Positions 1 through 64,000 of a stretch of 64,000 nucleotides of DNA are shown one piece after another; position 1 is the stretch's first letter, and every line of letters starts with the position of its first letter. This stretch comes from Pseudemcibacter aquimaris (GTDB lineage: Bacteria > Pseudomonadota > Alphaproteobacteria > Sphingomonadales > Emcibacteraceae). Position numbers and translations under genes: made by a program. The stretch spans positions 2,703,501 to 2,767,500 of the forward strand of contig NZ_CP079800.1 of assembly GCF_028869115.1 (NCBI RefSeq), given 5' to 3'. Under the pieces are notes generated by a model, which worked only from the letters and a program-made list of their open reading frames with translations, did no database searches and was not told where the DNA came from.

Positions 1-2
1 AC

Positions 3-2345
3 GAGGTTGGATATGACAAGTTCTGGTCCAAGGCTGATAATATATACAGAATGCATCAAACCTTCCTGCCAACAGCGAGGCCGCCTATGGAATTCTCGCT
101 CGCGGCTGGTCCCATCATCCATGCTTTAAAGAAAGATTTCCCACAAATTGAACATGCTGCTCGGATTTCAGGAAAGCGAGTAACATTTACAATAGACGGA
201 AATTATTTCGAAGAAACCATCGGCCTCGTCGATGCGGAATTTCTTAATATATTTGACCTTAATGCCTTATCAGGAAACATCAACAACGCACTTGTCGATC
301 AAAGTAGTATCGTCCTTACCAAGACACTCGCTGATAAATATTTCCCAAACGGCGACGCGTTAGGTCAATCTATCACGGTCAACGCCGATGTTTTTGAACG
401 TGAATTTAGAATTAGCGCCGTTGTTGAAGACATGCCAGAAAACACTATTCTTGGGGGTGATGCTTTTTTACCGATCGTAGAAGAAGAATGGAAAAGCCAA
501 GAATGGATGTTTGATAGCTGGTTCTCGGTTAATAGTTTTCTTTATTATACGATACGTGACGGCGCAGATATCAATGAAATAGATGCACAAATGCCTACTT
601 TCATTGACCGTAATTTCCCTGAACAAGGAAGCGGTGATAAAGTTTCAAGCTTCGTTGAACTAAGCTCTATGCCTATTACGGATTTGCATTTGCAGGCACC
701 GGGAACAAGCGAATTTACAGAAAGCGGAAGCTTAAATACCGTACTTATATTCTCTGCTGTTGCTTTTTTAATATTACTAATTGCATCCATCAATTTTATG
801 AACTTAAGCACAGCCCGTGCAAGTCAACGGGCCAAAGAAGTTAGTCTTCGTAAGGTTTTGGGGGCATCCCGTAAAAATCTGGTCTCCCAATTTATTGGCG
901 AATCCATCTTGTTAACATTGTTCGCTTTGCTTCTTTCAATGGCAATCGTGGAAATGTCCTTGCCACTTTACAATGAAACAATCGGTAAGGATTTATCGTT
1001 TGATTACGCATCAAGTGATCTGCTTCTGGTGATGCTGATGGCAGCAGCCGTTGGATTAATGGGTGGATTATACCCTGCCTTTATCCTATCTGGATTTAGA
1101 CCAGCCGAAGTTTTAAAAGCAAATAAATCATCAGAAGGGGGCGCATCCGCAAAATTAAGAGCCGCACTGGTTATTTTCCAATTTGCGATTTCAATTACCC
1201 TGTTCGTTTCAACAGCCGTCGTTTACGGCCAGATGCTTTATGCGAAAAACATCGAACTTGGGTTTGATAAAGAACGTATGATTGTTATCGGCAATCTATA
1301 CCGTGATGCGGCCCATAATAAACAAGCAACACTTGTAAATGAATATAAACGCATTCCGAATGTCATAAATGTTGCAACGTCAAATGATGCACCAGGTGTA
1401 CCGACCGAAAACAACACAGGCCTTCGCACACCGGAAATGCCCGCAGAAGATACACAATTAATCGGTAACCGCACCGTGGGTTATGATTATTTTGAAACCT
1501 ATAACATCCCGCTTATCGCAGGACGCTATTATGACATTAACAAAAATGACGAACGCGCAGAATTCAGCGCCATCCGCGAAGGAAACGGCCATGTTAGTTC
1601 ATTGGTCATCAATGAAACGGCTGTTCGCACATTAGGGTTCAGTAGCGCAGAAGAGGCCGTCGGCAAATCCCTTTACCGTCCATTCGGCAATAATGATGAA
1701 TCCTTTATTATGGAATATGAAATCATTGGTGTTGTTGTTGATTCCCATTTGGACACACTTAAAAAACAGATCAGACCGGAAATGTTCGACCTGACACCAA
1801 CCCTCGCCCAATATGTTACCGTTAAATATACCGGTGACCCAATGGCGGTCGTTGACCAATTAAAACAAATCTGGGAACAAGAAATCCCGAGCGTCCCGTT
1901 TGATTATAATTTTGCCACTGACAATCTTGAAAACCAATATGAACAAGAACAAGGCGAAATGGCAATGTTTGCGACCTTCTCTGGTCTAGCAATCTTCATT
2001 GCCTGTCTTGGTCTTTATGGTCTTGCAAGTTTCACAGCAGAACGCCGCACAAAGGAAATCGGCATTCGTAAGGTCATGGGCGCAAGCGTGTTTGACATTG
2101 TGAAGCTACTGGTTTGGCAATTTTCAAAACCAGTCTTCATTGCAAATGCAATTGCCTGGCCGGTGGCATTTTATGCCATGACAGTTTGGTTAGAAAGTTT
2201 CGTTTACCGTATCGAGTTTATTTTCATTCTTGGTTTTTGTGCACTCGCCGGTGTGGCTGCGCTTCTTATTGCGTGGGCAACAGTGGCAAGTAACAGTTTC
2301 CGTGTTGCACGTGCCAACCCCATCAAAGCATTAAGGTATGAATAA
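3..2345 (+). CDS. FtsX/MacB-type ABC transporter permease, 5' end outside window
   Basis: This is an inner-membrane permease subunit of an FtsX/MacB-type ABC system. The frame is open from base 3, and the residues before the first Met (GYDKFWSKADNIYR) match the paralogue downstream (SYDKWIPNNEDIYR), so the true start lies left of the window and the ATG at 51 is internal. Visible parts are a periplasmic MacB-like domain, a membrane block with an FtsX domain around the motif RAKEVSLRKVLGAS, a second periplasmic domain, and a C-terminal FtsX domain with RRTKEIGIRKVMGAS ending NPIKALRYE. Its TAA shares one base with the next ATG (TAATG), so translation is probably coupled. No ATPase gene is in view. 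The substrate is unknown. Confidence 0.93.
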   Translation, partial: EVGYDKFWSKADNIYRMHQTFLPTARPPMEFSLAAGPIIHALKKDFPQIEHAARISGKRVTFTIDGNYFEETIGLVDAEFLNIFDLNALSGNINNALVDQSSIVLTKTLADKYFPNGDALGQSITVNADVFEREFRISAVVEDMPENTILGGDAFLPIVEEEWKSQEWMFDSWFSVNSFLYYTIRDGADINEIDAQMPTFIDRNFPEQGSGDKVSSFVELSSMPITDLHLQAPGTSEFTESGSLNTVLIFSAVAFLILLIASINFMNLSTARASQRAKEVSLRKVLGASRKNLVSQFIGESILLTLFALLLSMAIVEMSLPLYNETIGKDLSFDYASSDLLLVMLMAAAVGLMGGLYPAFILSGFRPAEVLKANKSSEGGASAKLRAALVIFQFAISITLFVSTAVVYGQMLYAKNIELGFDKERMIVIGNLYRDAAHNKQATLVNEYKRIPNVINVATSNDAPGVPTENNTGLRTPEMPAEDTQLIGNRTVGYDYFETYNIPLIAGRYYDINKNDERAEFSAIREGNGHVSSLVINETAVRTLGFSSAEEAVGKSLYRPFGNNDESFIMEYEIIGVVVDSHLDTLKKQIRPEMFDLTPTLAQYVTVKYTGDPMAVVDQLKQIWEQEIPSVPFDYNFATDNLENQYEQEQGEMAMFATFSGLAIFIACLGLYGLASFTAERRTKEIGIRKVMGASVFDIVKLLVWQFSKPVFIANAIAWPVAFYAMTVWLESFVYRIEFIFILGFCALAGVAALLIAWATVASNSFRVARANPIKALRYE

Positions 2346-4798
2346 TGAAGGCTAAAAATTACATCAATAGTGCCCTGCGCAATTTTTATAAATATAAACT
2401 ATTCAGCGCCATCAATATCCTTGGTCTGGCGATCGGATTTGCATCCTGCATTCTGATTATGATGTTTGTAAAAGATGAACTTAGCTATGATAAATGGATT
2501 CCAAATAACGAAGATATTTACCGCGTTGAACTGGTAAGCCATGCACCAACAGCTCGTACCTTTAACCTTGCTGCGTCGATGGGACCGCTAAAACCATTCA
2601 TCGAACAGGATTTCCCAGGCATTGAGGAAACAGCACGACTTTATTACGCCAACCGAAACATCAAAAAAGGAAATGATTATTTTTCAGAAGAAATCGCCTT
2701 TGTAGATGGTAATTTCTTTAATATTTTTGACATGCCATTGGTACATGGTGAAAAAATAACTTCTTTTACCGACCCATCTGCGGCAATCATTTCAGAAGAA
2801 ATGGCCATTAAATATTTTGGAACCACAGATGTTCTGGGCCAAAGCATTAGTTCCAGCGTAGGCCGTGATTATAACGTAGTCGCAGTTCTTAAAGATTTAC
2901 CGCAAAATTCACATATGAATCTGGATATTGTCGTCCCGTTTTCTTATACCGAATTCCCACAGCCGCAAGATGATAATGATGAATTATCTGTACTGGATAA
3001 TTGGTTTAACATTGGCACTTATATTTATGTAAAACTGGGTGCGAACACAACGGAAGCCGCAATTGAAAATGAATTTCCGGCATTCCTTGACCGTAGAGGG
3101 CCAAGACCAAACGACACAATTGTACCAAGCAAAAGATGGGAACTGCATCTTATGCCGCTTACGGATATCCATTTAAAAGGATCTGAATCCGCGCGCATCA
3201 AACCAAAAGGCAATATGACGACAATCATTTCCTTTTCTATGATTGCGTTACTGATCCTTGTGATTGCCTGTTTTAATTTTATGAATCTATCGACTGCACG
3301 TGCAAGCCTTAGGTCACGTGAAGTTGCCATCAGAAAAGTTCTTGGCGCCGGTAAAAAAGATATCATTTTCCAATTTTTATCAGAAGCCATCCTGATGGCG
3401 TCAATAGCACTTCTTCTTGCACTAGTTATTGTGGAAATTACACTGCCATACTACAGCGAAATTGTTGAAAAAATGCTTGAAATCAATGCCCTTCAATCCC
3501 CAGCAACCATGTTCCTGATTGTGGCTTTAACAATATTTGTTGCGGTTGGCGCAGGGGCACACCCTGCTTTCGTTATGTCATCCTTTAGGCCTAGCAAAGT
3601 TCTCTCTTCCGGGCGTTCTGAAACAGTTGGATCCCTTAGAATGCGTATGGCACTGGTCATCATTCAATTCACCATCTGTATCACGCTGATCATTTCTGCC
3701 TTTGTGGTTTATTCACAATTGGACTATAGCATTGACCGTGACGCAGGTTTTGAAAAAGAAAATCTTATGGTTATTAACCGCATCAGTGATCCATTGGTGC
3801 AGGAACATGCCGTTACTTTAAAACAAAGATTACTATCCCACCCAAATGTTGCAAGTGCCACACTAACATCCGCGGTTCCAGCCGATAGAATGGTTGCCAT
3901 GGTGGGTTTTGGTAATGTTGATGGTGTTGAAGTTGACCCGATCCTTGCACGAATTCAAAGCATCGATGAAGATTTCTTAAACACATATGGCATTAATGTA
4001 ACCCATGGAAGAAATCTGGATGAAACACGCGGTGATGATATTACGCTGCTTTACGGTGAAGATGTAAAAGACAGCAACGTATTAATCAACGCATCAGCCG
4101 TTGGCCAGTTTGGTTTTAAAAACGCAGAAGACGCCATTGGTAAAAGGCTTGTTGATGAAAATGCGTTCACCATCGTCGGGGTTATTCCTGATCTTCATTT
4201 ACAAACAACACGTGATGAATCAAATCCGACAATTTATTATATTGATCAGGAATTTTATTACCGCCTCACGTTAAAGTTAACAGGTGATGATACAGAACGT
4301 GTTGTTGCCGAAATTAATGAAATCTGGAATGACTTATTCCCACAAGTTCCATTCACACAAGTATTCCTCGAAGAAAAAATTGCGGAACAATATAAATCTG
4401 ATCAGGATCAAGGAAGATTATTTCTTATTTTCTCAGCACTTGCGATCGTGATTTCAAGCATGGGGCTTTACGGCCTTGCAAGCTTTACAACAGAACGACG
4501 CGTGAAAGAAATCGGCATCCGTAAAGTCATGGGCGCCAGTGTATTTGAAATTGTGCATTTATTAATGTGGCAATTTTCCAAACCCGTACTTATTGCTAAT
4601 CTGATTGCATGGCCATTATCATTTTACATGATGACCAGATGGCTTGAGGGCTTTTCTTACAGAATTGATGCCACCTACATCATCGGATTTTCAATTGTTG
4701 CAGGTTTAATCGCGCTGATGATTGCATGGGGAACGGTCGCGGGCAATAGCATCCGCGTCGCCAAATCAAACCCAATCAATGCATTAAGATATGAATAG
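2345..4798 (+). CDS. FtsX/MacB-type ABC transporter permease (817 aa)
   Basis: This is a full-length member of the four-gene permease array. A first membrane helix lies at about residues 20-42, followed by a MacB-like periplasmic domain to about 270. A helix near 292-313 opens the first FtsX domain, whose signature is REVAIRKVLGAG. A helix near 430-455 precedes a second periplasmic domain, and a helix near 692-712 opens the second FtsX domain (RRVKEIGIRKVMGAS). The C-terminus NPINALRYE is shared with its neighbours. Family knowledge says such permeases pair with a MacB/LolD-like ATPase and act on envelope substrates or in peptide efflux. It overlaps the upstream gene by one base. The specific cargo cannot be read from the sequence. 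Confidence 0.95.
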   Translation: MKAKNYINSALRNFYKYKLFSAINILGLAIGFASCILIMMFVKDELSYDKWIPNNEDIYRVELVSHAPTARTFNLAASMGPLKPFIEQDFPGIEETARLYYANRNIKKGNDYFSEEIAFVDGNFFNIFDMPLVHGEKITSFTDPSAAIISEEMAIKYFGTTDVLGQSISSSVGRDYNVVAVLKDLPQNSHMNLDIVVPFSYTEFPQPQDDNDELSVLDNWFNIGTYIYVKLGANTTEAAIENEFPAFLDRRGPRPNDTIVPSKRWELHLMPLTDIHLKGSESARIKPKGNMTTIISFSMIALLILVIACFNFMNLSTARASLRSREVAIRKVLGAGKKDIIFQFLSEAILMASIALLLALVIVEITLPYYSEIVEKMLEINALQSPATMFLIVALTIFVAVGAGAHPAFVMSSFRPSKVLSSGRSETVGSLRMRMALVIIQFTICITLIISAFVVYSQLDYSIDRDAGFEKENLMVINRISDPLVQEHAVTLKQRLLSHPNVASATLTSAVPADRMVAMVGFGNVDGVEVDPILARIQSIDEDFLNTYGINVTHGRNLDETRGDDITLLYGEDVKDSNVLINASAVGQFGFKNAEDAIGKRLVDENAFTIVGVIPDLHLQTTRDESNPTIYYIDQEFYYRLTLKLTGDDTERVVAEINEIWNDLFPQVPFTQVFLEEKIAEQYKSDQDQGRLFLIFSALAIVISSMGLYGLASFTTERRVKEIGIRKVMGASVFEIVHLLMWQFSKPVLIANLIAWPLSFYMMTRWLEGFSYRIDATYIIGFSIVAGLIALMIAWGTVAGNSIRVAKSNPINALRYE

Positions 4799-4807
4799 GA
4801 GAAAACA

Positions 4808-7273
4808 TTGCTATTAAATCATATCCATATGGCGTTTAGAAGCATCCTCAAACAACGCCTTTATAGCACGATCAACATCGTTGGATTGGCTGCGGGACTT
4901 GCCGTTGCAATCCTAATTATCCTGTTTGTTAATCACGAAAGCAGTTTCGATAGCAATGTGCCAAACAATGATCGTGTTTACCGTCTGAATTGGGAAAGCA
5001 CATCAAGCGGCGCAAGATTTGCCACATTTTTTAATCCGTTATCCCCGGTTATTGCGGATGCATACCCAAATGACGTGGAAGATGTAAGTCGCATTGCGCT
5101 AACAGAAAGTTTGCTAACCATTGGTGATAATAAATTATATCAAACGGTTAGTTTTGTTGACCCTAATTATTTTGAATTTTTCGGAAACAATTTCATTCAA
5201 GGTAATCAAAACGCATTAAAGAACCAGAATAATATGGTTTTAAGCCGGATTGCCGCCGACACCCTATTCCCCGGCGAAAACCCAATTGGAAAAACTATCA
5301 CAATCGATGGTCAGCACGATTTTCAAGTCACTGCGATTATCGAAAATAATGAAAGCAACAGTCATCAGGTTTCAAACATTTATGCCCATATGGAAATGTT
5401 ACCTGTCGTCTGGAATGATGACACATTTTGGGAACGTAATTTTTCCGATCAGCTTTATCATTATATAAGATTGGCACCAAATGTAAGTGGTGACACATTC
5501 GCCGCCAATGCCCATAAATATATCAAAGATAACATTAGCAGCGATTTCGCAGAAGATTTGGGCGTTTATGCACAAAGTTTAAAAGACATTCATTTCAATA
5601 CTGAATTACAAAATGAAATGACCGTTCGCGATACAATGACCGGACTTTCAAAGCCGGGCAGACAGAAATCTGATATTTCCATTTTTGCCATTGTCGCCAT
5701 TTTGGCGATTGTGATTGCCACGTTTAACTTTGTGAATATGCAAATCGCACAAAGCAGCAATAGAACAAAAGAGGTCGGCGTCAGAAAAGTACTTGGCGCA
5801 AGCAGAAAACAAATCGCCGCACAGTTCATTGTGGAATCAACCCTGATGGCTTTAATCGCGCTAATCTGTGCATTGGTTCTTGTGGAAATGTTCTCACCAT
5901 TTTTTGGCAGCATGCTTGGTGTTCCACTTACGGCTGCGGCTGTATATAACGTCGCCTTTATGGGTGGGTTGATATTACTTGCGGTTATGGTTGGCATTAT
6001 ATCCGGTCTTTATCCTGCCCTGATTGTCTCTGGTATTTTACCGGCTATCGCGGTTCGCGGGCGTGCCTTTAACGGTGTTGGCTCAGCAAAGCTGCGCGCT
6101 ACATTAGTGGTGATGCAATTTGCCATTGCCATCGGGCTAATGTCCGCAACTGGCATTGTGAATGATCAGATCAACTTTGCACTTAATGGTTCACTTGGGT
6201 ATGAGCCAGAAAATGTCATCACGGTAAGCTTAAATAACAGCGAAGCGAGAAACGCATATCAAACCATGCATGATCAGCTGCTTGCTAATCCAGCGATCTC
6301 AGCTGTATCAAGCGGATCAATCATCCCGACGGGTGATTTATCGGATGGTTCCGTCTTTCAAAAAGAGGGTGAAGCACCAGATTTTCAAATCATTACACGT
6401 CGCGTCAGCGTAAATGACGGATATTTCGATACGCTTGGCATGGAAATGGCCGCGGGCCGTCCATTAAGCAAGGATTTCCTTGGTGATATTATGCCAAACT
6501 TTTCACCGGAAAATCCGACGGTCAGCGGTGGTATTATTTTAAACGAAACCGCCGCTCGTCAAGCCGGATGGACCGACCCCAATAATGCCGTCGGCGAACA
6601 AATTTATACTGCGTTTTCATTTGGTGGTACGGATTACCGTTTAAACTTCAATATTGTTGGAATTGTAAAAGACATTCATTTTGGATCCGTTAGATCAGAG
6701 CCTGCCTCCCTTTCCTTCCTCATGACAGAAGGTGTCGGTAATAAAATGGTGATTAAAGCAGAGGAAGGCGCATTAAACGCCGCAACCGCAGCCATTGATA
6801 ACATCTGGGCGCAACATGTCACTGAATACCCAATCCGCAGAACATATCTGGAAGAAGATTACGCATCCTTCTACGCCGTAGAAGGTCGTGTCTTCAGAAT
6901 GTTTATTGGCTTTGCAGGAATTACGGCAATGATCGCTTGTATCGGTTTATATGGCCTTGCCAGTTTCATCGCAGATCGCCGCACCAAAGAAATCGGCATC
7001 CGCAAGGTTCTTGGCGCATCTGTTATGAACATTGTCACCATGTTATCATGGGAACTTTCAAAATTAGTATTGATTGCCAATGTCATCGCATGGCCCGTTG
7101 CATGGATCATGATGAATGATTGGCTAATGGCATTTAACACTCGCATTGATATGAGCATCCTGCCTTATCTAATCGCTGGTGTTGTTGCCTTCGTACTTGC
7201 ATATGCCACCACATCCATCAAGGCATGGGGTGCGGCAACCATTAATCCTGTTTATTCACTTAAAAGCGAATAG
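4808..7273 (+). CDS. FtsX/MacB-type ABC transporter permease (821 aa)
   Basis: This is the third paralogue of the array, with the same layout: an N-terminal helix, a periplasmic domain, an FtsX domain (RTKEVGVRKVLGAS), a second periplasmic domain and a second FtsX domain (RRTKEIGIRKVLGAS). The start is TTG, chosen because AGGAGA sits a few bases upstream and the resulting N-terminus (LLNHIHMAFRSILKQRLYSTINIVGLA) aligns with the neighbours. It begins 9 bases after the preceding stop. The C-terminus NPVYSLKSE departs from the NPIxALRYE form of the others, a sign of divergence. Substrate and ATPase partner are unknown. Confidence 0.94.
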   Translation: MLLNHIHMAFRSILKQRLYSTINIVGLAAGLAVAILIILFVNHESSFDSNVPNNDRVYRLNWESTSSGARFATFFNPLSPVIADAYPNDVEDVSRIALTESLLTIGDNKLYQTVSFVDPNYFEFFGNNFIQGNQNALKNQNNMVLSRIAADTLFPGENPIGKTITIDGQHDFQVTAIIENNESNSHQVSNIYAHMEMLPVVWNDDTFWERNFSDQLYHYIRLAPNVSGDTFAANAHKYIKDNISSDFAEDLGVYAQSLKDIHFNTELQNEMTVRDTMTGLSKPGRQKSDISIFAIVAILAIVIATFNFVNMQIAQSSNRTKEVGVRKVLGASRKQIAAQFIVESTLMALIALICALVLVEMFSPFFGSMLGVPLTAAAVYNVAFMGGLILLAVMVGIISGLYPALIVSGILPAIAVRGRAFNGVGSAKLRATLVVMQFAIAIGLMSATGIVNDQINFALNGSLGYEPENVITVSLNNSEARNAYQTMHDQLLANPAISAVSSGSIIPTGDLSDGSVFQKEGEAPDFQIITRRVSVNDGYFDTLGMEMAAGRPLSKDFLGDIMPNFSPENPTVSGGIILNETAARQAGWTDPNNAVGEQIYTAFSFGGTDYRLNFNIVGIVKDIHFGSVRSEPASLSFLMTEGVGNKMVIKAEEGALNAATAAIDNIWAQHVTEYPIRRTYLEEDYASFYAVEGRVFRMFIGFAGITAMIACIGLYGLASFIADRRTKEIGIRKVLGASVMNIVTMLSWELSKLVLIANVIAWPVAWIMMNDWLMAFNTRIDMSILPYLIAGVVAFVLAYATTSIKAWGAATINPVYSLKSE

Positions 7274-7287
7274 AAAAGAGAAACGTT

Positions 7288-9723
7288 ATGTTTAAAAATT
7301 ACATCAAAGTCGCAATCAGAAGCATCTTGAAAAACAAGCTTTATGCCGTGATTAACATTTTGGGGCTCTCTATCGGGCTTGCTATTTATATGTTTGGTTC
7401 GCTTTTTGCAGAATATGAAAAAACGCATGACTTAAGTTTTCAAAATGCGGAACGTATTTACACCATTCGCGGTGATGTGAACCCGCAATCCAATCTTGGA
7501 CTTAATCAAATTGATGGCGTTCAGGGGGCCGTTGGACCGCTGATTAAATCTGACCTTGAACAGGTTGAGGCCGTGGCCCGCACGATTTTCAGGGAATTTC
7601 TGGTAACCGTTGGCGAAAATAATTTTTATCAAAACGTACGCTTTGCCGATCCGGAATTACTGGACATATTCGAACTAACGTTCCTGCAAGGAAACCGTAC
7701 GGCACTGGATGGTTCAAACAGCGTGATAATTTCCACCACGATGGCCGAAAAATTCTTTGGTGATACTGACCCAATGGGGAAAACCATTACACTGGATCAT
7801 GAACATGATTTAACGGTTGCGGCCGTGATTGACGAACTACCCGCTAATACACACTTTAGCGCAGGTTTCGCAAGTGAAATGACAAGACCGCTTGATGTTA
7901 TCGTTCCTGTACGTGCCATGGAACGTATTACAGAATTCCAACCTGATACAAACTGGGGCAGTACATCTATGGGTAACCTGACCTACGTGCTGTTACCCGA
8001 AAACCTGGATAGGGACTGGCTACAAACACAAATGGATGGTATTTATGAACGCCACATGCCAGAAGATCAACGTGACTTCCTGTCTGGATTTAACGTACGA
8101 CCATTACAGGAACAAAATATGGCTTTATGGGCGATGCTGGGACTTCCTGTCATTGATGTCGTACAAGTTCTAGGTATTGTTGTTCTGGTCATTGCTTGCG
8201 TGAATTATACGAACCTTGCCGCAGCACAATCAATGGGACGCGCACGTGAAGTGGGCCTAAGAAAAACGCTGGGTGCAAACAAGAAACAATTGCTGACCCA
8301 GTTCCTGGTTGAAAGCATGACGATAACGTTTTTCTCATTGCTGCTTTCGCTTTCCGTGCTTGAATTAATCATTCCTATGTTCAATGCAGCATCAGGCAAG
8401 GTTCTCACAATTAACTATATTCAAGAACTTCCATGGTTGATCGCTACCACCATGGTTGTCGGTGGTTTTGCTGGCAGTTATCCGGCTTACCTGATCACCA
8501 AAACCAACCCAATTGATGCATTACGTGATAGTGCTAGAAAAGGCCGTGGCGCATCACTCATTAGAGCGATCATGATTGGTGTACAATTTACATTCTCTGT
8601 ATGTATTCTAGCGATGGTTTTGGTTGTTTATCAACAAAACTCGAAAGTGGAAGAAAGCAGCCGCATTTTCCCGAAAGATCAGATTTATACTTTGAACCGT
8701 TTAAATGTGGATCAAATGGAAGATCGCCATGAAGTACTTAGAAATGAAATGATGAATGTCCCCTATGTGGAAAACTTTACTCTTTCGTCACAGGTTCCTT
8801 ATGAACAAACAAATACATCGATTAATGCTTCACGTATTCTAAATGATTTTGAATCAACAATCAGTCTGCATCAGATCAATATCGATGACAGCTTTGCTGA
8901 TACTTATGACATTCCATTTGTTGCAGGCAGGGATATTTCAAAAGAATATGCCAAAGACACCCACATCCGCGAAGATGGTGAGGTAAATGTTTTAATTAAT
9001 GAAACGGCCGTAAGGACCCTTGGCTTTGAAAGTGCAGACGCAGCCGTTGGACAAGTTTTCTACGAAGACGAAGGAGATGAAAGAGGCATCACCACTTACA
9101 CAATCGTCGGAGTTATGGCCGATAGAAATATTCTTGGCCTATTTAATGTTGTTAAACCAACCTTCTTTTTCATGAGACCTGGTTCATACAGACTTGCGTC
9201 TGTGAAAATTTCGAAAGACGCGCCGATCAGTGTCGTTCGTGATATTGAAGATGCATGGGCAACTGTTTATGCCGACTATCCGATGCAAGGTCAGTTCTTA
9301 AATGAAATATTCCAGATGGTTTATATGCTTTTTGAATTGGCCACATCAACACTTGGTTCAATTGCATTTGTCGCACTGGCACTTGCTTCATTTGGTCTCT
9401 TTGGTTTAGCTGCCTTTATGGCGGAACAAAAAACCAAAGAAATCGGTATCCGTAAAGTTCTAGGCGCGAGCAATAATCAAATCGTTAGACTGCTGATCTG
9501 GCAATTTTCAACACCAGTGTTATGGGCAACACCCATTGCACTTGGCATCGCATTCTTTGCATCCAGCCAGTATCTAAATTTCTTTGCGGAACGTATTGGC
9601 CTTCCTTATGGTATGCTGATCGGTGCAGGCATTGTGGGTATTCTGATTGCCGCCGCAACCGTCGCAACGCACGCATTTAATGTGGCAAAAACCAATCCGG
9701 TTAATGCATTGCATTATGAGTAA
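7288..9723 (+). CDS. FtsX/MacB-type ABC transporter permease (811 aa)
   Basis: This is the fourth paralogue and the last before the gamma-glutamyltranspeptidase gene. It has the dual periplasmic-domain, dual FtsX layout. The first FtsX signature is REVGLRKTLGAN, the second is QKTKEIGIRKVLGAS, and the end is NPVNALHYE. It starts with ATG behind AGAGAAA, 14 bases after the previous stop. The first periplasmic domain is the most divergent of the four (N-terminal NILGLSIGLAIYMFGSLFAEYEKTHD). Four such genes in a row suggest stepwise duplication and assembly of different permease pairs, but pairing is inference. Confidence 0.94.
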   Translation: MFKNYIKVAIRSILKNKLYAVINILGLSIGLAIYMFGSLFAEYEKTHDLSFQNAERIYTIRGDVNPQSNLGLNQIDGVQGAVGPLIKSDLEQVEAVARTIFREFLVTVGENNFYQNVRFADPELLDIFELTFLQGNRTALDGSNSVIISTTMAEKFFGDTDPMGKTITLDHEHDLTVAAVIDELPANTHFSAGFASEMTRPLDVIVPVRAMERITEFQPDTNWGSTSMGNLTYVLLPENLDRDWLQTQMDGIYERHMPEDQRDFLSGFNVRPLQEQNMALWAMLGLPVIDVVQVLGIVVLVIACVNYTNLAAAQSMGRAREVGLRKTLGANKKQLLTQFLVESMTITFFSLLLSLSVLELIIPMFNAASGKVLTINYIQELPWLIATTMVVGGFAGSYPAYLITKTNPIDALRDSARKGRGASLIRAIMIGVQFTFSVCILAMVLVVYQQNSKVEESSRIFPKDQIYTLNRLNVDQMEDRHEVLRNEMMNVPYVENFTLSSQVPYEQTNTSINASRILNDFESTISLHQINIDDSFADTYDIPFVAGRDISKEYAKDTHIREDGEVNVLINETAVRTLGFESADAAVGQVFYEDEGDERGITTYTIVGVMADRNILGLFNVVKPTFFFMRPGSYRLASVKISKDAPISVVRDIEDAWATVYADYPMQGQFLNEIFQMVYMLFELATSTLGSIAFVALALASFGLFGLAAFMAEQKTKEIGIRKVLGASNNQIVRLLIWQFSTPVLWATPIALGIAFFASSQYLNFFAERIGLPYGMLIGAGIVGILIAAATVATHAFNVAKTNPVNALHYE

Positions 9724-9733
9724 ATAAATATAA

Positions 9734-9773
9734 AATCTACGCATAATTAAAAGGGAAAAATTATGCGTAGATT
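9734..9773 (+). promoter_or_regulatory. Perfect 15-bp inverted repeat enclosing the ggt start codon
   Basis: The arms at 9734-9748 and 9759-9773 are exactly complementary, with a 10-base loop AAAAGGGAAA. The loop carries the likely ribosome binding site and the right arm contains the ATG at 9763. A run of six T follows at 9775-9780. In RNA this could mask the start codon, work as a weak A+T-rich terminator or attenuator for the permease operon, or at DNA level be a repressor site. The sequence alone does not choose between these. Confidence 0.7.
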
Positions 9774-11382
9774 ATTTTTTATTCTTCTGTCTACATATCT
9801 GGGTTTATCTATTGGTTTTTCTCAAGAAAAAGAATTCGCCGGATATGTAAGTTCTGCGTCACCGGAAGCAACTGATGTCGGTGTAAAAATCCTTGAAAAC
9901 GGTGGTAATGCTTATGACGCTGCCGTGGCTGTTGCCTTAGCGCTGGGTCCCGGCGAACCGGCCGGATCGGGAATATTCGGACAAACCGTGATGCTTGTCC
10001 AACCTGCAAATGGCGACGCATTTGTCATTCATGGAACCACCCTTTCCCCGTCCAATATTCCTGATAAAGTTACGCGCAGCCAACTTGTCCGTGGAAGAAC
10101 AGCATCAACCGTTCCGTCCCAATTACGTGTTCTTGATTATACATTCAAAAATTACGCAAGCGGTAATTTCACATGGAAAGAATTGGTGATGCCTGCCGTT
10201 GATTTATACAGAAATGGTATTGAAGTCGGTTATTTTCGTCATAAAGCCTTCGCCCATTACGGCATGGGATTAAAAGGGCAAAAAGAAGCCGCCGAAATTT
10301 TCTTAAAATCTGATGGAAGCGCTTATGACATCGGTGAAATTTTTAAACAACCGATAATGGCTGATACTTTGGAACGTATTGCCAATAAAGGCGCAGACGA
10401 ATTTTATCAAGGCGACATGGCCCGTGAAATTGCCGCTGACCTTCAAGAAAATGGTGGTTGGATTACCTATGATGATCTGGCAAACTTTCCTGAACCCGCC
10501 ATTGTTGAACCTATAAAATCAACTTACCGTGGATATGAGGTACTCTCCCTTCCACCGCCATATGGTGGATGGGTAATGTTGCAAATCTTAAATCTGCTTG
10601 AGGCACAATCAACGGATGCAGTTAACCAAGATAATGCAGAACGAAAAATTGCACTTTTAAATGCAATGCGACTTGGTCACGGGACAAGGAAAAATAACCC
10701 ACCACCCGACTTTCATAATTATCAAGATGATATCAGTCATAAACTTTCTAAAGAAGAAGCCCAACGCATGATTGAAAATTTCAAATCCGGTAAAGGTGGT
10801 GAAACAACACATTTTTCTGTTGTTGACGCAGAAGGTAATGCAATTGCCGTCACCATGAGTATCGATAATTATTTCGGAGCATTGGTTGCTCATCCAACGC
10901 TTGGGTTTTTGTATAATAATTATATGCAATCTTTCCGCATAGAAGATGATGGCTCACCGTATGTCTTAAAGGCTAATGAAATGCCATTAAGCTCTATGTC
11001 GGGAACCATTGTCCGTAAAAATAATGAAACCAAAATGGTTCTTGGTAGCCCTGCCAGTGCCAGAATTATTTCCGCCATTGCACAAGTAACCAGTTACTGG
11101 ATTGATGTTGAACAAAATATAGAAAAAGCGGTTTCCGCATTCAGAGTACACGTGGTGCCGGATGATAAAGCCTATATCGAAGGCCCGAATATTGATAACG
11201 AGCTGATCAAGAAAATGGCTGAATATGATTATAATCTGAACAGACCGAATTACGGCGTTGCAAATGGACATTTTGATCCTTACTTTGGCGGTGTTCATGC
11301 ACTAGCCAATGAAAACGGAAAATGGTCTGGTGCAGCCGACCCAAGAAGGGATGGAACCGCAAAGCCAGCATGGAAAAATTAA
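9763..11382 (+). CDS. ggt: Gamma-glutamyltranspeptidase (gamma-glutamyl hydrolase/transferase)
   Basis: This is an N-terminal nucleophile hydrolase that cleaves gamma-glutamyl bonds, for example in glutathione, in the periplasm. A hydrophobic signal peptide covers about residues 1-20. The family motif GGNAYDAAVAVALALGPGE follows. The small-subunit start is visible as TTHFSVVD, with Thr348 as the predicted autoprocessing and catalytic residue, and the oxyanion-loop motif PLSSMSGTIV and GSPASARII lie further on. At 539 residues it is slightly short of the usual 560-580. The only Met able to give a signal peptide is the first, which lies in the inverted repeat described separately. It is convergent with the PAS kinase-like gene. 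Confidence 0.93.
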   Translation: MRRLFFILLSTYLGLSIGFSQEKEFAGYVSSASPEATDVGVKILENGGNAYDAAVAVALALGPGEPAGSGIFGQTVMLVQPANGDAFVIHGTTLSPSNIPDKVTRSQLVRGRTASTVPSQLRVLDYTFKNYASGNFTWKELVMPAVDLYRNGIEVGYFRHKAFAHYGMGLKGQKEAAEIFLKSDGSAYDIGEIFKQPIMADTLERIANKGADEFYQGDMAREIAADLQENGGWITYDDLANFPEPAIVEPIKSTYRGYEVLSLPPPYGGWVMLQILNLLEAQSTDAVNQDNAERKIALLNAMRLGHGTRKNNPPPDFHNYQDDISHKLSKEEAQRMIENFKSGKGGETTHFSVVDAEGNAIAVTMSIDNYFGALVAHPTLGFLYNNYMQSFRIEDDGSPYVLKANEMPLSSMSGTIVRKNNETKMVLGSPASARIISAIAQVTSYWIDVEQNIEKAVSAFRVHVVPDDKAYIEGPNIDNELIKKMAEYDYNLNRPNYGVANGHFDPYFGGVHALANENGKWSGAADPRRDGTAKPAWKN

Positions 11383-11422
11383 TTCCAAACTCATTAAAGC
11401 AGCATAACAAAATAAGAACGCT

Positions 11423-12550
11423 TTATGAAAAGGGAAGCTCGACCTTAACTGTTGTTCCGCTTCCCTTTTTGCTTTCAATATAAATGATCCCGTCCTGCAT
11501 TTCCGTCAGTTTCTGAACCATCGGAAGCGACGCACCTGTATTGGATAAATTGACACGTGATCCGGTTTTTGAACCTCTTAATTCTTCATCAAGCACGTCA
11601 TGATCCATTTCAGCACCATTATCATGAACGATAATTTCAAAATATTCTTCATGACATTTGACATTAAATGTGACCGTTTGACCCGCATTAGATGATTTGA
11701 TTGCGTTACAGAGCAAATTGATCATGATCTGGGCGCAGATCCCTTTATCCAGTTCAGCAATACAACTTGTATCACCAAAGGTGGTTTCAAGTTTTACATT
11801 TTTCGCTTTTGCTTTTTGTCTGGCAAAATTGGCACATTTTTCTGCGATATCTAAAATCTGAAATTTTTCATTTTGTGAAGAAAGGTTACCAAGTTCCAAA
11901 ATAGACTTTTCAAGCAAGCTATTCAGCATAAAGATAACATGTTGACCATTATCAATAATTTTGTCAGCATATTCAGCTGTTTCAGATGAACCACTTTCAG
12001 CTTGTTGATTGTTTTTTATAAGTTCCCCCAATCGGATGATATCCGATAATGATGATTTCAAGTCCCCTTCTACATTTGACCAAAATTGCATCTTTTCAAA
12101 ATGTTCATCTTCAACACTATCTTCATTCAGGTTTATTCTTTTGTTCCAGGGTTCGGTAATATCCTGTACCGTGCCGTCCATTCGTATTGGGTTGCCATCA
12201 TCATCAAGCAAAACTTCACCAATTTCATGAACCACTCTTTCTTCACCATCCGGCCTAATAATGCGGTGAAAAACGGAATAGGTATGCCCTGTATCAACGG
12301 CATTTTGAACGGCCGCCTTTACTTTTTCACGGTCTTCAGGGTGAACCCTTTCAAGGAAAGCTTCATAACTTTCTTTAAATTCCCGCACGCCAAGGCCGAA
12401 AATATTATAAATTTCATCTGACCAATGAACCACATTTGCCGGAATATCCCACACCCAATTCCCCATATGCGCAATGCGTTGCGCTCTTAAAAGCCTGGCT
12501 TCACTTTCGATCACTGCCTGATGAGCAGTAGATATCTTTTCAGTATTCAT
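11423..12550 (-). CDS. PAS-domain histidine kinase-like protein lacking the phosphoacceptor His
   Basis: A PAS fold of the PAS_3 type covers about residues 25-140 (numbered from a TTG four codons upstream, at 12562), containing HPEDREKV and ending GTVQDITE. A DHp-like helix pair follows at about 155-225, then a HATPase_c-like domain at 270-378. Aligned with the consensus SHELRTPL, this protein reads EGDLKSSL, so Gly166 replaces the phosphoacceptor His and Ser replaces the Pro. The N box Asn286 and Asp314-x-Gly316 remain, but the G1 and G2 glycines are reduced. I chose the ATG at 12550 because GGA lies about 9 bases upstream, whereas the TTG immediately follows the upstream stop with no ribosome site. 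It is likely a pseudokinase or sensor scaffold. No response regulator is adjacent. Confidence 0.85.
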   Translation of the reverse strand: MNTEKISTAHQAVIESEARLLRAQRIAHMGNWVWDIPANVVHWSDEIYNIFGLGVREFKESYEAFLERVHPEDREKVKAAVQNAVDTGHTYSVFHRIIRPDGEERVVHEIGEVLLDDDGNPIRMDGTVQDITEPWNKRINLNEDSVEDEHFEKMQFWSNVEGDLKSSLSDIIRLGELIKNNQQAESGSSETAEYADKIIDNGQHVIFMLNSLLEKSILELGNLSSQNEKFQILDIAEKCANFARQKAKAKNVKLETTFGDTSCIAELDKGICAQIMINLLCNAIKSSNAGQTVTFNVKCHEEYFEIIVHDNGAEMDHDVLDEELRGSKTGSRVNLSNTGASLPMVQKLTEMQDGIIYIESKKGSGTTVKVELPFS

Positions 12551-12562
12551 TATAAAATCCAA

Positions 12563-13507
12563 TTAAATATAACTAAGCCACCAATGTTTATGGGTTCGGC
12601 GATATTCACCAAACCATTTACATGGGTAGTAAAATAAAAAAACGAAGAATGCCGTCATCAAATACCATCTGAACATATTTGGTTCATATGATACGGCCCA
12701 CGATGAATGATCACGAAATGAACTGGTTTCGGTTCTGTGAAACAAATAAAGCAAATATGACGATACATGCACCAATGGCAAATGCAGTACATAAAAGAAA
12801 AATGGCGTCTTACCGTAAACAGCAAAAAAACGACCGACATTACCAGTCATTCGATCAAAATAAGGCATCAATAATATTGATGGCCCTAGCGTCATTAACA
12901 AAAATAACAGTGATGGCGGATATTTTTCCGTATTCAGGAATGACATAACCGTGTATGCAAATCCACGCTCCTGCACAGCCCAGTTTTCAGTATCACCATA
13001 TATATTCAGATAGCGTAAAATCACGAATAAAATGATCGCAGACCCACCAATTTTGAATAATGTTTTATGACGTTCTTCTATAGGTTTTGTGAATATATCC
13101 CCCATCAAATAACCCAATGCCATAACCCCAATCCAAGGGATACAAGGATATCCTGTTAAAAATCCACGAATAGGAAGATCAGGTGTTACTACATATGTTT
13201 GATTATGAAGAATATTCCATAACCAATAAAAATCCCCAAATGTTTCCGGCTCAATCCCATCAAGCAAGTTATGGCCAAATATCATCACAAGACTAATTGC
13301 CAAAATAATCTTTTTAGGCAAATGAATGAGACCAGCAAGACAAATCATACTTATGCCGATTGTCCAGATGACTTGAAGATAAAATGAATTATAAGTCCAT
13401 AACTGCCACGCAAAGCTGATCCATGTTATTTCAACAACAATCAACCACAAACCACGCGTAGCCAGAAATTTTGAAAGTTCTTGTTTTTTAAGTCCCTTCG
13501 CCGTCAT
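12563..13507 (-). pseudogene. HGSNAT/DUF1624-like membrane acyltransferase, N-terminally truncated
   Basis: The 314 residues match the C-terminal part of heparan-alpha-glucosaminide N-acetyltransferase-like (DUF1624) membrane proteins: TRGLWLIVVEITWISFAWQ, FLQVIWTIG-like helices, PWIGVMALGYLMGD, KYPPSLLFLLMTLGPS and FFFYVLHLPLVH. About eight membrane helices can be seen. Family members usually begin roughly 80-90 residues earlier with a SIDALRG...LDH segment that carries the conserved His, and that part is absent. The ATG overlaps the TGA of the truncated amidase (ATGA), and the frame continues upstream only as GYLH, a likely relic of the lost region. I infer loss of function by a deletion that joined two genes; expression of a stable fragment is possible. 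Confidence 0.75.
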
Positions 13508-14304
13508 ATGCAGATAACCACACCCACTGTGCCCACCTGTCCATGACCGATGGTTTCGGTAATTTTACGCACCATCACGGAAACTGAGGCCGCCGCATAT
13601 CCAGCATCATGTCTCATATGCATTGGGGTTGTACCAGCATGATTTGCTTCGCCCTTAATGGTTAAAGCTGACCATGATATGCCTTGCACATTTTCAACGG
13701 CACCAATTTCAATGTTTTCTTTTTCAAGAACTGGTCCCTGCTCAATATGTAATTCCACAAATGCATGCGGGACAATTGCGCCGCATTCCATATCACCCAG
13801 ATAACCAATTTTCTGAAGTTCATCTTTTAATAATTTTCCATCATTGGATTTTGTGGAATACGCCTTTTCCAAATCATAACCACCCGCATAAACTAGTGAC
13901 CCCATCATATCCGGTTGGAAACGCACCCCTTCTTCGTTGGTGAAGAAAGCAACACATAAATCATGATCCGGAATGATATTATGATCAAGATAAGTGTTAA
14001 TCACCTCAAGCCCCGCCAGCACCCCAAGCGGCCCATCAAGGTGTCCACCGTTACCGACCGTATCAATATGGGACCCCATCATGATAGGATTTTTATTGCC
14101 ACTTCCCTTCAGTACTCCAAAGACATTACCAATTTTATCAATGGTAACTTCAAGTCCCAATTCACGCATCCAACCACGAACAAGATCACGGCCTTGCTTG
14201 TCTTCTTCACATAATGCAATGCGCCTTGCCCCACCCTCGGGTGTACGGCCGATTTCAGATAATTTTGTGATGCGGTCTTTAAGTCGTTCAAAATTAATAT
14301 TCAA
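13504..14304 (-). pseudogene. M20-family Zn-dependent amidase (N-carbamoyl amino acid hydrolase-like), C-terminally truncated
   Basis: The first 260 residues follow the hydantoinase/carbamoylase branch of peptidase M20. Metal ligands are visible at His79 and Asp90 (GSHIDTV, HLDGPLGVLAG), Glu125 (TNEEGVRF) and His186 (ELHIEQGPVLE), followed by the dimerisation domain (GEANHAGTTPM). The match stops at GQVGTVG, where family members continue for about 145 more residues, including the second half of the catalytic domain and the last metal-binding His. Here the frame ends after VVICI. The junction sits exactly where the truncated acyltransferase begins, so one deletion explains both. Function is unlikely. 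The family role would be hydrolysis of N-carbamoyl or ureido compounds in the cytoplasm. Confidence 0.78.
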
Positions 14305-14451
14305 TATTTTTCACCTTGAATGATGCCAACCCTTAAGCAAGCCATGGATATTTTCTAAAAGTTATTCTTATATTCAATATTCTGATCTTCAAGTGTTTTT
14401 TATCCCTTAATTTTCTTGAGCTTTAATTCCCTTATCTCTATAAGCACTGTC

Positions 14452-14874
14452 ATGATGATTGGAACAATTCTAAAACATAAAATATATTATAATTTAATGA
14501 TTGTAATGGCGGTATTTATTAATGCTATCGCCCCACTTTCAACTGTTTTTGCCAAGTCATCATTTTCAGAAGAAGACGAGCTATCGTCACTGTTCGGCGA
14601 CAAAATTCTGATCTGTACGCCATTTGGCTATAAATACGTCAGTTTTGATGAACTTGATGACATGGATACCAGCGATCAAGAAGATTCTGCGAGCCATTGT
14701 TCATTATGCCAGATAAATACTGATGAAGATAAGCCGTATCTTGCTGACATAAAGTCGGTCATGGCCATTGAAATACATCAGGCAAAATCACATTTTATTG
14801 TTCAGCATAACATTCTAAAATCAAATAGACGGTTTAGCCCGTCAATCCCAAGGGCACCGCCCGTTTCTCTTTAA
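14452..14874 (+). CDS. DUF2946-like small membrane-anchored protein
   Basis: A hydrophobic N-terminal helix (YYNLMIVMAVFINAIAPL) precedes a short periplasmic part with ICTPFG, an acidic stretch, the pair HCSLC and a C-terminal RAPP motif. This pattern recalls DUF2946 proteins, often found near metal (copper) uptake or efflux genes. A TTG at 14416 would extend it by 12 residues, but I prefer the ATG at 14452 (or 14455), although no strong ribosome site is visible for either. It lies 95 bases upstream of an outer-membrane channel-like gene on the same strand. A metal-related role is inference from family context only. Confidence 0.62.
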   Translation: MMIGTILKHKIYYNLMIVMAVFINAIAPLSTVFAKSSFSEEDELSSLFGDKILICTPFGYKYVSFDELDDMDTSDQEDSASHCSLCQINTDEDKPYLADIKSVMAIEIHQAKSHFIVQHNILKSNRRFSPSIPRAPPVSL

Positions 14875-14896
14875 CCTTAATTTTAAAACAAACCTA

Positions 14897-14935
14897 ACGC
14901 GCCTGATGTCATTTGGCATCGGTGGTAATGCGCGT
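14897..14935 (+). promoter_or_regulatory. Two-stem hairpin in the leader of the outer-membrane gene
   Basis: ACGCGC (14897-14902) pairs with GCGCGT (14930-14935). Inside it, CTGATG (14903-14908) pairs with CATCGG (14917-14922), with one G-T wobble and an 8-base loop, leaving a 7-base bulge TGGTAAT on the 3' side. This G+C-rich patch stands out in A+T-rich intergenic DNA. No T-run follows, so it is not a standard terminator. It may stabilise or control the downstream mRNA. Confidence 0.4.
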
Positions 14936-14968
14936 GCAATTTACAAAAATTATTTAAAGAGAAAAACT

Positions 14969-15913
14969 ATGAATACGAAACTAACGACACTTACACTTGC
15001 TGCAACACTCGCAGCACAATCTACCTTCGCAGGCACACTTCCAACGGACCACGCGCCCATTGGCGTGATGGCTGATCATAACCACCTTGCAGGTGAATGG
15101 ATGGCCGGATTTCGTTTTAATCAAATGAGCATGGAAAATAAAATGCTTGATGGTGATTATTTAAATGGAAAAATGATGGCCCCTAAAACCATGAAAAAGG
15201 AAATGTATGTAACAGGTCTAATGTATGGTCTAACCGATGAACTGACGCTCGTTGGAAATGTGCCGTTCGTGAAAACAAAAATGGCCATGGGCCGATCTAT
15301 GGGTGCTGATTTCCAAACATCTGCTGATGGCATTGGTGATGTTAAACTGGGTGGCATATATACGCTTTATCAAAAAGATCACACCAAGGTCCTTCTTAAT
15401 ATGGCGATCAGCCTGCCAACCGGTTCAATCAATCAAACCGATGATACGCCAATGATGGCAAATCAACTTTTATCCCCCAATATGCAACCGGGTTCCGGTA
15501 CATATGACATCATTTCAAGATTAACATATATCGATAGACAGGATGATCTTGCCTGGGGTGGGCAAATAATGGGCGTCATTCGCACCAACACCAACGACAA
15601 TGATTACAAAATGGGCGACCGTATTGCTGCAAGTGCATGGGTTGGATATGACCTTGCCAATTTCATGAGTGTTTCATTAAGACTTGATGGTCAAAAATGG
15701 GGCGATACCAATTTAAATGGTACACCCGTCATGAACATGATGGGTGCAGAACGACTTGATCTGCTTGGCGGCATCAATTTCATTATCCCTGAAGGCACAC
15801 TGAAAGGAAACCGTTTTGCCATCGAATTCGGCAAAGCCATCCACCAGGATGTTGGTACAAACATGATGGAAAATGATTACCGTCTACATGCTGGTTGGCA
15901 GCTTGCGTTCTAA
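14969..15913 (+). CDS. Outer-membrane transporter-like protein (MetA-pathway/phenol-degradation family fold)
   Basis: The product is about 314 residues from the ATG at 14969, chosen for AAAGAGAAAAAC upstream and the signal peptide it exposes (MNTKLTTLTLAATLAAQS, cleavage near TFA-G). The mature part has alternating beta-strand patterns, YGLTDELTLVGNVPFVK, GIGDVKLGGIYTLY and INLNTGS-like SLPTGSINQTDDTPMM, and ends in aromatic QLAF, as expected of an outer-membrane barrel. Unusually many Met residues lie in the loops (NQMSMENKMLDG, KMMAPKTMKK), which would suit soft-metal contact such as copper. The gene sits after a DUF2946-like protein. The channel function and metal link are inference. Confidence 0.72.
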   Translation: MNTKLTTLTLAATLAAQSTFAGTLPTDHAPIGVMADHNHLAGEWMAGFRFNQMSMENKMLDGDYLNGKMMAPKTMKKEMYVTGLMYGLTDELTLVGNVPFVKTKMAMGRSMGADFQTSADGIGDVKLGGIYTLYQKDHTKVLLNMAISLPTGSINQTDDTPMMANQLLSPNMQPGSGTYDIISRLTYIDRQDDLAWGGQIMGVIRTNTNDNDYKMGDRIAASAWVGYDLANFMSVSLRLDGQKWGDTNLNGTPVMNMMGAERLDLLGGINFIIPEGTLKGNRFAIEFGKAIHQDVGTNMMENDYRLHAGWQLAF

Positions 15914-15923
15914 TGAAACCTTT

Positions 15924-17441
15924 TTATGATGCCTGCGTCACTTCGCCGCGGGCATCATGTCCATACATCCGCATAAGTGTTCTGATAAAGATAAACTGAA
16001 CAATCAAAATCCCGAAAACGATATATGGTGATGGATAAAAACCCGCTACAATAAACGCCAACATTGTCATGGCACCATTTGTCAGCGCATAAGCAAATTG
16101 GGTCGATACATGATCAATATGCGGACAATCCGCCCCCATGGATGCAAGAACCGTTGTATCGGAAATTGGTGACGTATGATCACCGAAAAGACCACCGCTC
16201 AAAATCGCAGCAATGCTTAAAATCATTGGTGCATCCATCGCATGTGCCATCGGCACAACAATCACCATCAAAATAGCAAATGTTCCGTATGATGACCCCG
16301 TCGCAAAGGACATCATCGCCCCAAGGAAAAACACAATCAGCGGTAAAAAGCTTGGCTGAATTCGGTCGCCAATTAAACTGGCCAAATAAGCACCAGTCTT
16401 CATTTCGCTACAAATTGAACTAAGCGTCCAGGCAAGCAAAAGCACGATACAAATAAAGACCATTTTCTGCATGCCCTGCACGAAAATATTCAAGCTTTCA
16501 TTATATGTTGTTTTTGCGTTTTTCTTCATTAAGTACGCACATCCCATCGATGCAAAAATATAAGCAAGCGTAATACCCGATCTTACATGCACGCTTTTGA
16601 CACCATCTGTTACGGCGAAATAACCAATATAAATCGCCATTGTGCTTAACATTAAGCCAAGCGGCAAAAGAACGGTGATTAATTTCGGTTCTTCTTTTGT
16701 TGGTGTTTCGTCAGTTTCTTCTTCACTATCAATTGTGCCTTCAAGGCGCGCTTGATTATATCGTTCTTGTGCTGCGGCCATTGGGCCAAAATCACGGCCT
16801 GTGCTCACGATCATCGGAATAGAAAGAAGCGCCAAGAACGCATAAAACTGATATGGCCAAATGCTTAAAAGAACGGAAAAGCTGTCTTCTGTTAAGCCAA
16901 CATCCGCGTACGCATTTTCAATTAAGCCCATAATATATACACCCCAACCCACAAACGGGATCAGGATACAAATCGGGGACGCTGTCGTATCGATGATATA
17001 CGCAAGTTTTTCACGGCAAATTTTCAATTCACGAAATACTGGTTTAAATAACGGTCCAACAATTAGGGCGTTTCCACTGTCCGAGAAAAACACACTTAAC
17101 CCCGTTGTCCACGCGGCAAGCTGCGCCTTGGCAGGATTACCGATAAATTTCACCATAACAGCCGCAAATGCGCGTGCCCCGCCGGATTTATCCAACATAA
17201 AGATAAAGCCGCCTATGGATAAAGTAACCACAAGAACCTGATTATTCGACGCAACAGCAAGCTGTGGGAATGCGTGAGTTTCAATGAATTCGGCAATAGC
17301 AAGAAACGGATTATAATCGGATAAAACCAATGCACCACTAAACGCACCTAATGTCAGTGAGAAAATAATATTTCTCGTATATACAGCCAGTACAATACTT
17401 AATGCTGGTGGCAAAATTGATAATACGCCATATTCATCCAT
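15924..17441 (-). CDS. NhaC-family Na+/H+ antiporter (paralogue 2)
   Basis: The 505-residue polytopic protein begins YGVLSILPPALSIVLAVYTRN, a typical opening of the NhaC family (TC 2.A.35). It also shows FSDSGNALIVGPLF, IIDTTASPICILIPFVGWG, MSFATGSSYGTFAILM and GGLFGDHTSPISDTT. About 11-12 helices can be traced, with a charged cytoplasmic loop around residues 225-255 rich in Glu and Thr. NhaC-type proteins exchange Na+ or organic acids for protons across the inner membrane, and the substrate here is not certain. It is 76 bases downstream of a close paralogue, with a hairpin between, and probably belongs to the same transcript. Confidence 0.9.
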   Translation of the reverse strand: MDEYGVLSILPPALSIVLAVYTRNIIFSLTLGAFSGALVLSDYNPFLAIAEFIETHAFPQLAVASNNQVLVVTLSIGGFIFMLDKSGGARAFAAVMVKFIGNPAKAQLAAWTTGLSVFFSDSGNALIVGPLFKPVFRELKICREKLAYIIDTTASPICILIPFVGWGVYIMGLIENAYADVGLTEDSFSVLLSIWPYQFYAFLALLSIPMIVSTGRDFGPMAAAQERYNQARLEGTIDSEEETDETPTKEEPKLITVLLPLGLMLSTMAIYIGYFAVTDGVKSVHVRSGITLAYIFASMGCAYLMKKNAKTTYNESLNIFVQGMQKMVFICIVLLLAWTLSSICSEMKTGAYLASLIGDRIQPSFLPLIVFFLGAMMSFATGSSYGTFAILMVIVVPMAHAMDAPMILSIAAILSGGLFGDHTSPISDTTVLASMGADCPHIDHVSTQFAYALTNGAMTMLAFIVAGFYPSPYIVFGILIVQFIFIRTLMRMYGHDARGEVTQAS

Positions 17442-17493
17442 TAAAAATTTCCCTCTTTTGTATTTGCCCCCATATGATTTGGTAAGTTAGTAG

Positions 17494-17515
17494 AACTATG
17501 CCCACTTGCATAGTT
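17494..17515. promoter_or_regulatory. Hairpin between the two NhaC genes
   Basis: AACTATGC at 17494-17501 pairs perfectly with GCATAGTT at 17508-17515 around a 6-base loop. T residues follow only on the plus strand, so on the minus-strand transcript it lacks a U-run and lies just after the stop codon of the upstream NhaC gene. It may limit read-through or protect an mRNA end. Confidence 0.4.
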
Positions 17516-17517
17516 TT

Positions 17518-18987
17518 TTATGCACCAAACCTGTTCATTAGAAATCTGATTACAAAATACTGAACAAAAAACATTGCAATAATGACATAAGGCGTTTGAT
17601 AAATCGCAAGCAATATAAATGCTGATACCGTCATCGCTCCCGTAATTAAAGCATACGGAATTTGCGTCGTTACATGATTAATATGCGGACAACCCGCCCC
17701 CATGGAGGCTAGAACCGTTGTGTCGGAAATTGGTGATGTATGATCGCCAAATAAACCACCGCTTAAAATCGCCGCGATTGTCAGCACAAGATCAGCCCCA
17801 AGGATATGACCCGCAGGAAGAACTGTTGCCATTAATATTGCAAATGTTCCAAAGGATGACCCGGTGGCAAAAGACATCATCGCGCCAAGGAAAAATACAA
17901 TTACAGGAAAAAAGGCCGGATTTAATCCATCACCAACAAGGCTTGCAAGATATGGCCCTGTTTCAAGTTCCCGACATATAGAACCAAGTGCCCACGCAAG
18001 CGCAAGGATCGCGCCCACCTGCATCAAATTGCCGACCCCCTTAAAGAAACTATTCATTGCTTCAGTATAACTTGTGCCTTGATAGCGTCTCATCACATAA
18101 GCACATCCCATTGACGCAAAAATATATGAAAGACAAAGCCCAGCATTGACGTGTGTACTTTTAATACCTTCAGTAAAAGCATAATAACCCAGCACCCCAC
18201 CAAGCACTGTCAACATAATCGCAAAAGGCAGGATCACCATGATAATTTTGGTCTCACCTTCTTCCTTACTCAATTCATCATTTTGCTTAATCGTTTCGTT
18301 TTCATAACTTTTTTGTGCAGCGAGCATAGGTCCAAAATCTTTACCCGTACTAATCACCATCGGCACAGCAAAAAGGGCAAGAAATGCATAAAATTGATAT
18401 GGCCAGACACTAAGCAAGACCGAATATGATTCTTCATTAATCCCCATTCCTAAATATGAATTTTCAATCAGGCTCATAATATAAACGCCCCAGCTGGCCA
18501 CCGGGATCAGGATCACAACGGGTGCAGCCGTTGTATCAATAATATAAGCAAGTTTTTCACGGCAGATATTAAGCTCTCTATAAACGGGACGAAACAGAGG
18601 CCCGACTATTAATGAATTTGCCGTATCACTGAAAAAGACACTGATACCGGAAATCCATGTCGCGAACTGTCCTTTTTTCTTGCTGGATACAAGCTTTACA
18701 ATTGCTGTTGAAAAGGCACGTGCGCCACCACTTTCTTCAAGCAACCGGACAAACCCACCAATAATCAAAGTAATCATAATAACTTGCGTGTTAGATGGGC
18801 TTGAGACTTGGATAAATATATGGTCTCTCATTAAGGAAACAGGTGCAAAGAATGGATTAAACCCACCAAGAATAAGTGTCCCGCTTAGCCCCCCGAGCGC
18901 CAGTGAAAAAATAACATTGCGCGTATATACTGCCAGAAAAATACTTATTACCGGTGGTATTACCGATAAAAACCCATAAGTATCCAA
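17518..18987 (-). CDS. NhaC-family Na+/H+ antiporter (paralogue 1)
   Basis: This 489-residue membrane protein is closely similar to the next gene throughout: YGFLSVIPPVISIFLAVYTRN, FSDTANSLIVGPLF, IIDTTAAPVVILIPVASWG, MSFATGSSFGTFAILM and GGLFGDHTSPISDTT. The paralogues differ most in the cytoplasmic loop around residues 215-245. It is the promoter-proximal member of the pair on the minus strand. Tandem NhaC copies suggest either heteromeric or differently tuned Na+/H+ or organic-acid/H+ exchange, which fits a saline habitat. Exact substrates cannot be told from sequence alone. Confidence 0.9.
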   Translation of the reverse strand: MDTYGFLSVIPPVISIFLAVYTRNVIFSLALGGLSGTLILGGFNPFFAPVSLMRDHIFIQVSSPSNTQVIMITLIIGGFVRLLEESGGARAFSTAIVKLVSSKKKGQFATWISGISVFFSDTANSLIVGPLFRPVYRELNICREKLAYIIDTTAAPVVILIPVASWGVYIMSLIENSYLGMGINEESYSVLLSVWPYQFYAFLALFAVPMVISTGKDFGPMLAAQKSYENETIKQNDELSKEEGETKIIMVILPFAIMLTVLGGVLGYYAFTEGIKSTHVNAGLCLSYIFASMGCAYVMRRYQGTSYTEAMNSFFKGVGNLMQVGAILALAWALGSICRELETGPYLASLVGDGLNPAFFPVIVFFLGAMMSFATGSSFGTFAILMATVLPAGHILGADLVLTIAAILSGGLFGDHTSPISDTTVLASMGAGCPHINHVTTQIPYALITGAMTVSAFILLAIYQTPYVIIAMFFVQYFVIRFLMNRFGA

Positions 18988-19148
18988 TCTTCCTCTCCCT
19001 TATTTTTTATAAATTCAAGAGTAACGCCAAATATACTATGGTCAAGGAGTTATAGTTCACACGCCGTTTTTAAAATAATTTTATCACTTCAAAAACAAAA
19101 CCATAATGCTATATATGATTTTAGAAAATAATTAGAGAAACCAATATC

Positions 19149-20159
19149 GTGACAATGCAATATACAAAATATAACGATTACTTTGAATGGCCGAGAATGC
19201 CTGGGGAAGATCTCATTTTAATTAATGACATGTATCTTCAGTTATTAGATACGCAATGGCAATCTCTTCAGGAAATTCGACAGGGCCAAACAAAACAATT
19301 GGAATTTTTACTTGGGTTTGCAAGAAACAATGCGGCTTATTTCGCCAATATGGCCTCTAATTTTGATATGCAGAAAGCGCGCAATTTTGCTGATTTATGG
19401 AAACAAGTTCCTATAACATCAATACAACAAATTGCCCAATCCGGAAATACCATGATATTGCAAAATATGCCGGAAAAGCATGGAAAAAAACTACCTCTCG
19501 AATTAATATCTACAGTTCACCCGCCTGTAAAAATTGTCGTGAGTCAGTATTGGATGGCAATACGCAATGCATGATTTGCCCGCCTTTTTCATGATTTTAA
19601 ATGGGATCAAAAAAATACGCTCGTCGACATTTCAATCGGCAATGTTCAAGTAAGTACGGCCAATCAAAATGGCTGGAAACTTGCTAAAGAAAGTGGTCTT
19701 GGAATTAATGGTCAACTTAATCTTGAGGAAAAATCACTTCCTGAATGGTTGAATGACATTCAAGAAAACTTTTACTGTCGTACAAACGTTCTGATTTTAG
19801 AAAAACTGCTAAAGCATTATGAAAATGACGAACTAAAAAACTGGCAAGGCGGTATCGTTTTTGTATCGAATAATGCTCACCTTAAAATCTGTGAAAAAGC
19901 AAAAGATAAAGGCCTTTCTATCATTCCAGTCCTTATTCAAAAAGGGTTCGGTATGATAGCTGCTGCTTGTCCAGAAGAAGGAAATCTTCATGTACAATCA
20001 GATTCAGTTTTACTGGAAAACATAAATGGTAGTGTTGTCGCCTCTTCACTTCATAATTTTGCGATGCCGCTTATCAGGGTCGCATCTGGGTTACCAATTA
20101 GCCCCAGAGAACCATGCAAATGCGGACGCGGGTTAGAAACGATTAAGTTTCTTCAGTAA
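19149..20159 (+). pseudogene. Degenerate PaaK-like adenylate-forming ligase with in-frame TGA
   Basis: One frame runs from GTG at 19149 to TAA at 20157-20159, interrupted by a single TGA at 19572-19574. The parts before and after align in order with the intact ligase on the opposite strand: SLQEIRQGQTKQLEFLLGFAR with its N-terminal region, CPEEGNLHVQSDSVLLE with CPESGLLHVQGDNVYLE, and FAMPLIRVASG with TAMPLIRYELG. The ATP-binding SSGSTGEPV of the intact copy is replaced by TVHPPV, and the C-terminal lid domain (about 100 residues) is missing. The TGA probably replaced a Trp codon. It overlaps the intact gene's 3' end by 17 bases, tail to tail. This reads as a decaying divergent paralogue. Confidence 0.8.
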
Positions 20160-21525
20160 CTTCGCTGATAATATCCCTTAATTTTCCGCCATCTTTTTGC
20201 GGAATGTCATCAACGCGTTCCAGTGTGACATTAAAATTAAAAGTAGGGAACATTTCCTCACCTGCTTTAATCATGCGGTTCTGGATATCTTCTGATAGCG
20301 GCTCATCAGAAACATATCTAAGTACAATGTCATCATATGTTTTTTGAACATATTGCAATTTACGAACGTCAATAAAGGCATCTTTATCGCTTAGGTTCGT
20401 AATCGGTCTTACCCGATCACCACCACGCAACCGTATTAAGTCACGCGTACGTCCCAGAATGTTTGAAATTGTCATTTGCTGTCTGCCGCAGCTACAGTCG
20501 GGCCCGGCTTCAGCAACATCACCAAGTTCGTATCTTATCAGTGGCATTGCTGTATTCGTCAGACTAGTCACGATCACTTTGCCATTTTCACCCGGTTTGG
20601 CATCAGTTCCATCATCCTTGATAATTTCCAAATAAACATTATCACCCTGTACATGCAAAAGCCCACTTTCCGGGCATTCAATAGCAATACATCCTGTTTC
20701 ACGGCTCGCATATTTATCGGATAACTTCGCGCCGCATACCTCTTCTGCCATTTCTCTAAGGCCAAGCATCGTTGGTTCACCATAAAGCAGAAAATGTTCT
20801 ACGGACGATATGTCAATTTCATGCTTCTTGGCATATTGGATCATTTCCTTGGTATAGGAAGGATAAGTAACCACATATTTTGGTCTGACTTCCGATAACC
20901 ATTTCACTTTTTTGGCAAGTGATAATGAAACGTTATTCACATAATAATCATTATCGGGATAATTAAGATGCCAACCATGCGTATGCTGAAAATCATTATC
21001 CCCTTTTTGATAAAGTTTAGACGTAAAATAACCCATGGGCTGACTGCCATCTAAACCAACCCAATCATACCACCTGCGTTGCAGCACAACATTTACTTCA
21101 TTCAGATAACTCGACATTTTTGTTTTTACAGGCTCACCCGTTGAACCGGATGATATATTTTCGTAAATCGGCCCTCTTTCCAAAGACAAATCAGTAGTTT
21201 GTAGTTTCTCAAAATTATTTTGAAGATCAGCACGCTTTAAAATTGGTAGCTTTTTAAATTCTGTTAAATCAATTCCCTTTTCACTATCGATCTTCAAGCC
21301 ACTTAAACGCTTCATGTAAAAAGGTGTTGTTTTACGTGCAAATTCGCATAACTTTCCAAGTTGACGACACTGAGCCTCAAGAATTTGTTCCTTGCTCCAC
21401 CACTGTGTTTTTTCCAACTGGTCAGAGATAACCGATAGCGTTGATGATGAAGAGCCGTTTACCGCGGGCCACACCATTCCGGGAATAGCACCGGGAATTA
21501 GTAAATCAGGAGAATAATTTTTCAT
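20143..21525 (-). CDS. Phenylacetate-CoA ligase-like (PaaK/CapK) adenylate-forming enzyme
   Basis: The 460-residue protein has the adenylate-forming P-loop SSGSTGEPV at 125-133, the motif YASRETG near 293, LLHVQGDNVYLEI, AMPLIRYELGD, a CSCGR zinc-type motif, and the hinge GRTRDLIRLRGGDRVRP leading to the C-terminal lid. PaaK-family enzymes activate carboxylic acids as AMP esters for transfer to CoA or another acceptor in the cytoplasm. The substrate is unknown. It stands alone on the minus strand, separated by a terminator from the upstream small acidic gene, and meets a broken relative tail to tail. The full set of motifs suggests it is active. Confidence 0.85.
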   Translation of the reverse strand: MKNYSPDLLIPGAIPGMVWPAVNGSSSSTLSVISDQLEKTQWWSKEQILEAQCRQLGKLCEFARKTTPFYMKRLSGLKIDSEKGIDLTEFKKLPILKRADLQNNFEKLQTTDLSLERGPIYENISSGSTGEPVKTKMSSYLNEVNVVLQRRWYDWVGLDGSQPMGYFTSKLYQKGDNDFQHTHGWHLNYPDNDYYVNNVSLSLAKKVKWLSEVRPKYVVTYPSYTKEMIQYAKKHEIDISSVEHFLLYGEPTMLGLREMAEEVCGAKLSDKYASRETGCIAIECPESGLLHVQGDNVYLEIIKDDGTDAKPGENGKVIVTSLTNTAMPLIRYELGDVAEAGPDCSCGRQQMTISNILGRTRDLIRLRGGDRVRPITNLSDKDAFIDVRKLQYVQKTYDDIVLRYVSDEPLSEDIQNRMIKAGEEMFPTFNFNVTLERVDDIPQKDGGKLRDIISEVTEET

Positions 21526-21622
21526 TTTAAAACTGCATGTCTATTTTTTGATTTTATTCTATACAAAAAACAATTGATTTAAAGAGTTAAAATGAAAAGA
21601 AATAATACATTTATAGTGGCAC

Positions 21623-21647
21623 AAAAAAAGCGCCCCATTGGGCGCTT
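21623..21647 (-). terminator. Rho-independent terminator after the 113-aa gene
   Basis: AAGCGCCC at 21628-21635 pairs with GGGCGCTT at 21640-21647 around a CATT loop. On the minus strand the stem is followed by a run of T (A-run at 21623-21629 on the plus strand). It lies 26 bases after the stop of the acidic small protein and separates it from the PaaK-like gene. Confidence 0.85.
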
Positions 21648-21672
21648 CATTTAGCCGTAATATATAAAAACA

Positions 21673-22014
21673 TTACTCTTCGCAATCTTCCTCAACAGCG
21701 GAAGTCCAACTGCAAAAATCCTCACAATCAAGCTTTTCAATGATTTTAAGGGCCTGTCTTGCTTTTGCTTCATTTTCTTCGAGCAATTCAGAAAGCCGTC
21801 TTTCAGTAAATTCTATTTTTTCATGAACAGGAGATTTTATCGGCTCATCTTCATTATAAAGCACCTCTTCTTCAAGAGCGGAAATGCTTTTTAATTTTAT
21901 ATCTTCATAATATGGATCATATTCCACATCATTATTAATTTGTTCATGTATCTGGTTCCTATCTGAACCATCCTCATCTGTTAAAATATCCTTTAACTTA
22001 TTTAAACCTATCAT
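21673..22014 (-). CDS. Hypothetical acidic 113-residue protein with C-terminal cysteines
   Basis: I do not recognise this family. The protein is strongly acidic, has no signal peptide or membrane helix, and contains a predicted helix or coiled coil at about residues 63-95 (ERRLSELLEENEAKARQALK). The tail carries Cys97, Cys101 and Cys111 in KLDCEDFCSWTSAVEEDCEE. An 8-bp dyad lies upstream and a clear terminator downstream, so it is probably its own transcription unit. A helical leader followed by a short Cys/Ser/Thr-containing tail could resemble a modified-peptide precursor, but no modifying enzyme other than the neighbouring PaaK-like ligase is present, and that link is speculation. Confidence 0.65.
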   Translation of the reverse strand: MIGLNKLKDILTDEDGSDRNQIHEQINNDVEYDPYYEDIKLKSISALEEEVLYNEDEPIKSPVHEKIEFTERRLSELLEENEAKARQALKIIEKLDCEDFCSWTSAVEEDCEE

Positions 22015-22048
22015 TTTTTTTGCCGCACCATGTTCGAGTCAAGGTTGT

Positions 22049-22083
22049 ATTGTAACAAGGAAGTATAAACAATACGTTACAAT
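22049..22083. promoter_or_regulatory. Dyad upstream of the acidic small gene
   Basis: ATTGTAAC at 22049-22056 is the exact inverted repeat of GTTACAAT at 22076-22083, spaced by 19 bases. A direct repeat CAAGGTT flanks it at 22040-22046 and 22085-22091. Its position 35-70 bases upstream of the minus-strand start suggests an operator. No regulator can be named. Confidence 0.4.
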
Positions 22084-22133
22084 TCAAGGTTAATAAATTA
22101 TGAAAATTAGGACATAGCAGTACACAAAACATA

Positions 22134-22162
22134 TAAAAAGAGCGCCACTCAGGACGCTCTTT
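22134..22162 (-). terminator. Rho-independent terminator after the BNR-propeller gene
   Basis: AAAGAGCG at 22137-22144 pairs with CGCTCTTT at 22155-22162, and CC/GG pairing inside tightens the loop. On the minus strand the stem runs into T residues. It lies about 23 bases past the stop of the large secreted protein. Confidence 0.8.
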
Positions 22163-22184
22163 AAATACATTCTATCAATACAAC

Positions 22185-25100
22185 TTATTCGCTAGCTAAA
22201 ATAACCTTACTTCTTTTTTGGAAGTATGCGTCATTAAACGCTGCAACTGGACCGCTTAAAATTGCCTGATATTCTGGCTTAAGCGCTTCCCAACGATCAT
22301 TGATATGCGAGAAACGGTCACGCATACGCTGGTTCATTGGCGGCACGATATTATCGACAATGCGGTAAATATCCTGCATATCCGCAAACACCATATCCGG
22401 CCAGTTTAAGATGTCCTGGAAATATGTACGGTCAACGCTGACCACTTTTGCTTCCCATGCATCCACGGCATCAACGATTTCCTGGGCCAGTTTTTTAAGA
22501 TCTTCATCATTGGCATCATCTTTAAGCTGGGCTTTCGCCTGCTTGCGGGCATCGCGTGCCGTTTTGATGCTATCGGTCAGATCACGAAGGGCCGCATCAA
22601 TCTGGTCCGTCAGATCATATTTTTCCATCAATTGCGCATCTGTTACTTCAATGCGTGGATCATATGAAATTGTTAATGGTTGTTCCATTACCTCGCCATC
22701 GAAACTTAGACGCACCGTATATTCACCCGGGCGTTGTTTAGCGCCATCAGTGATATTGTCATCACCACCGGAGATAATATAAAGATCATCGATCTTTGAA
22801 TAATTTTCACCGCGGTAATCCCACATTGCCTTGTTTAAGCCTTTGTTCGCCGGAAGCTTATAAGCACTACCCGATCCACCGCCATCACGGTTTTTCGCGT
22901 CCGACTTAAGGGTACGAACCACATTGCCAGAACCATCAAGAATTTCCATCTTTAACGGCTTTTCCGCAAGATCATATTCATCACCAAGCGTATAATAAAT
23001 TACCGCCTGCATGGTCATATTACCAACACGTGCATCATAGGCTGTTGCTGGTGCATAAAGATATGCTGCATCCTCATCACGGTCTTCCGCGCCCTGACGA
23101 AGTGGTGATAGATCATCAAGCACCCAGAAAGCACGTCCCTGCGTTGAAATGGCAAGGTCAGTTCCATTTACCTGTAAATCCGTGATCGGAACAGTCGGCA
23201 GATTTTGTTGATAGGCTTGCCAGTTGTCACCGCCATCAACAGAAATATACATCCCCGTTTCCGTTCCTGCGTATAAAAGGCCCGGGCGAACCGGATCTTC
23301 GCGAACCACACGTACAAATGACCCTTCCGGAATACCATCCGTAATCAGGTCCCAACTGCGACCATTGTTGGTTGTTTTATAAATATATGGTTTATGATCA
23401 TCATATTTATAACGCGGTGTTGCGATATAAACCGTATTCGGATCATGCGGTGAAATTTCGATGGAATTTACCATACCGTCTTCGTTATCACGTGGGGTGA
23501 CCTCTTCCCATGTGGCGCCGCCGTCTTCTGTTTTGGAAAGCATACCGTCGTCGGAACCCGCCCAGATGACATTGCCATCATATGGGCTTTCTGTAACCGA
23601 AAGCAGCGCATTATAACTGTCTGTTACCTCACGTGTGATCGTATCAGGGTTTGTTTGCTGATATTCACTTTGGTTTTTGGTCAGGTCAGGACTAATGTCC
23701 GTCCATGTCACACCACGGTCGTCTGATCTATGGATCACGTTACTGGCGTGATAAATCACCTTTGGATCATGTGCGGATACAAGCACCGGCGCATTCCATT
23801 TCCAGCGATAACGACGTTCATTCGGATTAACCCCGAAACCAAGCTCGCGGTATGGTTCCACATTCCTGCGGATTTTTGTATCGCTGTCATATTCATTAAG
23901 CTGACCAAGATAACAACCACCATACATATAACGCGGATTATTTTTATCCATGGCCACATGGGCATTTTCACAGCCCGCCACAGAAATATAAGCATCCTCA
24001 CCCATGTCACCGCTTACGCCCTTACTGGCGATACCAACCGATGAATTATCCTGTTGGCCACTGAACATACGGAATGGGAAACTGTTATCCGTATTAACGC
24101 GGTAAAACTGCGCTGTTGGTTGGTTATGAATGGATGACCATGTTTTACCACCATCAAACGTTACCGTCGCACCACCATCATTGGCGTTAATCATGTTAAG
24201 ACTGTTATCCGGATTGATCCAGTGACCATGATGGTCACCATGCGGTGTACGGATACGGTCAAATGTTTTACCGCCGTCCGTTGAACGATACATTGGCGCG
24301 TTTAATGTATAAAGCGTATCCGCATCATTCGGGTCCGCATAAATATGCATATAATACCATGAACGGGAAACAAGCTGACGGTTTTCCGTCACATGTGTCC
24401 AGTTTTCACCGCCGTCCACGGATTTATAAAGACCACTATCCTCGCCGGTTCTTTCATCATCACCCGCTTCCACAAGCGCATAGATCAAACCATCCTGCGC
24501 GCCCGATGGCGCGATACCGATTTTACCTAGATAATCCGGCAGGCCATTTGTGATTTCTTTCCACGTGTCACCACCGTCCATGGATTTATAAATACCACTG
24601 CCCGGGCCGCCACTACGCATGCCCCACGGGTTACGGTTTTGATCCCACATGGTTGCGTAAATAATACGCGCGTTATTCGGGTCGATCTTCATATCCACGC
24701 CGCCGGATGTTTCATTGGTAAAGAGCGTACGTTCCCATGTTTCACCGCCGTCTGTGGTTTTATATACGCCGCGTGTTTCTGTTTCTTCCCACGGGCTGCC
24801 CTGTACCGACACAAGGATTGTATCCGGATCATTCGGCATTACGATCACTTCTGAAATCTGACGCGCGTCTTTAAGACCGATGTGTTTCCATGATTTACCC
24901 GCGTCAGTGGACATATAAACACCGTCACCATAACTGGATGCCACATGGCGGTATGGACTTTCCCCCATGCCGACAACAACTACATTCGGGTCTGTTTTTG
25001 AAACGGTCACCGACCCGACAGATGCGGTACCAAACGTACCATCATCAACAGGTTCCCACGTATGGCCCGCATTCACGGTTTTAAACACACCGCCGGTTGA

Positions 25101-25313
25101 CCCCATGTAATAAGTCTGATCATCACCAACAACACCCGTCACCGTGGTCACACGACCACCGCGATACGGCCCCACAAGACGGTATTCCATCGCCTTAAGG
25201 TTATCTTCGTTAATAATACCGTCAGCCGCACTTGCCGGCACTGTCATCAGCCCCGCCCCGACAATCCCGGTCATACAATATGTCAATAAATTGGATTTGA
25301 ACTTAAATCCCAT
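22185..25313 (-). CDS. Secreted WD40/YVTN/BNR-repeat (sortilin-like) beta-propeller protein
   Basis: The 1042-residue protein starts with a signal peptide (cleavage near PASA-ADG, about residue 29) and continues with MEYRLVGPYRGGR, the usual opening of the sortilin/Vps10-like bacterial propeller family. Asp-box motifs of the S/T-x-D-x-G-x-T/S-W type recur many times (STDAGKSW, TTDGGETW, SMDGGDTW, SVDGGENW, TEDGGATW, TTNNGRSW, SVDGGDNW), enough for two propellers. The last 300 residues hold a beta-rich domain and a helical region rich in Lys/Ala/Asp. Relatives are annotated as glycosyl hydrolases, but no catalytic set is evident here, and a binding or secreted-peptidase-associated role is equally possible. 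GGGAGG precedes the start. Confidence 0.88.
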   Translation of the reverse strand: MGFKFKSNLLTYCMTGIVGAGLMTVPASAADGIINEDNLKAMEYRLVGPYRGGRVTTVTGVVGDDQTYYMGSTGGVFKTVNAGHTWEPVDDGTFGTASVGSVTVSKTDPNVVVVGMGESPYRHVASSYGDGVYMSTDAGKSWKHIGLKDARQISEVIVMPNDPDTILVSVQGSPWEETETRGVYKTTDGGETWERTLFTNETSGGVDMKIDPNNARIIYATMWDQNRNPWGMRSGGPGSGIYKSMDGGDTWKEITNGLPDYLGKIGIAPSGAQDGLIYALVEAGDDERTGEDSGLYKSVDGGENWTHVTENRQLVSRSWYYMHIYADPNDADTLYTLNAPMYRSTDGGKTFDRIRTPHGDHHGHWINPDNSLNMINANDGGATVTFDGGKTWSSIHNQPTAQFYRVNTDNSFPFRMFSGQQDNSSVGIASKGVSGDMGEDAYISVAGCENAHVAMDKNNPRYMYGGCYLGQLNEYDSDTKIRRNVEPYRELGFGVNPNERRYRWKWNAPVLVSAHDPKVIYHASNVIHRSDDRGVTWTDISPDLTKNQSEYQQTNPDTITREVTDSYNALLSVTESPYDGNVIWAGSDDGMLSKTEDGGATWEEVTPRDNEDGMVNSIEISPHDPNTVYIATPRYKYDDHKPYIYKTTNNGRSWDLITDGIPEGSFVRVVREDPVRPGLLYAGTETGMYISVDGGDNWQAYQQNLPTVPITDLQVNGTDLAISTQGRAFWVLDDLSPLRQGAEDRDEDAAYLYAPATAYDARVGNMTMQAVIYYTLGDEYDLAEKPLKMEILDGSGNVVRTLKSDAKNRDGGGSGSAYKLPANKGLNKAMWDYRGENYSKIDDLYIISGGDDNITDGAKQRPGEYTVRLSFDGEVMEQPLTISYDPRIEVTDAQLMEKYDLTDQIDAALRDLTDSIKTARDARKQAKAQLKDDANDEDLKKLAQEIVDAVDAWEAKVVSVDRTYFQDILNWPDMVFADMQDIYRIVDNIVPPMNQRMRDRFSHINDRWEALKPEYQAILSGPVAAFNDAYFQKRSKVILASE

Positions 25314-25433
25314 TCTATCCTCCCAGATTTTTTGTTTCTAATGATCCAGAGCTTACAAGGGAATAGGTGGGTTGGCAATGGCAGATGTTAACTTATAACA
25401 CTCATGCTGAACTTGTTTCTGTATAATATCTTA

Positions 25434-25982
25434 CTAGTACCCAAATCTCTTGTCGTAAGCTTCTTTAAAATTTTGAATTTTAATGAAATCAAAATCTTTT
25501 TTTCGGCGATCACTATAACTCTTCTCTGACAAGAGTAACTCGATCTTCTCAATTTGTTTTAAAAGACAAGTACAAAAAACTTTTATTTTTACTCTGAATT
25601 TAGTTGTTTTACATACCTCAGATTTTGGTAACTTTCCTTTCAAATCCGATTCTATATCTTCATATTCAATAATCTCAACTTCCATAACATGAGGTTCTTT
25701 TTTGTCTTTATAGATGAACCAGTCATATGTTCCTGGCTCATCATACCATGTGAAATTAATATCATTGTAGCTTTGTAAAAATTCGGTAATACCGTCTAGC
25801 ATCACATCTAATGGAGATCCAAAAACATGTGTAGGGCCCATATGGTATACTTCATTTGTTAAATACAAATAGCATCTACTCCTCCCAACACCTTCTAGAA
25901 CATACAAGATATCTACATCATCAGTCTCAACACTCGACCAATCCTTTCCATCATCCACTGCTTGAATTATTATAGTCCCCAT
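25434..25982 (-). CDS. Hypothetical protein of 182 residues
   Basis: I do not recognise this protein. It is soluble by appearance, with no signal peptide or membrane helix. It has an N-terminal half rich in beta strands and aromatic residues (DILYVLEG, CYLYLTNEVYHMG, FTWYDEPGTYDWFIY) and a C-terminal basic, helical half with Cys residues (VFCTCLLKQIEKIELLLSEK). The gene starts 15 bases after the ThrE-like stop and could be co-transcribed. Its DNA looks A+T-richer than thrE and the BNR gene on either side, hinting at acquisition. Size and composition are similar to immunity proteins of toxin systems, but no toxin is present, so no function is assigned. Confidence 0.7.
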   Translation of the reverse strand: MGTIIIQAVDDGKDWSSVETDDVDILYVLEGVGRSRCYLYLTNEVYHMGPTHVFGSPLDVMLDGITEFLQSYNDINFTWYDEPGTYDWFIYKDKKEPHVMEVEIIEYEDIESDLKGKLPKSEVCKTTKFRVKIKVFCTCLLKQIEKIELLLSEKSYSDRRKKDFDFIKIQNFKEAYDKRFGY

Positions 25983-25997
25983 TTATTCCCCCTCTAC

Positions 25998-27260
25998 TTA
26001 CAACGTCACCTTCGGCCTGACAATTGTATTGGCAATCAGTAGACCCGCTGAAATCACCAGTGCCACAATGAACATTTGCAGGAATTGATCGAAACCGCGG
26101 CTGCTTTCTTCGGTAGCGGCGATCATTAATCCTTGGAAACCGACCGATCCACTGACCATCACGGTGATGGCGGGGACAAGCACGATTGATGTGGGGCGAT
26201 TAAATTTTCTGGCCCACAGGTTACCGTAAACGGTGGCGGTGATCGCGCCAACCAATGTTCCCAGATATTGAATTTCAAACGTGTTACCGAATATCACACC
26301 CAGATAGGATATAAGACAACACAGCATCACCCACGGAAAATCGCGTATTAATGACTGGTACGCAATCCCAAGGCCAATGAACAACAGCGGTAAAAACAAC
26401 CATAAACCAAGGCTTTCACTAACGGCGCCGGGCACCGGATCACCCGGAAACAAAAATCCGATGGTCGCAAGGCCGAACCACGCACCAAAAAATTGCTTGA
26501 GCAAATAAATCACACCACTGATCAGGTTTTCACTGCCCGACACCACATGGTTACTGACGATTTCCACGATACCGGCCGAAACCGAAAAGCCGGGAATGAT
26601 GCTGATGATCGCGGCAAGCACAATCACCGACACGTTGATTTCCGGCATAAATATTTTAATCACCGCGGTTATAATCCCGATGGTATAGGCACTGGAAAAT
26701 GGTAGTAATTCCAAAACCCTGCCCCCATATTGATGGGCCACATGCACATTGCCATACACAAGTATCGCCAGCGTTCCCGCGATTACAATATCCAATATAT
26801 TGCCGGACATCAGCCCCGCAAAGCCGACCCCAATGAATAAGAAACTGACCGCCTTGGCAAAAGGGCCCCACGGGTTGGGAAGTTCATCAATTTCCATCAA
26901 TATATCATAAGCATCATCAAGGGTCATACCGCCGCCCACGACCGCCTCGACCACCTCACCCACACGGGCGAGCTTCGCCATGTTAAAGCTGCCTTTTTCG
27001 ACGGCTTCCATATGGACGATTTGGTCCATTTTGTCATCTTTCCAAAAGGCATAGATGATTTCAGAACGTGTCGAATGGAAATGACCACCGTATCCAAGTG
27101 CCTCTGTCACCTGTTTCAGATATGATTCCAGACGCGCCGCCGATGGGCCATACCCATGGGCGATGATGCCAAGCTTGATGATAAAGCGTCTGGCAACGCT
27201 GTATTTTACTGTTCTTTCGTCTGTTAAAACCTGATCCGTCATGGCCATTAACTCATTCAT
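25998..27260 (-). CDS. ThrE-family threonine/serine exporter
   Basis: The 420-residue protein combines a cytoplasmic N-terminal domain of the ThrE type (residues about 20-130: RFIIKLGIIAHGYGPSAARLE, GHFHSTRSEIIYAF, VEAVVGGGMTLDDAYDIL) with about ten membrane helices. The helices include SVIVLAAIISIIPGFSVSAGI and a second half of the DUF3815 type (FQIQYLGTLVGAITATVYGN-like region and PAITVMVSGSVGFQGL). Family members export threonine or serine by proton exchange, so the role is amino-acid efflux across the inner membrane. The N-terminal domain has the hydrolase-like motifs usual in the family. It is divergent from the SOS-type polymerase gene, with 147 bases between. Confidence 0.88.
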   Translation of the reverse strand: MNELMAMTDQVLTDERTVKYSVARRFIIKLGIIAHGYGPSAARLESYLKQVTEALGYGGHFHSTRSEIIYAFWKDDKMDQIVHMEAVEKGSFNMAKLARVGEVVEAVVGGGMTLDDAYDILMEIDELPNPWGPFAKAVSFLFIGVGFAGLMSGNILDIVIAGTLAILVYGNVHVAHQYGGRVLELLPFSSAYTIGIITAVIKIFMPEINVSVIVLAAIISIIPGFSVSAGIVEIVSNHVVSGSENLISGVIYLLKQFFGAWFGLATIGFLFPGDPVPGAVSESLGLWLFLPLLFIGLGIAYQSLIRDFPWVMLCCLISYLGVIFGNTFEIQYLGTLVGAITATVYGNLWARKFNRPTSIVLVPAITVMVSGSVGFQGLMIAATEESSRGFDQFLQMFIVALVISAGLLIANTIVRPKVTL

Positions 27261-27339
27261 TTTTGTCTTAAAATTGACGTTAAGCGATTTTTATAAAAAA
27301 GAAAAACAAATTAATTATGACGTTATTTCATTTTTATAT

Positions 27340-27354
27340 GTTCTTGTTTTGTTC
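27340..27354 (+). promoter_or_regulatory. LexA (SOS) box, alphaproteobacterial type
   Basis: GTTC at 27340-27343 and GTTC at 27351-27354 are separated by exactly seven bases, the direct-repeat operator known for LexA of Alphaproteobacteria. It lies 54-68 bases upstream of the Y-family polymerase start, a natural SOS target. The match is exact, the region is short, and the gene fits. Confidence 0.8.
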
Positions 27355-27407
27355 TTATTTATTTGATATCATGAGTCGTTCATTACATTAAAGAGAAGAA
27401 TCGAACC

Positions 27408-28697
27408 ATGTTGGAAATTCCGACAGGGCTGGGGTGGCTGTATCTTGATTTAAACAGTTACTTTGCCAGCGTTGAACAACATATGAATCCGCGCCTGCGT
27501 GGTCGTCCGGTGGCGGTTGTGCCGTCCAACACGGACGCGACCTGTGCCATTGCCGCCAGTTACGAGGCAAAAGCAAAAGGCGTTAAAACAGGCACAATGA
27601 TTTATCAGGCGCGACAAATGTGCCCTGACCTTGTCACCGTACCGGCACGTCATGATTATTATGTGGATTATCATCATAAAATCATGGACCAAATCGCGAA
27701 ATTCTTGCCGCTTACCAAAATATGTTCCATTGACGAGGTGGCATGCCGGTTGATGGGCACGGAACGCGAAGAAGAAAACGCCCTTGAAATCGCCCGCAAC
27801 ATCAAACGCGCCATTGCAGAAAATGTGGGTCCCACCCTTGGGTCATCTATCGGTATTGGTCCCAATCGGTTCCTCGCAAAAGTGGCAAGCAACCTACAAA
27901 AACCAAATGGACTTAGTGTGCTTTACGCCACGGAACTTCCCGAACGTCTTGCACATATAAAACTTTCCGACTTGCCCGGTATTGGCCGCAATATGAATGA
28001 ACGGTTGCGCCGTGCGGGGGTGACGGACCTGCCCACATTTTGGAACCTTGACCCAAAACACGTAAGACGCATCTGGCATAGTGTCGAGGGGGAACGGTTC
28101 TGGTATGCCTTACGCGGTATTGAAACCACCACAAACGAAGACCCCGTGCGCCGCACCGTGGGCCATAGCCACGTGCTTGCCCCCGTTATGCGGCCCAGAC
28201 ATAAAGCAAGGATCGTCGCACGCCGCCTGACGCTTAAGGCCGCAAGCCGCATGCGGCGTCTTGGTTATTTTGCGAAACTTTATGCGCTTTATGTGCGGTT
28301 TGATGTACCGAAAAACACAGGGCAGCGTTACAAATGGACCAGCGATATTAAAATCCCGCTCGCCGAAGACAGCTTTTCATTTTTAAACGCGCTTAATATG
28401 CTGTGGGAAAAAATGATCGAGGACGGCACCCCGCCCCGCATCAAACAGATCGGCGTCAGTTTTTACGGTCTTGTACCCGCCGATAAAATAATGCCGGACA
28501 TGTTTAAAGAACTCGATGACCCGGTGGCGCAGACCCAAAAAAAACATGCCAAACTTTCAACCGCAATGGATCAAATCAATGAAAAATATGGCCTTGATAC
28601 CGTGGTTCTTGGCACCCTTCCCGAAAGCATGTCACGCTTTAGCGGCACCAAAATCGCCTTTACCCGTATACCTGAAAAGGCTGAATTTCATGAATAA
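27408..28697 (+). CDS. Y-family DNA polymerase (DinB/UmuC-like translesion polymerase)
   Basis: This is a translesion polymerase that copies damaged DNA without proofreading. The palm opens with LYLDLNSYFASVEQ (Asp14) and continues with CSIDEVACRL (Asp109, Glu110), giving the three catalytic carboxylates. The usual second Asp of the DxD pair is Asn16. GSSIGIGPNRFLAKVASNLQKP and the thumb helix-hairpin-helix motif DLPGIGRNMNERLRRAG follow, then a little-finger domain. At 429 residues it is longer than typical DinB (about 350). Expression under LexA is supported by the box upstream. The N16 change and the C-terminal extension mark a distinct subgroup. No imuA or dnaE2 is next to it. Confidence 0.9.
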   Translation: MLEIPTGLGWLYLDLNSYFASVEQHMNPRLRGRPVAVVPSNTDATCAIAASYEAKAKGVKTGTMIYQARQMCPDLVTVPARHDYYVDYHHKIMDQIAKFLPLTKICSIDEVACRLMGTEREEENALEIARNIKRAIAENVGPTLGSSIGIGPNRFLAKVASNLQKPNGLSVLYATELPERLAHIKLSDLPGIGRNMNERLRRAGVTDLPTFWNLDPKHVRRIWHSVEGERFWYALRGIETTTNEDPVRRTVGHSHVLAPVMRPRHKARIVARRLTLKAASRMRRLGYFAKLYALYVRFDVPKNTGQRYKWTSDIKIPLAEDSFSFLNALNMLWEKMIEDGTPPRIKQIGVSFYGLVPADKIMPDMFKELDDPVAQTQKKHAKLSTAMDQINEKYGLDTVVLGTLPESMSRFSGTKIAFTRIPEKAEFHE

Positions 28698-28700
28698 TTC

Positions 28701-28729
28701 TTGAAAGACGCCCATCAAAGCCTTACATA
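28701..28729 (+). promoter_or_regulatory. Possible sigma-70 promoter for nadA-nadC
   Basis: TTGAAA at 28701-28706 and TACATA at 28724-28729 are spaced by 17 bases, 35 bases upstream of nadA. The -35 is good and the -10 moderate. No NadQ or NrtR site could be recognised. Confidence 0.35.
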
Positions 28730-28763
28730 GAAGTCATGACTGGAAACTTTAAGGAATTATGAC

Positions 28764-29765
28764 ATGACAATTCCATTAACGGCAAATGAAACCATGCCGA
28801 AAGCCGAACTCCTTGCCGAGATCGAGCGTCTGAGAAAAGAAAAAAATGCTGTAATCCTTGGGCATTATTATCAGGACCCTGAAATTCAGGATTTGGCCGA
28901 TTTTGTCGGTGATAGTCTTGATCTATCCCGTAAAGCCGCAGCAACAGACGCAGATGTGATTGTATTTTGCGGTGTACGCTTCATGGCGGAAGTCGCAAAA
29001 ATCCTTAGCCCGGAAAAAACCGTGGTTCTACCAGATATGGATGCGGGTTGTTCACTCGAGGATAGCTGCCCACCGGAAGAATTTAAAAAATTCCGTGAAG
29101 CACATCCTGAACATTTATGTCTGACGTATATTAACTGTTCCGCTGATGTTAAGGCGCTTTCCGACATCATCGTCACATCATCAAACGCCGAATATATTCT
29201 GGACCAAATTCCGGCAGATCAAAAAGTAATGATGGCACCGGACCGCCATCTTGGTGCCTATCTATCCAAGAAAACAGGCCGTGAAATGGTATTTTGGCCA
29301 GGAAGCTGCATTGTTCATGAACGCTTTTCTGAAAAAGAACTGATTAAGCTTAAAGCGGAACATCCGGACGCACCGGTAACAGCACACCCGGAATGTCCAG
29401 CCCATATTCTGGATCACGCGGATCATGTGGGATCAACATCATCGATCCTTAAATTCGTGCTTGATAATCCGGCAGAAAAATTCCTTGTGGCGACAGAGCC
29501 AGGCATCCTGCACCAAATGCAGAAGTCAGCACCCCATAAAACATTTATCGGTGCCCCGGGTGCAGATGGTAATTGTAACTGTAACCAATGCCCATATATG
29601 GCATTAAACACACTGGAAAAGCTTTATCATTGCCTGAACACGCTTGAGCCACAAATTCAAGTGGATGAGGAAACACGCAAAAAAGCGTTAGCCCCACTGA
29701 ATAAAATGCTTGAAATGTCACCGGCACAAGCCCCCGTTCCACCAAAATCAGGACGTGCTTTCTAA
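28764..29765 (+). CDS. nadA: Quinolinate synthase A
   Basis: NadA condenses iminoaspartate with dihydroxyacetone phosphate to quinolinate, in de novo NAD synthesis. The 333 residues begin with the family pattern [28 protein letters not shown]. The three conserved [4Fe-4S] ligands can be placed at Cys125 (TYINCSA), Cys211 (HPECPAH) and Cys276 ([12 protein letters not shown]). [11 protein letters not shown] and [13 protein letters not shown] are further family motifs. AAGGAATT precedes the start. nadC follows after one base, forming a two-gene unit. An L-aspartate oxidase (nadB) or aspartate dehydrogenase, needed to supply iminoaspartate, is not in the window. Confidence 0.97.
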
Positions 29766-29766
29766 G

Positions 29767-30612
29767 ATGCCTTTATTCAAGGAAGAACTTCGTTCATTCA
29801 TCCGAATGACACTCGATGAAGATATCGGCCGTGGCGATCTGACCACGCTTGCCACCATTCCTGCGGATAATATCCTGAAGGCAGAAATGAACGCCCGTGA
29901 AAATATGGTGATTGCAGGTATTGAGATTGCCGAAAAAATCATCCACACGGTTGATCCTGCGATCAAGGTTGAAATTCTGGTTCAAGATGGGGTTGAGGTC
30001 ACAGCTGGCAATGTCATCATGCGCCTTGAAGGAAACGCAAGAAACATCCTGACCGCAGAAAGATCCGCACTAAATGTGTTGCAACATTTATCAGGTATCG
30101 CCACATTGACCCGCACATATGTGAAAGAAATCGAACATACGGAATGTCGGTTACTTGATACCCGAAAAACCATACCCATGTTCAGGAAACTCGCGAAATA
30201 TGCCACAAAAATGGGCGGCGCCATGAACCACCGTATGCGTCTTGATGACGGGATACTGATTAAAGACAATCATATCGCCAGCGTCGGTTCAGTTAAGGCC
30301 GCCATTGACGCCGCAAAAAATTACGGTTCAGACGCCAGCACCATCGGTATTACCGTTGAATGCGACACACTGGATCAAGCAGAAGAAGCAGTGAACGCAG
30401 GCGCGGACCGCCTACTGCTCGATAATATGTCAAATGATATGCTACGTGATGCCGTTTCAAAATATAAAGGCCGCGTGGGGCTTGAGGCATCGGGCGGTGT
30501 AACGCTTGAAACCATCAAATCCATCGCCGACACAGGCGTTGATTATATTTCCGTTGGCCGCATCACACAATCTGCACCTGCCGTTGATATTGGGCTTGAC
30601 TATAAAGTTTAA
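29767..30612 (+). CDS. nadC: Nicotinate-nucleotide pyrophosphorylase (quinolinate phosphoribosyltransferase)
   Basis: NadC converts quinolinate and PRPP to nicotinic acid mononucleotide, the step after NadA. The 281 residues show DEDIGRGDLTT, LTAERSALNVLQHLSGIAT, LDTRKTIPMFRKLAKYA, NHRMRLDDGILIKDNHI, VTVECDTLDQA-like VECDTLDQAEEA, LLLDNM and EASGGVTL, in family order. The ATG at 29767 was chosen over an upstream in-frame ATG inside nadA, because alignment begins at PLFKEELRSFI and the spacing to the nadA stop is one base. It is translated in tandem with nadA. Confidence 0.96.
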   Translation: MPLFKEELRSFIRMTLDEDIGRGDLTTLATIPADNILKAEMNARENMVIAGIEIAEKIIHTVDPAIKVEILVQDGVEVTAGNVIMRLEGNARNILTAERSALNVLQHLSGIATLTRTYVKEIEHTECRLLDTRKTIPMFRKLAKYATKMGGAMNHRMRLDDGILIKDNHIASVGSVKAAIDAAKNYGSDASTIGITVECDTLDQAEEAVNAGADRLLLDNMSNDMLRDAVSKYKGRVGLEASGGVTLETIKSIADTGVDYISVGRITQSAPAVDIGLDYKV

Positions 30613-30630
30613 ACTGGCATATTCGCTCTT

Positions 30631-30698
30631 ATATTCAGTATCCAGTTTCCCCGAACTGGCCGGCCTTGATAAAGACCGGAAGGACTTATCCTGAATAT
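30631..30698 (+). ncRNA. Candidate three-stem structured leader upstream of an EamA transporter gene
   Basis: An 8-bp perfect closing stem joins ATATTCAG (30631-30638) to CTGAATAT (30691-30698). Inside it lie two hairpins. CCAGTT/AACTGG (30642-30647 and 30654-30659) has the loop TCCCCG, and 30660-30667 pairs with 30672-30679 with one mismatch and a GATA loop. An 11-base 3' linker follows the second hairpin. The start codon is 24 bases downstream, with a strong GGAGA between. It matches no riboswitch I know, but its form is that of a three-way junction aptamer. Confidence 0.4.
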
Positions 30699-30721
30699 TA
30701 AACTAAGTGAGGAGACCTTCC

Positions 30722-31624
30722 ATGACACTCGCTAAATCAAACTCATTATTATTATTTGTTGCAGCCATCTGGGGCTTCAGCTTTGTCATTCAAAAATTGG
30801 CAATGGATCTTATGGATCCGTTTATTTATAACGCCTTTCGCTTTTTGCTGGCGAGCCTGTGTCTTCTGCCGATCCGGTATATGAGACGCGGCAACATCGA
30901 TATCATGCAAAGTAGTGATAAACGCCATATGCTGATCAGCACGATCATAGCAGGAACGATCATGTTCGTTGCGGTTGCTTTTCAACAAGTCGGCATTAAA
31001 AACACAACCGTATCTAATGCCGGATTTATTACCGGGTTATACATCGTTTTTGTACCGATCATTGGTGTTTTTATCGGCCACCGTTATAAGCACGGCATTT
31101 GGGTTGCCATCCTTATTGCCTGCGCGGGTCTTTATCTGCTTTCCGGAATGGAAGGCTTAAGCATGAAGCAGGGTGATTTTTTCATTCTGATCAGTGCTGT
31201 TTGCTGGGCATTACATTTGATTGTTATTGATCATATTTCACACAGACATCATCCGATTGCATTTGCAATCAGACAATTTTTTGTCTGTGCAATGCTAAGC
31301 TTTATTGCCGCAATTATCACAGGTGAACGTCTGTTAATTACTACGCCAACAGAATGGTTCTATATCGCGGCCAGCGGCATGATTGCCATTGCGATGGGAT
31401 ATACGATCCAGATTTATGGTCAAAAAGTAACGCCACCATCACAAGCGGCGCTTATTTTTAACACCGAAGCCGTGTTCGCTGCGGCCGCAGGATATTATTT
31501 CTTAAACGAAATACTGGGGCCACAAGCCTTAATCGGATGTGTGTTGATGCTTATTGGTACATTAATGGCTCAGTTCTTCCCGCCGTTAAATCACCGGGCG
31601 ACAGAGCAAAAATCATTACCATAA
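30722..31624 (+). CDS. EamA-family (DMT superfamily) transporter
   Basis: The 300-residue inner-membrane protein has ten predicted helices in two EamA repeats (about 10-138 and 152-288). It shows typical motifs such as AAIWGFSFVIQKLAMD near the start and GVVMLIGTLMAQ-like CVLMLIGTLMAQF at the end. The ATG at 30722 was chosen because GGAGA lies eight bases upstream; a GTG at 30707 would fall before that ribosome site. DMT transporters export or import metabolites such as amino acids or nucleosides by exchange with ions, and this one cannot be narrowed further. A foldable leader precedes it. It converges with the ArsC-like gene. Confidence 0.88.
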   Translation: MTLAKSNSLLLFVAAIWGFSFVIQKLAMDLMDPFIYNAFRFLLASLCLLPIRYMRRGNIDIMQSSDKRHMLISTIIAGTIMFVAVAFQQVGIKNTTVSNAGFITGLYIVFVPIIGVFIGHRYKHGIWVAILIACAGLYLLSGMEGLSMKQGDFFILISAVCWALHLIVIDHISHRHHPIAFAIRQFFVCAMLSFIAAIITGERLLITTPTEWFYIAASGMIAIAMGYTIQIYGQKVTPPSQAALIFNTEAVFAAAAGYYFLNEILGPQALIGCVLMLIGTLMAQFFPPLNHRATEQKSLP

Positions 31625-31630
31625 AGAATC

Positions 31631-31987
31631 TTATTTAAGCCGCTCTTCAAGGGCGGCTTGATCCTTTTTCGCAAAACCAATGGCCCAGTCATCACCGATT
31701 TTAAAAATCGGGCGTTTGATCATGGCTTCATTTTCCGCAAGCAATTTTATTTTACCCGCATCATCAAGGCTTTCTTTTTGATCATCCGGCAATTTGCGCC
31801 ATGTGGTGCCACGGGTATTTAAAACCAGATCGATCCCAAGCGCATCCACAAATTCAGCAACCATTTCTTCATCAATGCCGTCTTTACGGTAATCATGGAA
31901 TGTATAATCATGACCATTTGCATCCATCCATTTGAATGCTTTTTTCATGGTGTCACAATTTTTAATACCGAATATTTTTATCATCAA
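31631..31987 (-). CDS. ArsC/Spx-like (YffB family) protein
   Basis: This 118-residue protein has the thioredoxin-like ArsC fold with a single N-terminal Cys11 in FGIKNCDTMKKAFKWM, the pattern of YffB-type proteins. The C-terminal features NTRGTTWRKLPDD and MIKRPIFKIGDDWAIGF are also family-like. The HCX5R arsenate reductase arrangement is not fully present, so arsenate reduction is unlikely. Relatives are thought to act as glutathione-dependent thiol reductases. It is the last gene of the pdxH-CDF-DUF6122 run, 17 bases after its neighbour. Confidence 0.88.
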   Translation of the reverse strand: MMIKIFGIKNCDTMKKAFKWMDANGHDYTFHDYRKDGIDEEMVAEFVDALGIDLVLNTRGTTWRKLPDDQKESLDDAGKIKLLAENEAMIKRPIFKIGDDWAIGFAKKDQAALEERLK

Positions 31988-32004
31988 TTATTCCTTTATT
32001 TTTA

Positions 32005-32331
32005 CTACCAAAGGCAGTCCTGAAAATCCGTAACCATATGAAACAATAATCCGAGCCCCACGATCCGGACATATGTATTTTTTATAAAAAGCATCCCAAA
32101 ATACAATGCAATGGCATAATATGAATGCAATGGGTGAAAACCAATGCTACAGCGGTTCGGATCAAATATCGGATCAGCCAGCAAATGATCCAGATCAACC
32201 AACATGGTCGCGATCATGATAAACCATGCCCATTTCCAATTATCTTTAAAGAAAAGCCACGCGAGCATTCCCGGTACAATAAAATGCAGGCTATAATGAA
32301 CAACCGTTTGTAAGTTTGGGATAAACTCCAT
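32005..32331 (-). CDS. DUF6122-like small membrane protein
   Basis: The 108 residues form three or four membrane helices with the conserved-looking elements HYSLHFIVPGMLAWLFF, MLVDLDHLLADPIFDPNRCSIGFHPLH and LLFHMVTDFQDC. The two Asp/His clusters (DLDHL and GFHPLHS) resemble the metal-binding patterns of membrane-bound hydrolases such as YdjM/LexA-regulated or DUF457 proteins, and the whole matches what I recall of DUF6122. The ATG overlaps the CDF stop by one base (TAATG), so translation is coupled. The function is unknown. Confidence 0.75.
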   Translation of the reverse strand: MEFIPNLQTVVHYSLHFIVPGMLAWLFFKDNWKWAWFIMIATMLVDLDHLLADPIFDPNRCSIGFHPLHSYYAIALYFGMLFIKNTYVRIVGLGLLFHMVTDFQDCLW

Positions 32332-33236
32332 TATGCCTTGGACCCGCTAACCACTTCTTCTGGGTCGGCATGGATGAATACTTCCGCTGTTGGGTAATTT
32401 TCCATGATTTTGACTTCGACCTGATCGGAAATTTCATGGGCATCAAAAAGACTGATGCCATTTTCCAGCTCCATATGAAACTGAATGAAAATATTAAGCC
32501 CTGAATATCGGGTTCTTAATTCATGTATGCCAATAACCCTATCATGTGATTTGATGATGGATATGATTTTTTCTTTTTCATCATCTTCCATTTCCTTATC
32601 CATAAGTACATCGGTGCTGGCTTTAAAAACTTCCCATGCACTATGCAAAAGATAAAGACAGGCAATCCCGCCGAACAATGGATCGGCATAAACCATATTG
32701 AAATAACCCCCAAGCACCAGCGATATAGCAACCCCAAGGTTTAACAGTATATCCCCGGTGTAATGCATTCCATCTGCCTCAATGGCGATGGATTTGGTTT
32801 TCTTCGCAACATAACGCTGATAAATCACCAAAAGCACCGTAAGCACAATGGACGCGATAATGATGCCGATACCCAGCTCGGTTTTCGCTATTTCTTCAGG
32901 GTTTTTAATTTTATCGACCACCTCATACATCAGCAGTATCGATGTCGCGGTAATGACAAAGGCTTGTAATAATCCTGCAATCGCTTCTGCTTTACCGTGA
33001 CCAAAACGGTGATCATCGTCGGCCGGTACCATTGAAAACCGGACGGCCGCGAAAATAATAATCGACGAAAGACTATCCATCACACTATCAAGAAGCGTAC
33101 CAAAAATCGCGACCGAACCACTTTCAACATATCCATATGTTTTTAGGATAATAAGCGTCACTGCAACACTTACCGATGCGGTTGTTGCACGCTTTAAAAG
33201 TTTTTCTGATTCCTGTTTGGTCGTGATTTCATTCAT
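32331..33236 (-). CDS. Cation diffusion facilitator (FieF/YiiP-like metal efflux)
   Basis: The protein is a divalent-cation/proton antiporter of the CDF family. Residues 18-205 hold six helices. The first metal site is visible as Asp50 and Asp54 in GTLLDSVMDSLSS, followed by DDDHRFGHGKAEAIAGLLQA, and the second half of the site appears in EADGMHYTGDIL. A cytoplasmic C-terminal domain follows (HELRTRYSGLNIFIQFHMEL). The start was set at 33236, the ATG sharing a base with the pdxH stop, rather than an in-frame ATG 27 bases upstream inside pdxH. Likely substrates are Fe2+, Zn2+ or Mn2+. Confidence 0.93.
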   Translation of the reverse strand: MNEITTKQESEKLLKRATTASVSVAVTLIILKTYGYVESGSVAIFGTLLDSVMDSLSSIIIFAAVRFSMVPADDDHRFGHGKAEAIAGLLQAFVITATSILLMYEVVDKIKNPEEIAKTELGIGIIIASIVLTVLLVIYQRYVAKKTKSIAIEADGMHYTGDILLNLGVAISLVLGGYFNMVYADPLFGGIACLYLLHSAWEVFKASTDVLMDKEMEDDEKEKIISIIKSHDRVIGIHELRTRYSGLNIFIQFHMELENGISLFDAHEISDQVEVKIMENYPTAEVFIHADPEEVVSGSKA

Positions 33237-33811
33237 TATGGATAAAGGGTTTCTGTATCCCAATCCCCTTGTTCATTGCGCAAATAAATATGACGATCAT
33301 GAAGTCTGAATTTTCTATCCTGCCAAAATTCGATACGGCGTGGTTTAAGTCTAAACCCTGACCAAAATTCTGGACGCGGTACTTCGCCAATACCATATTT
33401 GGTAGTATATTTTAAAATACGACCTTCAAATTCAAATCGCCCTTCCATCGGCTGGCTTTGTTTTGATGCCCAGGCGCCAATCTGGCTATCTTTCGGGCGG
33501 CTCGCGAAGTATGCATCAGCTTCTTCATCACTTACCTGCTCAACCTCGCCTTCAATACGAACTTGCCTTGCTAAGCTTTTCCAATGAAAACAAAATGCCA
33601 TGTTTGGATTTCCGGCAATTTCCTGCCCCTTACGGCTTTGTAGATTTGTATAAAATACAAACCCTTCTGGACTATAGTCTTTTAACAATACCATTCTTAT
33701 TGATGGGCGGCCTTGATCATCAACTGTGGCAATTGACATTGCCTCTGCCATATCTTCGGATTTTCCTGCCTCTTCAAACCATTCGGCAAATCTTTCAAAA
33801 GGATCCTGCAT
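33236..33811 (-). CDS. pdxH: Pyridoxamine 5'-phosphate oxidase
   Basis: PdxH oxidises pyridoxine or pyridoxamine 5'-phosphate to pyridoxal 5'-phosphate with FMN. The 191 residues show ATVDDQGRPSIRMVLLKDYSPEG, FYTNLQSRKGQEI, ALCFHWKSL-like MAFCFHWKSLARQVRIEG, SRPKDSQIGAWASKQSQ and the C-terminal FWSGFRLKPRRIEFWQ and RLHDR motifs. It is shorter than the E. coli enzyme (218) at the N-terminus only. It is first in an operon with a CDF transporter, a DUF6122 protein and an ArsC-like protein, and divergent from a lipoprotein gene. Confidence 0.96.
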   Translation of the reverse strand: MQDPFERFAEWFEEAGKSEDMAEAMSIATVDDQGRPSIRMVLLKDYSPEGFVFYTNLQSRKGQEIAGNPNMAFCFHWKSLARQVRIEGEVEQVSDEEADAYFASRPKDSQIGAWASKQSQPMEGRFEFEGRILKYTTKYGIGEVPRPEFWSGFRLKPRRIEFWQDRKFRLHDRHIYLRNEQGDWDTETLYP

Positions 33812-33900
33812 TTTTTTCCAACCTTGTAATGCTTTATTTAATTATTAACTATATGATAGGTAATAAAGAATATATTTAAAGCAATATAAAGGATAAAGAA

Positions 33901-34368
33901 ATGACGAATTTTAAGAGCATTGCAAAAATCACTTTGATGATGCTTATGTCATTATCAGTCATGTCTTGTACGAAAGAAGAAAGCGGCACATTGCTTGGCG
34001 CTATTGGTGGTGCCATCATTGGTTCTGAAATTACCGGTGACAGTTCAACTGGTGTGATGCTTGGCACACTTGCTGGTGCCTATGCTGGCCGTGAAATTGG
34101 CCGCAGATTGGACGAAGCAGACCAGCAACAAATGTATAATACAACGCAAGGCGCACTTGAAAGTGGCGTATCTGGCGAGGCGCAAACATGGTATAACCCA
34201 GATAGCGGAAACCGCGGCACCGTAACACCGCAACCGGCCTATCAAGACACACAAGGCGAATATTGCCGTGAATATCAGCAAACAGTGACAATTGGCGGCG
34301 AACAGGAAACTGCCTATGGTACAGCATGCCGCATGCCAGACGGCACTTGGAAAATTATAAATAGCTGA
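33901..34368 (+). CDS. Glycine-zipper lipoprotein, 17 kDa surface antigen-like
   Basis: The 155-residue protein has a signal peptide with a lipobox-like SVMSC (Cys23 as lipid site). A glycine zipper at about 30-68 follows (LLGAIGGAIIGSEITGDSS, MLGTLAGAYAGREIG), with a C-terminal domain containing GEYCREYQQTVTIGG and YGTACRMPDGTWKII. This is the plan of the Rickettsia 17-kDa antigen and related outer-membrane lipoproteins. The two Cys in the C-terminal domain probably form a disulfide. AAAGGATAAAGAA lies just before the start. The role is likely envelope structural. Confidence 0.88.
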   Translation: MTNFKSIAKITLMMLMSLSVMSCTKEESGTLLGAIGGAIIGSEITGDSSTGVMLGTLAGAYAGREIGRRLDEADQQQMYNTTQGALESGVSGEAQTWYNPDSGNRGTVTPQPAYQDTQGEYCREYQQTVTIGGEQETAYGTACRMPDGTWKIINS

Positions 34369-34406
34369 TTATAAATAGCACGACTTAATTTATGTAGAAT
34401 GGAATA

Positions 34407-35375
34407 ATGAAAGATCCATATAAAGTACTCGGCGTCGATAAAAATACGAGCCAGGCCGATTTAAAAAAGAAATATCGTAAGCTGGCGATGAAACTTCACC
34501 CGGATCAAAACCCCGGTGATGAAAAGGTTGCTGAACAATTTAAAGAGGTTTCAGCGGCATACGCCCTTTTAAGTGACGAAAAAATGAAAGCCCGTTACGA
34601 CCGCGGCGAGATTAACCCGGACGGCAGCGAAAAAGGATTTCATAGATATCGCCAAAATGCCGGCGGCAATCCATATGGCGGCGGTTTTGGTGGCGGCCGT
34701 GGTGGCGGTAACCCATTTGGTGCCGGGTTCGACGCAGAAGATTTATTTTCAAGTATTTTTGGTGGCATGGGTGGTGGCGCTGGCGCTAGAACCGCAGGCG
34801 GCAGAGCGCGTGCGCAGTCTCCAAGAAAACGCGGTAAGGATAAAACCTACACAATCAATATTGATTTTCTTGATGCCGTTCTTGGCAGCAAAAAACAAAT
34901 CACCTTGGAAAATGGCAAGACCCTGAACATTAAGACACCCGTCAATGTGAAGGAAGGCCAGCAAATAAGGCTTAAAGGCCAGGGCTTACCCGGAACCGGT
35001 GGTGGTTCAAGCGGTGACGCTTTAATCGAAGTTAATATCAAAAAGCATCCCTATTTCACTAGAAACGGCAATGACATTCTGATTGATTTACCCATAACAC
35101 TCGAAGAAGCGGTGATGGGGGCAAAAGTAACCGTACCCGCCTTAACAGGGAAAATCGCCCTTAAAGTTCCGAAACATTCCAGTTCCGGAAAGATAATGCG
35201 CCTAAAAGAAAAGGGTGCAATGGACCCAAAAACCAAAAAAAGAGGCGATTTATTGGTCAAACTGCAAATCATGTTACTAGGCGATAATTTGGCCGGGCTT
35301 GAAAATACTGTTAAAAAATGGTCATCTAAAGATAAAGAAGCAGAAATAAACAAGATTCGCGGTCATTTGGATTAA
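34407..35375 (+). CDS. DnaJ-domain co-chaperone, CbpA-like
   Basis: A J domain at residues 1-65 contains the HPD tripeptide at 31-33 needed to stimulate DnaK. A Gly/Phe-rich stretch follows (about 80-130, GGFGGGRGGGNPFG and GGMGGGAGA). Then come two DnaJ C-terminal substrate-binding domains (YTINIDFLDAVLG, LEEAVMGAKVTVPALTG). The four-Cys zinc finger of true DnaJ is absent, which places it with the CbpA/class B group. It is 322 residues long. The next gene, yihY-like, starts on the base after its stop. Confidence 0.93.
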   Translation: MKDPYKVLGVDKNTSQADLKKKYRKLAMKLHPDQNPGDEKVAEQFKEVSAAYALLSDEKMKARYDRGEINPDGSEKGFHRYRQNAGGNPYGGGFGGGRGGGNPFGAGFDAEDLFSSIFGGMGGGAGARTAGGRARAQSPRKRGKDKTYTINIDFLDAVLGSKKQITLENGKTLNIKTPVNVKEGQQIRLKGQGLPGTGGGSSGDALIEVNIKKHPYFTRNGNDILIDLPITLEEAVMGAKVTVPALTGKIALKVPKHSSSGKIMRLKEKGAMDPKTKKRGDLLVKLQIMLLGDNLAGLENTVKKWSSKDKEAEINKIRGHLD

Positions 35376-36239
35376 ATGGAAAAACCCATCAGTTTCATAA
35401 AATTTTTATTTAAAGCCATTGCTAACTTTAATAAGCATGATGGCATGGTAATGGCCGGACATCTTGCCTTTCTTGGCATGCTCGCACTATTTCCATTTAT
35501 CATTTTCTTGGTATCCCTCGCTGGCACATTTGGCCAATCCGCTGCGGGTACCGAGGCACTTGATGCATTATTTAACAATATGCCGCAAGATGTTGTGGTG
35601 GTTCTAAGGGGTCCCATTGAAACAATGGTATCCACATCCGGCAAGGGCATTATGACATTCAGTATCATCGGTGCGCTTTGGGTTTCATCATCCGCTATTG
35701 ATGCGGCACGTCTTGCGAATGTTCGTGCCTATTCCACGGTGACAAGGCGCCCATACATCAGACGCCGTGCTGAAAATCTACTGCTTGTCATACTTTCCGC
35801 CAGCAGCATCATCCTTGGTATGACGGCCCTCGTCTTCGGACCTGTCATATGGAAAACCATAATAAGCTTTATTCCCATTGATACAGATTGGAATTTATTA
35901 TGGAACCTAATCCGGTTATCAACCAGTTTCGGGCTTATATTTGGCGCACTTTGTCTCGCCTATTTCGTGCTTAGACCAAGGAAATTGACCATCGCCGGGC
36001 CTGTAGCACCGGGTGCACTAGCCGCAATCGTTTTATGGATGATCGTTGGTAACGGATTTTCCATGTATTTGAAATATTTCGGCAACTATGATGTGACCTA
36101 CGGAAGCCTCGCCGGTGCTATGATCGCACTGGTATTTTTCTATTTTTTAAGTGTCGGATTTATCCTTGGCGCGGAAATTAATGCGGCGCTCTATCATCAT
36201 AGACTAGAGAAATTAGAAAAAAACGAGCCAAGCGATTGA
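35376..36239 (+). CDS. YihY/BrkB-family inner-membrane protein
   Basis: The 287-residue protein has six membrane helices and the YihY/UPF0761 pattern: HDGMVMAGHLAFLGMLALFPF near the start, an amphipathic ALWVSSSAIDAARLANVRAY stretch, and YGSLAGAMIALVFFYFLSVGF near the end followed by GAEINAAL. The family was once mis-described as ribonuclease BN and has no assigned biochemical activity. The start codon follows the DnaJ-like stop directly, implying coupled translation. No specific role can be derived. Confidence 0.93.
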   Translation: MEKPISFIKFLFKAIANFNKHDGMVMAGHLAFLGMLALFPFIIFLVSLAGTFGQSAAGTEALDALFNNMPQDVVVVLRGPIETMVSTSGKGIMTFSIIGALWVSSSAIDAARLANVRAYSTVTRRPYIRRRAENLLLVILSASSIILGMTALVFGPVIWKTIISFIPIDTDWNLLWNLIRLSTSFGLIFGALCLAYFVLRPRKLTIAGPVAPGALAAIVLWMIVGNGFSMYLKYFGNYDVTYGSLAGAMIALVFFYFLSVGFILGAEINAALYHHRLEKLEKNEPSD

Positions 36240-36333
36240 AATTTAGGCAAATTTGTGTAGGATATTTTAGAATTGATATACACACGATTATCATTTAAAT
36301 ACATTTGGGAAAATACCCAGAGGAACAGTAAAA

Positions 36334-37152
36334 ATGGCTGAAAAAAAAGGACTTCTGTCAAGCAAACGCGGCATCATTATGGGCGCTGCCAATAATCGCT
36401 CAATTGCGTGGGGCATTGCGAAAAAAGCGGCCGACGAAGGGGCAGAACTTGCTTTCACTTATCAAGGCGAAGCTCTTGAAAAACGCGTACGCCCGCTTGC
36501 GGAAAGTGTTGGTTCATCACTTGTACTTCCATGTGATGTGACGGATAACGCATCTATTGATGCCGTATTCGCAGAACTTGAGAAAAAATGGGGCAAGTTG
36601 GATTTCCTTGTGCACGCAATTGCATATGCCGATAAAGAAGAACTTGATGGCCGTTATGTTGATACATCGCTCGATAATTTCTTAAAAAGCATGCATATTT
36701 CCTGTTATTCATTTACAGCCGTTGCACAGCGTGCTGAAAAATTAATGACCGATGGCGGCAGCATGATTACGCTAAGCTATTACGGCGCAGAAAAAGTGAT
36801 CCCGCATTATAACGTTATGGGTGTTGCAAAAGCAGCACTTGAAGCAAGTGTAAAATATCTTGCTCGTGATCTTGGTCCAAAAAACATTCGTGTGAACAGT
36901 ATTTCAGCAGGTCCGATCAAAACGTTGGCAGCCAGCGGCATTGGTGATTTCCGTTATATCCTGAAATGGAACGAATTAAATTCACCAATGGGGCGCAACG
37001 TAAGCATCGACGAAGTGGGTAATGCAGGCGCATATTTCCTTAGTGATCTTTCGTCTGGTGTCACCGGTGAAAATCATCATGTTGATGGTGGTTACCATGT
37101 GATGGGAATGAAGCGCGAAGATGCCCCAGACCTGACCTTAAACAAGGACTAA
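36334..37152 (+). CDS. fabI: Enoyl-[acyl-carrier-protein] reductase (NADH)
   Basis: FabI reduces the trans-2-enoyl-ACP in each cycle of fatty-acid elongation. The 272-residue SDR protein shows the modified nucleotide motif [13 protein letters not shown] at 17-29, [12 protein letters not shown], and the catalytic Tyr159-x6-Lys166 with Met162 in [19 protein letters not shown]. The end contains [18 protein letters not shown]. These residues are those of the triclosan-sensitive FabI type. GAGGAAC lies before the start. It is followed after four bases by aroC, a pairing seen in many Alphaproteobacteria. Confidence 0.97.
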
Positions 37153-37156
37153 AATT

Positions 37157-38227
37157 ATGTCAGATAATTCTTACGGCAAGCTTTTCCGGGTTACCACCTG
37201 GGGGGAATCGCACGGCCCAGCCATTGGTTGTGTCGTTGATGGCGTACCACCACGCATTCCGGTCACCGAAGCCGATCTACAAGTTTATCTGGATCAACGT
37301 AAGCCGGGTCAAAACCGATTTACAACACAGCGCCAAGAACCAGATCAGGTTAAAATCATGTCCGGCGTATTTGAAGGAATGACCACCGGTACATCCATCA
37401 GTTTGGTTATTGAAAATAAAGATCAGCGTTCAAAAGATTACGGCGACATCAAGGATAAATTCCGTCCGGGTCACGCGGATTATACCTATAACGCGAAATA
37501 TGGTATCCGCGATTACCGTGGTGGCGGCAGATCATCCGCACGTGAAACGGCCATGCGTGTTGCGGCTGGTGGCATTGCGCGTAAAGTTCTGGGTGATGAT
37601 ATTAAAATCACCGGTGCTCTTGTTCAAATCGGCGACAAAAAAATCAACCCTGACAATTGGGATGATAAGGAAATTAGCAACAACCCTTTTTGGTGCCCGG
37701 ATGCCGACATGGTTCCAGAATGGGAAAAATATCTGGATAGCATTCGTAAGGCCGGCAGTTCAATCGGTGCTGTGATCGAGGTTCGCGCTAGTGGTGTTCC
37801 TGCTGGTCTTGGCGCACCGATTTATAACAAACTTGATACCGACCTTGCCGCTGCAATGATGAGCATCAACGCGGTTAAGGGCGTTGAAATTGGTGCAGGG
37901 TTTGGCAGTGCTGCCTTAACAGGTGAAGAAAACGCAGATGAAATCCGCATCAAAGATGGAAACCCTGAATTCACAAGCAATAATGCCGGCGGTATTTTGG
38001 GGGGAATATCATCGGGGCAAGAAATTGTTGTGCGTTTTGCCGTGAAGCCGACGTCATCGATCCTGACGCCACGTGATACAATTGACAAACACGGCAATGA
38101 AACGGAAATTCTTACCAAAGGTCGCCATGACCCATGTGTTGGCATTCGCGCAGTACCAATTGGCGAGGCGATGATGGCATGTGTACTTGCCGATCATATT
38201 ATGCTTCACCGGGCGCAATGCGGATAA
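37157..38227 (+). CDS. aroC: Chorismate synthase
   Basis: AroC removes phosphate from EPSP to form chorismate, the branch point for aromatic amino acids, folate and quinones, using reduced FMN. The 356 residues include the three family signatures: [17 protein letters not shown] at the start, [16 protein letters not shown] in the middle and a region ending [17 protein letters not shown]. The length fits the bacterial enzyme. It is in line with fabI (4-base gap) and the dioxygenase downstream (6-base gap), so the three are probably co-transcribed. Confidence 0.97.
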
Positions 38228-38233
38228 TAAGAC

Positions 38234-39283
38234 ATGTCAAACCATCCACCAGAAAGAATTGAACGACCTTCTGCGTGGATTGGCAAAAACATGGCCGCAA
38301 ATCCTGATAAATGGCTTACTTATTTAGACCCTGAAGAAATTCAGGAACTTGAACATGCCGCGGATCATTTTCTTGAAACATCAAAAAACATTGGTGAAAT
38401 CACAATTAACGATTTTCCATTGCCATTACTTTCTGGGCGACTGGCCAGCTTAAAAGAAACATTGATTAATGGTATCGGTTTCGAAGTCATCCGCGGGTTA
38501 CCCATCAACGAATATTCGAAAGAAAAAGCAGCCTGTATCTTCTGTGGTATCGGCGCACATTTAGGGTCCGCAAGATCACAGAATGCCGCCGGACATATCC
38601 TTGGCCACGTTAGAAATGTTGGGGCGGATGCAAATGATCCAAACACGCGTATTTATCAAACGTCAGAACGACAAACATTCCATACGGACTCAGCCGATGT
38701 TGTCGGATTAATGTGCCTTAAAACCGCGAAAGAAGGCGGCGGATCATTACTGGTCAGCACCGAAACGATTTATAATAAAATGATGCGCGTTAACCCGGAA
38801 CTAACGGCATTACTTTTTGACAATATTGCAACGGACAGGCGCGGCGAAGTACCAGATGGCCAAAAACCCTATTTCGAAATTCCGGTACTGAACTGGCATG
38901 ACGAAAAACTTACCGGGATGTATCAGCGCCAATATATCGAAAGTGCGCAGCGTTTTCCAGATGCACCGCGTTTAACCAATAAACATATCCAAGCACTTGA
39001 TCTTTTTGATAGTCTTGCCAACGACCCTGATCTTCATTTTAGAATGGAGTTAAAAGAAGGTGATCTACAATTTGTCTATAACCATTCACAGCTTCATGAC
39101 CGTGAAGGCTTTACCGATCACCCTGAACCAGAAAACAGACGCCACCTTTATAGGCTATGGCTGTCATTAGATGGCGACCGTGAATTACCGGAATGTTTTA
39201 AAGAACGTTACGGCAGCATTGAAATAGGTAACCGAGGCGGCATCATTACCCCCGAAACAAAACTTACTTTTGAAATTGATTAG
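38234..39283 (+). CDS. TauD/TfdA-family Fe(II)/2-oxoglutarate dioxygenase
   Basis: The 349-residue protein has the double-stranded beta-helix iron site: His150-x-Asp152 in TFHTDSADVVGL, a distal His (probably His288 in NHSQLHDREGF) and an Arg-rich 2-oxoglutarate motif RRHLYRLWLS at about 302-311. Family members hydroxylate small acids such as taurine or carnitine precursors, and this substrate is unknown. It starts six bases after aroC, so it shares that transcript although no link to chorismate is evident. The 3' end overlaps the convergent orphan gene by four bases. Confidence 0.9.
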   Translation: MSNHPPERIERPSAWIGKNMAANPDKWLTYLDPEEIQELEHAADHFLETSKNIGEITINDFPLPLLSGRLASLKETLINGIGFEVIRGLPINEYSKEKAACIFCGIGAHLGSARSQNAAGHILGHVRNVGADANDPNTRIYQTSERQTFHTDSADVVGLMCLKTAKEGGGSLLVSTETIYNKMMRVNPELTALLFDNIATDRRGEVPDGQKPYFEIPVLNWHDEKLTGMYQRQYIESAQRFPDAPRLTNKHIQALDLFDSLANDPDLHFRMELKEGDLQFVYNHSQLHDREGFTDHPEPENRRHLYRLWLSLDGDRELPECFKERYGSIEIGNRGGIITPETKLTFEID

Positions 39284-39744
39284 TCTTTAAGATTATCCAC
39301 AAATCCAAGAATGGATTGAATACGGATGATGTCGTTAAGGTCATCATGTGATGCTCCTTGAAGAACAGCCTCTTCCTGACGGTCATTCCAGTGATCAAGG
39401 AAATTCATTTTTTCTTGGTTATCAGGATTTTTGGCAAAACTTAATGATACGTGGTCTTCAAATGTAATGACTTCGGCTTTAAATAATGTGGCGCTCATTT
39501 TCGCTACTTCGTCGGCTGTTGCATTTTTCAAATCAATTGTGCCAGCCACTTCTTGCCAGACGGGTGATACATCAATTGATACGGCTTCGGTTTTTTTTGG
39601 TGTTTCAGAAAGCGTTTCTTTTACAACCTTGTAAGCGCGTGCATTATCAGACGAAACAGGCATTTTATCGCCAATTTCATTTTGGTTACTATTATTACGT
39701 ACCAATTCGTTAATGCTCATATTATATGCTCTTACACCATTCAT
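39280..39744 (-). CDS. Hypothetical protein under a sigma-54-type promoter
   Basis: I do not recognise this protein of about 154 residues. It has no signal peptide or membrane helix. The N-terminus is Asn-rich and likely disordered, while the C-terminal 100 residues (VWQEVAGTIDLKNATADEVAKM to IIRIQSILGFVDNLKD) look like a compact helical domain. The ATG at 39744 was chosen because AAGGA lies upstream and the promoter element fits; an earlier ATG at 39780 would sit at the transcription start. The sigma-54 and CtrA-like sites suggest a motility or cell-cycle gene, possibly flagellum-associated. This is inference from the promoter only. Confidence 0.7.
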   Translation of the reverse strand: MNGVRAYNMSINELVRNNSNQNEIGDKMPVSSDNARAYKVVKETLSETPKKTEAVSIDVSPVWQEVAGTIDLKNATADEVAKMSATLFKAEVITFEDHVSLSFAKNPDNQEKMNFLDHWNDRQEEAVLQGASHDDLNDIIRIQSILGFVDNLKD

Positions 39745-39780
39745 TATTCTGTCCTTGCTGTTTATCTTGCCCAAAAACAT

Positions 39781-39797
39781 TGCAAGGACTATGCCAA
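39781..39797 (-). promoter_or_regulatory. Sigma-54 (-24/-12) promoter
   Basis: On the minus strand the sequence reads TTGGCATAGTCCTTGCA, with GG and GC spaced by exactly ten bases as RpoN requires. Transcription would begin near 39770, giving a short leader to the ATG at 39744. Only the -23/-22 region (AT for AC) departs from the consensus. An activator protein would be needed. Confidence 0.65.
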
Positions 39798-39866
39798 TTC
39801 CGCATTTTTGCGAAACACACCTATTTTCTAGCGAAATTTCACTAACATATTGTTAAAAAAGGTGTT

Positions 39867-39882
39867 TTAATAAAATTTTAAC
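39867..39882. promoter_or_regulatory. CtrA-like box (TTAA-N7-TTAAC)
   Basis: TTAA at 39867-39870 and TTAAC at 39878-39882 are separated by seven bases, the full CtrA consensus, with TTAACCAT also matching the half-site. It is 70-85 bases upstream of the sigma-54 element on the minus strand. The surrounding DNA is A+T-rich, so chance occurrence is possible. Apart from these sites, the gap 39798-39983 shows no gene. Confidence 0.4.
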
Positions 39883-39983
39883 CATAATTTACGGCAATTT
39901 TTGCTCTAAACATGTTAAAAACTGCCGAGTTCATGATTTTCAATTTAATAAAAAATTATGGCGAAAAAATGCGCGTGAATCTT

Positions 39984-41240
39984 TTAGCGTGTAAAGACAG
40001 AAACAATTTCAAGGTGTGGTGCATATAAAAACTGATCAACGGGCGTTACCGCACCCATTTCAAAACCAGCATCAATTAAACTTTGCACATCCCTTGAAAA
40101 AGTAATCGGATTGCATGAAATCATCACCAGCTTTTGAATATCTGATTTAATGATTTCTTCCATTTGATGTTTTGCGCCCGCGCGTGGCGGGTCAATAATC
40201 GCCGCATCAAATTCATTAAGTTCATGTGGCAATAATGGCCGCTTAAAAAGATCACGAAGTTCCGTTGTAACCTTTTTAATGCCCGTCATTTGATTTGCAC
40301 TTAATTTTAATGCGGTTAGCATTTCTTCGTTATTTTCCACCGCATGAACATTGGAACTATTGGCAGCCGCAATTGAAAATGTGCCGCACCCAGAAAATAA
40401 ATCAACCACCTTTGACGCATCACCAATGCCATCAAGCATTGCATTAATAAGTGCATCTTGCCCTTGTTGGGTTGCCTGTAAAAATGAACCGGATGGGAAA
40501 TATACTTTATTCCCTTCGAATGTCACATATGGCTTTTTACGTTCCGCGAGCAATTCATATTGCCCTTTTTTAAGTTTTGTATCAAACCAGCTAATACGGG
40601 CAAGGTCATGCTTTTCCGCGAATTCCGCAAGATCCATTCTTAAATTCAGGCTCGGGTCACCCTTGCCCTTTAACATCATATCAATGCCATTTTCAGCAAG
40701 GGTTAGAGAGACGGACATTTTTTCTTTTTTATCAAGAATGCCGGATATCAATTTTTTAATCGGCCCTATTAACGCAACCAATTCCGGTGCCAAGATCGGG
40801 CATTCAAAAACATCGATCAGATTATGACTACCTTTTTCTGCATAACCAAAAACAATATTTCCGTTACCACGGCCAATTGCCTGAAATGTTGTTCGTCTGC
40901 GGCTGCCCATCGGGCTCACTTTAATCGGTGCAATATCTGCATCCTTGCTGCCTTGGTGGGCAAGGGCCGTTCTGATCAACCCTTCTTTCCAGTTTTTATA
41001 ATAATCAGCATTAATGTGCTGCAATAAACAACCACCGCATTTACCGAAATGTTTGCAAATGGGTTCCGCACGTTCGGTGGATTTCTGATGGATATGACGT
41101 AATTTTCCTTTTGACCCCTGAATTTTGGCATCAATAACATCACCCGGCACTGTGTATGGAATATAAATCGTTTTACCGTCCACCTCGGCTAGGCCATCAC
41201 CACGACCACCAATTTCATTTATTGTTACTTTATGGTTCAT
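39984..41240 (-). CDS. 23S rRNA m5U methyltransferase, RumA/RlmD family
   Basis: The 418-residue protein is a class I SAM-dependent RNA methyltransferase. It has an N-terminal TRAM domain (1-55: [19 protein letters not shown]) and a [4Fe-4S] motif with Cys62, Cys68 and Cys71 (ICKHFGKCGGCLLQH) plus a later Cys in FECPIL. The SAM motif is VVDLFSGCGTFSIAAA, followed by AAIIDPPRAGA and the catalytic-Cys motif MISCNPITFSRDV. These assign it to RumA-like m5U methyltransferases acting on 23S rRNA, though the exact position methylated (1939 or 747) is not certain. It overlaps tlyA by 11 bases. Confidence 0.93.
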   Translation of the reverse strand: MNHKVTINEIGGRGDGLAEVDGKTIYIPYTVPGDVIDAKIQGSKGKLRHIHQKSTERAEPICKHFGKCGGCLLQHINADYYKNWKEGLIRTALAHQGSKDADIAPIKVSPMGSRRRTTFQAIGRGNGNIVFGYAEKGSHNLIDVFECPILAPELVALIGPIKKLISGILDKKEKMSVSLTLAENGIDMMLKGKGDPSLNLRMDLAEFAEKHDLARISWFDTKLKKGQYELLAERKKPYVTFEGNKVYFPSGSFLQATQQGQDALINAMLDGIGDASKVVDLFSGCGTFSIAAANSSNVHAVENNEEMLTALKLSANQMTGIKKVTTELRDLFKRPLLPHELNEFDAAIIDPPRAGAKHQMEEIIKSDIQKLVMISCNPITFSRDVQSLIDAGFEMGAVTPVDQFLYAPHLEIVSVFTR

Positions 41241-41973
41241 ATCTGGCCCCGATTAAAAATTCAATATTGCCTTCTGGGCCCTTGATCGGGCTTTGGGTTA
41301 AACCGATAACATTCCAGCCGTCCATGTCATCTCTAATCCAGTTTTCAATTTTGTCGCACACTTCTTTATGAAGTTCCGGTTCACGAACCACACCGCCTTT
41401 ACCGACTTTTCCTTTGCCAACTTCAAATTGCGGTTTGATAAGCGCGATTAAAACGCATCCTTCAGCCGCCAAACTCATTGGCGCAGGCAACACGGTTTGA
41501 AGACCGATAAAACTAGCATCACAGACAATCAGGTTTACTTTTTCGGGCACCTGTTCATCGCTTAAATAACGGGCATTGGTTTTTTCAAGCACGACGACAC
41601 GATCATCATTTCTGATTTTCCACGCAAGCTGCCCATGTCCAACATCAACCGCATAAACACGGTCAGCGCCATTCGTCAGGCACACATCCGTAAAGCCGCC
41701 CGTCGACGCCCCCACATCAATGACGGTCATTCCAGTTGGGTCAATTTTAAATTCATCAAGTCCCTTAACAAGTTTAAGTCCACCACGACTAACCCACGGG
41801 TGTTCTTTACCGCGGACTTCTAATGCGATGTCCTCTTTAACCTGCTGGCCTGATTTAAGGATTTTTTGCTCACCGGAAAATACATTTCCCGCCATGATAT
41901 AGGCCTGCGCCCGTGAACGGCTTTCAGCAAGACCGCGGTCAACGAGTAATTGATCTACGCGCTTTTTAGCCAT
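41230..41973 (-). CDS. tlyA: TlyA-family rRNA 2'-O-methyltransferase/hemolysin-like protein
   Basis: The 247-residue protein has an N-terminal S4 RNA-binding domain ([21 protein letters not shown]) and an FtsJ-like methyltransferase domain with the SAM motif [16 protein letters not shown], the ladder [16 protein letters not shown] and [13 protein letters not shown]. TlyA enzymes 2'-O-methylate ribosomal RNA cytidines, and the hemolysin name is historical. It overlaps dxs by eight bases and the RumA-like gene by eleven, in a gene order common in Alphaproteobacteria. Confidence 0.93.
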
Positions 41974-43900
41974 TGGCCTGTGAACTGCTCAGATCATTAT
42001 GCCCAAGTGCATGAAGGGCCGTTCTGACGATATCATCTTTCACAAGGCCTGCTTCTTCATACATTATTTGCGGGCTATTTTGATCAATGAAAGTGTCAGG
42101 CAATTTCATAGTGCGAACTTTAAGCCCACCTTCCAGCAATCCTTCATTGGAAAGATAATCAAGAACATGGCTGCCGAACCCACCGATTGAGCCTTCTTCA
42201 ATGGTGATAAGAACTTCATGTTCAAGTGCCAGCTTCCTGATCATTTCAAGATCAAGCGGTTTGGCAAATCTTGCGTCTGCCACGGTGCAGCTTAGCCCTT
42301 TTGCACTAAATTCATCAGCGGCTTTCAGCGCTTCTTCAAGTCTTGTACCTAATGACAGGATTGCAATCTGCTTTCCTTCGCGAACAATGCGGCCTTTACC
42401 AATTTCAAGAACGGTTCCTTCATCCGGCAGGTCCACACCAATGCCTTCGCCGCGTGGGTATCTTACGGCTGATGGACCAGCGTCATGGGCGGCGGCGGTT
42501 GCAATCATATGCATTAAATCCGCTTCATCCGCAGCAGCCATAACAACCATATTCGGCAATGACGCCAGATAAGTAATATCAAATGATCCTGCATGTGTTG
42601 GTCCATCCGCCCCGACAAGGCCTGCGCGGTCAATGGCAAAACGAACTGGCAAGTTCTGAACTGCCACATCATGAACAACCTGATCATATGCACGTTGCAG
42701 GAATGTGGAATAAATTGTTGAAAACGGTTTATACCCTTCGCAGGCAAGACCCGCCGCGAAAGTCACCGCATGCTGTTCCGCGATCCCCACATCAAAGCAG
42801 CGATCTGGAAATTCATCACCAAATTTATCAAGCCCCGTACCAGACGGCATCGCCGCATTAATGGCAACGATTTTTTCGTCTTTTCGTGCCTCGGCAATAA
42901 GGGCCTTGGCAAAAACGCTTGTGTAACTTGGTGCTTTAGCCGGTGATTTATTTTGCGCACCTGATTTTACATCAAATGTGGATACGCCATGGTATTTATC
43001 AGCCGCGTTTTCCGCGTGTTCGTACCCTTTACCCTTTTCCGTCACAACGTGGATCAGGATCGGGCCACCACCCGCATCACGTACATTTTCAAGAACAGGC
43101 AATAAATGTTCCATATTGTGACCATCGACCGGTCCCACATAATAAAAACCTAGCTCTTCGAATAATGTGCCACCTGTTGCCATACCGCGGGCGTATTCTT
43201 CGGCCTTACGTGCTGTATTACTGATGGGGCGTGGGAATTTTTTCACGATATTTTTCGCAAAATCACGAAGATTTAAAAAAGAGCTGGATGATAATAGTCT
43301 CGCGAGATAAGCACTCATGGCACCAACTGGTGGTGCGATTGACATATCATTATCATTCAAGATAACGATCAAACGACTTTTTAATGCGCCCGCGTTATTC
43401 ATGGCTTCATATGCCATTCCCGCACTCATGGCACCGTCACCGATCACGGCAATGACATTTCGGTCTTCGGCATCATCAGCACCTTCAAGATCGCGTGCAA
43501 CAGCCATACCCAGTCCCGCCGAAATGGATGTTGAACTATGCCCCGCACCAAACGGGTCATATTCACTTTCTTTGCGTTTTGTAAATCCGGCAAGACCGCC
43601 GCCCTTACGGATCGTGTGCATTTGTTCACGGCGCCCGGTCAGGATTTTATGGGGATAACATTGATGACCAACGTCCCAGATCAATTTATCGTCTGGTGTA
43701 TTAAAAACATAATGAATGGCTGTTGTCAATTCCACAACACCAAGACCAGCACCAAGATGGCCACCGGTACGGGACACATTATCAATCATATCCGCACGTA
43801 CTTCATCGGCAAGATCCTGCAATTGATCCGCATTTAACTTTCGCACATCCGCTGGGAACTTAATCTGATCCAATAATGGTGTATCTGGTTTATCACTCAT
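41966..43900 (-). CDS. dxs: 1-deoxy-D-xylulose-5-phosphate synthase
   Basis: Dxs condenses pyruvate and glyceraldehyde 3-phosphate, the first step of the MEP route to isoprenoids, with thiamine diphosphate. The 644 residues show [15 protein letters not shown] (His48), [16 protein letters not shown], the ThDP motif [18 protein letters not shown] at 154-171, GPVDGHN, and the transketolase middle domain with [18 protein letters not shown]. The C-terminal domain is complete. Its neighbour ispA uses the products of the same pathway. The gene lies 21 bases after ispA. Confidence 0.98.
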
Positions 43901-43921
43901 AATATTATCTTTACTGCACCC

Positions 43922-44824
43922 TTAATGGGCCCTTTTTATGACGAAAGCAGCCAATGATTTTAGCACATCGGCGTTATCGTCAAACACATCCATAATCTGG
44001 ATGGCCTCATCAATTAATTCATCGGCAAGCAACCTTGCTTTATCAGCACCCAATACGGATACGAAGGTCGCCTTGCCTGCTTCCACATCTTTACCGGCCG
44101 TTTTTCCAATTTTTGTTGAGCACCCCTCAATATCCAAAAGATCATCAACAATTTGAAAAGCAAGGCCGATTTTTTCCGCGTACTGGACTAATGCGTCACG
44201 CTTTTCGCCCTCTACTTTAGCCAAAATTGCCGCAGCTTCACAGGAAAAAACAATCAATTCGCCTGTTTTCATGTGTTGCATACGGCTTATTTCATCATGT
44301 TGCAAGGATTGATTTTCCGCGATTAAATCAATCATTTGCCCGCCAACCATACCTTTTGCGCCGATGGCACGTGAAAGCGATGTTACCAGTTCACATCTAA
44401 CCGTGGGATCAGGATGTGTTTTTTCACTGGCAAGTATTTCAAAACCAAGCGTTAATAACGCATCCCCCGCCAATATGGCTGTGGCTTCATCATATTTTAT
44501 ATGTGTAGTAGGCTTACCGCGTCTTAAATCATCATCATCCATCGCCGGAAGATCATCATGAATAAGCGAATAAGTGTGAATACATTCGGTAGCAGCCGCA
44601 ACACGCATGGCACTTTCATCATCAATGGAAAATAGCTTTGCCGCCTCAACAAGCATAAACGGACGCATGCGCTTACCGCCAGCGAGCAGTGCGTAACGCA
44701 TGGCATCTATCACCCGTTCTTCCATTCCATCCGGTTTTGGAAGCAGTGACAACATTTTATCTTCGATTGTACTGGCGAAATCCTTTAACGATTTCTGTGC
44801 CAGTTCAGAATGGCATTCGGACAT
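43922..44824 (-). CDS. ispA: Polyprenyl (farnesyl/geranyl) diphosphate synthase
   Basis: The 300-residue all-helical enzyme elongates allylic diphosphates with IPP. The first Asp-rich motif is seen as SLIHDDLPAMDDDDLRRG (Asp90, Asp91, Asp96) and the second as FQIVDDLLDIEG. LLAGGKRMRPFMLVE and the chain-length region before the first motif (CIHTYSLIHDD) are typical of bacterial FPP synthases. It starts two bases after xseB and precedes dxs, so precursor synthesis and chain elongation are produced together. Confidence 0.95.
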   Translation of the reverse strand: MSECHSELAQKSLKDFASTIEDKMLSLLPKPDGMEERVIDAMRYALLAGGKRMRPFMLVEAAKLFSIDDESAMRVAAATECIHTYSLIHDDLPAMDDDDLRRGKPTTHIKYDEATAILAGDALLTLGFEILASEKTHPDPTVRCELVTSLSRAIGAKGMVGGQMIDLIAENQSLQHDEISRMQHMKTGELIVFSCEAAAILAKVEGEKRDALVQYAEKIGLAFQIVDDLLDIEGCSTKIGKTAGKDVEAGKATFVSVLGADKARLLADELIDEAIQIMDVFDDNADVLKSLAAFVIKRAH

Positions 44825-44826
44825 AT

Positions 44827-45093
44827 TTATTCGCTATCAAGCGGCGACGTGCTTAACGAGCCGTTCCCTGATTTGGTAATTTTCTCAATACGGGCTGTGG
44901 CATCTTTCAACTTTGCTTCACAGTGCGCTTTAAGCTGTGTACCGCGTGTATAAATATCAATGGATTTTTCAAGCGAAACCTGTCCACTTTCAAGGTTTCT
45001 TACAATTTCTTCCAAGGCACCTAATGCCTCTTCAAATTCCATAGATTTAATATCTTCAGGAATATCAACTGCTTCATTTCCGTCTGCTGTCAA
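44827..45093 (-). CDS. xseB: Exodeoxyribonuclease VII small subunit
   Basis: The 88-residue protein carries the XseB pattern MEFEEALGALEEIVRNLESG, then VSLEKSIDIYTRGTQLKAHCE and LKDATARIEKI. With XseA it forms exonuclease VII, which degrades single-stranded DNA. The start is TTG, supported by GGGAG upstream. The large subunit gene is not in the window, as is common. It sits between the HDAC-like gene (50 bases upstream) and ispA (2 bases downstream). Confidence 0.95.
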   Translation of the reverse strand: MTADGNEAVDIPEDIKSMEFEEALGALEEIVRNLESGQVSLEKSIDIYTRGTQLKAHCEAKLKDATARIEKITKSGNGSLSTSPLDSE

Positions 45094-45143
45094 AATCTGC
45101 TCCCGCTCTTTCTTGAATCAATTTCACCCTTATAGCGGAAAAG

Positions 45144-46061
45144 CTAGTCCCCCATCAATGCAGAAACGTGCTTCTTTGCACATTCCCCAAGGATCGCAAG
45201 ATTATACCCGCCTTCTAATGTGGAAATAATTCTGCCATTTGAATGTTTATCAGCAATTTTCATAATTTCTTTAGTGACCCAGTAATAATCATCCTCATCT
45301 AAATTAAGATCCGCAAGCGGATCCATCATATGGGCATCAAACCCCGCAGAAATAATGATTAAATCCGGTTTAAACTGATCCAGTTCCGGCAATATTCGCG
45401 CTTCATAAGCGCGCCTGAATGCATTGCTGCCACTTCCTGCCGCAAGCGGTACATTCACAATAACCCCTTTGCCAAAATCATGAAGATGCCCTGTTCCTGG
45501 ATAAAGCGGGGATTGATGGGTTGATCCATAAAAAAGACGTGATGTATTTTCAGCAACCGTCTGGGTTCCATTGCCATGATGAACATCAAAATCAATGATC
45601 GCCACGCGGTGACAAAAATGAGTATTCCTCGCGTATAATGCCCCAATGGCAGCCGCGTTATATAAACAAAACCCCATGGCGACATCCGGTTCCGCATGAT
45701 GACCCGGCGGTCTTACCGCACAAAAGGCATTGTCCGCATCCCCTGCCATAACCATATCGATTGCTTGACATACCGCCCCCGCTGCTTTTAATGCAGCCTT
45801 TTCCGAACCGGATGAAAGATAAGTATCACCGTCGATATAAGCATTACCCGTATCCGGGATATTATTTTTAATTTTGTCGATATGATCCCTGCCATGAACC
45901 AAGCGTATCTGTTCTTCTGTGGCGTCCTCGGCATTTATTTTTTTAAGATCAAAACCTTCCAGTGCAGCCAGAACAACAGAAAGCCGCTCTGCACATTCTG
46001 GGTGACCCAGTGGCGATACATGATCAAGGCAGTCATAATGCGTAAAAAGCGCGGTTGTCAT
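45144..46061 (-). CDS. Histone deacetylase-family amidohydrolase
   Basis: The 305-residue zinc enzyme has the arginase/deacetylase fold with RPPGHHAEPDVAMGFCLYN (His121, His122), IIDFDVHHGNGTQTV (Zn ligands Asp159 and His161) and IISAGFDAHMMDPLADL (third ligand Asp242). All catalytic residues are present. Bacterial relatives deacetylate acetylpolyamines or acetyl-lysine-type substrates. The start overlaps the fadD-like stop by four bases (ATGA). The location ahead of xseB-ispA-dxs is conserved in many Alphaproteobacteria, but the physiological substrate is unknown. Confidence 0.94.
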   Translation of the reverse strand: MTTALFTHYDCLDHVSPLGHPECAERLSVVLAALEGFDLKKINAEDATEEQIRLVHGRDHIDKIKNNIPDTGNAYIDGDTYLSSGSEKAALKAAGAVCQAIDMVMAGDADNAFCAVRPPGHHAEPDVAMGFCLYNAAAIGALYARNTHFCHRVAIIDFDVHHGNGTQTVAENTSRLFYGSTHQSPLYPGTGHLHDFGKGVIVNVPLAAGSGSNAFRRAYEARILPELDQFKPDLIIISAGFDAHMMDPLADLNLDEDDYYWVTKEIMKIADKHSNGRIISTLEGGYNLAILGECAKKHVSALMGD

Positions 46062-47752
46062 TTTGCGGCCTTGGCGGCTTCGTATTTTTCTTTTTCTTCC
46101 TGAACCAATTCTTTTTTCGATAATTTACCAATCATCGTTTTCGGAAGTTCATCACGGAATTCGATCTGTGAGGGACGTTCATGTTTACCGATTTTCGGTT
46201 TGATAAATGCCATTAATTCGTCCTCTGTGATTGGGTTTTCTGTCACTTTTAATTTGACGAAGGCCTTTGGCGTTTCTCCAAGGTAATCATCGGGGATACC
46301 AATCACGGTGACTTCTTCGACCGATGGGTGATCATTAATGGCTTCTTCGATGGTGCGTGGGAACACGTTAAACCCGCCGACAAGGATCAAATCCTTATCC
46401 CGATCCAAGATATAGGTAAAACCATTTTCATCCATTTTACCCACATCACCAGTGCGCAAAATATCACCAATCATCACATTATCTGTGGCATCCTGACGTT
46501 TCCAATATCCCTTCATCACCTGTGGGCCGCGCACGCAAATTTCACCGACTTCCCCAACCGGAAGGGGAGTTCCCATATTTTCACGGTCCATTATGAATAC
46601 TTCTGTCGCCGCCAGTGGAAAACCAATGGAACCGGGAATGCTGCCGCCACCCATGGGGCTGGCGTGTGTTACGGGGGATGCTTCGGTTAAGCCGTACCCT
46701 TCCGTAATTTCGAGGCCGAAACGATCCTTATAAAGATTCCATAAATCAACAGGAAGCGGTGCACCGCCCGACATTGCCATTTTGATATTTCCAATACCGA
46801 TCTTATCAGCATCCTTATGATTGGCGAGTGCTGTATACATGGTCGGTACGCCGGAAAAGAGCGTGATATTTTCTTTGGTTAACAGTTTCACCGCATCTTC
46901 CAATTCAAATTTCGGCACAATCACGATACGCGCCCCGACTTTTAAGCCCATATTCAGCACAACCGTAAGCGCAAAAATATGGAAAAACGGCAGAAAGGCG
47001 GCCACATTTTCAGTGCCGAATTCAAGCATTTGCGGCCATACTTCAAGCTGTCGCATATTCACATAAAGATTAGTATGGGTGAGCATCGCGCCCTTCGGCA
47101 CGCCCGTCGTCCCACCGGTATATTGCAACACGGCAACATCATCATCCGGATTAATTTCGACATCTTTACTGTTTCCAGAATTTTCAAATAACGCATTATA
47201 ATCAACGTATGTTTCGTCCTTAATCACACTCGCAATAGCACTGCGTTTAAACAGTTTAAAAAGAATGTTTTTGGGAAAAGGCAGCGTTTCTGAAAAATTC
47301 GCAACAATCAGTTTTTTAATACGCGTCTGATCGACAACACGTTTCATCTTGGCATAAAGCGCATCCAGATCAAGCGTCACCATGATATCCGTTTCGGAAT
47401 CTTCGACCTGATAAAGAAGCTCACTTTCAGAATAAAGCGGGCTATAATTCACGATCGTGCCGCCAATTTTTGCCACCGCAAAAAAGACAACGATGAATTG
47501 CGGGCAATTAGGTAAGAAAAGACCGACTTTTATACCCTTTTCAACACCCATGTCCTGTAATGCCTTGGCACATTTTTCGATTTTGCCCTGAAGATCACCA
47601 TAGGTGCAGGTTTTACCTAGAAAATCCAAAGCAATATTATTAGGAACTTTTGGCGCGGTTTCATCAATAAGCGAATAAAGCGGTTTGCCAGTAAATTTCT
47701 GATCCCACTTAACGTGTTTTGGATAACTTTTTAACCACGGATGATCGCTCAT
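46058..47752 (-). CDS. fadD: Long-chain fatty acid-CoA ligase (AMP-forming)
   Basis: The 564-residue acyl-activating enzyme shows the AMP-binding motif QYTGGTTGVPKGAMLTH, EGYGLTEASPV, GDVGKMDENGF, DRDKDLILVGGFNVFPRTIEE and the C-terminal catalytic Lys region PKTMIGKLSKKEL. This set and the length fit FadD, which activates fatty acids with ATP and CoA at the membrane. The acyl-CoA dehydrogenase gene lies 22 bases upstream on the same strand, so the two give activation and first oxidation of fatty acids. An N-terminal SDHPWLKSYPKHVKWDQ stretch is typical of the family. Confidence 0.94.
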   Translation of the reverse strand: MSDHPWLKSYPKHVKWDQKFTGKPLYSLIDETAPKVPNNIALDFLGKTCTYGDLQGKIEKCAKALQDMGVEKGIKVGLFLPNCPQFIVVFFAVAKIGGTIVNYSPLYSESELLYQVEDSETDIMVTLDLDALYAKMKRVVDQTRIKKLIVANFSETLPFPKNILFKLFKRSAIASVIKDETYVDYNALFENSGNSKDVEINPDDDVAVLQYTGGTTGVPKGAMLTHTNLYVNMRQLEVWPQMLEFGTENVAAFLPFFHIFALTVVLNMGLKVGARIVIVPKFELEDAVKLLTKENITLFSGVPTMYTALANHKDADKIGIGNIKMAMSGGAPLPVDLWNLYKDRFGLEITEGYGLTEASPVTHASPMGGGSIPGSIGFPLAATEVFIMDRENMGTPLPVGEVGEICVRGPQVMKGYWKRQDATDNVMIGDILRTGDVGKMDENGFTYILDRDKDLILVGGFNVFPRTIEEAINDHPSVEEVTVIGIPDDYLGETPKAFVKLKVTENPITEDELMAFIKPKIGKHERPSQIEFRDELPKTMIGKLSKKELVQEEKEKYEAAKAAK

Positions 47753-47774
47753 ATTTATTTTCCCTTATATTTTT

Positions 47775-49562
47775 TTATGCCATGTTATTTTTATCAATTG
47801 CGTAGAATAATTCGTCACCGGCTTTAATGGCTTCCGCCAGCCCAAGAACGGTTGGTACGATTTGTTCTGCATAAAATCTTGATGTGTTTATTTTTGCGTA
47901 TAAGAAATCTTGGTCGCTGTCACCGCTATCCAATCTCTTGCGCGCAGCCACCGCCCCTTTTGCCAATAAATAACAGCCGACAGTCACACTTAACATTCTT
48001 AAATACGGTACTGACCCCGCCATGGTATTGCATATATTTTGGTTATGCTGGCTTAATAGCCATTCTGCACAATCCCTTGAAAGAATTGCCACTTTGCCAA
48101 GATTTCTTTTTATTGATGCAAATTCATCTGTTTCCGGCAATTCACCAACAAACGCATCAATTTCATCATGTAACGCCCGCCAATGAACACCATTATCAAT
48201 AGCAAGCTTCCGACCCGTAAGATCCATTGCCTGAATACCGTTGGTTCCTTCATAAATCGCATTAATGCGGGCATCGCGGTACACTTGGGCAATGCCGGTT
48301 TCTTCGATATAGCCCATCCCGCCAAAAACCTGCATCGCGAGTGAAGAATTTTCAATACCAAGATCAGAACCATATGCCTTGGAAAGTGGTGTTAATAGAT
48401 CCGCTAAACCATTATATTTTGCAGCGGTTTCCTTATCCGGATGATGTTTGGCCATATCAATCGATTTCGCGTTTAATAGCGCGATTGATCTTACCGCTTC
48501 TGTGGTTGATTTCATCGTCATCAACATGCGCCTGACATCAGGGTGTTCAATGATCGGTGATTTATCACGGGTTTTAAGGGATAGGCCCTGCACCCTTTCG
48601 CTCGCATATTCAAGCGCCATTTGATAGGCCCGTTCTGAACAGGCTACCCCTTGTGAACCCACGGCAAGACGCGCATCATTCATCATGGTGAACATGGCCA
48701 TCATACCACGATTTTCCTCACCGATCAGGTAACCAACACAGCCATCATTATCCCCAAATGACATTGTACAAGTCGGGCTGCCATGAATACCCATTTTATG
48801 TTCCAGTGACACGCAGGTCAGCTCGTTTCGTTTGCCAATGGAACCATCATCATTCACCAAATATTTCGGCACGATAAATAAACTGATCCCCTTGGTACCC
48901 GCTGGCGCATCAGGAAGACGGGCGAGCACCATATGAATGATATTTTCCGCCATATCATGTTCGCCATACGTGATGAATATTTTTTGCCCCTTAATCAGAT
49001 AAGTACCGTCATCCTGCTTTTCAGCTTTTGACCGTAATGCCCCGACATCAGAGCCCGCATTAGGTTCCGTCAGGTTCATAGTACCCGTCCATTCCCCCGT
49101 AATGAGCTTTTCCAGATACGTATTTTTCTGTTCATCCGTACCGTGGCTGTCAATCGCCAAAATCGCGCTGGATGTCAAAACCGGACATAAACTAAAGGCC
49201 GTATTGGCGCCCTCAACCATTTCCACAATCGGAAGCCCGAGGACATGTGGCAATCCCTGCCCCCCATATTCCGGGTTTGCGGTAATGCCGTTCCAACCCA
49301 TTTCACAATATTGATGATAGGCTTCTTTAAATCCTGGTGATGTTGTGACCTCACCATCCTTTACGGTTGCGGGATGTTCATCACCCGCACGGTATGTCGG
49401 CGATAATACTTCGCCCGCGAATTTTGCCCCTTCATGTAAAATGGCTTCAATCAGATCATTGTCGGTATCTTGAAATTTTTCCAATGCCGTGACCTCGGAT
49501 ATTCCGATGACCTCATCCAGAGTGAATTTTATTTCTTTTACCGGGGCTTTATATTCGGACAT
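47775..49562 (-). CDS. Acyl-CoA dehydrogenase (large, 595 aa)
   Basis: This FAD enzyme introduces the trans-2 double bond in fatty acyl-CoA. It shows MNLTEPNAGSDVGALRSKAE, FITYGEHDMAENIIHMVLAR, MFTMMNDARLAVGSQGVA and the flavin/catalytic region AQVYRDARINAIYEGTNGIQ, in which the Glu of YEGT is the expected base. At about 600 residues with a helical C-terminal extension it belongs to the large type. It is transcribed ahead of fadD. It is divergent from the sua5-like gene, with 93 bases between. Confidence 0.93.
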   Translation of the reverse strand: MSEYKAPVKEIKFTLDEVIGISEVTALEKFQDTDNDLIEAILHEGAKFAGEVLSPTYRAGDEHPATVKDGEVTTSPGFKEAYHQYCEMGWNGITANPEYGGQGLPHVLGLPIVEMVEGANTAFSLCPVLTSSAILAIDSHGTDEQKNTYLEKLITGEWTGTMNLTEPNAGSDVGALRSKAEKQDDGTYLIKGQKIFITYGEHDMAENIIHMVLARLPDAPAGTKGISLFIVPKYLVNDDGSIGKRNELTCVSLEHKMGIHGSPTCTMSFGDNDGCVGYLIGEENRGMMAMFTMMNDARLAVGSQGVACSERAYQMALEYASERVQGLSLKTRDKSPIIEHPDVRRMLMTMKSTTEAVRSIALLNAKSIDMAKHHPDKETAAKYNGLADLLTPLSKAYGSDLGIENSSLAMQVFGGMGYIEETGIAQVYRDARINAIYEGTNGIQAMDLTGRKLAIDNGVHWRALHDEIDAFVGELPETDEFASIKRNLGKVAILSRDCAEWLLSQHNQNICNTMAGSVPYLRMLSVTVGCYLLAKGAVAARKRLDSGDSDQDFLYAKINTSRFYAEQIVPTVLGLAEAIKAGDELFYAIDKNNMA

Positions 49563-49655
49563 AATATTCTTCTCTATTGTTGATACTGACTTGTTATGTC
49601 ATGCTTTTACAATTATAGAACAGTATTAAAACCAACTTTTCAAGCATATTGTATC

Positions 49656-50618
49656 ATGACGAACAAGAACCGCATACAGAAACCCGATAGCGACAGTATT
49701 AGAAGTGCTGCCGACTTATTGCGGGATGGAAATATCGTTTCTTTTCCAACCGAAACTGTATACGGGCTTGGTGCAGATGCGAAAAACGGTAAAGCAGTTG
49801 CAAAAATTTTTGCGGCAAAGAACAGACCCGATTTTAATCCGTTGATTGTTCATTTACCTGATCCATCAGCCGCTGAAAATTACGTACATATGAATGACGT
49901 TGCCAAGAAACTCGCGTCAGCCTTTTGGCCGGGACCTTTTACAATGGTCCTACCGTTAAATGAGGAAAGTGGTATTTCTGATTTGATCACGGCGGGGCTT
50001 GATACTGTTGCCATTCGCGTACCGGCCAATGAAGTTGCCCATCAATTACTGAAAGAATTTGATGGCCCTATTGCCGCACCAAGCGCCAACAAATCCGGAC
50101 ACATCAGCCCGACAACAGCTAACCATGTGGATGGTGAATTTGGTGATGAACTTGAAATAATTATTGATGGCGGTCCTTGCAATAAGGGCATTGAAAGCAC
50201 AATCATCCAGATCACAGATCATGATGTGGTTTTATTACGCCCTGGATCGATCACACCAGAAGATATTAAAAATAAAACCGGTATTGATGTGATTTCGAGC
50301 TTAACACCAACCGATAATCCGGTCGCGCCCGGGCAATTAAAAAGCCATTATGCACCGAATGCAAAAGTACGGTTAAATGCCACAGGGCCAAATGATGGCG
50401 AGGCATTCCTTGCTTTTGGTGAAACGGCCCATCACGAAAATATGTTAAACCTAAGCCCTACTGGTGATCTTGAGGAAGCAGCCTCAAATCTGTTTTCCAT
50501 GATGCGTGAATTGGATGATTTGGAATTAAAAACAATTGCGGTTTCTCCAATTCCACAAAATGGACTTGGAATTGCCATTAATGATAGATTATCCCGTGCC
50601 GCCGCACCAAAGGAATAA
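49656..50618 (+). CDS. L-threonylcarbamoyladenylate synthase, Sua5 type
   Basis: The protein makes threonylcarbamoyl-AMP for the t6A modification of ANN-decoding tRNAs. The YrdC/TsaC domain is visible as IVSFPTETVYGLGADA, KIFAAKNRPDFNPLIVH, WPGPFTMVLP and PIAAPSANKSGHISPT. A C-terminal Sua5 domain follows with APGQLKSHYAPNAKVRLN. This makes 320 residues from the ATG at 49656, which I prefer over an earlier ATG because similarity begins there, although the ribosome site is weak. It heads a run with the FAD oxidase and the molybdopterin oxidoreductase. Confidence 0.93.
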   Translation: MTNKNRIQKPDSDSIRSAADLLRDGNIVSFPTETVYGLGADAKNGKAVAKIFAAKNRPDFNPLIVHLPDPSAAENYVHMNDVAKKLASAFWPGPFTMVLPLNEESGISDLITAGLDTVAIRVPANEVAHQLLKEFDGPIAAPSANKSGHISPTTANHVDGEFGDELEIIIDGGPCNKGIESTIIQITDHDVVLLRPGSITPEDIKNKTGIDVISSLTPTDNPVAPGQLKSHYAPNAKVRLNATGPNDGEAFLAFGETAHHENMLNLSPTGDLEEAASNLFSMMRELDDLELKTIAVSPIPQNGLGIAINDRLSRAAAPKE

Positions 50619-50621
50619 AAA

Positions 50622-52049
50622 TTGACAATTGATAAAACCCATATTGATGCCTTAATAAAAATCGCTGGTGATAAAGGATACACAATTGATCCTAAAAGCA
50701 TTAAACCACATACCGAAGAACCGCGCGGCAAATTTTTCGGTAAGACGTTACTGGTTTTATACCCGGATAGCACCGAAATGGTCAGTGATCTGGTCAAATA
50801 TTGTTACCAGCACAACATTAAAATTGTCCCACAAGGCGGCATCACTGGCCTTGTTGGCGGTACGATTCCCGACCAGTCCGGCAATGAAGTTGTCATCAGT
50901 TTAAAACGAATGAACAAGGTTCGTGAAAAAGATTTGCTGAATAATACCATGACACTTGAAAGCGGTGTCATTTTATCAGATGCCCATGATATCGCCGCGA
51001 GCATGAACGCTATCATGCCGATGCACATCGCATCCGAAGGGTCCGCCATGATCGGTGGTAATATTTCATCCAATGCAGGTGGTATCAACGTCCTTAGATA
51101 CGGCAATATGCGTGAATTCGTCTTGGGGTTAGAGGTCGTACTACCAAATGGTGATATCTGGAATGGCTTAACAGGCTTAAGAAAAGATAACACTGGCTAT
51201 GATTTAAAGCAGCTGTTTATTGGCGCCGAAGGAACGCTGGGCATCATCACGGCTGCCACATTAAAAATTTATCCGGATCATAAACAGAAAAACACATCAT
51301 TTGTTGCCATACCCGATCCGGATGCCGCCGTAACATTATTATCACTTGCCCGTGAAGTTAGTGGCGACAGCCTAATCGCATTTGAAATATTGCCGCGTAT
51401 TGGCCTTGATTTCACAATTGAACATATGTCCGGATGCCGTGAGCCACTAGAAGCTAAATATGATTGGTACATGATCATGGAATGCGCAACATCGCTTTCA
51501 TCAGATTTGCTGGACCTTGAAACGGTAATGGAACGCATTCTTGAAACAGCCATGGAACAGGGCCTTGTTCTGGATGGTGTCGTGCCAAAGAATGAAAAAG
51601 AAGCACGTGAACTTTGGAACCTACGAGAATTTATGTCGGAAGCACAAAAATTTGAAGGCGGCAGCATCAAACATGATGTTGCAGTACCCGTTTCCAAAAT
51701 TCCGGAATTCCTTGAAAAGGGAACAGAACTTGTAAAGGCGGAAATTCCCGGCATTCGTCCTGTGCCATTCGGTCATATTGGTGACGGTAATATTCATTTC
51801 AACCTTTCACAGCCAACCGACATGGAAAAATCCGAATATCTTGCAAAATGGGAAGATATTAATCACAAGGTTCATGAACTTGTGGTGTCATTGGGTGGCA
51901 GCATCAGCGCCGAACACGGCATCGGAACGCTTAAGGCAGATGAACTTGCCCATTTCAAACCGGATGTGGATTTAAACACAATGAAATCAATCAAAGATGC
52001 GCTTGATCCAAAAAACATCATGAACCCGGGCCGGATTTTAAAGGTATAA
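50622..52049 (+). CDS. FAD-linked oxidase of the GlcD/D-2-hydroxyacid dehydrogenase family
   Basis: The 475-residue flavoprotein has an FAD_binding_4 domain (VPQGGITGLVGGTIPDQSGN, SEGSAMIGGNISSNAGGINVLRYGN) and an FAD-oxidase C-terminal domain with GHIGDGNIHFNLSQP and SAEHGIGTLK. The family includes glycolate oxidase GlcD, D-lactate dehydrogenase and D-2-hydroxyglutarate dehydrogenase, which oxidise 2-hydroxy acids and pass electrons to a carrier. The length and the RPVPFGHIGDGN motif fit the D-2-hydroxyglutarate/D-lactate branch best. The start is TTG with AAGGA six bases upstream, three bases after the previous stop. Confidence 0.9.
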   Translation: MTIDKTHIDALIKIAGDKGYTIDPKSIKPHTEEPRGKFFGKTLLVLYPDSTEMVSDLVKYCYQHNIKIVPQGGITGLVGGTIPDQSGNEVVISLKRMNKVREKDLLNNTMTLESGVILSDAHDIAASMNAIMPMHIASEGSAMIGGNISSNAGGINVLRYGNMREFVLGLEVVLPNGDIWNGLTGLRKDNTGYDLKQLFIGAEGTLGIITAATLKIYPDHKQKNTSFVAIPDPDAAVTLLSLAREVSGDSLIAFEILPRIGLDFTIEHMSGCREPLEAKYDWYMIMECATSLSSDLLDLETVMERILETAMEQGLVLDGVVPKNEKEARELWNLREFMSEAQKFEGGSIKHDVAVPVSKIPEFLEKGTELVKAEIPGIRPVPFGHIGDGNIHFNLSQPTDMEKSEYLAKWEDINHKVHELVVSLGGSISAEHGIGTLKADELAHFKPDVDLNTMKSIKDALDPKNIMNPGRILKV

Positions 52050-52052
52050 TCA

Positions 52053-54107
52053 ATGACTGAAATCGCATATTCAACCTGTCCTCACGATTGCCCGTCCACA
52101 TGTTCACTTGAAGTGGAAAAAATCGATGGCCAAACCATTGGTCGTTTAAGCGGTTCTGAACAAAATACCTATACCGCGGGGGTAATCTGCGCCAAGGTCG
52201 CACGATATGCGGAACGGACCCATCACTCGGAAAGATTAACCAAACCGTTAAAACGTGTTGGCCCAAAGGGATCCGGTGAATTTGAAGAAATCACGTGGGA
52301 AGAAGCGCTAGACATAACCGCGGATGCCTTTAAAAAAGCCGCTGACAAACACGGCGCTGAAACCGTTTGGCCTTATAATTATGGCGGCACAATGGGGCTT
52401 GTACAAAGTGCGGCGATGGAACGGCTGCGCCATGAAATGGGTTACAGCAACATGCGTGGCACAACATGCAGCGCGATTGTAAATGCAGGTTGGGTTGCGG
52501 GAACAGGCCGTAAAATCGGCCCAGATCCACGCGAAATGGCAGAAAGTGATCTGATTATCATTTGGGGCACCAATGCCGTATCCACACAAGTAAATGTCAT
52601 GACCCATGTGGCCCGCGCCAAGAAAAACAGGGGCGCCAAAGTCATCGTCGTTGACCCATATTTAAATCCAACCGCAAAATCAGCAGACCAGCATTTATGT
52701 TTAAACCCCGGCACCGATGGTGCGCTTGCCTGTGCGGTCATGCATGTTGCCTTCCGTGATGGATATGCGGATCAGGAATATATGGCCAAATTTGCTGACG
52801 TTCCGGATGAATTGGAAGAACACCTAAAAACACGTACCCCTGAATGGGCCGCTGAAATTACAGGGCTTGATGTTCAAGAAATCGAAAATTTTGCGGAAAG
52901 TTATTGCAAAACGGAACGCGCCTATATCCGACTTGGGTATGGATTATCCAGATGCCGAAATGGTGCCGTGAATGTTCATGCAGTCAGTTCGCTTGCAACT
53001 GTTACCGGTAAATGGCCAACCAAAGGCGCAGGCACTTATTTCAGCAGTAGTGATCTTTATCATTTTGATACATCTGTGATTGAAGCGCCGGAACTTAAGA
53101 AAAATGGCATCAGAACCATTGATCACCCACGCATCGGTGCAGCACTTACCGGCGATAAAAGCGATCTTGCGGGTGGGGCGCCAATTACCGCCATGATCGT
53201 ACAAGGCACAAACCCCATGTCCATCGCCCCCGATCAAAATAAAGTTCACAAAGGACTATCACGCGAAGATTTATTCCTTTGCGTCCATGAACAATTTATG
53301 ACCGAAACGGCCATGATGGCGGATATCGTTCTGCCGTGCACAACATTTCTCGAGCATGATGATATTTATAAAGCGGGCGGGCATACCTATATTGGTCTTG
53401 GCCCAAAAATCATTGACCCTGTTGGTGAAAGTAAACCGAACGATTATGTCATTAACGAACTGGCGAAAAGACTTGGTGCCACGCACCGTGCCTTTACCAT
53501 GACAACCAATGAAGTGATTGATGAAACACTTAGACTTTCCGGATATCCTGATCTTGAAAATATGACTGAAAACCACTGGCATGATTGTGAAGAAGGGTTT
53601 GACGGCCATCATTTTATGGATGGTTTCGGCTGGCTGGATGGCAAGTTCCGTTTTAAACCAGATTGGAAAGCAATCGGCGAGCGTGGTGATGAATTACCCG
53701 CATTACCCGATCATTGGGACGCAACCGATCCACGTGATGATGATCATCCGTTCAAATTGGTGACACCACCGGCACGTAATTTCTTAAATTCATCTTTCAA
53801 TAACACACCGTCATCATTAAAGCGTGAACGTGAGCCATCATTGATGATCCACCCTGATGATGCGGCGATGAGAAACATTAAAAATGGTGACCTTGTTATC
53901 ATTGGAAATAATCAGGGTGAGCTAAAAATAAAGGCGGAAATATTTGACGGCATCAATCCCGGCGTCCTGATTGTGGAAGGACTTTGGGCCAATAGCAAAC
54001 ATAATGGCGGAAAAGGCATCAATGTCTTAACCCATTCTGAAATTGCTGCCCCTGCTGGTGGCGCCGTTTATCATGACAGCGCCGTCTGGGTGAGAAAAAG
54101 TCCGTAA
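52053..54107 (+). CDS. Molybdopterin-dependent oxidoreductase (BisC/FdhF-like)
   Basis: The 684-residue enzyme binds a [4Fe-4S] cluster through Cys9, Cys13, Cys17 and Cys46 (STCPHDCPSTCSLEV, AGVICAKVA) and molybdopterin guanine dinucleotide in the following domains. Cys139 in MRGTTCSAIVNAG is the likely Mo ligand. GTNAVSTQVNVM and VIVVDPYLNPTAKSAD are cofactor-binding segments, and the end holds a molydop_binding domain. No Tat signal is present, so it is cytoplasmic. The substrate is unknown. It follows the flavin oxidase by three bases, suggesting one pathway or operon, though no cytochrome subunit is adjacent. Confidence 0.9.
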   Translation: MTEIAYSTCPHDCPSTCSLEVEKIDGQTIGRLSGSEQNTYTAGVICAKVARYAERTHHSERLTKPLKRVGPKGSGEFEEITWEEALDITADAFKKAADKHGAETVWPYNYGGTMGLVQSAAMERLRHEMGYSNMRGTTCSAIVNAGWVAGTGRKIGPDPREMAESDLIIIWGTNAVSTQVNVMTHVARAKKNRGAKVIVVDPYLNPTAKSADQHLCLNPGTDGALACAVMHVAFRDGYADQEYMAKFADVPDELEEHLKTRTPEWAAEITGLDVQEIENFAESYCKTERAYIRLGYGLSRCRNGAVNVHAVSSLATVTGKWPTKGAGTYFSSSDLYHFDTSVIEAPELKKNGIRTIDHPRIGAALTGDKSDLAGGAPITAMIVQGTNPMSIAPDQNKVHKGLSREDLFLCVHEQFMTETAMMADIVLPCTTFLEHDDIYKAGGHTYIGLGPKIIDPVGESKPNDYVINELAKRLGATHRAFTMTTNEVIDETLRLSGYPDLENMTENHWHDCEEGFDGHHFMDGFGWLDGKFRFKPDWKAIGERGDELPALPDHWDATDPRDDDHPFKLVTPPARNFLNSSFNNTPSSLKREREPSLMIHPDDAAMRNIKNGDLVIIGNNQGELKIKAEIFDGINPGVLIVEGLWANSKHNGGKGINVLTHSEIAAPAGGAVYHDSAVWVRKSP

Positions 54108-54155
54108 TTCTTAATTAAACTTCCGTGACAATAGAGAATATTTATCCGAGTCAAC

Positions 54156-54184
54156 TTGACTTTACCCATTGGTAAAGCTAGATT
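54156..54184 (+). promoter_or_regulatory. Promoter with palindromic operator upstream of the PQQ dehydrogenase
   Basis: TTGACT (54156-54161) and TAGATT (54179-54184) are separated by 17 bases. Inside the spacer lies the perfect palindrome CTTTACC-CATT-GGTAAAG (54160-54177), so a bound regulator would block RNA polymerase. The start codon is 45 bases further, behind GGAGG. The regulator is not identified. Confidence 0.6.
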
Positions 54185-54228
54185 TTTCCCTGTCTTTTGA
54201 CAAACCCATCTTTCTTGGAGGTAATATA

Positions 54229-56316
54229 ATGAAAAATCTATTTATGGCGCTGGGGGCGATTGCGACAAGCTTTGCCACCTTCGGTGCTGTAGCAGAGGAA
54301 CCAGGCACCGCAAACGGTGAATGGCATCACTATACTGGTGATGTAAAAGGTTCCCGCTATACGCCGCTTGATCAAATCAATGCGGACAACTTTGAAGACC
54401 TTGAAATGGTCTGGAACTTTTCAACGAAAAATCTTGGTACACGCGGCGAATATAAGCTTGAAGTAACACCGATTATGGTTGATGGCGTGCTTTACGCGAC
54501 GGCAGGCACGCGCCGTACGGCAATCGCCCTTGACGGTGCAACAGGGGAATTAATGTGGCTTCACAGTATGCGCGAAGGCCTTCGTGCGGGTATGGCCCCA
54601 CGTCAACTATCCGGTCGCGGTCTTGCCTATTGGTCAGACGGCAATGGCGACAATCGTGTTTTCTATGTGACAACAGGATATAAACTTGTTGCCCTTAACG
54701 CGCAAACTGGTGTTCCAATTGATAGCTTCGGAACAGATGGTAATGGTATTCTTGACCTTAAAATCGGTGCTGTTCAAGGCAACGAAGTACAGATCGACCT
54801 TGTGACCGGTGAAATCGGTCTTCATGCGACACCAACTGTTGCCGGTGATCTGATCATCGTGGGTTCCGCGATGAAAGAAGGCATGACCATTGATAACTAC
54901 AACAACACCAAAGGTCTTGTTCGCGCATTCGACGTCAGAACAGGCGAAAAAGTATGGCAGTTTGACCCAATTCCACGTCCGGGCCAATTCGGTAACGACA
55001 CATGGCTTGATAATTCATGGGAACGCAATGGTAACACAGGTGTTTGGACACAAATCACTGTAGACGAGAAAAACGAGCTAGTTTTCCTAGCGGTTGAAAG
55101 CCCTGCGTCTGACTTCTACGGCGGTCACCGTCCGGGTAACAACCTGTTTGGTGAAAGTCTTGTTGCTGTTGATCTAAAAGACGGTTCTTACAAATGGCAT
55201 TTCCAAGTGGTTCACCATCCAATTTGGGACCATGACCTGTCATCTGCCCCACTTGTCATGGATGTAACCATTGATGGTCAAGAACGTGAGATTATCGCGC
55301 TTCCAACAAAGCAGGCATTCATTTACGCGTTTGACCGTATTACAGGCGAGCCGATTTGGGATATTCCTGAAATGCCAGTACCACAAGGCAGCGTGCCGGG
55401 CGAATGGTATTCACCAACACAACCAATGCCACCAATGCATCTAATGTATGGTCGTGGTAAGTTGGATCTGCCGAATGATCTGATCGACTTTACACCGGAA
55501 ATGCGCCAAGCAGCCCTTGATAAAATGCATCACTGGGACTGGAGCAACGGTGGAATGTATAACCCACCAATCGAAGGTGATGTAAATGGCCTTCTTGGTG
55601 CGATTAACATTGGTGCGACATCTGGTGGTACAAACTGGCCGGGTGCGTCATTCGATCCTGAATCAGGTATCGTATATGCACCAGCATCACAAGTATTCCT
55701 TGATAACCTATCACTGGCACCACCGCCAGAGGGCTACTCAAACGTGAACTATATGGCCGGCCGTAAAGGTGAGCCATTCCGTATGCGTAATGCAGCGGGT
55801 ACAGGTCAAAACCCTGATGCACCGGATGAAAAGCCGCAGTTCGAAGAATACGACTGGAGCAAACCACCAGTTGATATGCCATCTCTTTCAGTAGAAGGCC
55901 TTTCAATTCTGAAGCCACCATATGGCGTTCTTTCAGCGATTGACATGAACAAAGGTGAAGTGATCTGGAAAGTGCCACACGGTGAAACACCAGATAACGT
56001 TCGTAATCATCCAAAACTACGTGATCTTGACATTCCACGTACTGGCCAAGGCGCCAACGTTGGCGTGGTTGTGACCAAGACACTTGTGATTGTTGGTGAT
56101 CAGCGCGTAACGAACCCTCGTGACCGTGAACGCGGCGCGATGCTTCGTGCATATGACAAAATGACTGGTGATCATGTTGGTGAAGTTTGGATGCCAGCGG
56201 GTCAATCCGGTTCACCGATGTCATACCAAATCGATGGTAGACAATATATTGTTGTGGCTGTTAGTGGCGGTGCATATCCGGGTGAATTCCGTGCATATGC
56301 CCTACCTGAAGATTAA
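54229..56316 (+). CDS. PQQ-dependent (quinoprotein) dehydrogenase
   Basis: The protein is an eight-bladed quinoprotein with a signal peptide (cleavage near AVA-EEP, residue 22), acting in the periplasm. WHHYTGDVKGSRYTPLDQIN at the start, NGNTGVWTQITVDE, YKWHFQVVHHPIWDHDLSSAP, GATSGGTNWPGASFDPESG and the C-terminal GSPMSYQIDGRQYIVVAVSGG are family features of the PQQ glucose/alcohol dehydrogenase group. No CxxCH heme site is present, so it lacks the cytochrome domain of quinohemoproteins. The start at 54229 follows GGAGG and exposes the signal peptide. It has its own promoter and a strong terminator. No pqq biosynthesis genes are in the window. Confidence 0.92.
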   Translation: MKNLFMALGAIATSFATFGAVAEEPGTANGEWHHYTGDVKGSRYTPLDQINADNFEDLEMVWNFSTKNLGTRGEYKLEVTPIMVDGVLYATAGTRRTAIALDGATGELMWLHSMREGLRAGMAPRQLSGRGLAYWSDGNGDNRVFYVTTGYKLVALNAQTGVPIDSFGTDGNGILDLKIGAVQGNEVQIDLVTGEIGLHATPTVAGDLIIVGSAMKEGMTIDNYNNTKGLVRAFDVRTGEKVWQFDPIPRPGQFGNDTWLDNSWERNGNTGVWTQITVDEKNELVFLAVESPASDFYGGHRPGNNLFGESLVAVDLKDGSYKWHFQVVHHPIWDHDLSSAPLVMDVTIDGQEREIIALPTKQAFIYAFDRITGEPIWDIPEMPVPQGSVPGEWYSPTQPMPPMHLMYGRGKLDLPNDLIDFTPEMRQAALDKMHHWDWSNGGMYNPPIEGDVNGLLGAINIGATSGGTNWPGASFDPESGIVYAPASQVFLDNLSLAPPPEGYSNVNYMAGRKGEPFRMRNAAGTGQNPDAPDEKPQFEEYDWSKPPVDMPSLSVEGLSILKPPYGVLSAIDMNKGEVIWKVPHGETPDNVRNHPKLRDLDIPRTGQGANVGVVVTKTLVIVGDQRVTNPRDRERGAMLRAYDKMTGDHVGEVWMPAGQSGSPMSYQIDGRQYIVVAVSGGAYPGEFRAYALPED

Positions 56317-56337
56317 TCGGGTAAACATAATTATTTT

Positions 56338-56366
56338 AAAGGGAGCGTTCAGCGCTCCCTTTTTTT
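56338..56366 (+). terminator. Rho-independent terminator after the PQQ dehydrogenase
   Basis: AAAGGGAGCG (56338-56347) pairs with CGCTCCCTTT (56353-56362) around TTCAG, and the T-run goes on to 56366. It overlaps the stop codon of the convergent ligase gene and may stop transcription from that side weakly. Confidence 0.88.
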
Positions 56367-58122
56367 ATTGATGTTCAACTTTTCCACAGAATTGTGAAAG
56401 CCAACTTTCAAGATTTTTGTGATCGGTATATTCCGCGATGACATCATCATAATTGACGTTTTTATCAACGATACAGCGATCAAAATAATCCAGAGGCAAA
56501 CCCGTTTTCATTAGATCATCCGCCCTCAAAGAAACGACAATTGCATCACATGATTTATTCAGCACCAGTGTTTGACAGTTATTCGCCAAAGTATCATGCA
56601 ACTGACTTAATCTTCCGCTTTCGAACATCGCAAATTCGTGACAGGCAAAGCCGCATTTATCATGTTTTTCAAGGTTGCTCTTATAATAATTCAGCGCTAT
56701 TTCATGATGATCCGCAATAAACAATGTTGTATCAATCCGGCCTTGCGTTTCCCCAAAATAATTTTCCATAATTCTGTCCCCAAATGCCAGGACAGACCCC
56801 GGGTAGGCATTCACTTCAATAATTGCCCCATTATCACGCCAAGATTTTGAAATATCTGTTGAAATCATATCTATTCCTACAGAATCCAACCGAAACGTTT
56901 TACAAATATCTTCGGCCATTTCCACTGTATCTGGATGCATATCTTCGATATTTATAGGTTCTTTTGTGCCCCCGGCATGCCTGTTCACAATGTCAGTCAG
57001 CAATACCTCTTGCCCTTTATCAGGAATACTATTGCCATTCAAATTGGCGTTTCTCAAATTCCTAGTAACACGTTCATCGAATTGAATGTCTTTAAGCAAA
57101 AATTTCGCATTTTTTAATTCTTTGCGCCGTCTGTTTTCAACATCAATCAATTCTTTTACCGTTGAAATTCCGTCCCCAAAAACCTTTGCACCAGCGCAGA
57201 TATCAACGCCAAGTATCTTATTTTTTGAAAGTGTAATACGGTATAAATCACCATCAATATGTTTTTCTACAACAACCCCATCTGATGACAATTTCGATGC
57301 TAGCGAAAATGCGTCTCGGGCTTGCTCCAATGTCTGAATATTTGCCGTTACACCATTACCCATTCCTTCTGATAATGGTTTGATTACGACAGGAAAATTT
57401 ATCTGCCTTATTGCATCAACGCACATTTGAAAATTTTTGACCACAGCTTGTTCAGGGGTCGGATACCCAATACGCTGTAACACATTTACAGTGAGTGACT
57501 TACTATCCTGTAACCTATAGCCAATTTGGCTATCAAGTTCTGTCAAACCATAATCAAAAATTTTCGAATGGATACCCTGACCAAACACAGTAAAAGGTGT
57601 AGTTTCTAGCAATAATAAAAAAGGAATATTTTTTCTTTTCGCTGCATTTCTAAATTTTTGAGTAAGTTCAGAAGGTGACCAATAAATCAAGAATTGAGAA
57701 AGTTCATTTATTTTTGTCACAAACGGCACAGGAGGGGTTTCAATATCTGATTTAATAAATTGCATAATCAGAACCGCTGTTTCCACAGCATTCTTCATCG
57801 CCAAAGCATTGTCATATTCTGCAACAAGCCTATTCACACCTGATTTTAAGTGCTGAACATTTGTATTCATATTTTGATGTTTTTGAAACTGAAAGAAAAC
57901 ATTTACCAATGACACTAACAAATCATGAACATTATTTTTTTCATTATTTACTAATTTATCTGATAACGGTTTAGGCAATATTTTATGCAGTTTCTGAATT
58001 TCATTTGCCGATATCTCAAAACCGTTTCCAAAAGTGGCCTGATCATAATCAAACAACACCGATTTTGAATTCGAATATAAACTTGGGCCAGATGTGATTT
58101 TAATTTTCAATTTATTATTCAT
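56365..58122 (-). CDS. CphA-like ATP-grasp ligase with degenerate M domain (copy B)
   Basis: The 585-residue protein follows the cyanophycin synthetase plan. An N domain covers about 1-150. The ATP-grasp domain at about 205-455 has KPLSEGMGNGVTANI, VVEKHIDGDLYRI, VFGDGISTVKELIDVENRRR and IIEVNAYPG with Glu436 and Asn438. Residues 460-556 resemble the first part of the Mur-ligase-like M domain (DAIVVSLRADDLMKTGLPLDYFDRC), but the P-loop GTNGKTTT position reads ADHHEIALN, so this site is dead and the rest is missing. The architecture recalls CphA2, which joins pre-made Asp-Arg dipeptides. The gene overlaps copy A by eight bases. The product is unknown. Confidence 0.82.
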   Translation of the reverse strand: MNNKLKIKITSGPSLYSNSKSVLFDYDQATFGNGFEISANEIQKLHKILPKPLSDKLVNNEKNNVHDLLVSLVNVFFQFQKHQNMNTNVQHLKSGVNRLVAEYDNALAMKNAVETAVLIMQFIKSDIETPPVPFVTKINELSQFLIYWSPSELTQKFRNAAKRKNIPFLLLLETTPFTVFGQGIHSKIFDYGLTELDSQIGYRLQDSKSLTVNVLQRIGYPTPEQAVVKNFQMCVDAIRQINFPVVIKPLSEGMGNGVTANIQTLEQARDAFSLASKLSSDGVVVEKHIDGDLYRITLSKNKILGVDICAGAKVFGDGISTVKELIDVENRRRKELKNAKFLLKDIQFDERVTRNLRNANLNGNSIPDKGQEVLLTDIVNRHAGGTKEPINIEDMHPDTVEMAEDICKTFRLDSVGIDMISTDISKSWRDNGAIIEVNAYPGSVLAFGDRIMENYFGETQGRIDTTLFIADHHEIALNYYKSNLEKHDKCGFACHEFAMFESGRLSQLHDTLANNCQTLVLNKSCDAIVVSLRADDLMKTGLPLDYFDRCIVDKNVNYDDVIAEYTDHKNLESWLSQFCGKVEHQ

Positions 58123-59869
58123 TTATTTCAACATTTCCACAGTATTGAGAAAGCCAATTTTTAAGGTTTTTATGATCAGTTAATGCCTCAATTTTTTTAT
58201 CGATATCTATACCCTGACCAATAATACAACGATCAAAATAATCAAGCGGCAAACCATTGGCGATAATTTCATCAGGCCTAATTGATACAACAAGAGCATC
58301 ACAACTTTTATTCAGAATAAAAGCTTGGCAATAATGTCCTAATCCATTTTTTACGACTTTCAAGGCTCCCGTCTTAAATTCAGCTGTAGTTTTTGATGCG
58401 AAACCAGGGTTTTCGAATTCATTCATTTTTTGATTAAAAATTTTTCTGGCGGCTTCATCATTTTCTGAAACGATTAATGTTGTATCAATTCTTCCTTCGC
58501 TTTTACCAAAGTGTTTCTCTAAAAATTTGTCTGCAAGATCCGGTGCGGCCATCGGATAACAATTTAATTCAATAATGACCCCGACCTCTCGCCAGGATTT
58601 TGAAATATCCGGCGAAATGACATCAATACCTATACTATCAATCCGGAAAAGTAACGAAACCTGCTCGGATAATTCGATATAATCCGGGTGCATATCATCA
58701 ATATTTAGCATTTCGAGAGTACCACCAGCACTGCGATTTGCAATATCACCTAAGATCACTCTTTCACCCTGCTCTGGTATGGTATCCAAAGTATATCCAA
58801 GATTGGTTAAATTCATCTTCAAGCGTTCATCGTGCATTATTTGCTTCACTTTTAAAGCTGCAAGTTCCGGCTCTTTTCTACGGATATTTTCTTTTTCAAT
58901 GAGCGTTTTTATGTTCGACACACCATCCGCGATGACCTGCGCAGGATAACGCCTCGCAAGTCCTAAAACCTCCCCACCAGAGGCCGTAATCCTATGAACG
59001 TCACCCTCCACATGTTTTTCAATCAAAACTTGTTGAGGTGAACATTTATTTGCCTCTTGAAACGCCACTAATAATTGCTCAATCGTTCTGATATTAGCGG
59101 TCACACCAAGGCCACCGCCTTCGCTAAGCGGTTTTATGACGACAGGAAACCCTAACTTGTTTGCTTCCGCAACACACATATCAGGAGAATTAACTATTCT
59201 CTGTTCACTTGTTGGGTAACCAGTTTTCTCCAACAATTCATTGGTAATTGCTTTACTTTTTTGAAGTGTGAAGCCAATAAAACTATCTAGTTCACTGGCA
59301 GAATAATTGAAAATACGGCCATATTTTCCCTGTCCGAAAGAATAAGTATATGAATCATTGACCAGTAACCTTACCGGAATGTTTCGTTCTTTAGCTTTCA
59401 TCAGAAATCCTTGAACGACATTGCCAGCGGCCCATTTTTTAACATATTCAATCATCCTATTAATTTGTCCGATTGCCTGTGGCGCAGCCATTCCTTCCTT
59501 TAACCCTGCCACTTTTAATGTCATCGCAGCCGCCCTTATCGACATAACAGTTCTTCGTTGATTATTATATTCACAGCATAGAATATAATTTCCACCCCCT
59601 TGATCGCTGACTTTAATAAAGTGCTCAATCGGCACGCCAATATTATGCAATGCACTAACAATCATCGGTAATAAATCATGTATTGTTTGAATATTTTCAA
59701 AATTTAGTTCCGCTCTCAAATAGGGTGGTAATATTTTTGAGATTTTAGAAAGATAGTTTGGTGAAACATCAAAATTGCCGCCAAAATCATCTGCGCAATA
59801 TTCAAAGCAGACAATTTTTGAGGAATGTTTTAAAGAAGGGCCAAAGGTTACAGTAATTTTATTATTCAT
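58115..59869 (-). CDS. CphA-like ATP-grasp ligase with degenerate M domain (copy A)
   Basis: This 584-residue paralogue of copy B has the same three parts. The N domain includes GGNYILCCEYNNQRRTVMSI, the ATP-grasp domain includes KPLSEGGGLGVTANI, LIEKHVEGDVHRI and IIELNCYPM (Glu434, Asn436), and the stunted M domain reads ALVVSIRPDEIIANGLPLDYF. The P-loop position again has no GK(S/T) (SENDEAARK). Compared with copy B and CphA, the Pro-Gly after the Asn is Pro-Met, so the active sites have diverged. It is first in the pair. The DNA looks A+T-rich. Amide-bond formation on an amino acid or peptide is the best inference. Confidence 0.82.
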   Translation of the reverse strand: MNNKITVTFGPSLKHSSKIVCFEYCADDFGGNFDVSPNYLSKISKILPPYLRAELNFENIQTIHDLLPMIVSALHNIGVPIEHFIKVSDQGGGNYILCCEYNNQRRTVMSIRAAAMTLKVAGLKEGMAAPQAIGQINRMIEYVKKWAAGNVVQGFLMKAKERNIPVRLLVNDSYTYSFGQGKYGRIFNYSASELDSFIGFTLQKSKAITNELLEKTGYPTSEQRIVNSPDMCVAEANKLGFPVVIKPLSEGGGLGVTANIRTIEQLLVAFQEANKCSPQQVLIEKHVEGDVHRITASGGEVLGLARRYPAQVIADGVSNIKTLIEKENIRRKEPELAALKVKQIMHDERLKMNLTNLGYTLDTIPEQGERVILGDIANRSAGGTLEMLNIDDMHPDYIELSEQVSLLFRIDSIGIDVISPDISKSWREVGVIIELNCYPMAAPDLADKFLEKHFGKSEGRIDTTLIVSENDEAARKIFNQKMNEFENPGFASKTTAEFKTGALKVVKNGLGHYCQAFILNKSCDALVVSIRPDEIIANGLPLDYFDRCIIGQGIDIDKKIEALTDHKNLKNWLSQYCGNVEINE

Positions 59870-59892
59870 TTTTAGTATTTTCTTTTTTATTT

Positions 59893-60624
59893 CTAAAATA
59901 ATTTAAATTGGTCTTTGCTGGCTGGTTTAATACATTCTTCCCCATCATTTCTTGCATTATTTACAAATGGGCTGACTTCGTACATTTCCAACTTCAAATC
60001 AATATCGGTTGATAGTTTATCAAATATCTTCCTATCAGGTGGATCTTCGGGTCTAAGCCATAAATCATAATCCTGCGGTTCAATAATAACAGGTGATCTA
60101 TGATGAATTTTCTTAACGACACCATTTGCTGGCTTTGTGATCAGTGAAACTGTTTCTAGCCAATCATCGCCATTTGGTCCTGTCCATGCTTCCCAAATCC
60201 CAGCAAATGTAAATGGTGCATGATCTTGCAAACAAATATGATATGGAATGGGCGACGCACCATCCCTTTTCCATTCGTAAAAACCATCTGCCGGAACAAG
60301 ACATTTTCGTCTTCTGAACGGGCCGCGAAATGACGGTTTATCCGCAATTGTTTCTGAACGTGCATTTATAAGCGGGCGATCATTTTTTATCTCTTTGGCA
60401 AAATGCGGTACAAGCCCCCAACGCATCAATGCCCCTTCCCGTTCTGGAAGTGGCGCATCCGGAATAATGGCCTGATCTTTATCTGATCCTTTTAAACGGA
60501 TCACGGCAACAGGTTGGCTGGGCGCAATATTAAACCTGGACGGCACCTTGAACGGATACCCCATGTCCATAAATTCAATAAAACTATTATATGCCTCGCT
60601 TGCTAAAGAGTATCTTCCACACAT
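59893..60624 (-). CDS. SRAP-domain protein (YedK/HMCES-like abasic-site DNA-protein crosslinker)
   Basis: The 243-residue protein starts MCGRYSLA, so Cys2 becomes N-terminal after Met removal and can form the thiazolidine crosslink with abasic sites in single-stranded DNA. RFNIAPSQPVAVIR, RWGLVPHFAKE, NARSETIADKPSFRGPFRRR, RCLVPADGFYEW-like CLVPADGFYEWK and HHRSPVII (active-site His) are present in family order. It protects stalled replication sites. It lies 23 bases upstream of the ligase pair on the same strand, so co-transcription is possible though unexplained. Divergent from it is a NUDIX gene. Confidence 0.95.
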   Translation of the reverse strand: MCGRYSLASEAYNSFIEFMDMGYPFKVPSRFNIAPSQPVAVIRLKGSDKDQAIIPDAPLPEREGALMRWGLVPHFAKEIKNDRPLINARSETIADKPSFRGPFRRRKCLVPADGFYEWKRDGASPIPYHICLQDHAPFTFAGIWEAWTGPNGDDWLETVSLITKPANGVVKKIHHRSPVIIEPQDYDLWLRPEDPPDRKIFDKLSTDIDLKLEMYEVSPFVNNARNDGEECIKPASKDQFKLF

Positions 60625-60676
60625 TCTTATTATTCGCTATAGTGATTTCAATAAGATAATAAACGAAAAAAATCAT

Positions 60677-61111
60677 ATGAAAAGAGAGTATCCCAAAAGA
60701 CCCATTCCCGGTGTCGGTGTTGTCGTTTTTAACGGTGAAAAAATCCTATTAATCAAACGTAACAAGGAACCAAAAGCAGCAGAATGGAGCATTCCAGGCG
60801 GTGCCCAAGATCTTGGTGAAACATTGACAGAATGCGCTATGCGCGAAGTTAATGAAGAAACCGGTATTAAGATAGAAAATATCACACTCTTAAAAGCCGT
60901 AGATTACATTGATAAAGATGAAAATAATGATATCCGCTTTCATTATAGTTTAATCGATTATATGGCCGATTATAAATCGGGTGATTTGGTCGCAGGCGAC
61001 GATGTCCTTGACGCAAAATGGGTTCACATCAATGATTTTAAAAGCTATAACCTTTGGCAGGAAACAATCGATTTAATAGAAGACGCAATTGTACATAGAC
61101 GATCCAAATAG
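60677..61111 (+). CDS. NUDIX hydrolase
   Basis: The 144-residue protein has the complete Nudix box at 42-64 (GAQDLGETLTECAMREVNEETGI) in the pattern Gx5Ex7REUxEExGU, after PGVGVVVFNGEKILLIKR. It hydrolyses a nucleoside diphosphate linked to some moiety, using Mg2+. The start at 60677 is chosen since similarity begins at RPIPGVGVVV; an upstream ATG in the frame runs into the SRAP gene on the opposite strand. The substrate is unknown, possibly ADP-ribose or a damaged nucleotide. It overlaps a small membrane-protein frame at its 3' end. Confidence 0.92.
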   Translation: MKREYPKRPIPGVGVVVFNGEKILLIKRNKEPKAAEWSIPGGAQDLGETLTECAMREVNEETGIKIENITLLKAVDYIDKDENNDIRFHYSLIDYMADYKSGDLVAGDDVLDAKWVHINDFKSYNLWQETIDLIEDAIVHRRSK

Positions 61112-61250
61112 CAAACCCCCACAAAGCTTGCCAAAACGCTTTATTACAAGCTTTGGAAGGCATATAAAAGTATTGTTGATCGCTGCAGGATTCTCAACAA
61201 TCGCTTATGGGTCCATGTATTTGCTTCTTATGTGGGCCGGAAGAATTTAG
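61089..61250 (+). CDS. Possible 53-residue single-helix membrane protein
   Basis: A TTG-initiated frame overlapping the NUDIX 3' end by 23 bases encodes a basic N-terminus (LPKRFITSFGRHIK) and one hydrophobic helix (VLLIAAGFSTIAYGSMYLLL) ending MWAGRI. AGAAG lies upstream. It ends ten bases before the DUF2842 gene. The positive-inside layout argues for a real small protein, but the start is uncertain and no family is recognised. An alternative TTG is 13 codons further in, just before PKRF. Confidence 0.4.
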   Translation: MYIDDPNSKPPQSLPKRFITSFGRHIKVLLIAAGFSTIAYGSMYLLLMWAGRI

Positions 61251-61260
61251 AGTATAAAGA

Positions 61261-61491
61261 ATGAACGAAAATCCACCGCCAAAAATAAGTAAACTTCTGT
61301 GGCTACTTTTAATGCTGGCAGTCATGACCATCTATATTTTATTGGTCGCGCGTCTTATTGATGCCTTATTTGCCGGAAATATTATCATGGAATTGATCAG
61401 CTATATTCTGGCTGGCATCATCTGGGTTTTCCCAGCAAAAAAAATAATGTTTATCATCAATAGAACGGATACTGATAACGGGGATCAATAA
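61261..61491 (+). CDS. DUF2842 small membrane protein
   Basis: The 76-residue protein has two membrane helices (LLWLLLMLAVMTIYILLVARL and LISYILAGIIWVFPAKKIM). The feature GIIWVFPAKKI matches the end typical of DUF2842, a family almost limited to Alphaproteobacteria and without known function. AAAGAATG carries the start. The stop overlaps the next ATG by one base (TAATG), coupling it to the EipA-like lipoprotein. Confidence 0.82.
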   Translation: MNENPPPKISKLLWLLLMLAVMTIYILLVARLIDALFAGNIIMELISYILAGIIWVFPAKKIMFIINRTDTDNGDQ

Positions 61492-62111
61492 TGGGCAATT
61501 TCATCAGGCTTCTATCACTGTCTTTTGTTTTTATTCTTTCGGCATGTGCCAGCAATAACACGGAAAATTCTGCACCGCCACAGCGTTCCGCGGCGGAACG
61601 CCCAAATATGAATTCAGCAGACCCAAATAGCACCTATGACAAAGAAAATGTCATCAATGCCGCATCTGAATTTTTCGGCGAAGGATCAGAAGCCGTTGCA
61701 AGTGTTATTGAAAAGGCATTTGCCGATCTTGGCCGCCCTAACGGATATATCATTGGTACAGAAGCAAGCGCCGCTTTAATCGTCGGTGCCCGTTATGGTG
61801 ATGGTGTTCTTTCCCACAAAATAGAAGGCGACACCAAAGTATACTGGAAAGGGCCATCTATCGGCATTGACGTTGGTGCCAATGGATCACGTGTATTTGC
61901 GCTTGTGTATAATTTGAACGATACACAAGAGCTGTATCAGCGTTTCCCGGCCGTTGAAGGAAGTCTTTATTATGTCGCCGGTGTGGGAATGAATTACCAA
62001 CAGGTTGACGAAATCGTTATTGCACCAATTCGCATGGGCGTTGGCCTGCGCGCGGGCGTTAATCTTGGGTACTTACATTTCACCAAAGAAAGAAGCTGGA
62101 ACCCGTTTTAA
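61491..62111 (+). CDS. EipA-like (DUF1134) envelope integrity lipoprotein
   Basis: The 206-residue protein matches DUF1134/EipA, a periplasmic beta-barrel-like envelope protein of Alphaproteobacteria needed for cell-envelope integrity. The family region runs from about residue 60: EFFGEGSEAVASVIEKAFADLG, GYIIGTEASAALIVGARYGDG, VYWKGPSIGIDVGANGSRVF, VAGVGMNYQQ and GVGLRAGVNLGYLHF. A signal peptide ends in the lipobox LSAC (Cys19), so this copy is probably a lipoprotein, whereas known EipA is processed as a soluble periplasmic protein. It is coupled to the DUF2842 gene by TAATG. Confidence 0.9.
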   Translation: MGNFIRLLSLSFVFILSACASNNTENSAPPQRSAAERPNMNSADPNSTYDKENVINAASEFFGEGSEAVASVIEKAFADLGRPNGYIIGTEASAALIVGARYGDGVLSHKIEGDTKVYWKGPSIGIDVGANGSRVFALVYNLNDTQELYQRFPAVEGSLYYVAGVGMNYQQVDEIVIAPIRMGVGLRAGVNLGYLHFTKERSWNPF

Positions 62112-62114
62112 AAT

Positions 62115-62894
62115 TTAAACGGGCGTTACCACTTTATGAAATTCCGGTTTTTCCGGTGTTGATAATTCCGGCATATATTTATAACCATCCATATCGAAAC
62201 CAAGAATGTCATCTGCATTTTTGATGCGGTTCTGGATAATATAACGCGCCATCATACCACGGGCGCGTTTCGCCATCATTCCAGGGCTTTTCGCGACGCC
62301 CTCTTTCACAATTTTAAAGACCGGCGTAATTACGCGTCCTTTTAATTCTTTTTCGTTGATGGATTTAAAATATTCATTGGACGCACAATTGATAATCACA
62401 TCTGATTTTTGTTCATCCAGCAAATTATTTAAACCGTCCGTAAGCGTATTACCCCAAAATTCATAAAGGTTCTTTCCTTTTGGATTTGAAAGACGACAAC
62501 CCATTTCAAGACGGTATGCCTGCATCAAATCAAGCGGACGCAACATGCCATAAAGGCCAGATAAAATACGGAAATGATCCTGCGCAAAGTTAAGATCGTC
62601 ATCGGAAAGCGTTTCCGCATCAAGACCGACATATGTATCACCCTTAAAAGCAAAGGCGGCCTGTCTTGCGTTTGTTAAAGAAAATGGTCTTGAAAAATCA
62701 CGGTATCGTTCATAATTCAGATCCGCGATTTTTTCGCTCACTTTCATAAGTTTTTCAATATCACCACGTGTCAATTTTCTTGCGACATTAATCAGTTCCT
62801 CACTTTGATCCAGATAATCCGGTTCTGACCAGTTTGGGCGCACTTCATCACTTGCGAAATCAAGTTTTTTTGCGGGTGATACAACAACAATCAT
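62115..62894 (-). CDS. yaaA: YaaA-family peroxide stress protein (DUF328)
   Basis: The 259-residue protein carries the YaaA pattern: SPAKKLDFASDE at the start, LNYERYRDFSRPFSLTNARQAAFAFKGDTYVGL, ILSGLYGMLRPLDLMQAYRLEMGCRL and INCASNEYFKSI, ending in a YIIQNRIKNADDILGFDMDGYKY stretch. In E. coli YaaA lowers free iron and protects DNA from peroxide. It converges with the EipA-like gene, three bases apart. No OxyR box was identified upstream. Confidence 0.95.
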   Translation of the reverse strand: MIVVVSPAKKLDFASDEVRPNWSEPDYLDQSEELINVARKLTRGDIEKLMKVSEKIADLNYERYRDFSRPFSLTNARQAAFAFKGDTYVGLDAETLSDDDLNFAQDHFRILSGLYGMLRPLDLMQAYRLEMGCRLSNPKGKNLYEFWGNTLTDGLNNLLDEQKSDVIINCASNEYFKSINEKELKGRVITPVFKIVKEGVAKSPGMMAKRARGMMARYIIQNRIKNADDILGFDMDGYKYMPELSTPEKPEFHKVVTPV

Positions 62895-62990
62895 AATTTT
62901 TATCCCTGATTATAATACTTCTAATTTATGATTATAGAGATAACACAGACTTTTAAAAATTACAGCATAATTAATATATGATATGCCCTA

Positions 62991-63020
62991 TTGACTTTAT
63001 GACCAATAACACCATCTAAT
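62991..63020 (+). promoter_or_regulatory. Possible promoter of the MATE gene
   Basis: TTGACT at 62991-62996 and TCTAAT at 63015-63020 have an 18-base spacer and lie 34 bases upstream of the start codon. The -10 is weak, so the call is tentative. Confidence 0.3.
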
Positions 63021-63054
63021 GTTCCGATAATTATTAAATTCAGGTATTCATTAA

Positions 63055-64000
63055 ATGTCAGACGCAGCGGCAGCCAAGCCCCAGAAAAAATCAAGACGGG
63101 TAGACCTCACCACAGGGCCGGTTCATAAACATCTAATCAGAATGGCTCTTCCTATGACACTGGGGATCGCAGCCAGCATGTCATTCACATTTGTGGATAA
63201 TTATTTCATTGCCCAGCTTGGTACGGATGAGGTCGCCGCAATGGGGTTTGTCACCCGTGTGGCCATGATTATTGTTGCTGTATCCATCGGCATGGGTGCC
63301 GGTGTCACATCTGTTATTGCCCGTGTTGCCGGTAACGGTGATCAAGACGAGATCAAAAAACTGGCCACCAATACATTAATTCTTACTTTCCTTGTATCCA
63401 TCGCCGTCACCATTTTTGGCCTTATGACCGTGGACCCCTTATTCAGGGCAATGGGCGCTGATGATTCTGTGATGCCGATGATCAAGGAATATATCCATAT
63501 TTGGTATTTCACGGCACTTTTCATCATTTTCCCAATGACCGGAAGCGCCATCATGCGCGCCCTTGGCGACACCAAACTACAAGGCAAGATCATGCTTTAT
63601 TCAGCATTCGGTAATGCTGTGCTTGATCCGTTACTTATTTTTGGACTTTATGGGTTCCCTGAGCTTGGTCTTGCTGGCGCGGCTTGGGCATCTCTCATCA
63701 CCCGCTTTGTCAGTTTCGCCTATATTTTATATTCACTTCAGTTTGAATTTCATGTGATCTGTTTTAAGGGGGACACCCTCGAAGATTTCACAAAATCAGT
63801 AAGACGTATTATGCATGTGGGCATTCCTGCCACGGGCACAAATATGATCATCCCGATTGTACAAGCGATGATCATCGCCCTTGTTGCCACATACGGCAAT
63901 AATGCTGTGGCCGCAACCCATTTGGCGACCACCATCGAAATGCTGGCGCTTGTTATATTCTTTGCCCTATCTGCCGTTGTTGGGCCATTCCTTGGTCAAA
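63055..64000 (+). CDS. MATE-family multidrug/Na+ efflux transporter, 3' end outside window
   Basis: The frame is open from the ATG at 63055 to the window end, giving 315 residues of a protein usually about 450 long. Helices and motifs are those of MATE exporters: TGPVHKHLIRMALPMTLGIAA, MSFTFVDNYFIAQLGTDEVAA, GMGAGVTSVIARVAG, AIMRALGDTK and PATGTNMIIPIVQ. The N-terminal cytoplasmic tail is rich in Lys/Ala. MATE proteins exchange drugs or metabolites for Na+ or H+ in the inner membrane. The substrate is unknown. Confidence 0.92.
   Translation, partial: MSDAAAAKPQKKSRRVDLTTGPVHKHLIRMALPMTLGIAASMSFTFVDNYFIAQLGTDEVAAMGFVTRVAMIIVAVSIGMGAGVTSVIARVAGNGDQDEIKKLATNTLILTFLVSIAVTIFGLMTVDPLFRAMGADDSVMPMIKEYIHIWYFTALFIIFPMTGSAIMRALGDTKLQGKIMLYSAFGNAVLDPLLIFGLYGFPELGLAGAAWASLITRFVSFAYILYSLQFEFHVICFKGDTLEDFTKSVRRIMHVGIPATGTNMIIPIVQAMIIALVATYGNNAVAATHLATTIEMLALVIFFALSAVVGPFLGQ

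Follow-up and report, generated by a model that had tools for sequence, protein, structure and literature searches.

The window, a stretch of 64,000 nucleotides from Pseudemcibacter aquimaris, contains two overlapping minus-strand genes, an upstream copy (gene B) and a downstream copy (gene A), whose products are 43% identical over their full length (Table 1). The reading frames and their 8-bp overlap are exactly as an earlier note, made from the sequence alone, had given them, and the two genes are likely to be translationally coupled there. The SRAP-family gene upstream of gene B may share its transcript; a functional link between them is unlikely. The hairpin beyond gene A scores as a terminator on the plus strand only; read in the direction of gene A, where it comes directly after the stop codon, its stem is followed by no T-run. 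Promoter-like sites near the two genes number 20, hardly above the shuffle mean of 17.7, and no Rfam model matches at gathering level between 55500 and 61500. No dedicated neighbour genes of the pair were seen, which counts against the model of two co-operating ligases (the pair model) proposed below.

Table 1. Features of the ligase locus, in window coordinates
Feature	Position	Strand	Remarks
SRAP-family gene	59893..60624	-	23 bp upstream of gene B, same strand
Gene B (upstream copy), 584 aa	58115..59869	-	N domain, ATP-grasp G domain, truncated M domain; CphA1-like acceptor pocket H292, R307, N378, S380
Gene B R307	58949..58951	-	equals TeCphA1 Arg323
Gene B N378-R379-S380	58730..58738	-	spans TeCphA1 Asn394 and Ser396
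Gene B stop / gene A start overlap, 8 bp	58115..58122	-
Gene A (downstream copy), 585 aa	56365..58122	-	layout as gene B; altered acceptor pocket Y294, C309, N380, H382
Gene A C309	57196..57198	-	at TeCphA1 Arg323 position
Gene A N380-R381-H382	56977..56985	-	spans TeCphA1 Asn394 and Ser396; Ser to His
Strong hairpin and T-run	56338..56362	+	between converging PQQ-dehydrogenase gene and gene A

Domain layout and ATP-grasp core

The best NCBIfam matches of both proteins are cyanophycin synthetase models, confined to the N and ATP-grasp part and scoring 201-228 bits (E 2e-59 to 2e-67) against cut-offs of 850-877. This similarity is far beyond chance; both proteins miss the cut-off of 850 for the CphA1 model TIGR02068 (214 and 201 bits). 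They also share a related ATP-grasp domain with N-acetylglutaminylglutamine synthetase (TIGR03103) and GshF, but reach only 106.2 and 108.9 bits against 569 for the former and 94 bits against 425 for the GshF-type model NF002688. None of the ten paralogues described below contains the P-loop pattern G[TS][NK]GK[TS], and in the family profile, which aligns the stub with TeCphA1 GTNGKT at the P-loop position, the Mur P-loop is absent. The arrangement seen at first reading, N and ATP-grasp domains followed by a Mur stub without P-loop, is thus upheld for both proteins by NCBIfam, profile alignment and pattern search.

AlphaFold models of the single proteins (pLDDT 93.1 and 90.8) match nearly all residues to the best CphA1 chain, TeCphA1, over residues 1-619 (Z 28.4 and 29.0), and match CphA2 7ta5 end to end (Z 25.7 and 26.5). 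The family profile aligns from 7 to 566 on 7ta5 13-570, and the CphA2-like layout that had been proposed holds, both in near-full-length profile matches to the two PDB CphA2 sequences and in the fold of 7ta5. As given in excerpts of PMC9427784, CphA2 is defined by the lack of the P-loop and Mlid of the M domain; here N, G and a truncated M domain without P-loop are all found, with absence of the Mlid judged from length only.

Residue counts are taken from 125 family proteins and four PDB segments less three rows: L105 repeats the gene of L016, L083 at 655 aa falls short of the other P-loop proteins, and L102 has an in-frame stop. L042 goes with CphA2 by tree placement, and CphA1-type rows are those with a P-loop plus the 7wac and 7lgm segments. 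The equivalents of the ATP-grasp core residues K220, K261, R309, D431, E450 and N452 of TeCphA1 are kept in 10/10 paralogues and in the single copy of a congener, and for these six the loss of catalytic residues that the earlier note had named as a refuting outcome is seen in neither gene A nor gene B. To judge from their sequences, both look like intact, ATP-driven amide-bond-forming enzymes related to CphA.

Other residues of the domain have changed. His267 of the ATP-grasp P-loop, which 51 of 56 CphA1-type rows carry, is believed to stabilise the acyl-phosphate of CphA1; it is G in gene B and M in gene A and is lost in all ten paralogues. Arg458, the holder of the aspartate alpha-carboxylate, is lost in gene B too. 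Each loss counts against the pair model. At position 215 (TeCphA1 numbering), where CphA1 has an acidic residue in contact with the primer's Arg side chain, gene B has T and gene A has R. The residue is acidic in 51/56 CphA1-type rows and 3/3 CphA2-type rows (D, D and E), and in one of the 11 rows here.

Ten paralogues and two acceptor-pocket types

Genes A and B are not a lone pair. The genome holds ten paralogues (a four-gene array, two pairs and two singles, p11 and p12), eight of them beyond the view of the earlier note. Close members of the subfamily occur elsewhere, among the genomes searched, in one congener only, whose copy also stands alone; with up to three candidates scored per genome in the alignment-model searches, copy numbers per genome are lower bounds.

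The difference between Pro-Gly and Pro-Met at the position of TeCphA1 Gly456 (EVNAYPGSV in gene A, ELNCYPMAA in gene B), on which the claim of active-site divergence had been based, is real, and the divergence is wider than was seen, several acceptor-pocket residues differing together. By these residues the paralogues split into two types, five each. In the R-type (B, p9_1, p9_3, p10_up and p10_dn) H308, R323, N394 and S396 are all kept, while in the non-R type (A, p9_2, p9_4, p11 and p12, to which the congener copy also belongs) 308, 323 and 396 are all changed. According to excerpts of PMC9427784, R323, N394 and S396 all sit at the bound aspartate in TeCphA1; Arg323 makes contact there with the carboxylate of the Asp to be added, and its replacement by Ala impairs the enzyme. 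The three residues occur together in 55 of the 56 CphA1-type rows and in all three CphA2-type rows. Among the other short ligases R323 is kept in 52 of 56 rows, Ser396 is found in 28/56 and Tyr308 in 30/56; with two of the three marker columns variable there, only the loss of R323 is rare.

The array runs R-type, non-R, R-type, non-R, and in the window pair an R-type copy precedes a non-R one; A and B are of different type although the G-domain tree makes them sisters (99/96). The p10 pair consists of two R-type copies and two paralogues are alone, so the pairing of R with non-R is not universal. When type labels are permuted, three such columns are reached in 4 of 462 splits, a figure that is partly circular since columns 308 and 323 had served to define the labels. 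That the non-R type arose only once is not rejected (p-AU 0.10).

The loss of R323 from the non-R type, given the impaired Ala mutant, might be read to mean that gene A has no catalysis of its own and serves gene B as a regulator or scaffold. We consider this quite unlikely: 6/6 non-R rows retain all six core residues for ATP, Mg and acyl-phosphate, for which an idle copy would have no need, and the non-R p11, p12 and congener copies have no R-type copy beside them to serve.

Relationship to CphA1, CphA2 and other short ligases

Trees were made from 82 rows, with 13 CphA1-type rows kept, and from 65 rows, with three long-branch rows also dropped and the larger short clade thinned. The CphA2 rows (two PDB sequences and L042) make up a separate clade (100/100) in the full-length tree and in the G-domain tree, and the pair lies outside it each time. 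The two trees disagree on the kinship of the pair to CphA2: in the full-length tree CphA2 is sister to the pair lineage (95/86), whereas in the G-domain tree it falls inside CphA1, with a joint clade of CphA2 and the pair lineage not rejected (p-AU 0.47).

The ATP-grasp phylogeny that the earlier note had suggested as a check therefore does not bear out its duplicated CphA2-type pair, and polymerisation of beta-Asp-Arg as by CphA2 (7ta5 of Gloeothece citriformis; 8fxh/8fxi of Stanieria) is very unlikely here. The core residues are shared with CphA2. The truncated layout, the full-length tree and the joint clade allowed by the G-domain tree would all suit that reading, as would the shared Trp of DISKSW/DIGRSW, found in 57 of 69 short rows (a count that still includes L042 and L102), 2/2 CphA2 and 3/56 CphA1-type rows. 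Against it stand the separate CphA2 clade, the absence from the pair of the acidic residue 215 and of the glycine-loop His (GHKG), and the changed pocket of gene A, from which R323 and S396, present in 3/3 CphA2-type rows, are missing. Nor were dipeptide makers found: the genome has no CphA1 above the TIGR02068 cut-off and, in its whole length, no match to the cyanophycinase model TIGR02069, which extends the earlier observation that no cyanophycinase is adjacent, and the dipeptide supply that CphA2 would draw on is not found.

With CphA1 (7wae/7wac TeCphA1, 7lgm and 7lgn) the pair shares the N and G folds and the start of M, the ATP-grasp core and, in gene B, R323, N394 and S396. It differs in lacking the Mur active site, with 126-151 residues from position 458 against a median of 467, and in lacking the HxxEH zinc motif, His267, Arg458 and an acidic residue 215. 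Since the Arg-contacting acidic residue is lost and the genome has neither CphA1 above cut-off nor cyanophycinase, the ten paralogues are unlikely to make cyanophycin, and the earlier idea of another product gains support. It is highly improbable that one half of a split cyanophycin-like synthetase lies here, with its Mur ligase at another locus. A related ligase in L060 directly follows a Mur ligase gene that the contig end truncates, and one in L049 has a Mur match just under the cut-off nearby. In this genome, however, only five Mur-type genes were found, which by position and size we take to be ordinary MurE, MurF, MurC, a MurD-like enzyme and FolC, and the idea of such a partner was dropped.

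Relatives were surveyed in the best 80 loci of a contig scan, a sample in which neighbouring genes were called by simple scripts and may be in error in GC-rich contigs. The nearest in it from outside the genus are L060 (gene at 1047), L049 (gene at 8185), L098, L101 and L120, which group with the pair lineage at 100/98 in the G-domain and 93/78 in the full-length tree; L033 (gene at 4877) joins them in the 82-row tree and was later dropped as a long branch. By record titles the short relatives belong to Pseudomonadota, Chlorobiota, Campylobacterota and Cyanobacteriota. They have the same truncated layout without P-loop; L049, L098, L101 and L120 are 20-24% identical to gene B, the L060 protein has an added methyltransferase domain, and R323 is kept in all of the nearest five, unlike in gene A. 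These short non-cyanobacterial ligases were not the subject of any title or abstract opening in the literature searched, the coverage of which leaves most subscription journals outside.

Possible division of labour

We infer, with confidence a little short of even, that A and B are complementary ATP-grasp ligases that co-operate in forming an amide other than cyanophycin. Each enzyme would activate a small acid, or the C-terminal end of an acceptor chain, by phosphorylating its carboxylate and would then join the incoming amine, gene A, with its acceptor residues changed, taking a different nucleophile. Co-translated and possibly in a mixed oligomer, the two would perform two complementary ligations, their two ATP-grasp sites replacing the ATP-grasp and Mur site pair of CphA1, and the product would be an amide-linked peptide or polymer. 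One ligation by each copy, as first suggested, would fit the sequences. In Paracoccus chinensis, the L076 protein (1765 aa) is a fusion of two such ligases with a PGA_cap domain of capsule synthesis. Both ligases have the core residues, and the acceptor residues differ between them; by analogy the protein is a natural case of two such ligases as one unit and would support the pair model. Another two-gene locus, L049, counts against it, both copies having the same four acceptor residues.

The paralogues might instead be independent small-molecule ligases, each making its own dipeptide or amide (an osmolyte, signal or secondary metabolite), with the tandem arrangement due to duplication only. 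The two solitary paralogues and the single-type p10 pair would agree with this, and some of the wider short CphA-like ligases have the kind of neighbours seen in metabolite clusters: methyltransferase, P450, TauD, AMP-binding and chorismate-binding genes. We regard it as somewhat unlikely, given the alternation of types in the array, the one of each type in the window pair, the overlap of B and A and the Paracoccus fusion. Rather doubtful too is a more specific form of the pair model, a Mur-free peptide polymerase of two complementary ATP-grasp protomers, one adding an acidic amino acid and the other a second building block, that would yield an alternating polyamide unlike cyanophycin, the ten genes being several differently tuned sets.

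Several other connections were tried and dropped. A small exported cupin adjoins the ligases in the array of this genome and in the congener, but is also present in three genomes in which no ligase was found (G005, G006 and G007). For a role in defence, three of the four proteins have no PADLOC match below 0.01, and the value of 0.0081 for gene B was taken as chance. Viral contigs yielded no relatives and phage records two partial matches. A capsule partner was looked for as well, but there is no PGA_cap gene in the genome, although the Paracoccus homologue is fused to one. An asparagine-synthetase-like pair beside the congener ligase (L138, opposite strand) was judged unconnected; in this genome PF00733 gives nothing beyond short partial matches.

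Few ribosome-independent amino-acid polymerases are as well understood as the cyanophycin synthetases. Naming by best match would mislead here, since the best curated model for A and B is cyanophycin synthetase, far under its cut-off. Residues 308, 323, 394 and 396 offer a short list of positions with which to predict and re-tune the building block that comes in, and a ten-copy Mur-less family that keeps the ATP-grasp chemistry, with two pocket types in tandem, would show how new products arise in the evolution of these enzymes.

The gene pair and its C-terminal stub

Genes B and A, the upstream and downstream copies of the paired CphA-like ligases, have the lengths read in the earlier note, overlap by 8 bp and are 43% identical across their full length. 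Gene B begins 23 bp from the end of an SRAP-family gene, and directly beyond gene A lies a hairpin with a T-run on the opposite strand only. The top NCBIfam match for both is cyanophycin synthetase, scoring far under the cut-off and confined to the N and ATP-grasp domains. Predicted separately (AlphaFold mean pLDDT 93.1 for B and 90.8 for A), both proteins match the CphA1/CphA2 fold; the nearest solved structures are CphA1 7wae (Z 28.4 for B and 29.0 for A, chain residues 1-619) and CphA2 7ta5 (25.7 and 26.5), the latter matched almost end to end.

The disabled Mur-type domain of the earlier note is borne out: the C-terminal stub aligns to the initial part of the Mur domain, and the P-loop position is vacant. 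The stub carries a GLPxDxF motif whose Gly, Leu, Pro, Asp and Phe are invariant in all ten paralogues of the window genome, and which, with F or L as last residue, is found in 23 of 69 CphA-like proteins lacking the Mur P-loop (short rows) and 0 of 57 CphA1-type rows. Because of this conservation within and beyond the family, the stub does not look, on sequence grounds, like a decaying remnant.

Features of the window and of related loci
Feature	Position	Strand	Length
Gene B	58115-59869	minus	584 aa
Gene A	56365-58122	minus	585 aa
Four permease-like proteins	51-9723		764-821 aa
PaaK-like AMP ligase	20143-21525
Fused ligases, Paracoccus chinensis	L076:8167-13464		1765 aa
Ligase row, Comamonadaceae MAG	L060:1-5611
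Protein without Pfam match, with MurD-like ligase	L012:4625-7202		442 aa (first protein)

Catalytic core and two acceptor pockets

In TeCphA1 (7wae/7wac), whose numbering is used here, the published account (PMC9427784) assigns K220 and K261 to ATP, D431 and E450 to Mg, R309 to the acyl-phosphate and oxyanion, and R323, N394, S396 and R458 to the incoming aspartate, with E215 of the partner protomer contacting the primer's Arg side chain. A loss of ATP-grasp core residues, which would have spoken against the earlier note, is not seen in the alignment: K220, K261, R309, D431, E450 and N452 are retained in all ten paralogues and the single copy of the congener. R458 is missing from the ten-copy family, as from CphA2, and His267 is also lost. 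An acidic residue at 215 is found in 51/56 CphA1-type and 3/3 CphA2-type rows, in one of the 11 rows of paralogues and congener copy, and in two of 56 other short rows.

Under the criteria set, eight alignment columns split the paralogues cleanly, five in or beside the acceptor pocket (308, 322, 323, 393, 396) and three elsewhere (133, 197, 338). R323/N394/S396 is complete in B, p9_1, p9_3, p10_up and p10_dn, and in none of the six others (A, p9_2, p9_4, p11, p12 and the congener copy); with position 308 added, the first type reads H/R/S and the second Y/non-R/non-S. In transcription order the four-gene array (p9) runs first, second, first, second type and the p10 pair first, first, while B/A runs first then second, in agreement with the divergence of active sites noticed earlier. 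As many clean columns occur in only 4 of 462 label splits, a figure that is partly circular, the labels having been prompted by columns 308 and 323. Although well supported as sisters, A and B are of different types; at least two changes at 323 are required inside the lineage, but the test does not reject that the second type arose once (p-AU 0.10). Since R323 is kept in 52/56 other short ligases, while Ser396 (28/56) and Tyr308 (30/56) vary freely, the distinctive change in these alignments is the loss of R323.

Kinship and surroundings of the relatives

In the G-domain tree (65 rows) CphA2 lies inside CphA1, and the ten-copy family stands apart from CphA2, grouped at 100/98 with five short proteins from other bacteria. 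The full-length tree makes CphA2 the sister of that joint group (95/86). A joint clade with CphA2 is not rejected on the G domain (p-AU 0.47). By architecture, and perhaps by descent too, no characterised relative is thus closer than CphA2. The proposed CphA2-type pair stands as to architecture only: neither tree, including the ATP-grasp phylogeny that the earlier note had called for, places B and A within the CphA2 clade.

Among the matches listed, 33 loci were counted as short-ligase loci (L064 was later grouped with CphA1). Five hold two short ligases (L032, L033, L049, L059, L060), and the acceptor residues 308, 323, 394 and 396 differ between copies in four of these, being identical in L049. 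In another of the 33 (L076, Paracoccus chinensis) two CphA-like ATP-grasp ligases are fused with a PGA_cap capsule-synthesis domain; both retain the core residues, and their acceptor pockets differ from each other. Genes near the relatives' ligases include methyltransferases, P450, TauD, glycosyltransferases and AMP-binding proteins, among others: a biosynthetic setting without one shared product. No such genes were seen by eye in ORF lists near the ten window-genome copies.

Several side observations belong here. Type I secretion-like genes adjoin the Paracoccus fusion (by eye), and on a plasmid of Microvirga ossetica a protein with the name CapA family matches gene B across 89% of its length. 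The Comamonadaceae row comprises a Mur ligase gene, truncated where the contig stops, then two short CphA-like ligases, the first of which has a methyltransferase domain, and, by eye, an AMP-binding gene. Another AMP-binding gene near a short ligase (L132) is similar in size to the window's PaaK-like gene, whose top NCBIfam match is flexirubin FlxY, under cut-off. The short ligase of L102 (genome G405) has an in-frame TGA inside the match and is likely a pseudogene or assembly error.

A ten-member family and its history

The window genome, a single contig of 3.37 Mb, has ten family members: B/A, the array at 743-751 kb, p10_up and p10_dn at 1.41 Mb, and two lone copies, p11 and p12, at 2.11 and 2.52 Mb, the paralogues being 30-43% identical to gene B. 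The window's permease-like proteins, MacB/FtsX-like by eye, are consecutive and similar, another tandem family. The 442 aa protein and adjoining MurD-like ligase, 1.9 kb from p12 at about 2.52 Mb, resemble the MurL/MurD2 route.

At 1e-40, gene B finds matches among 60 relatives only in the congener (G008, one copy) and in G048 of the same order. The family profile reaches 1e-100 in the window genome and G008 only, among 396 genomes of the order, and hence in two of the thirteen genomes of the genus; at 1e-60 it matches 21 of 387 genomes of the class, with a best score outside the genus of 289 bits versus 620 for the congener copy. The array is flanked by a YhhQ-type transporter gene and xthA, where none of seven other congeners read there has a ligase (the L141 contig stops before xthA). 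Across the genus, insertions in this interval (L009, L138, L140-L146) vary with the species: ligases in some, an amino-acid permease or an AraC-type regulator in others, and none in the rest. Between window genome and congener, identity is 67-89% for six neighbouring genes and at most 39% for the ligases. In both trees the congener copy nests among the window-genome paralogues; the duplications may therefore predate the separation of the two species, or the genes may evolve very fast or have moved between species.

On these results B and A are unlikely to be cyanophycin enzymes; they are intact-looking ATP-grasp amide ligases whose acceptor pockets differ from each other. As the best single explanation we favour, tentatively and at just short of an even chance for the full mechanism, that B and A, as related protomers, would carry out complementary ligations.
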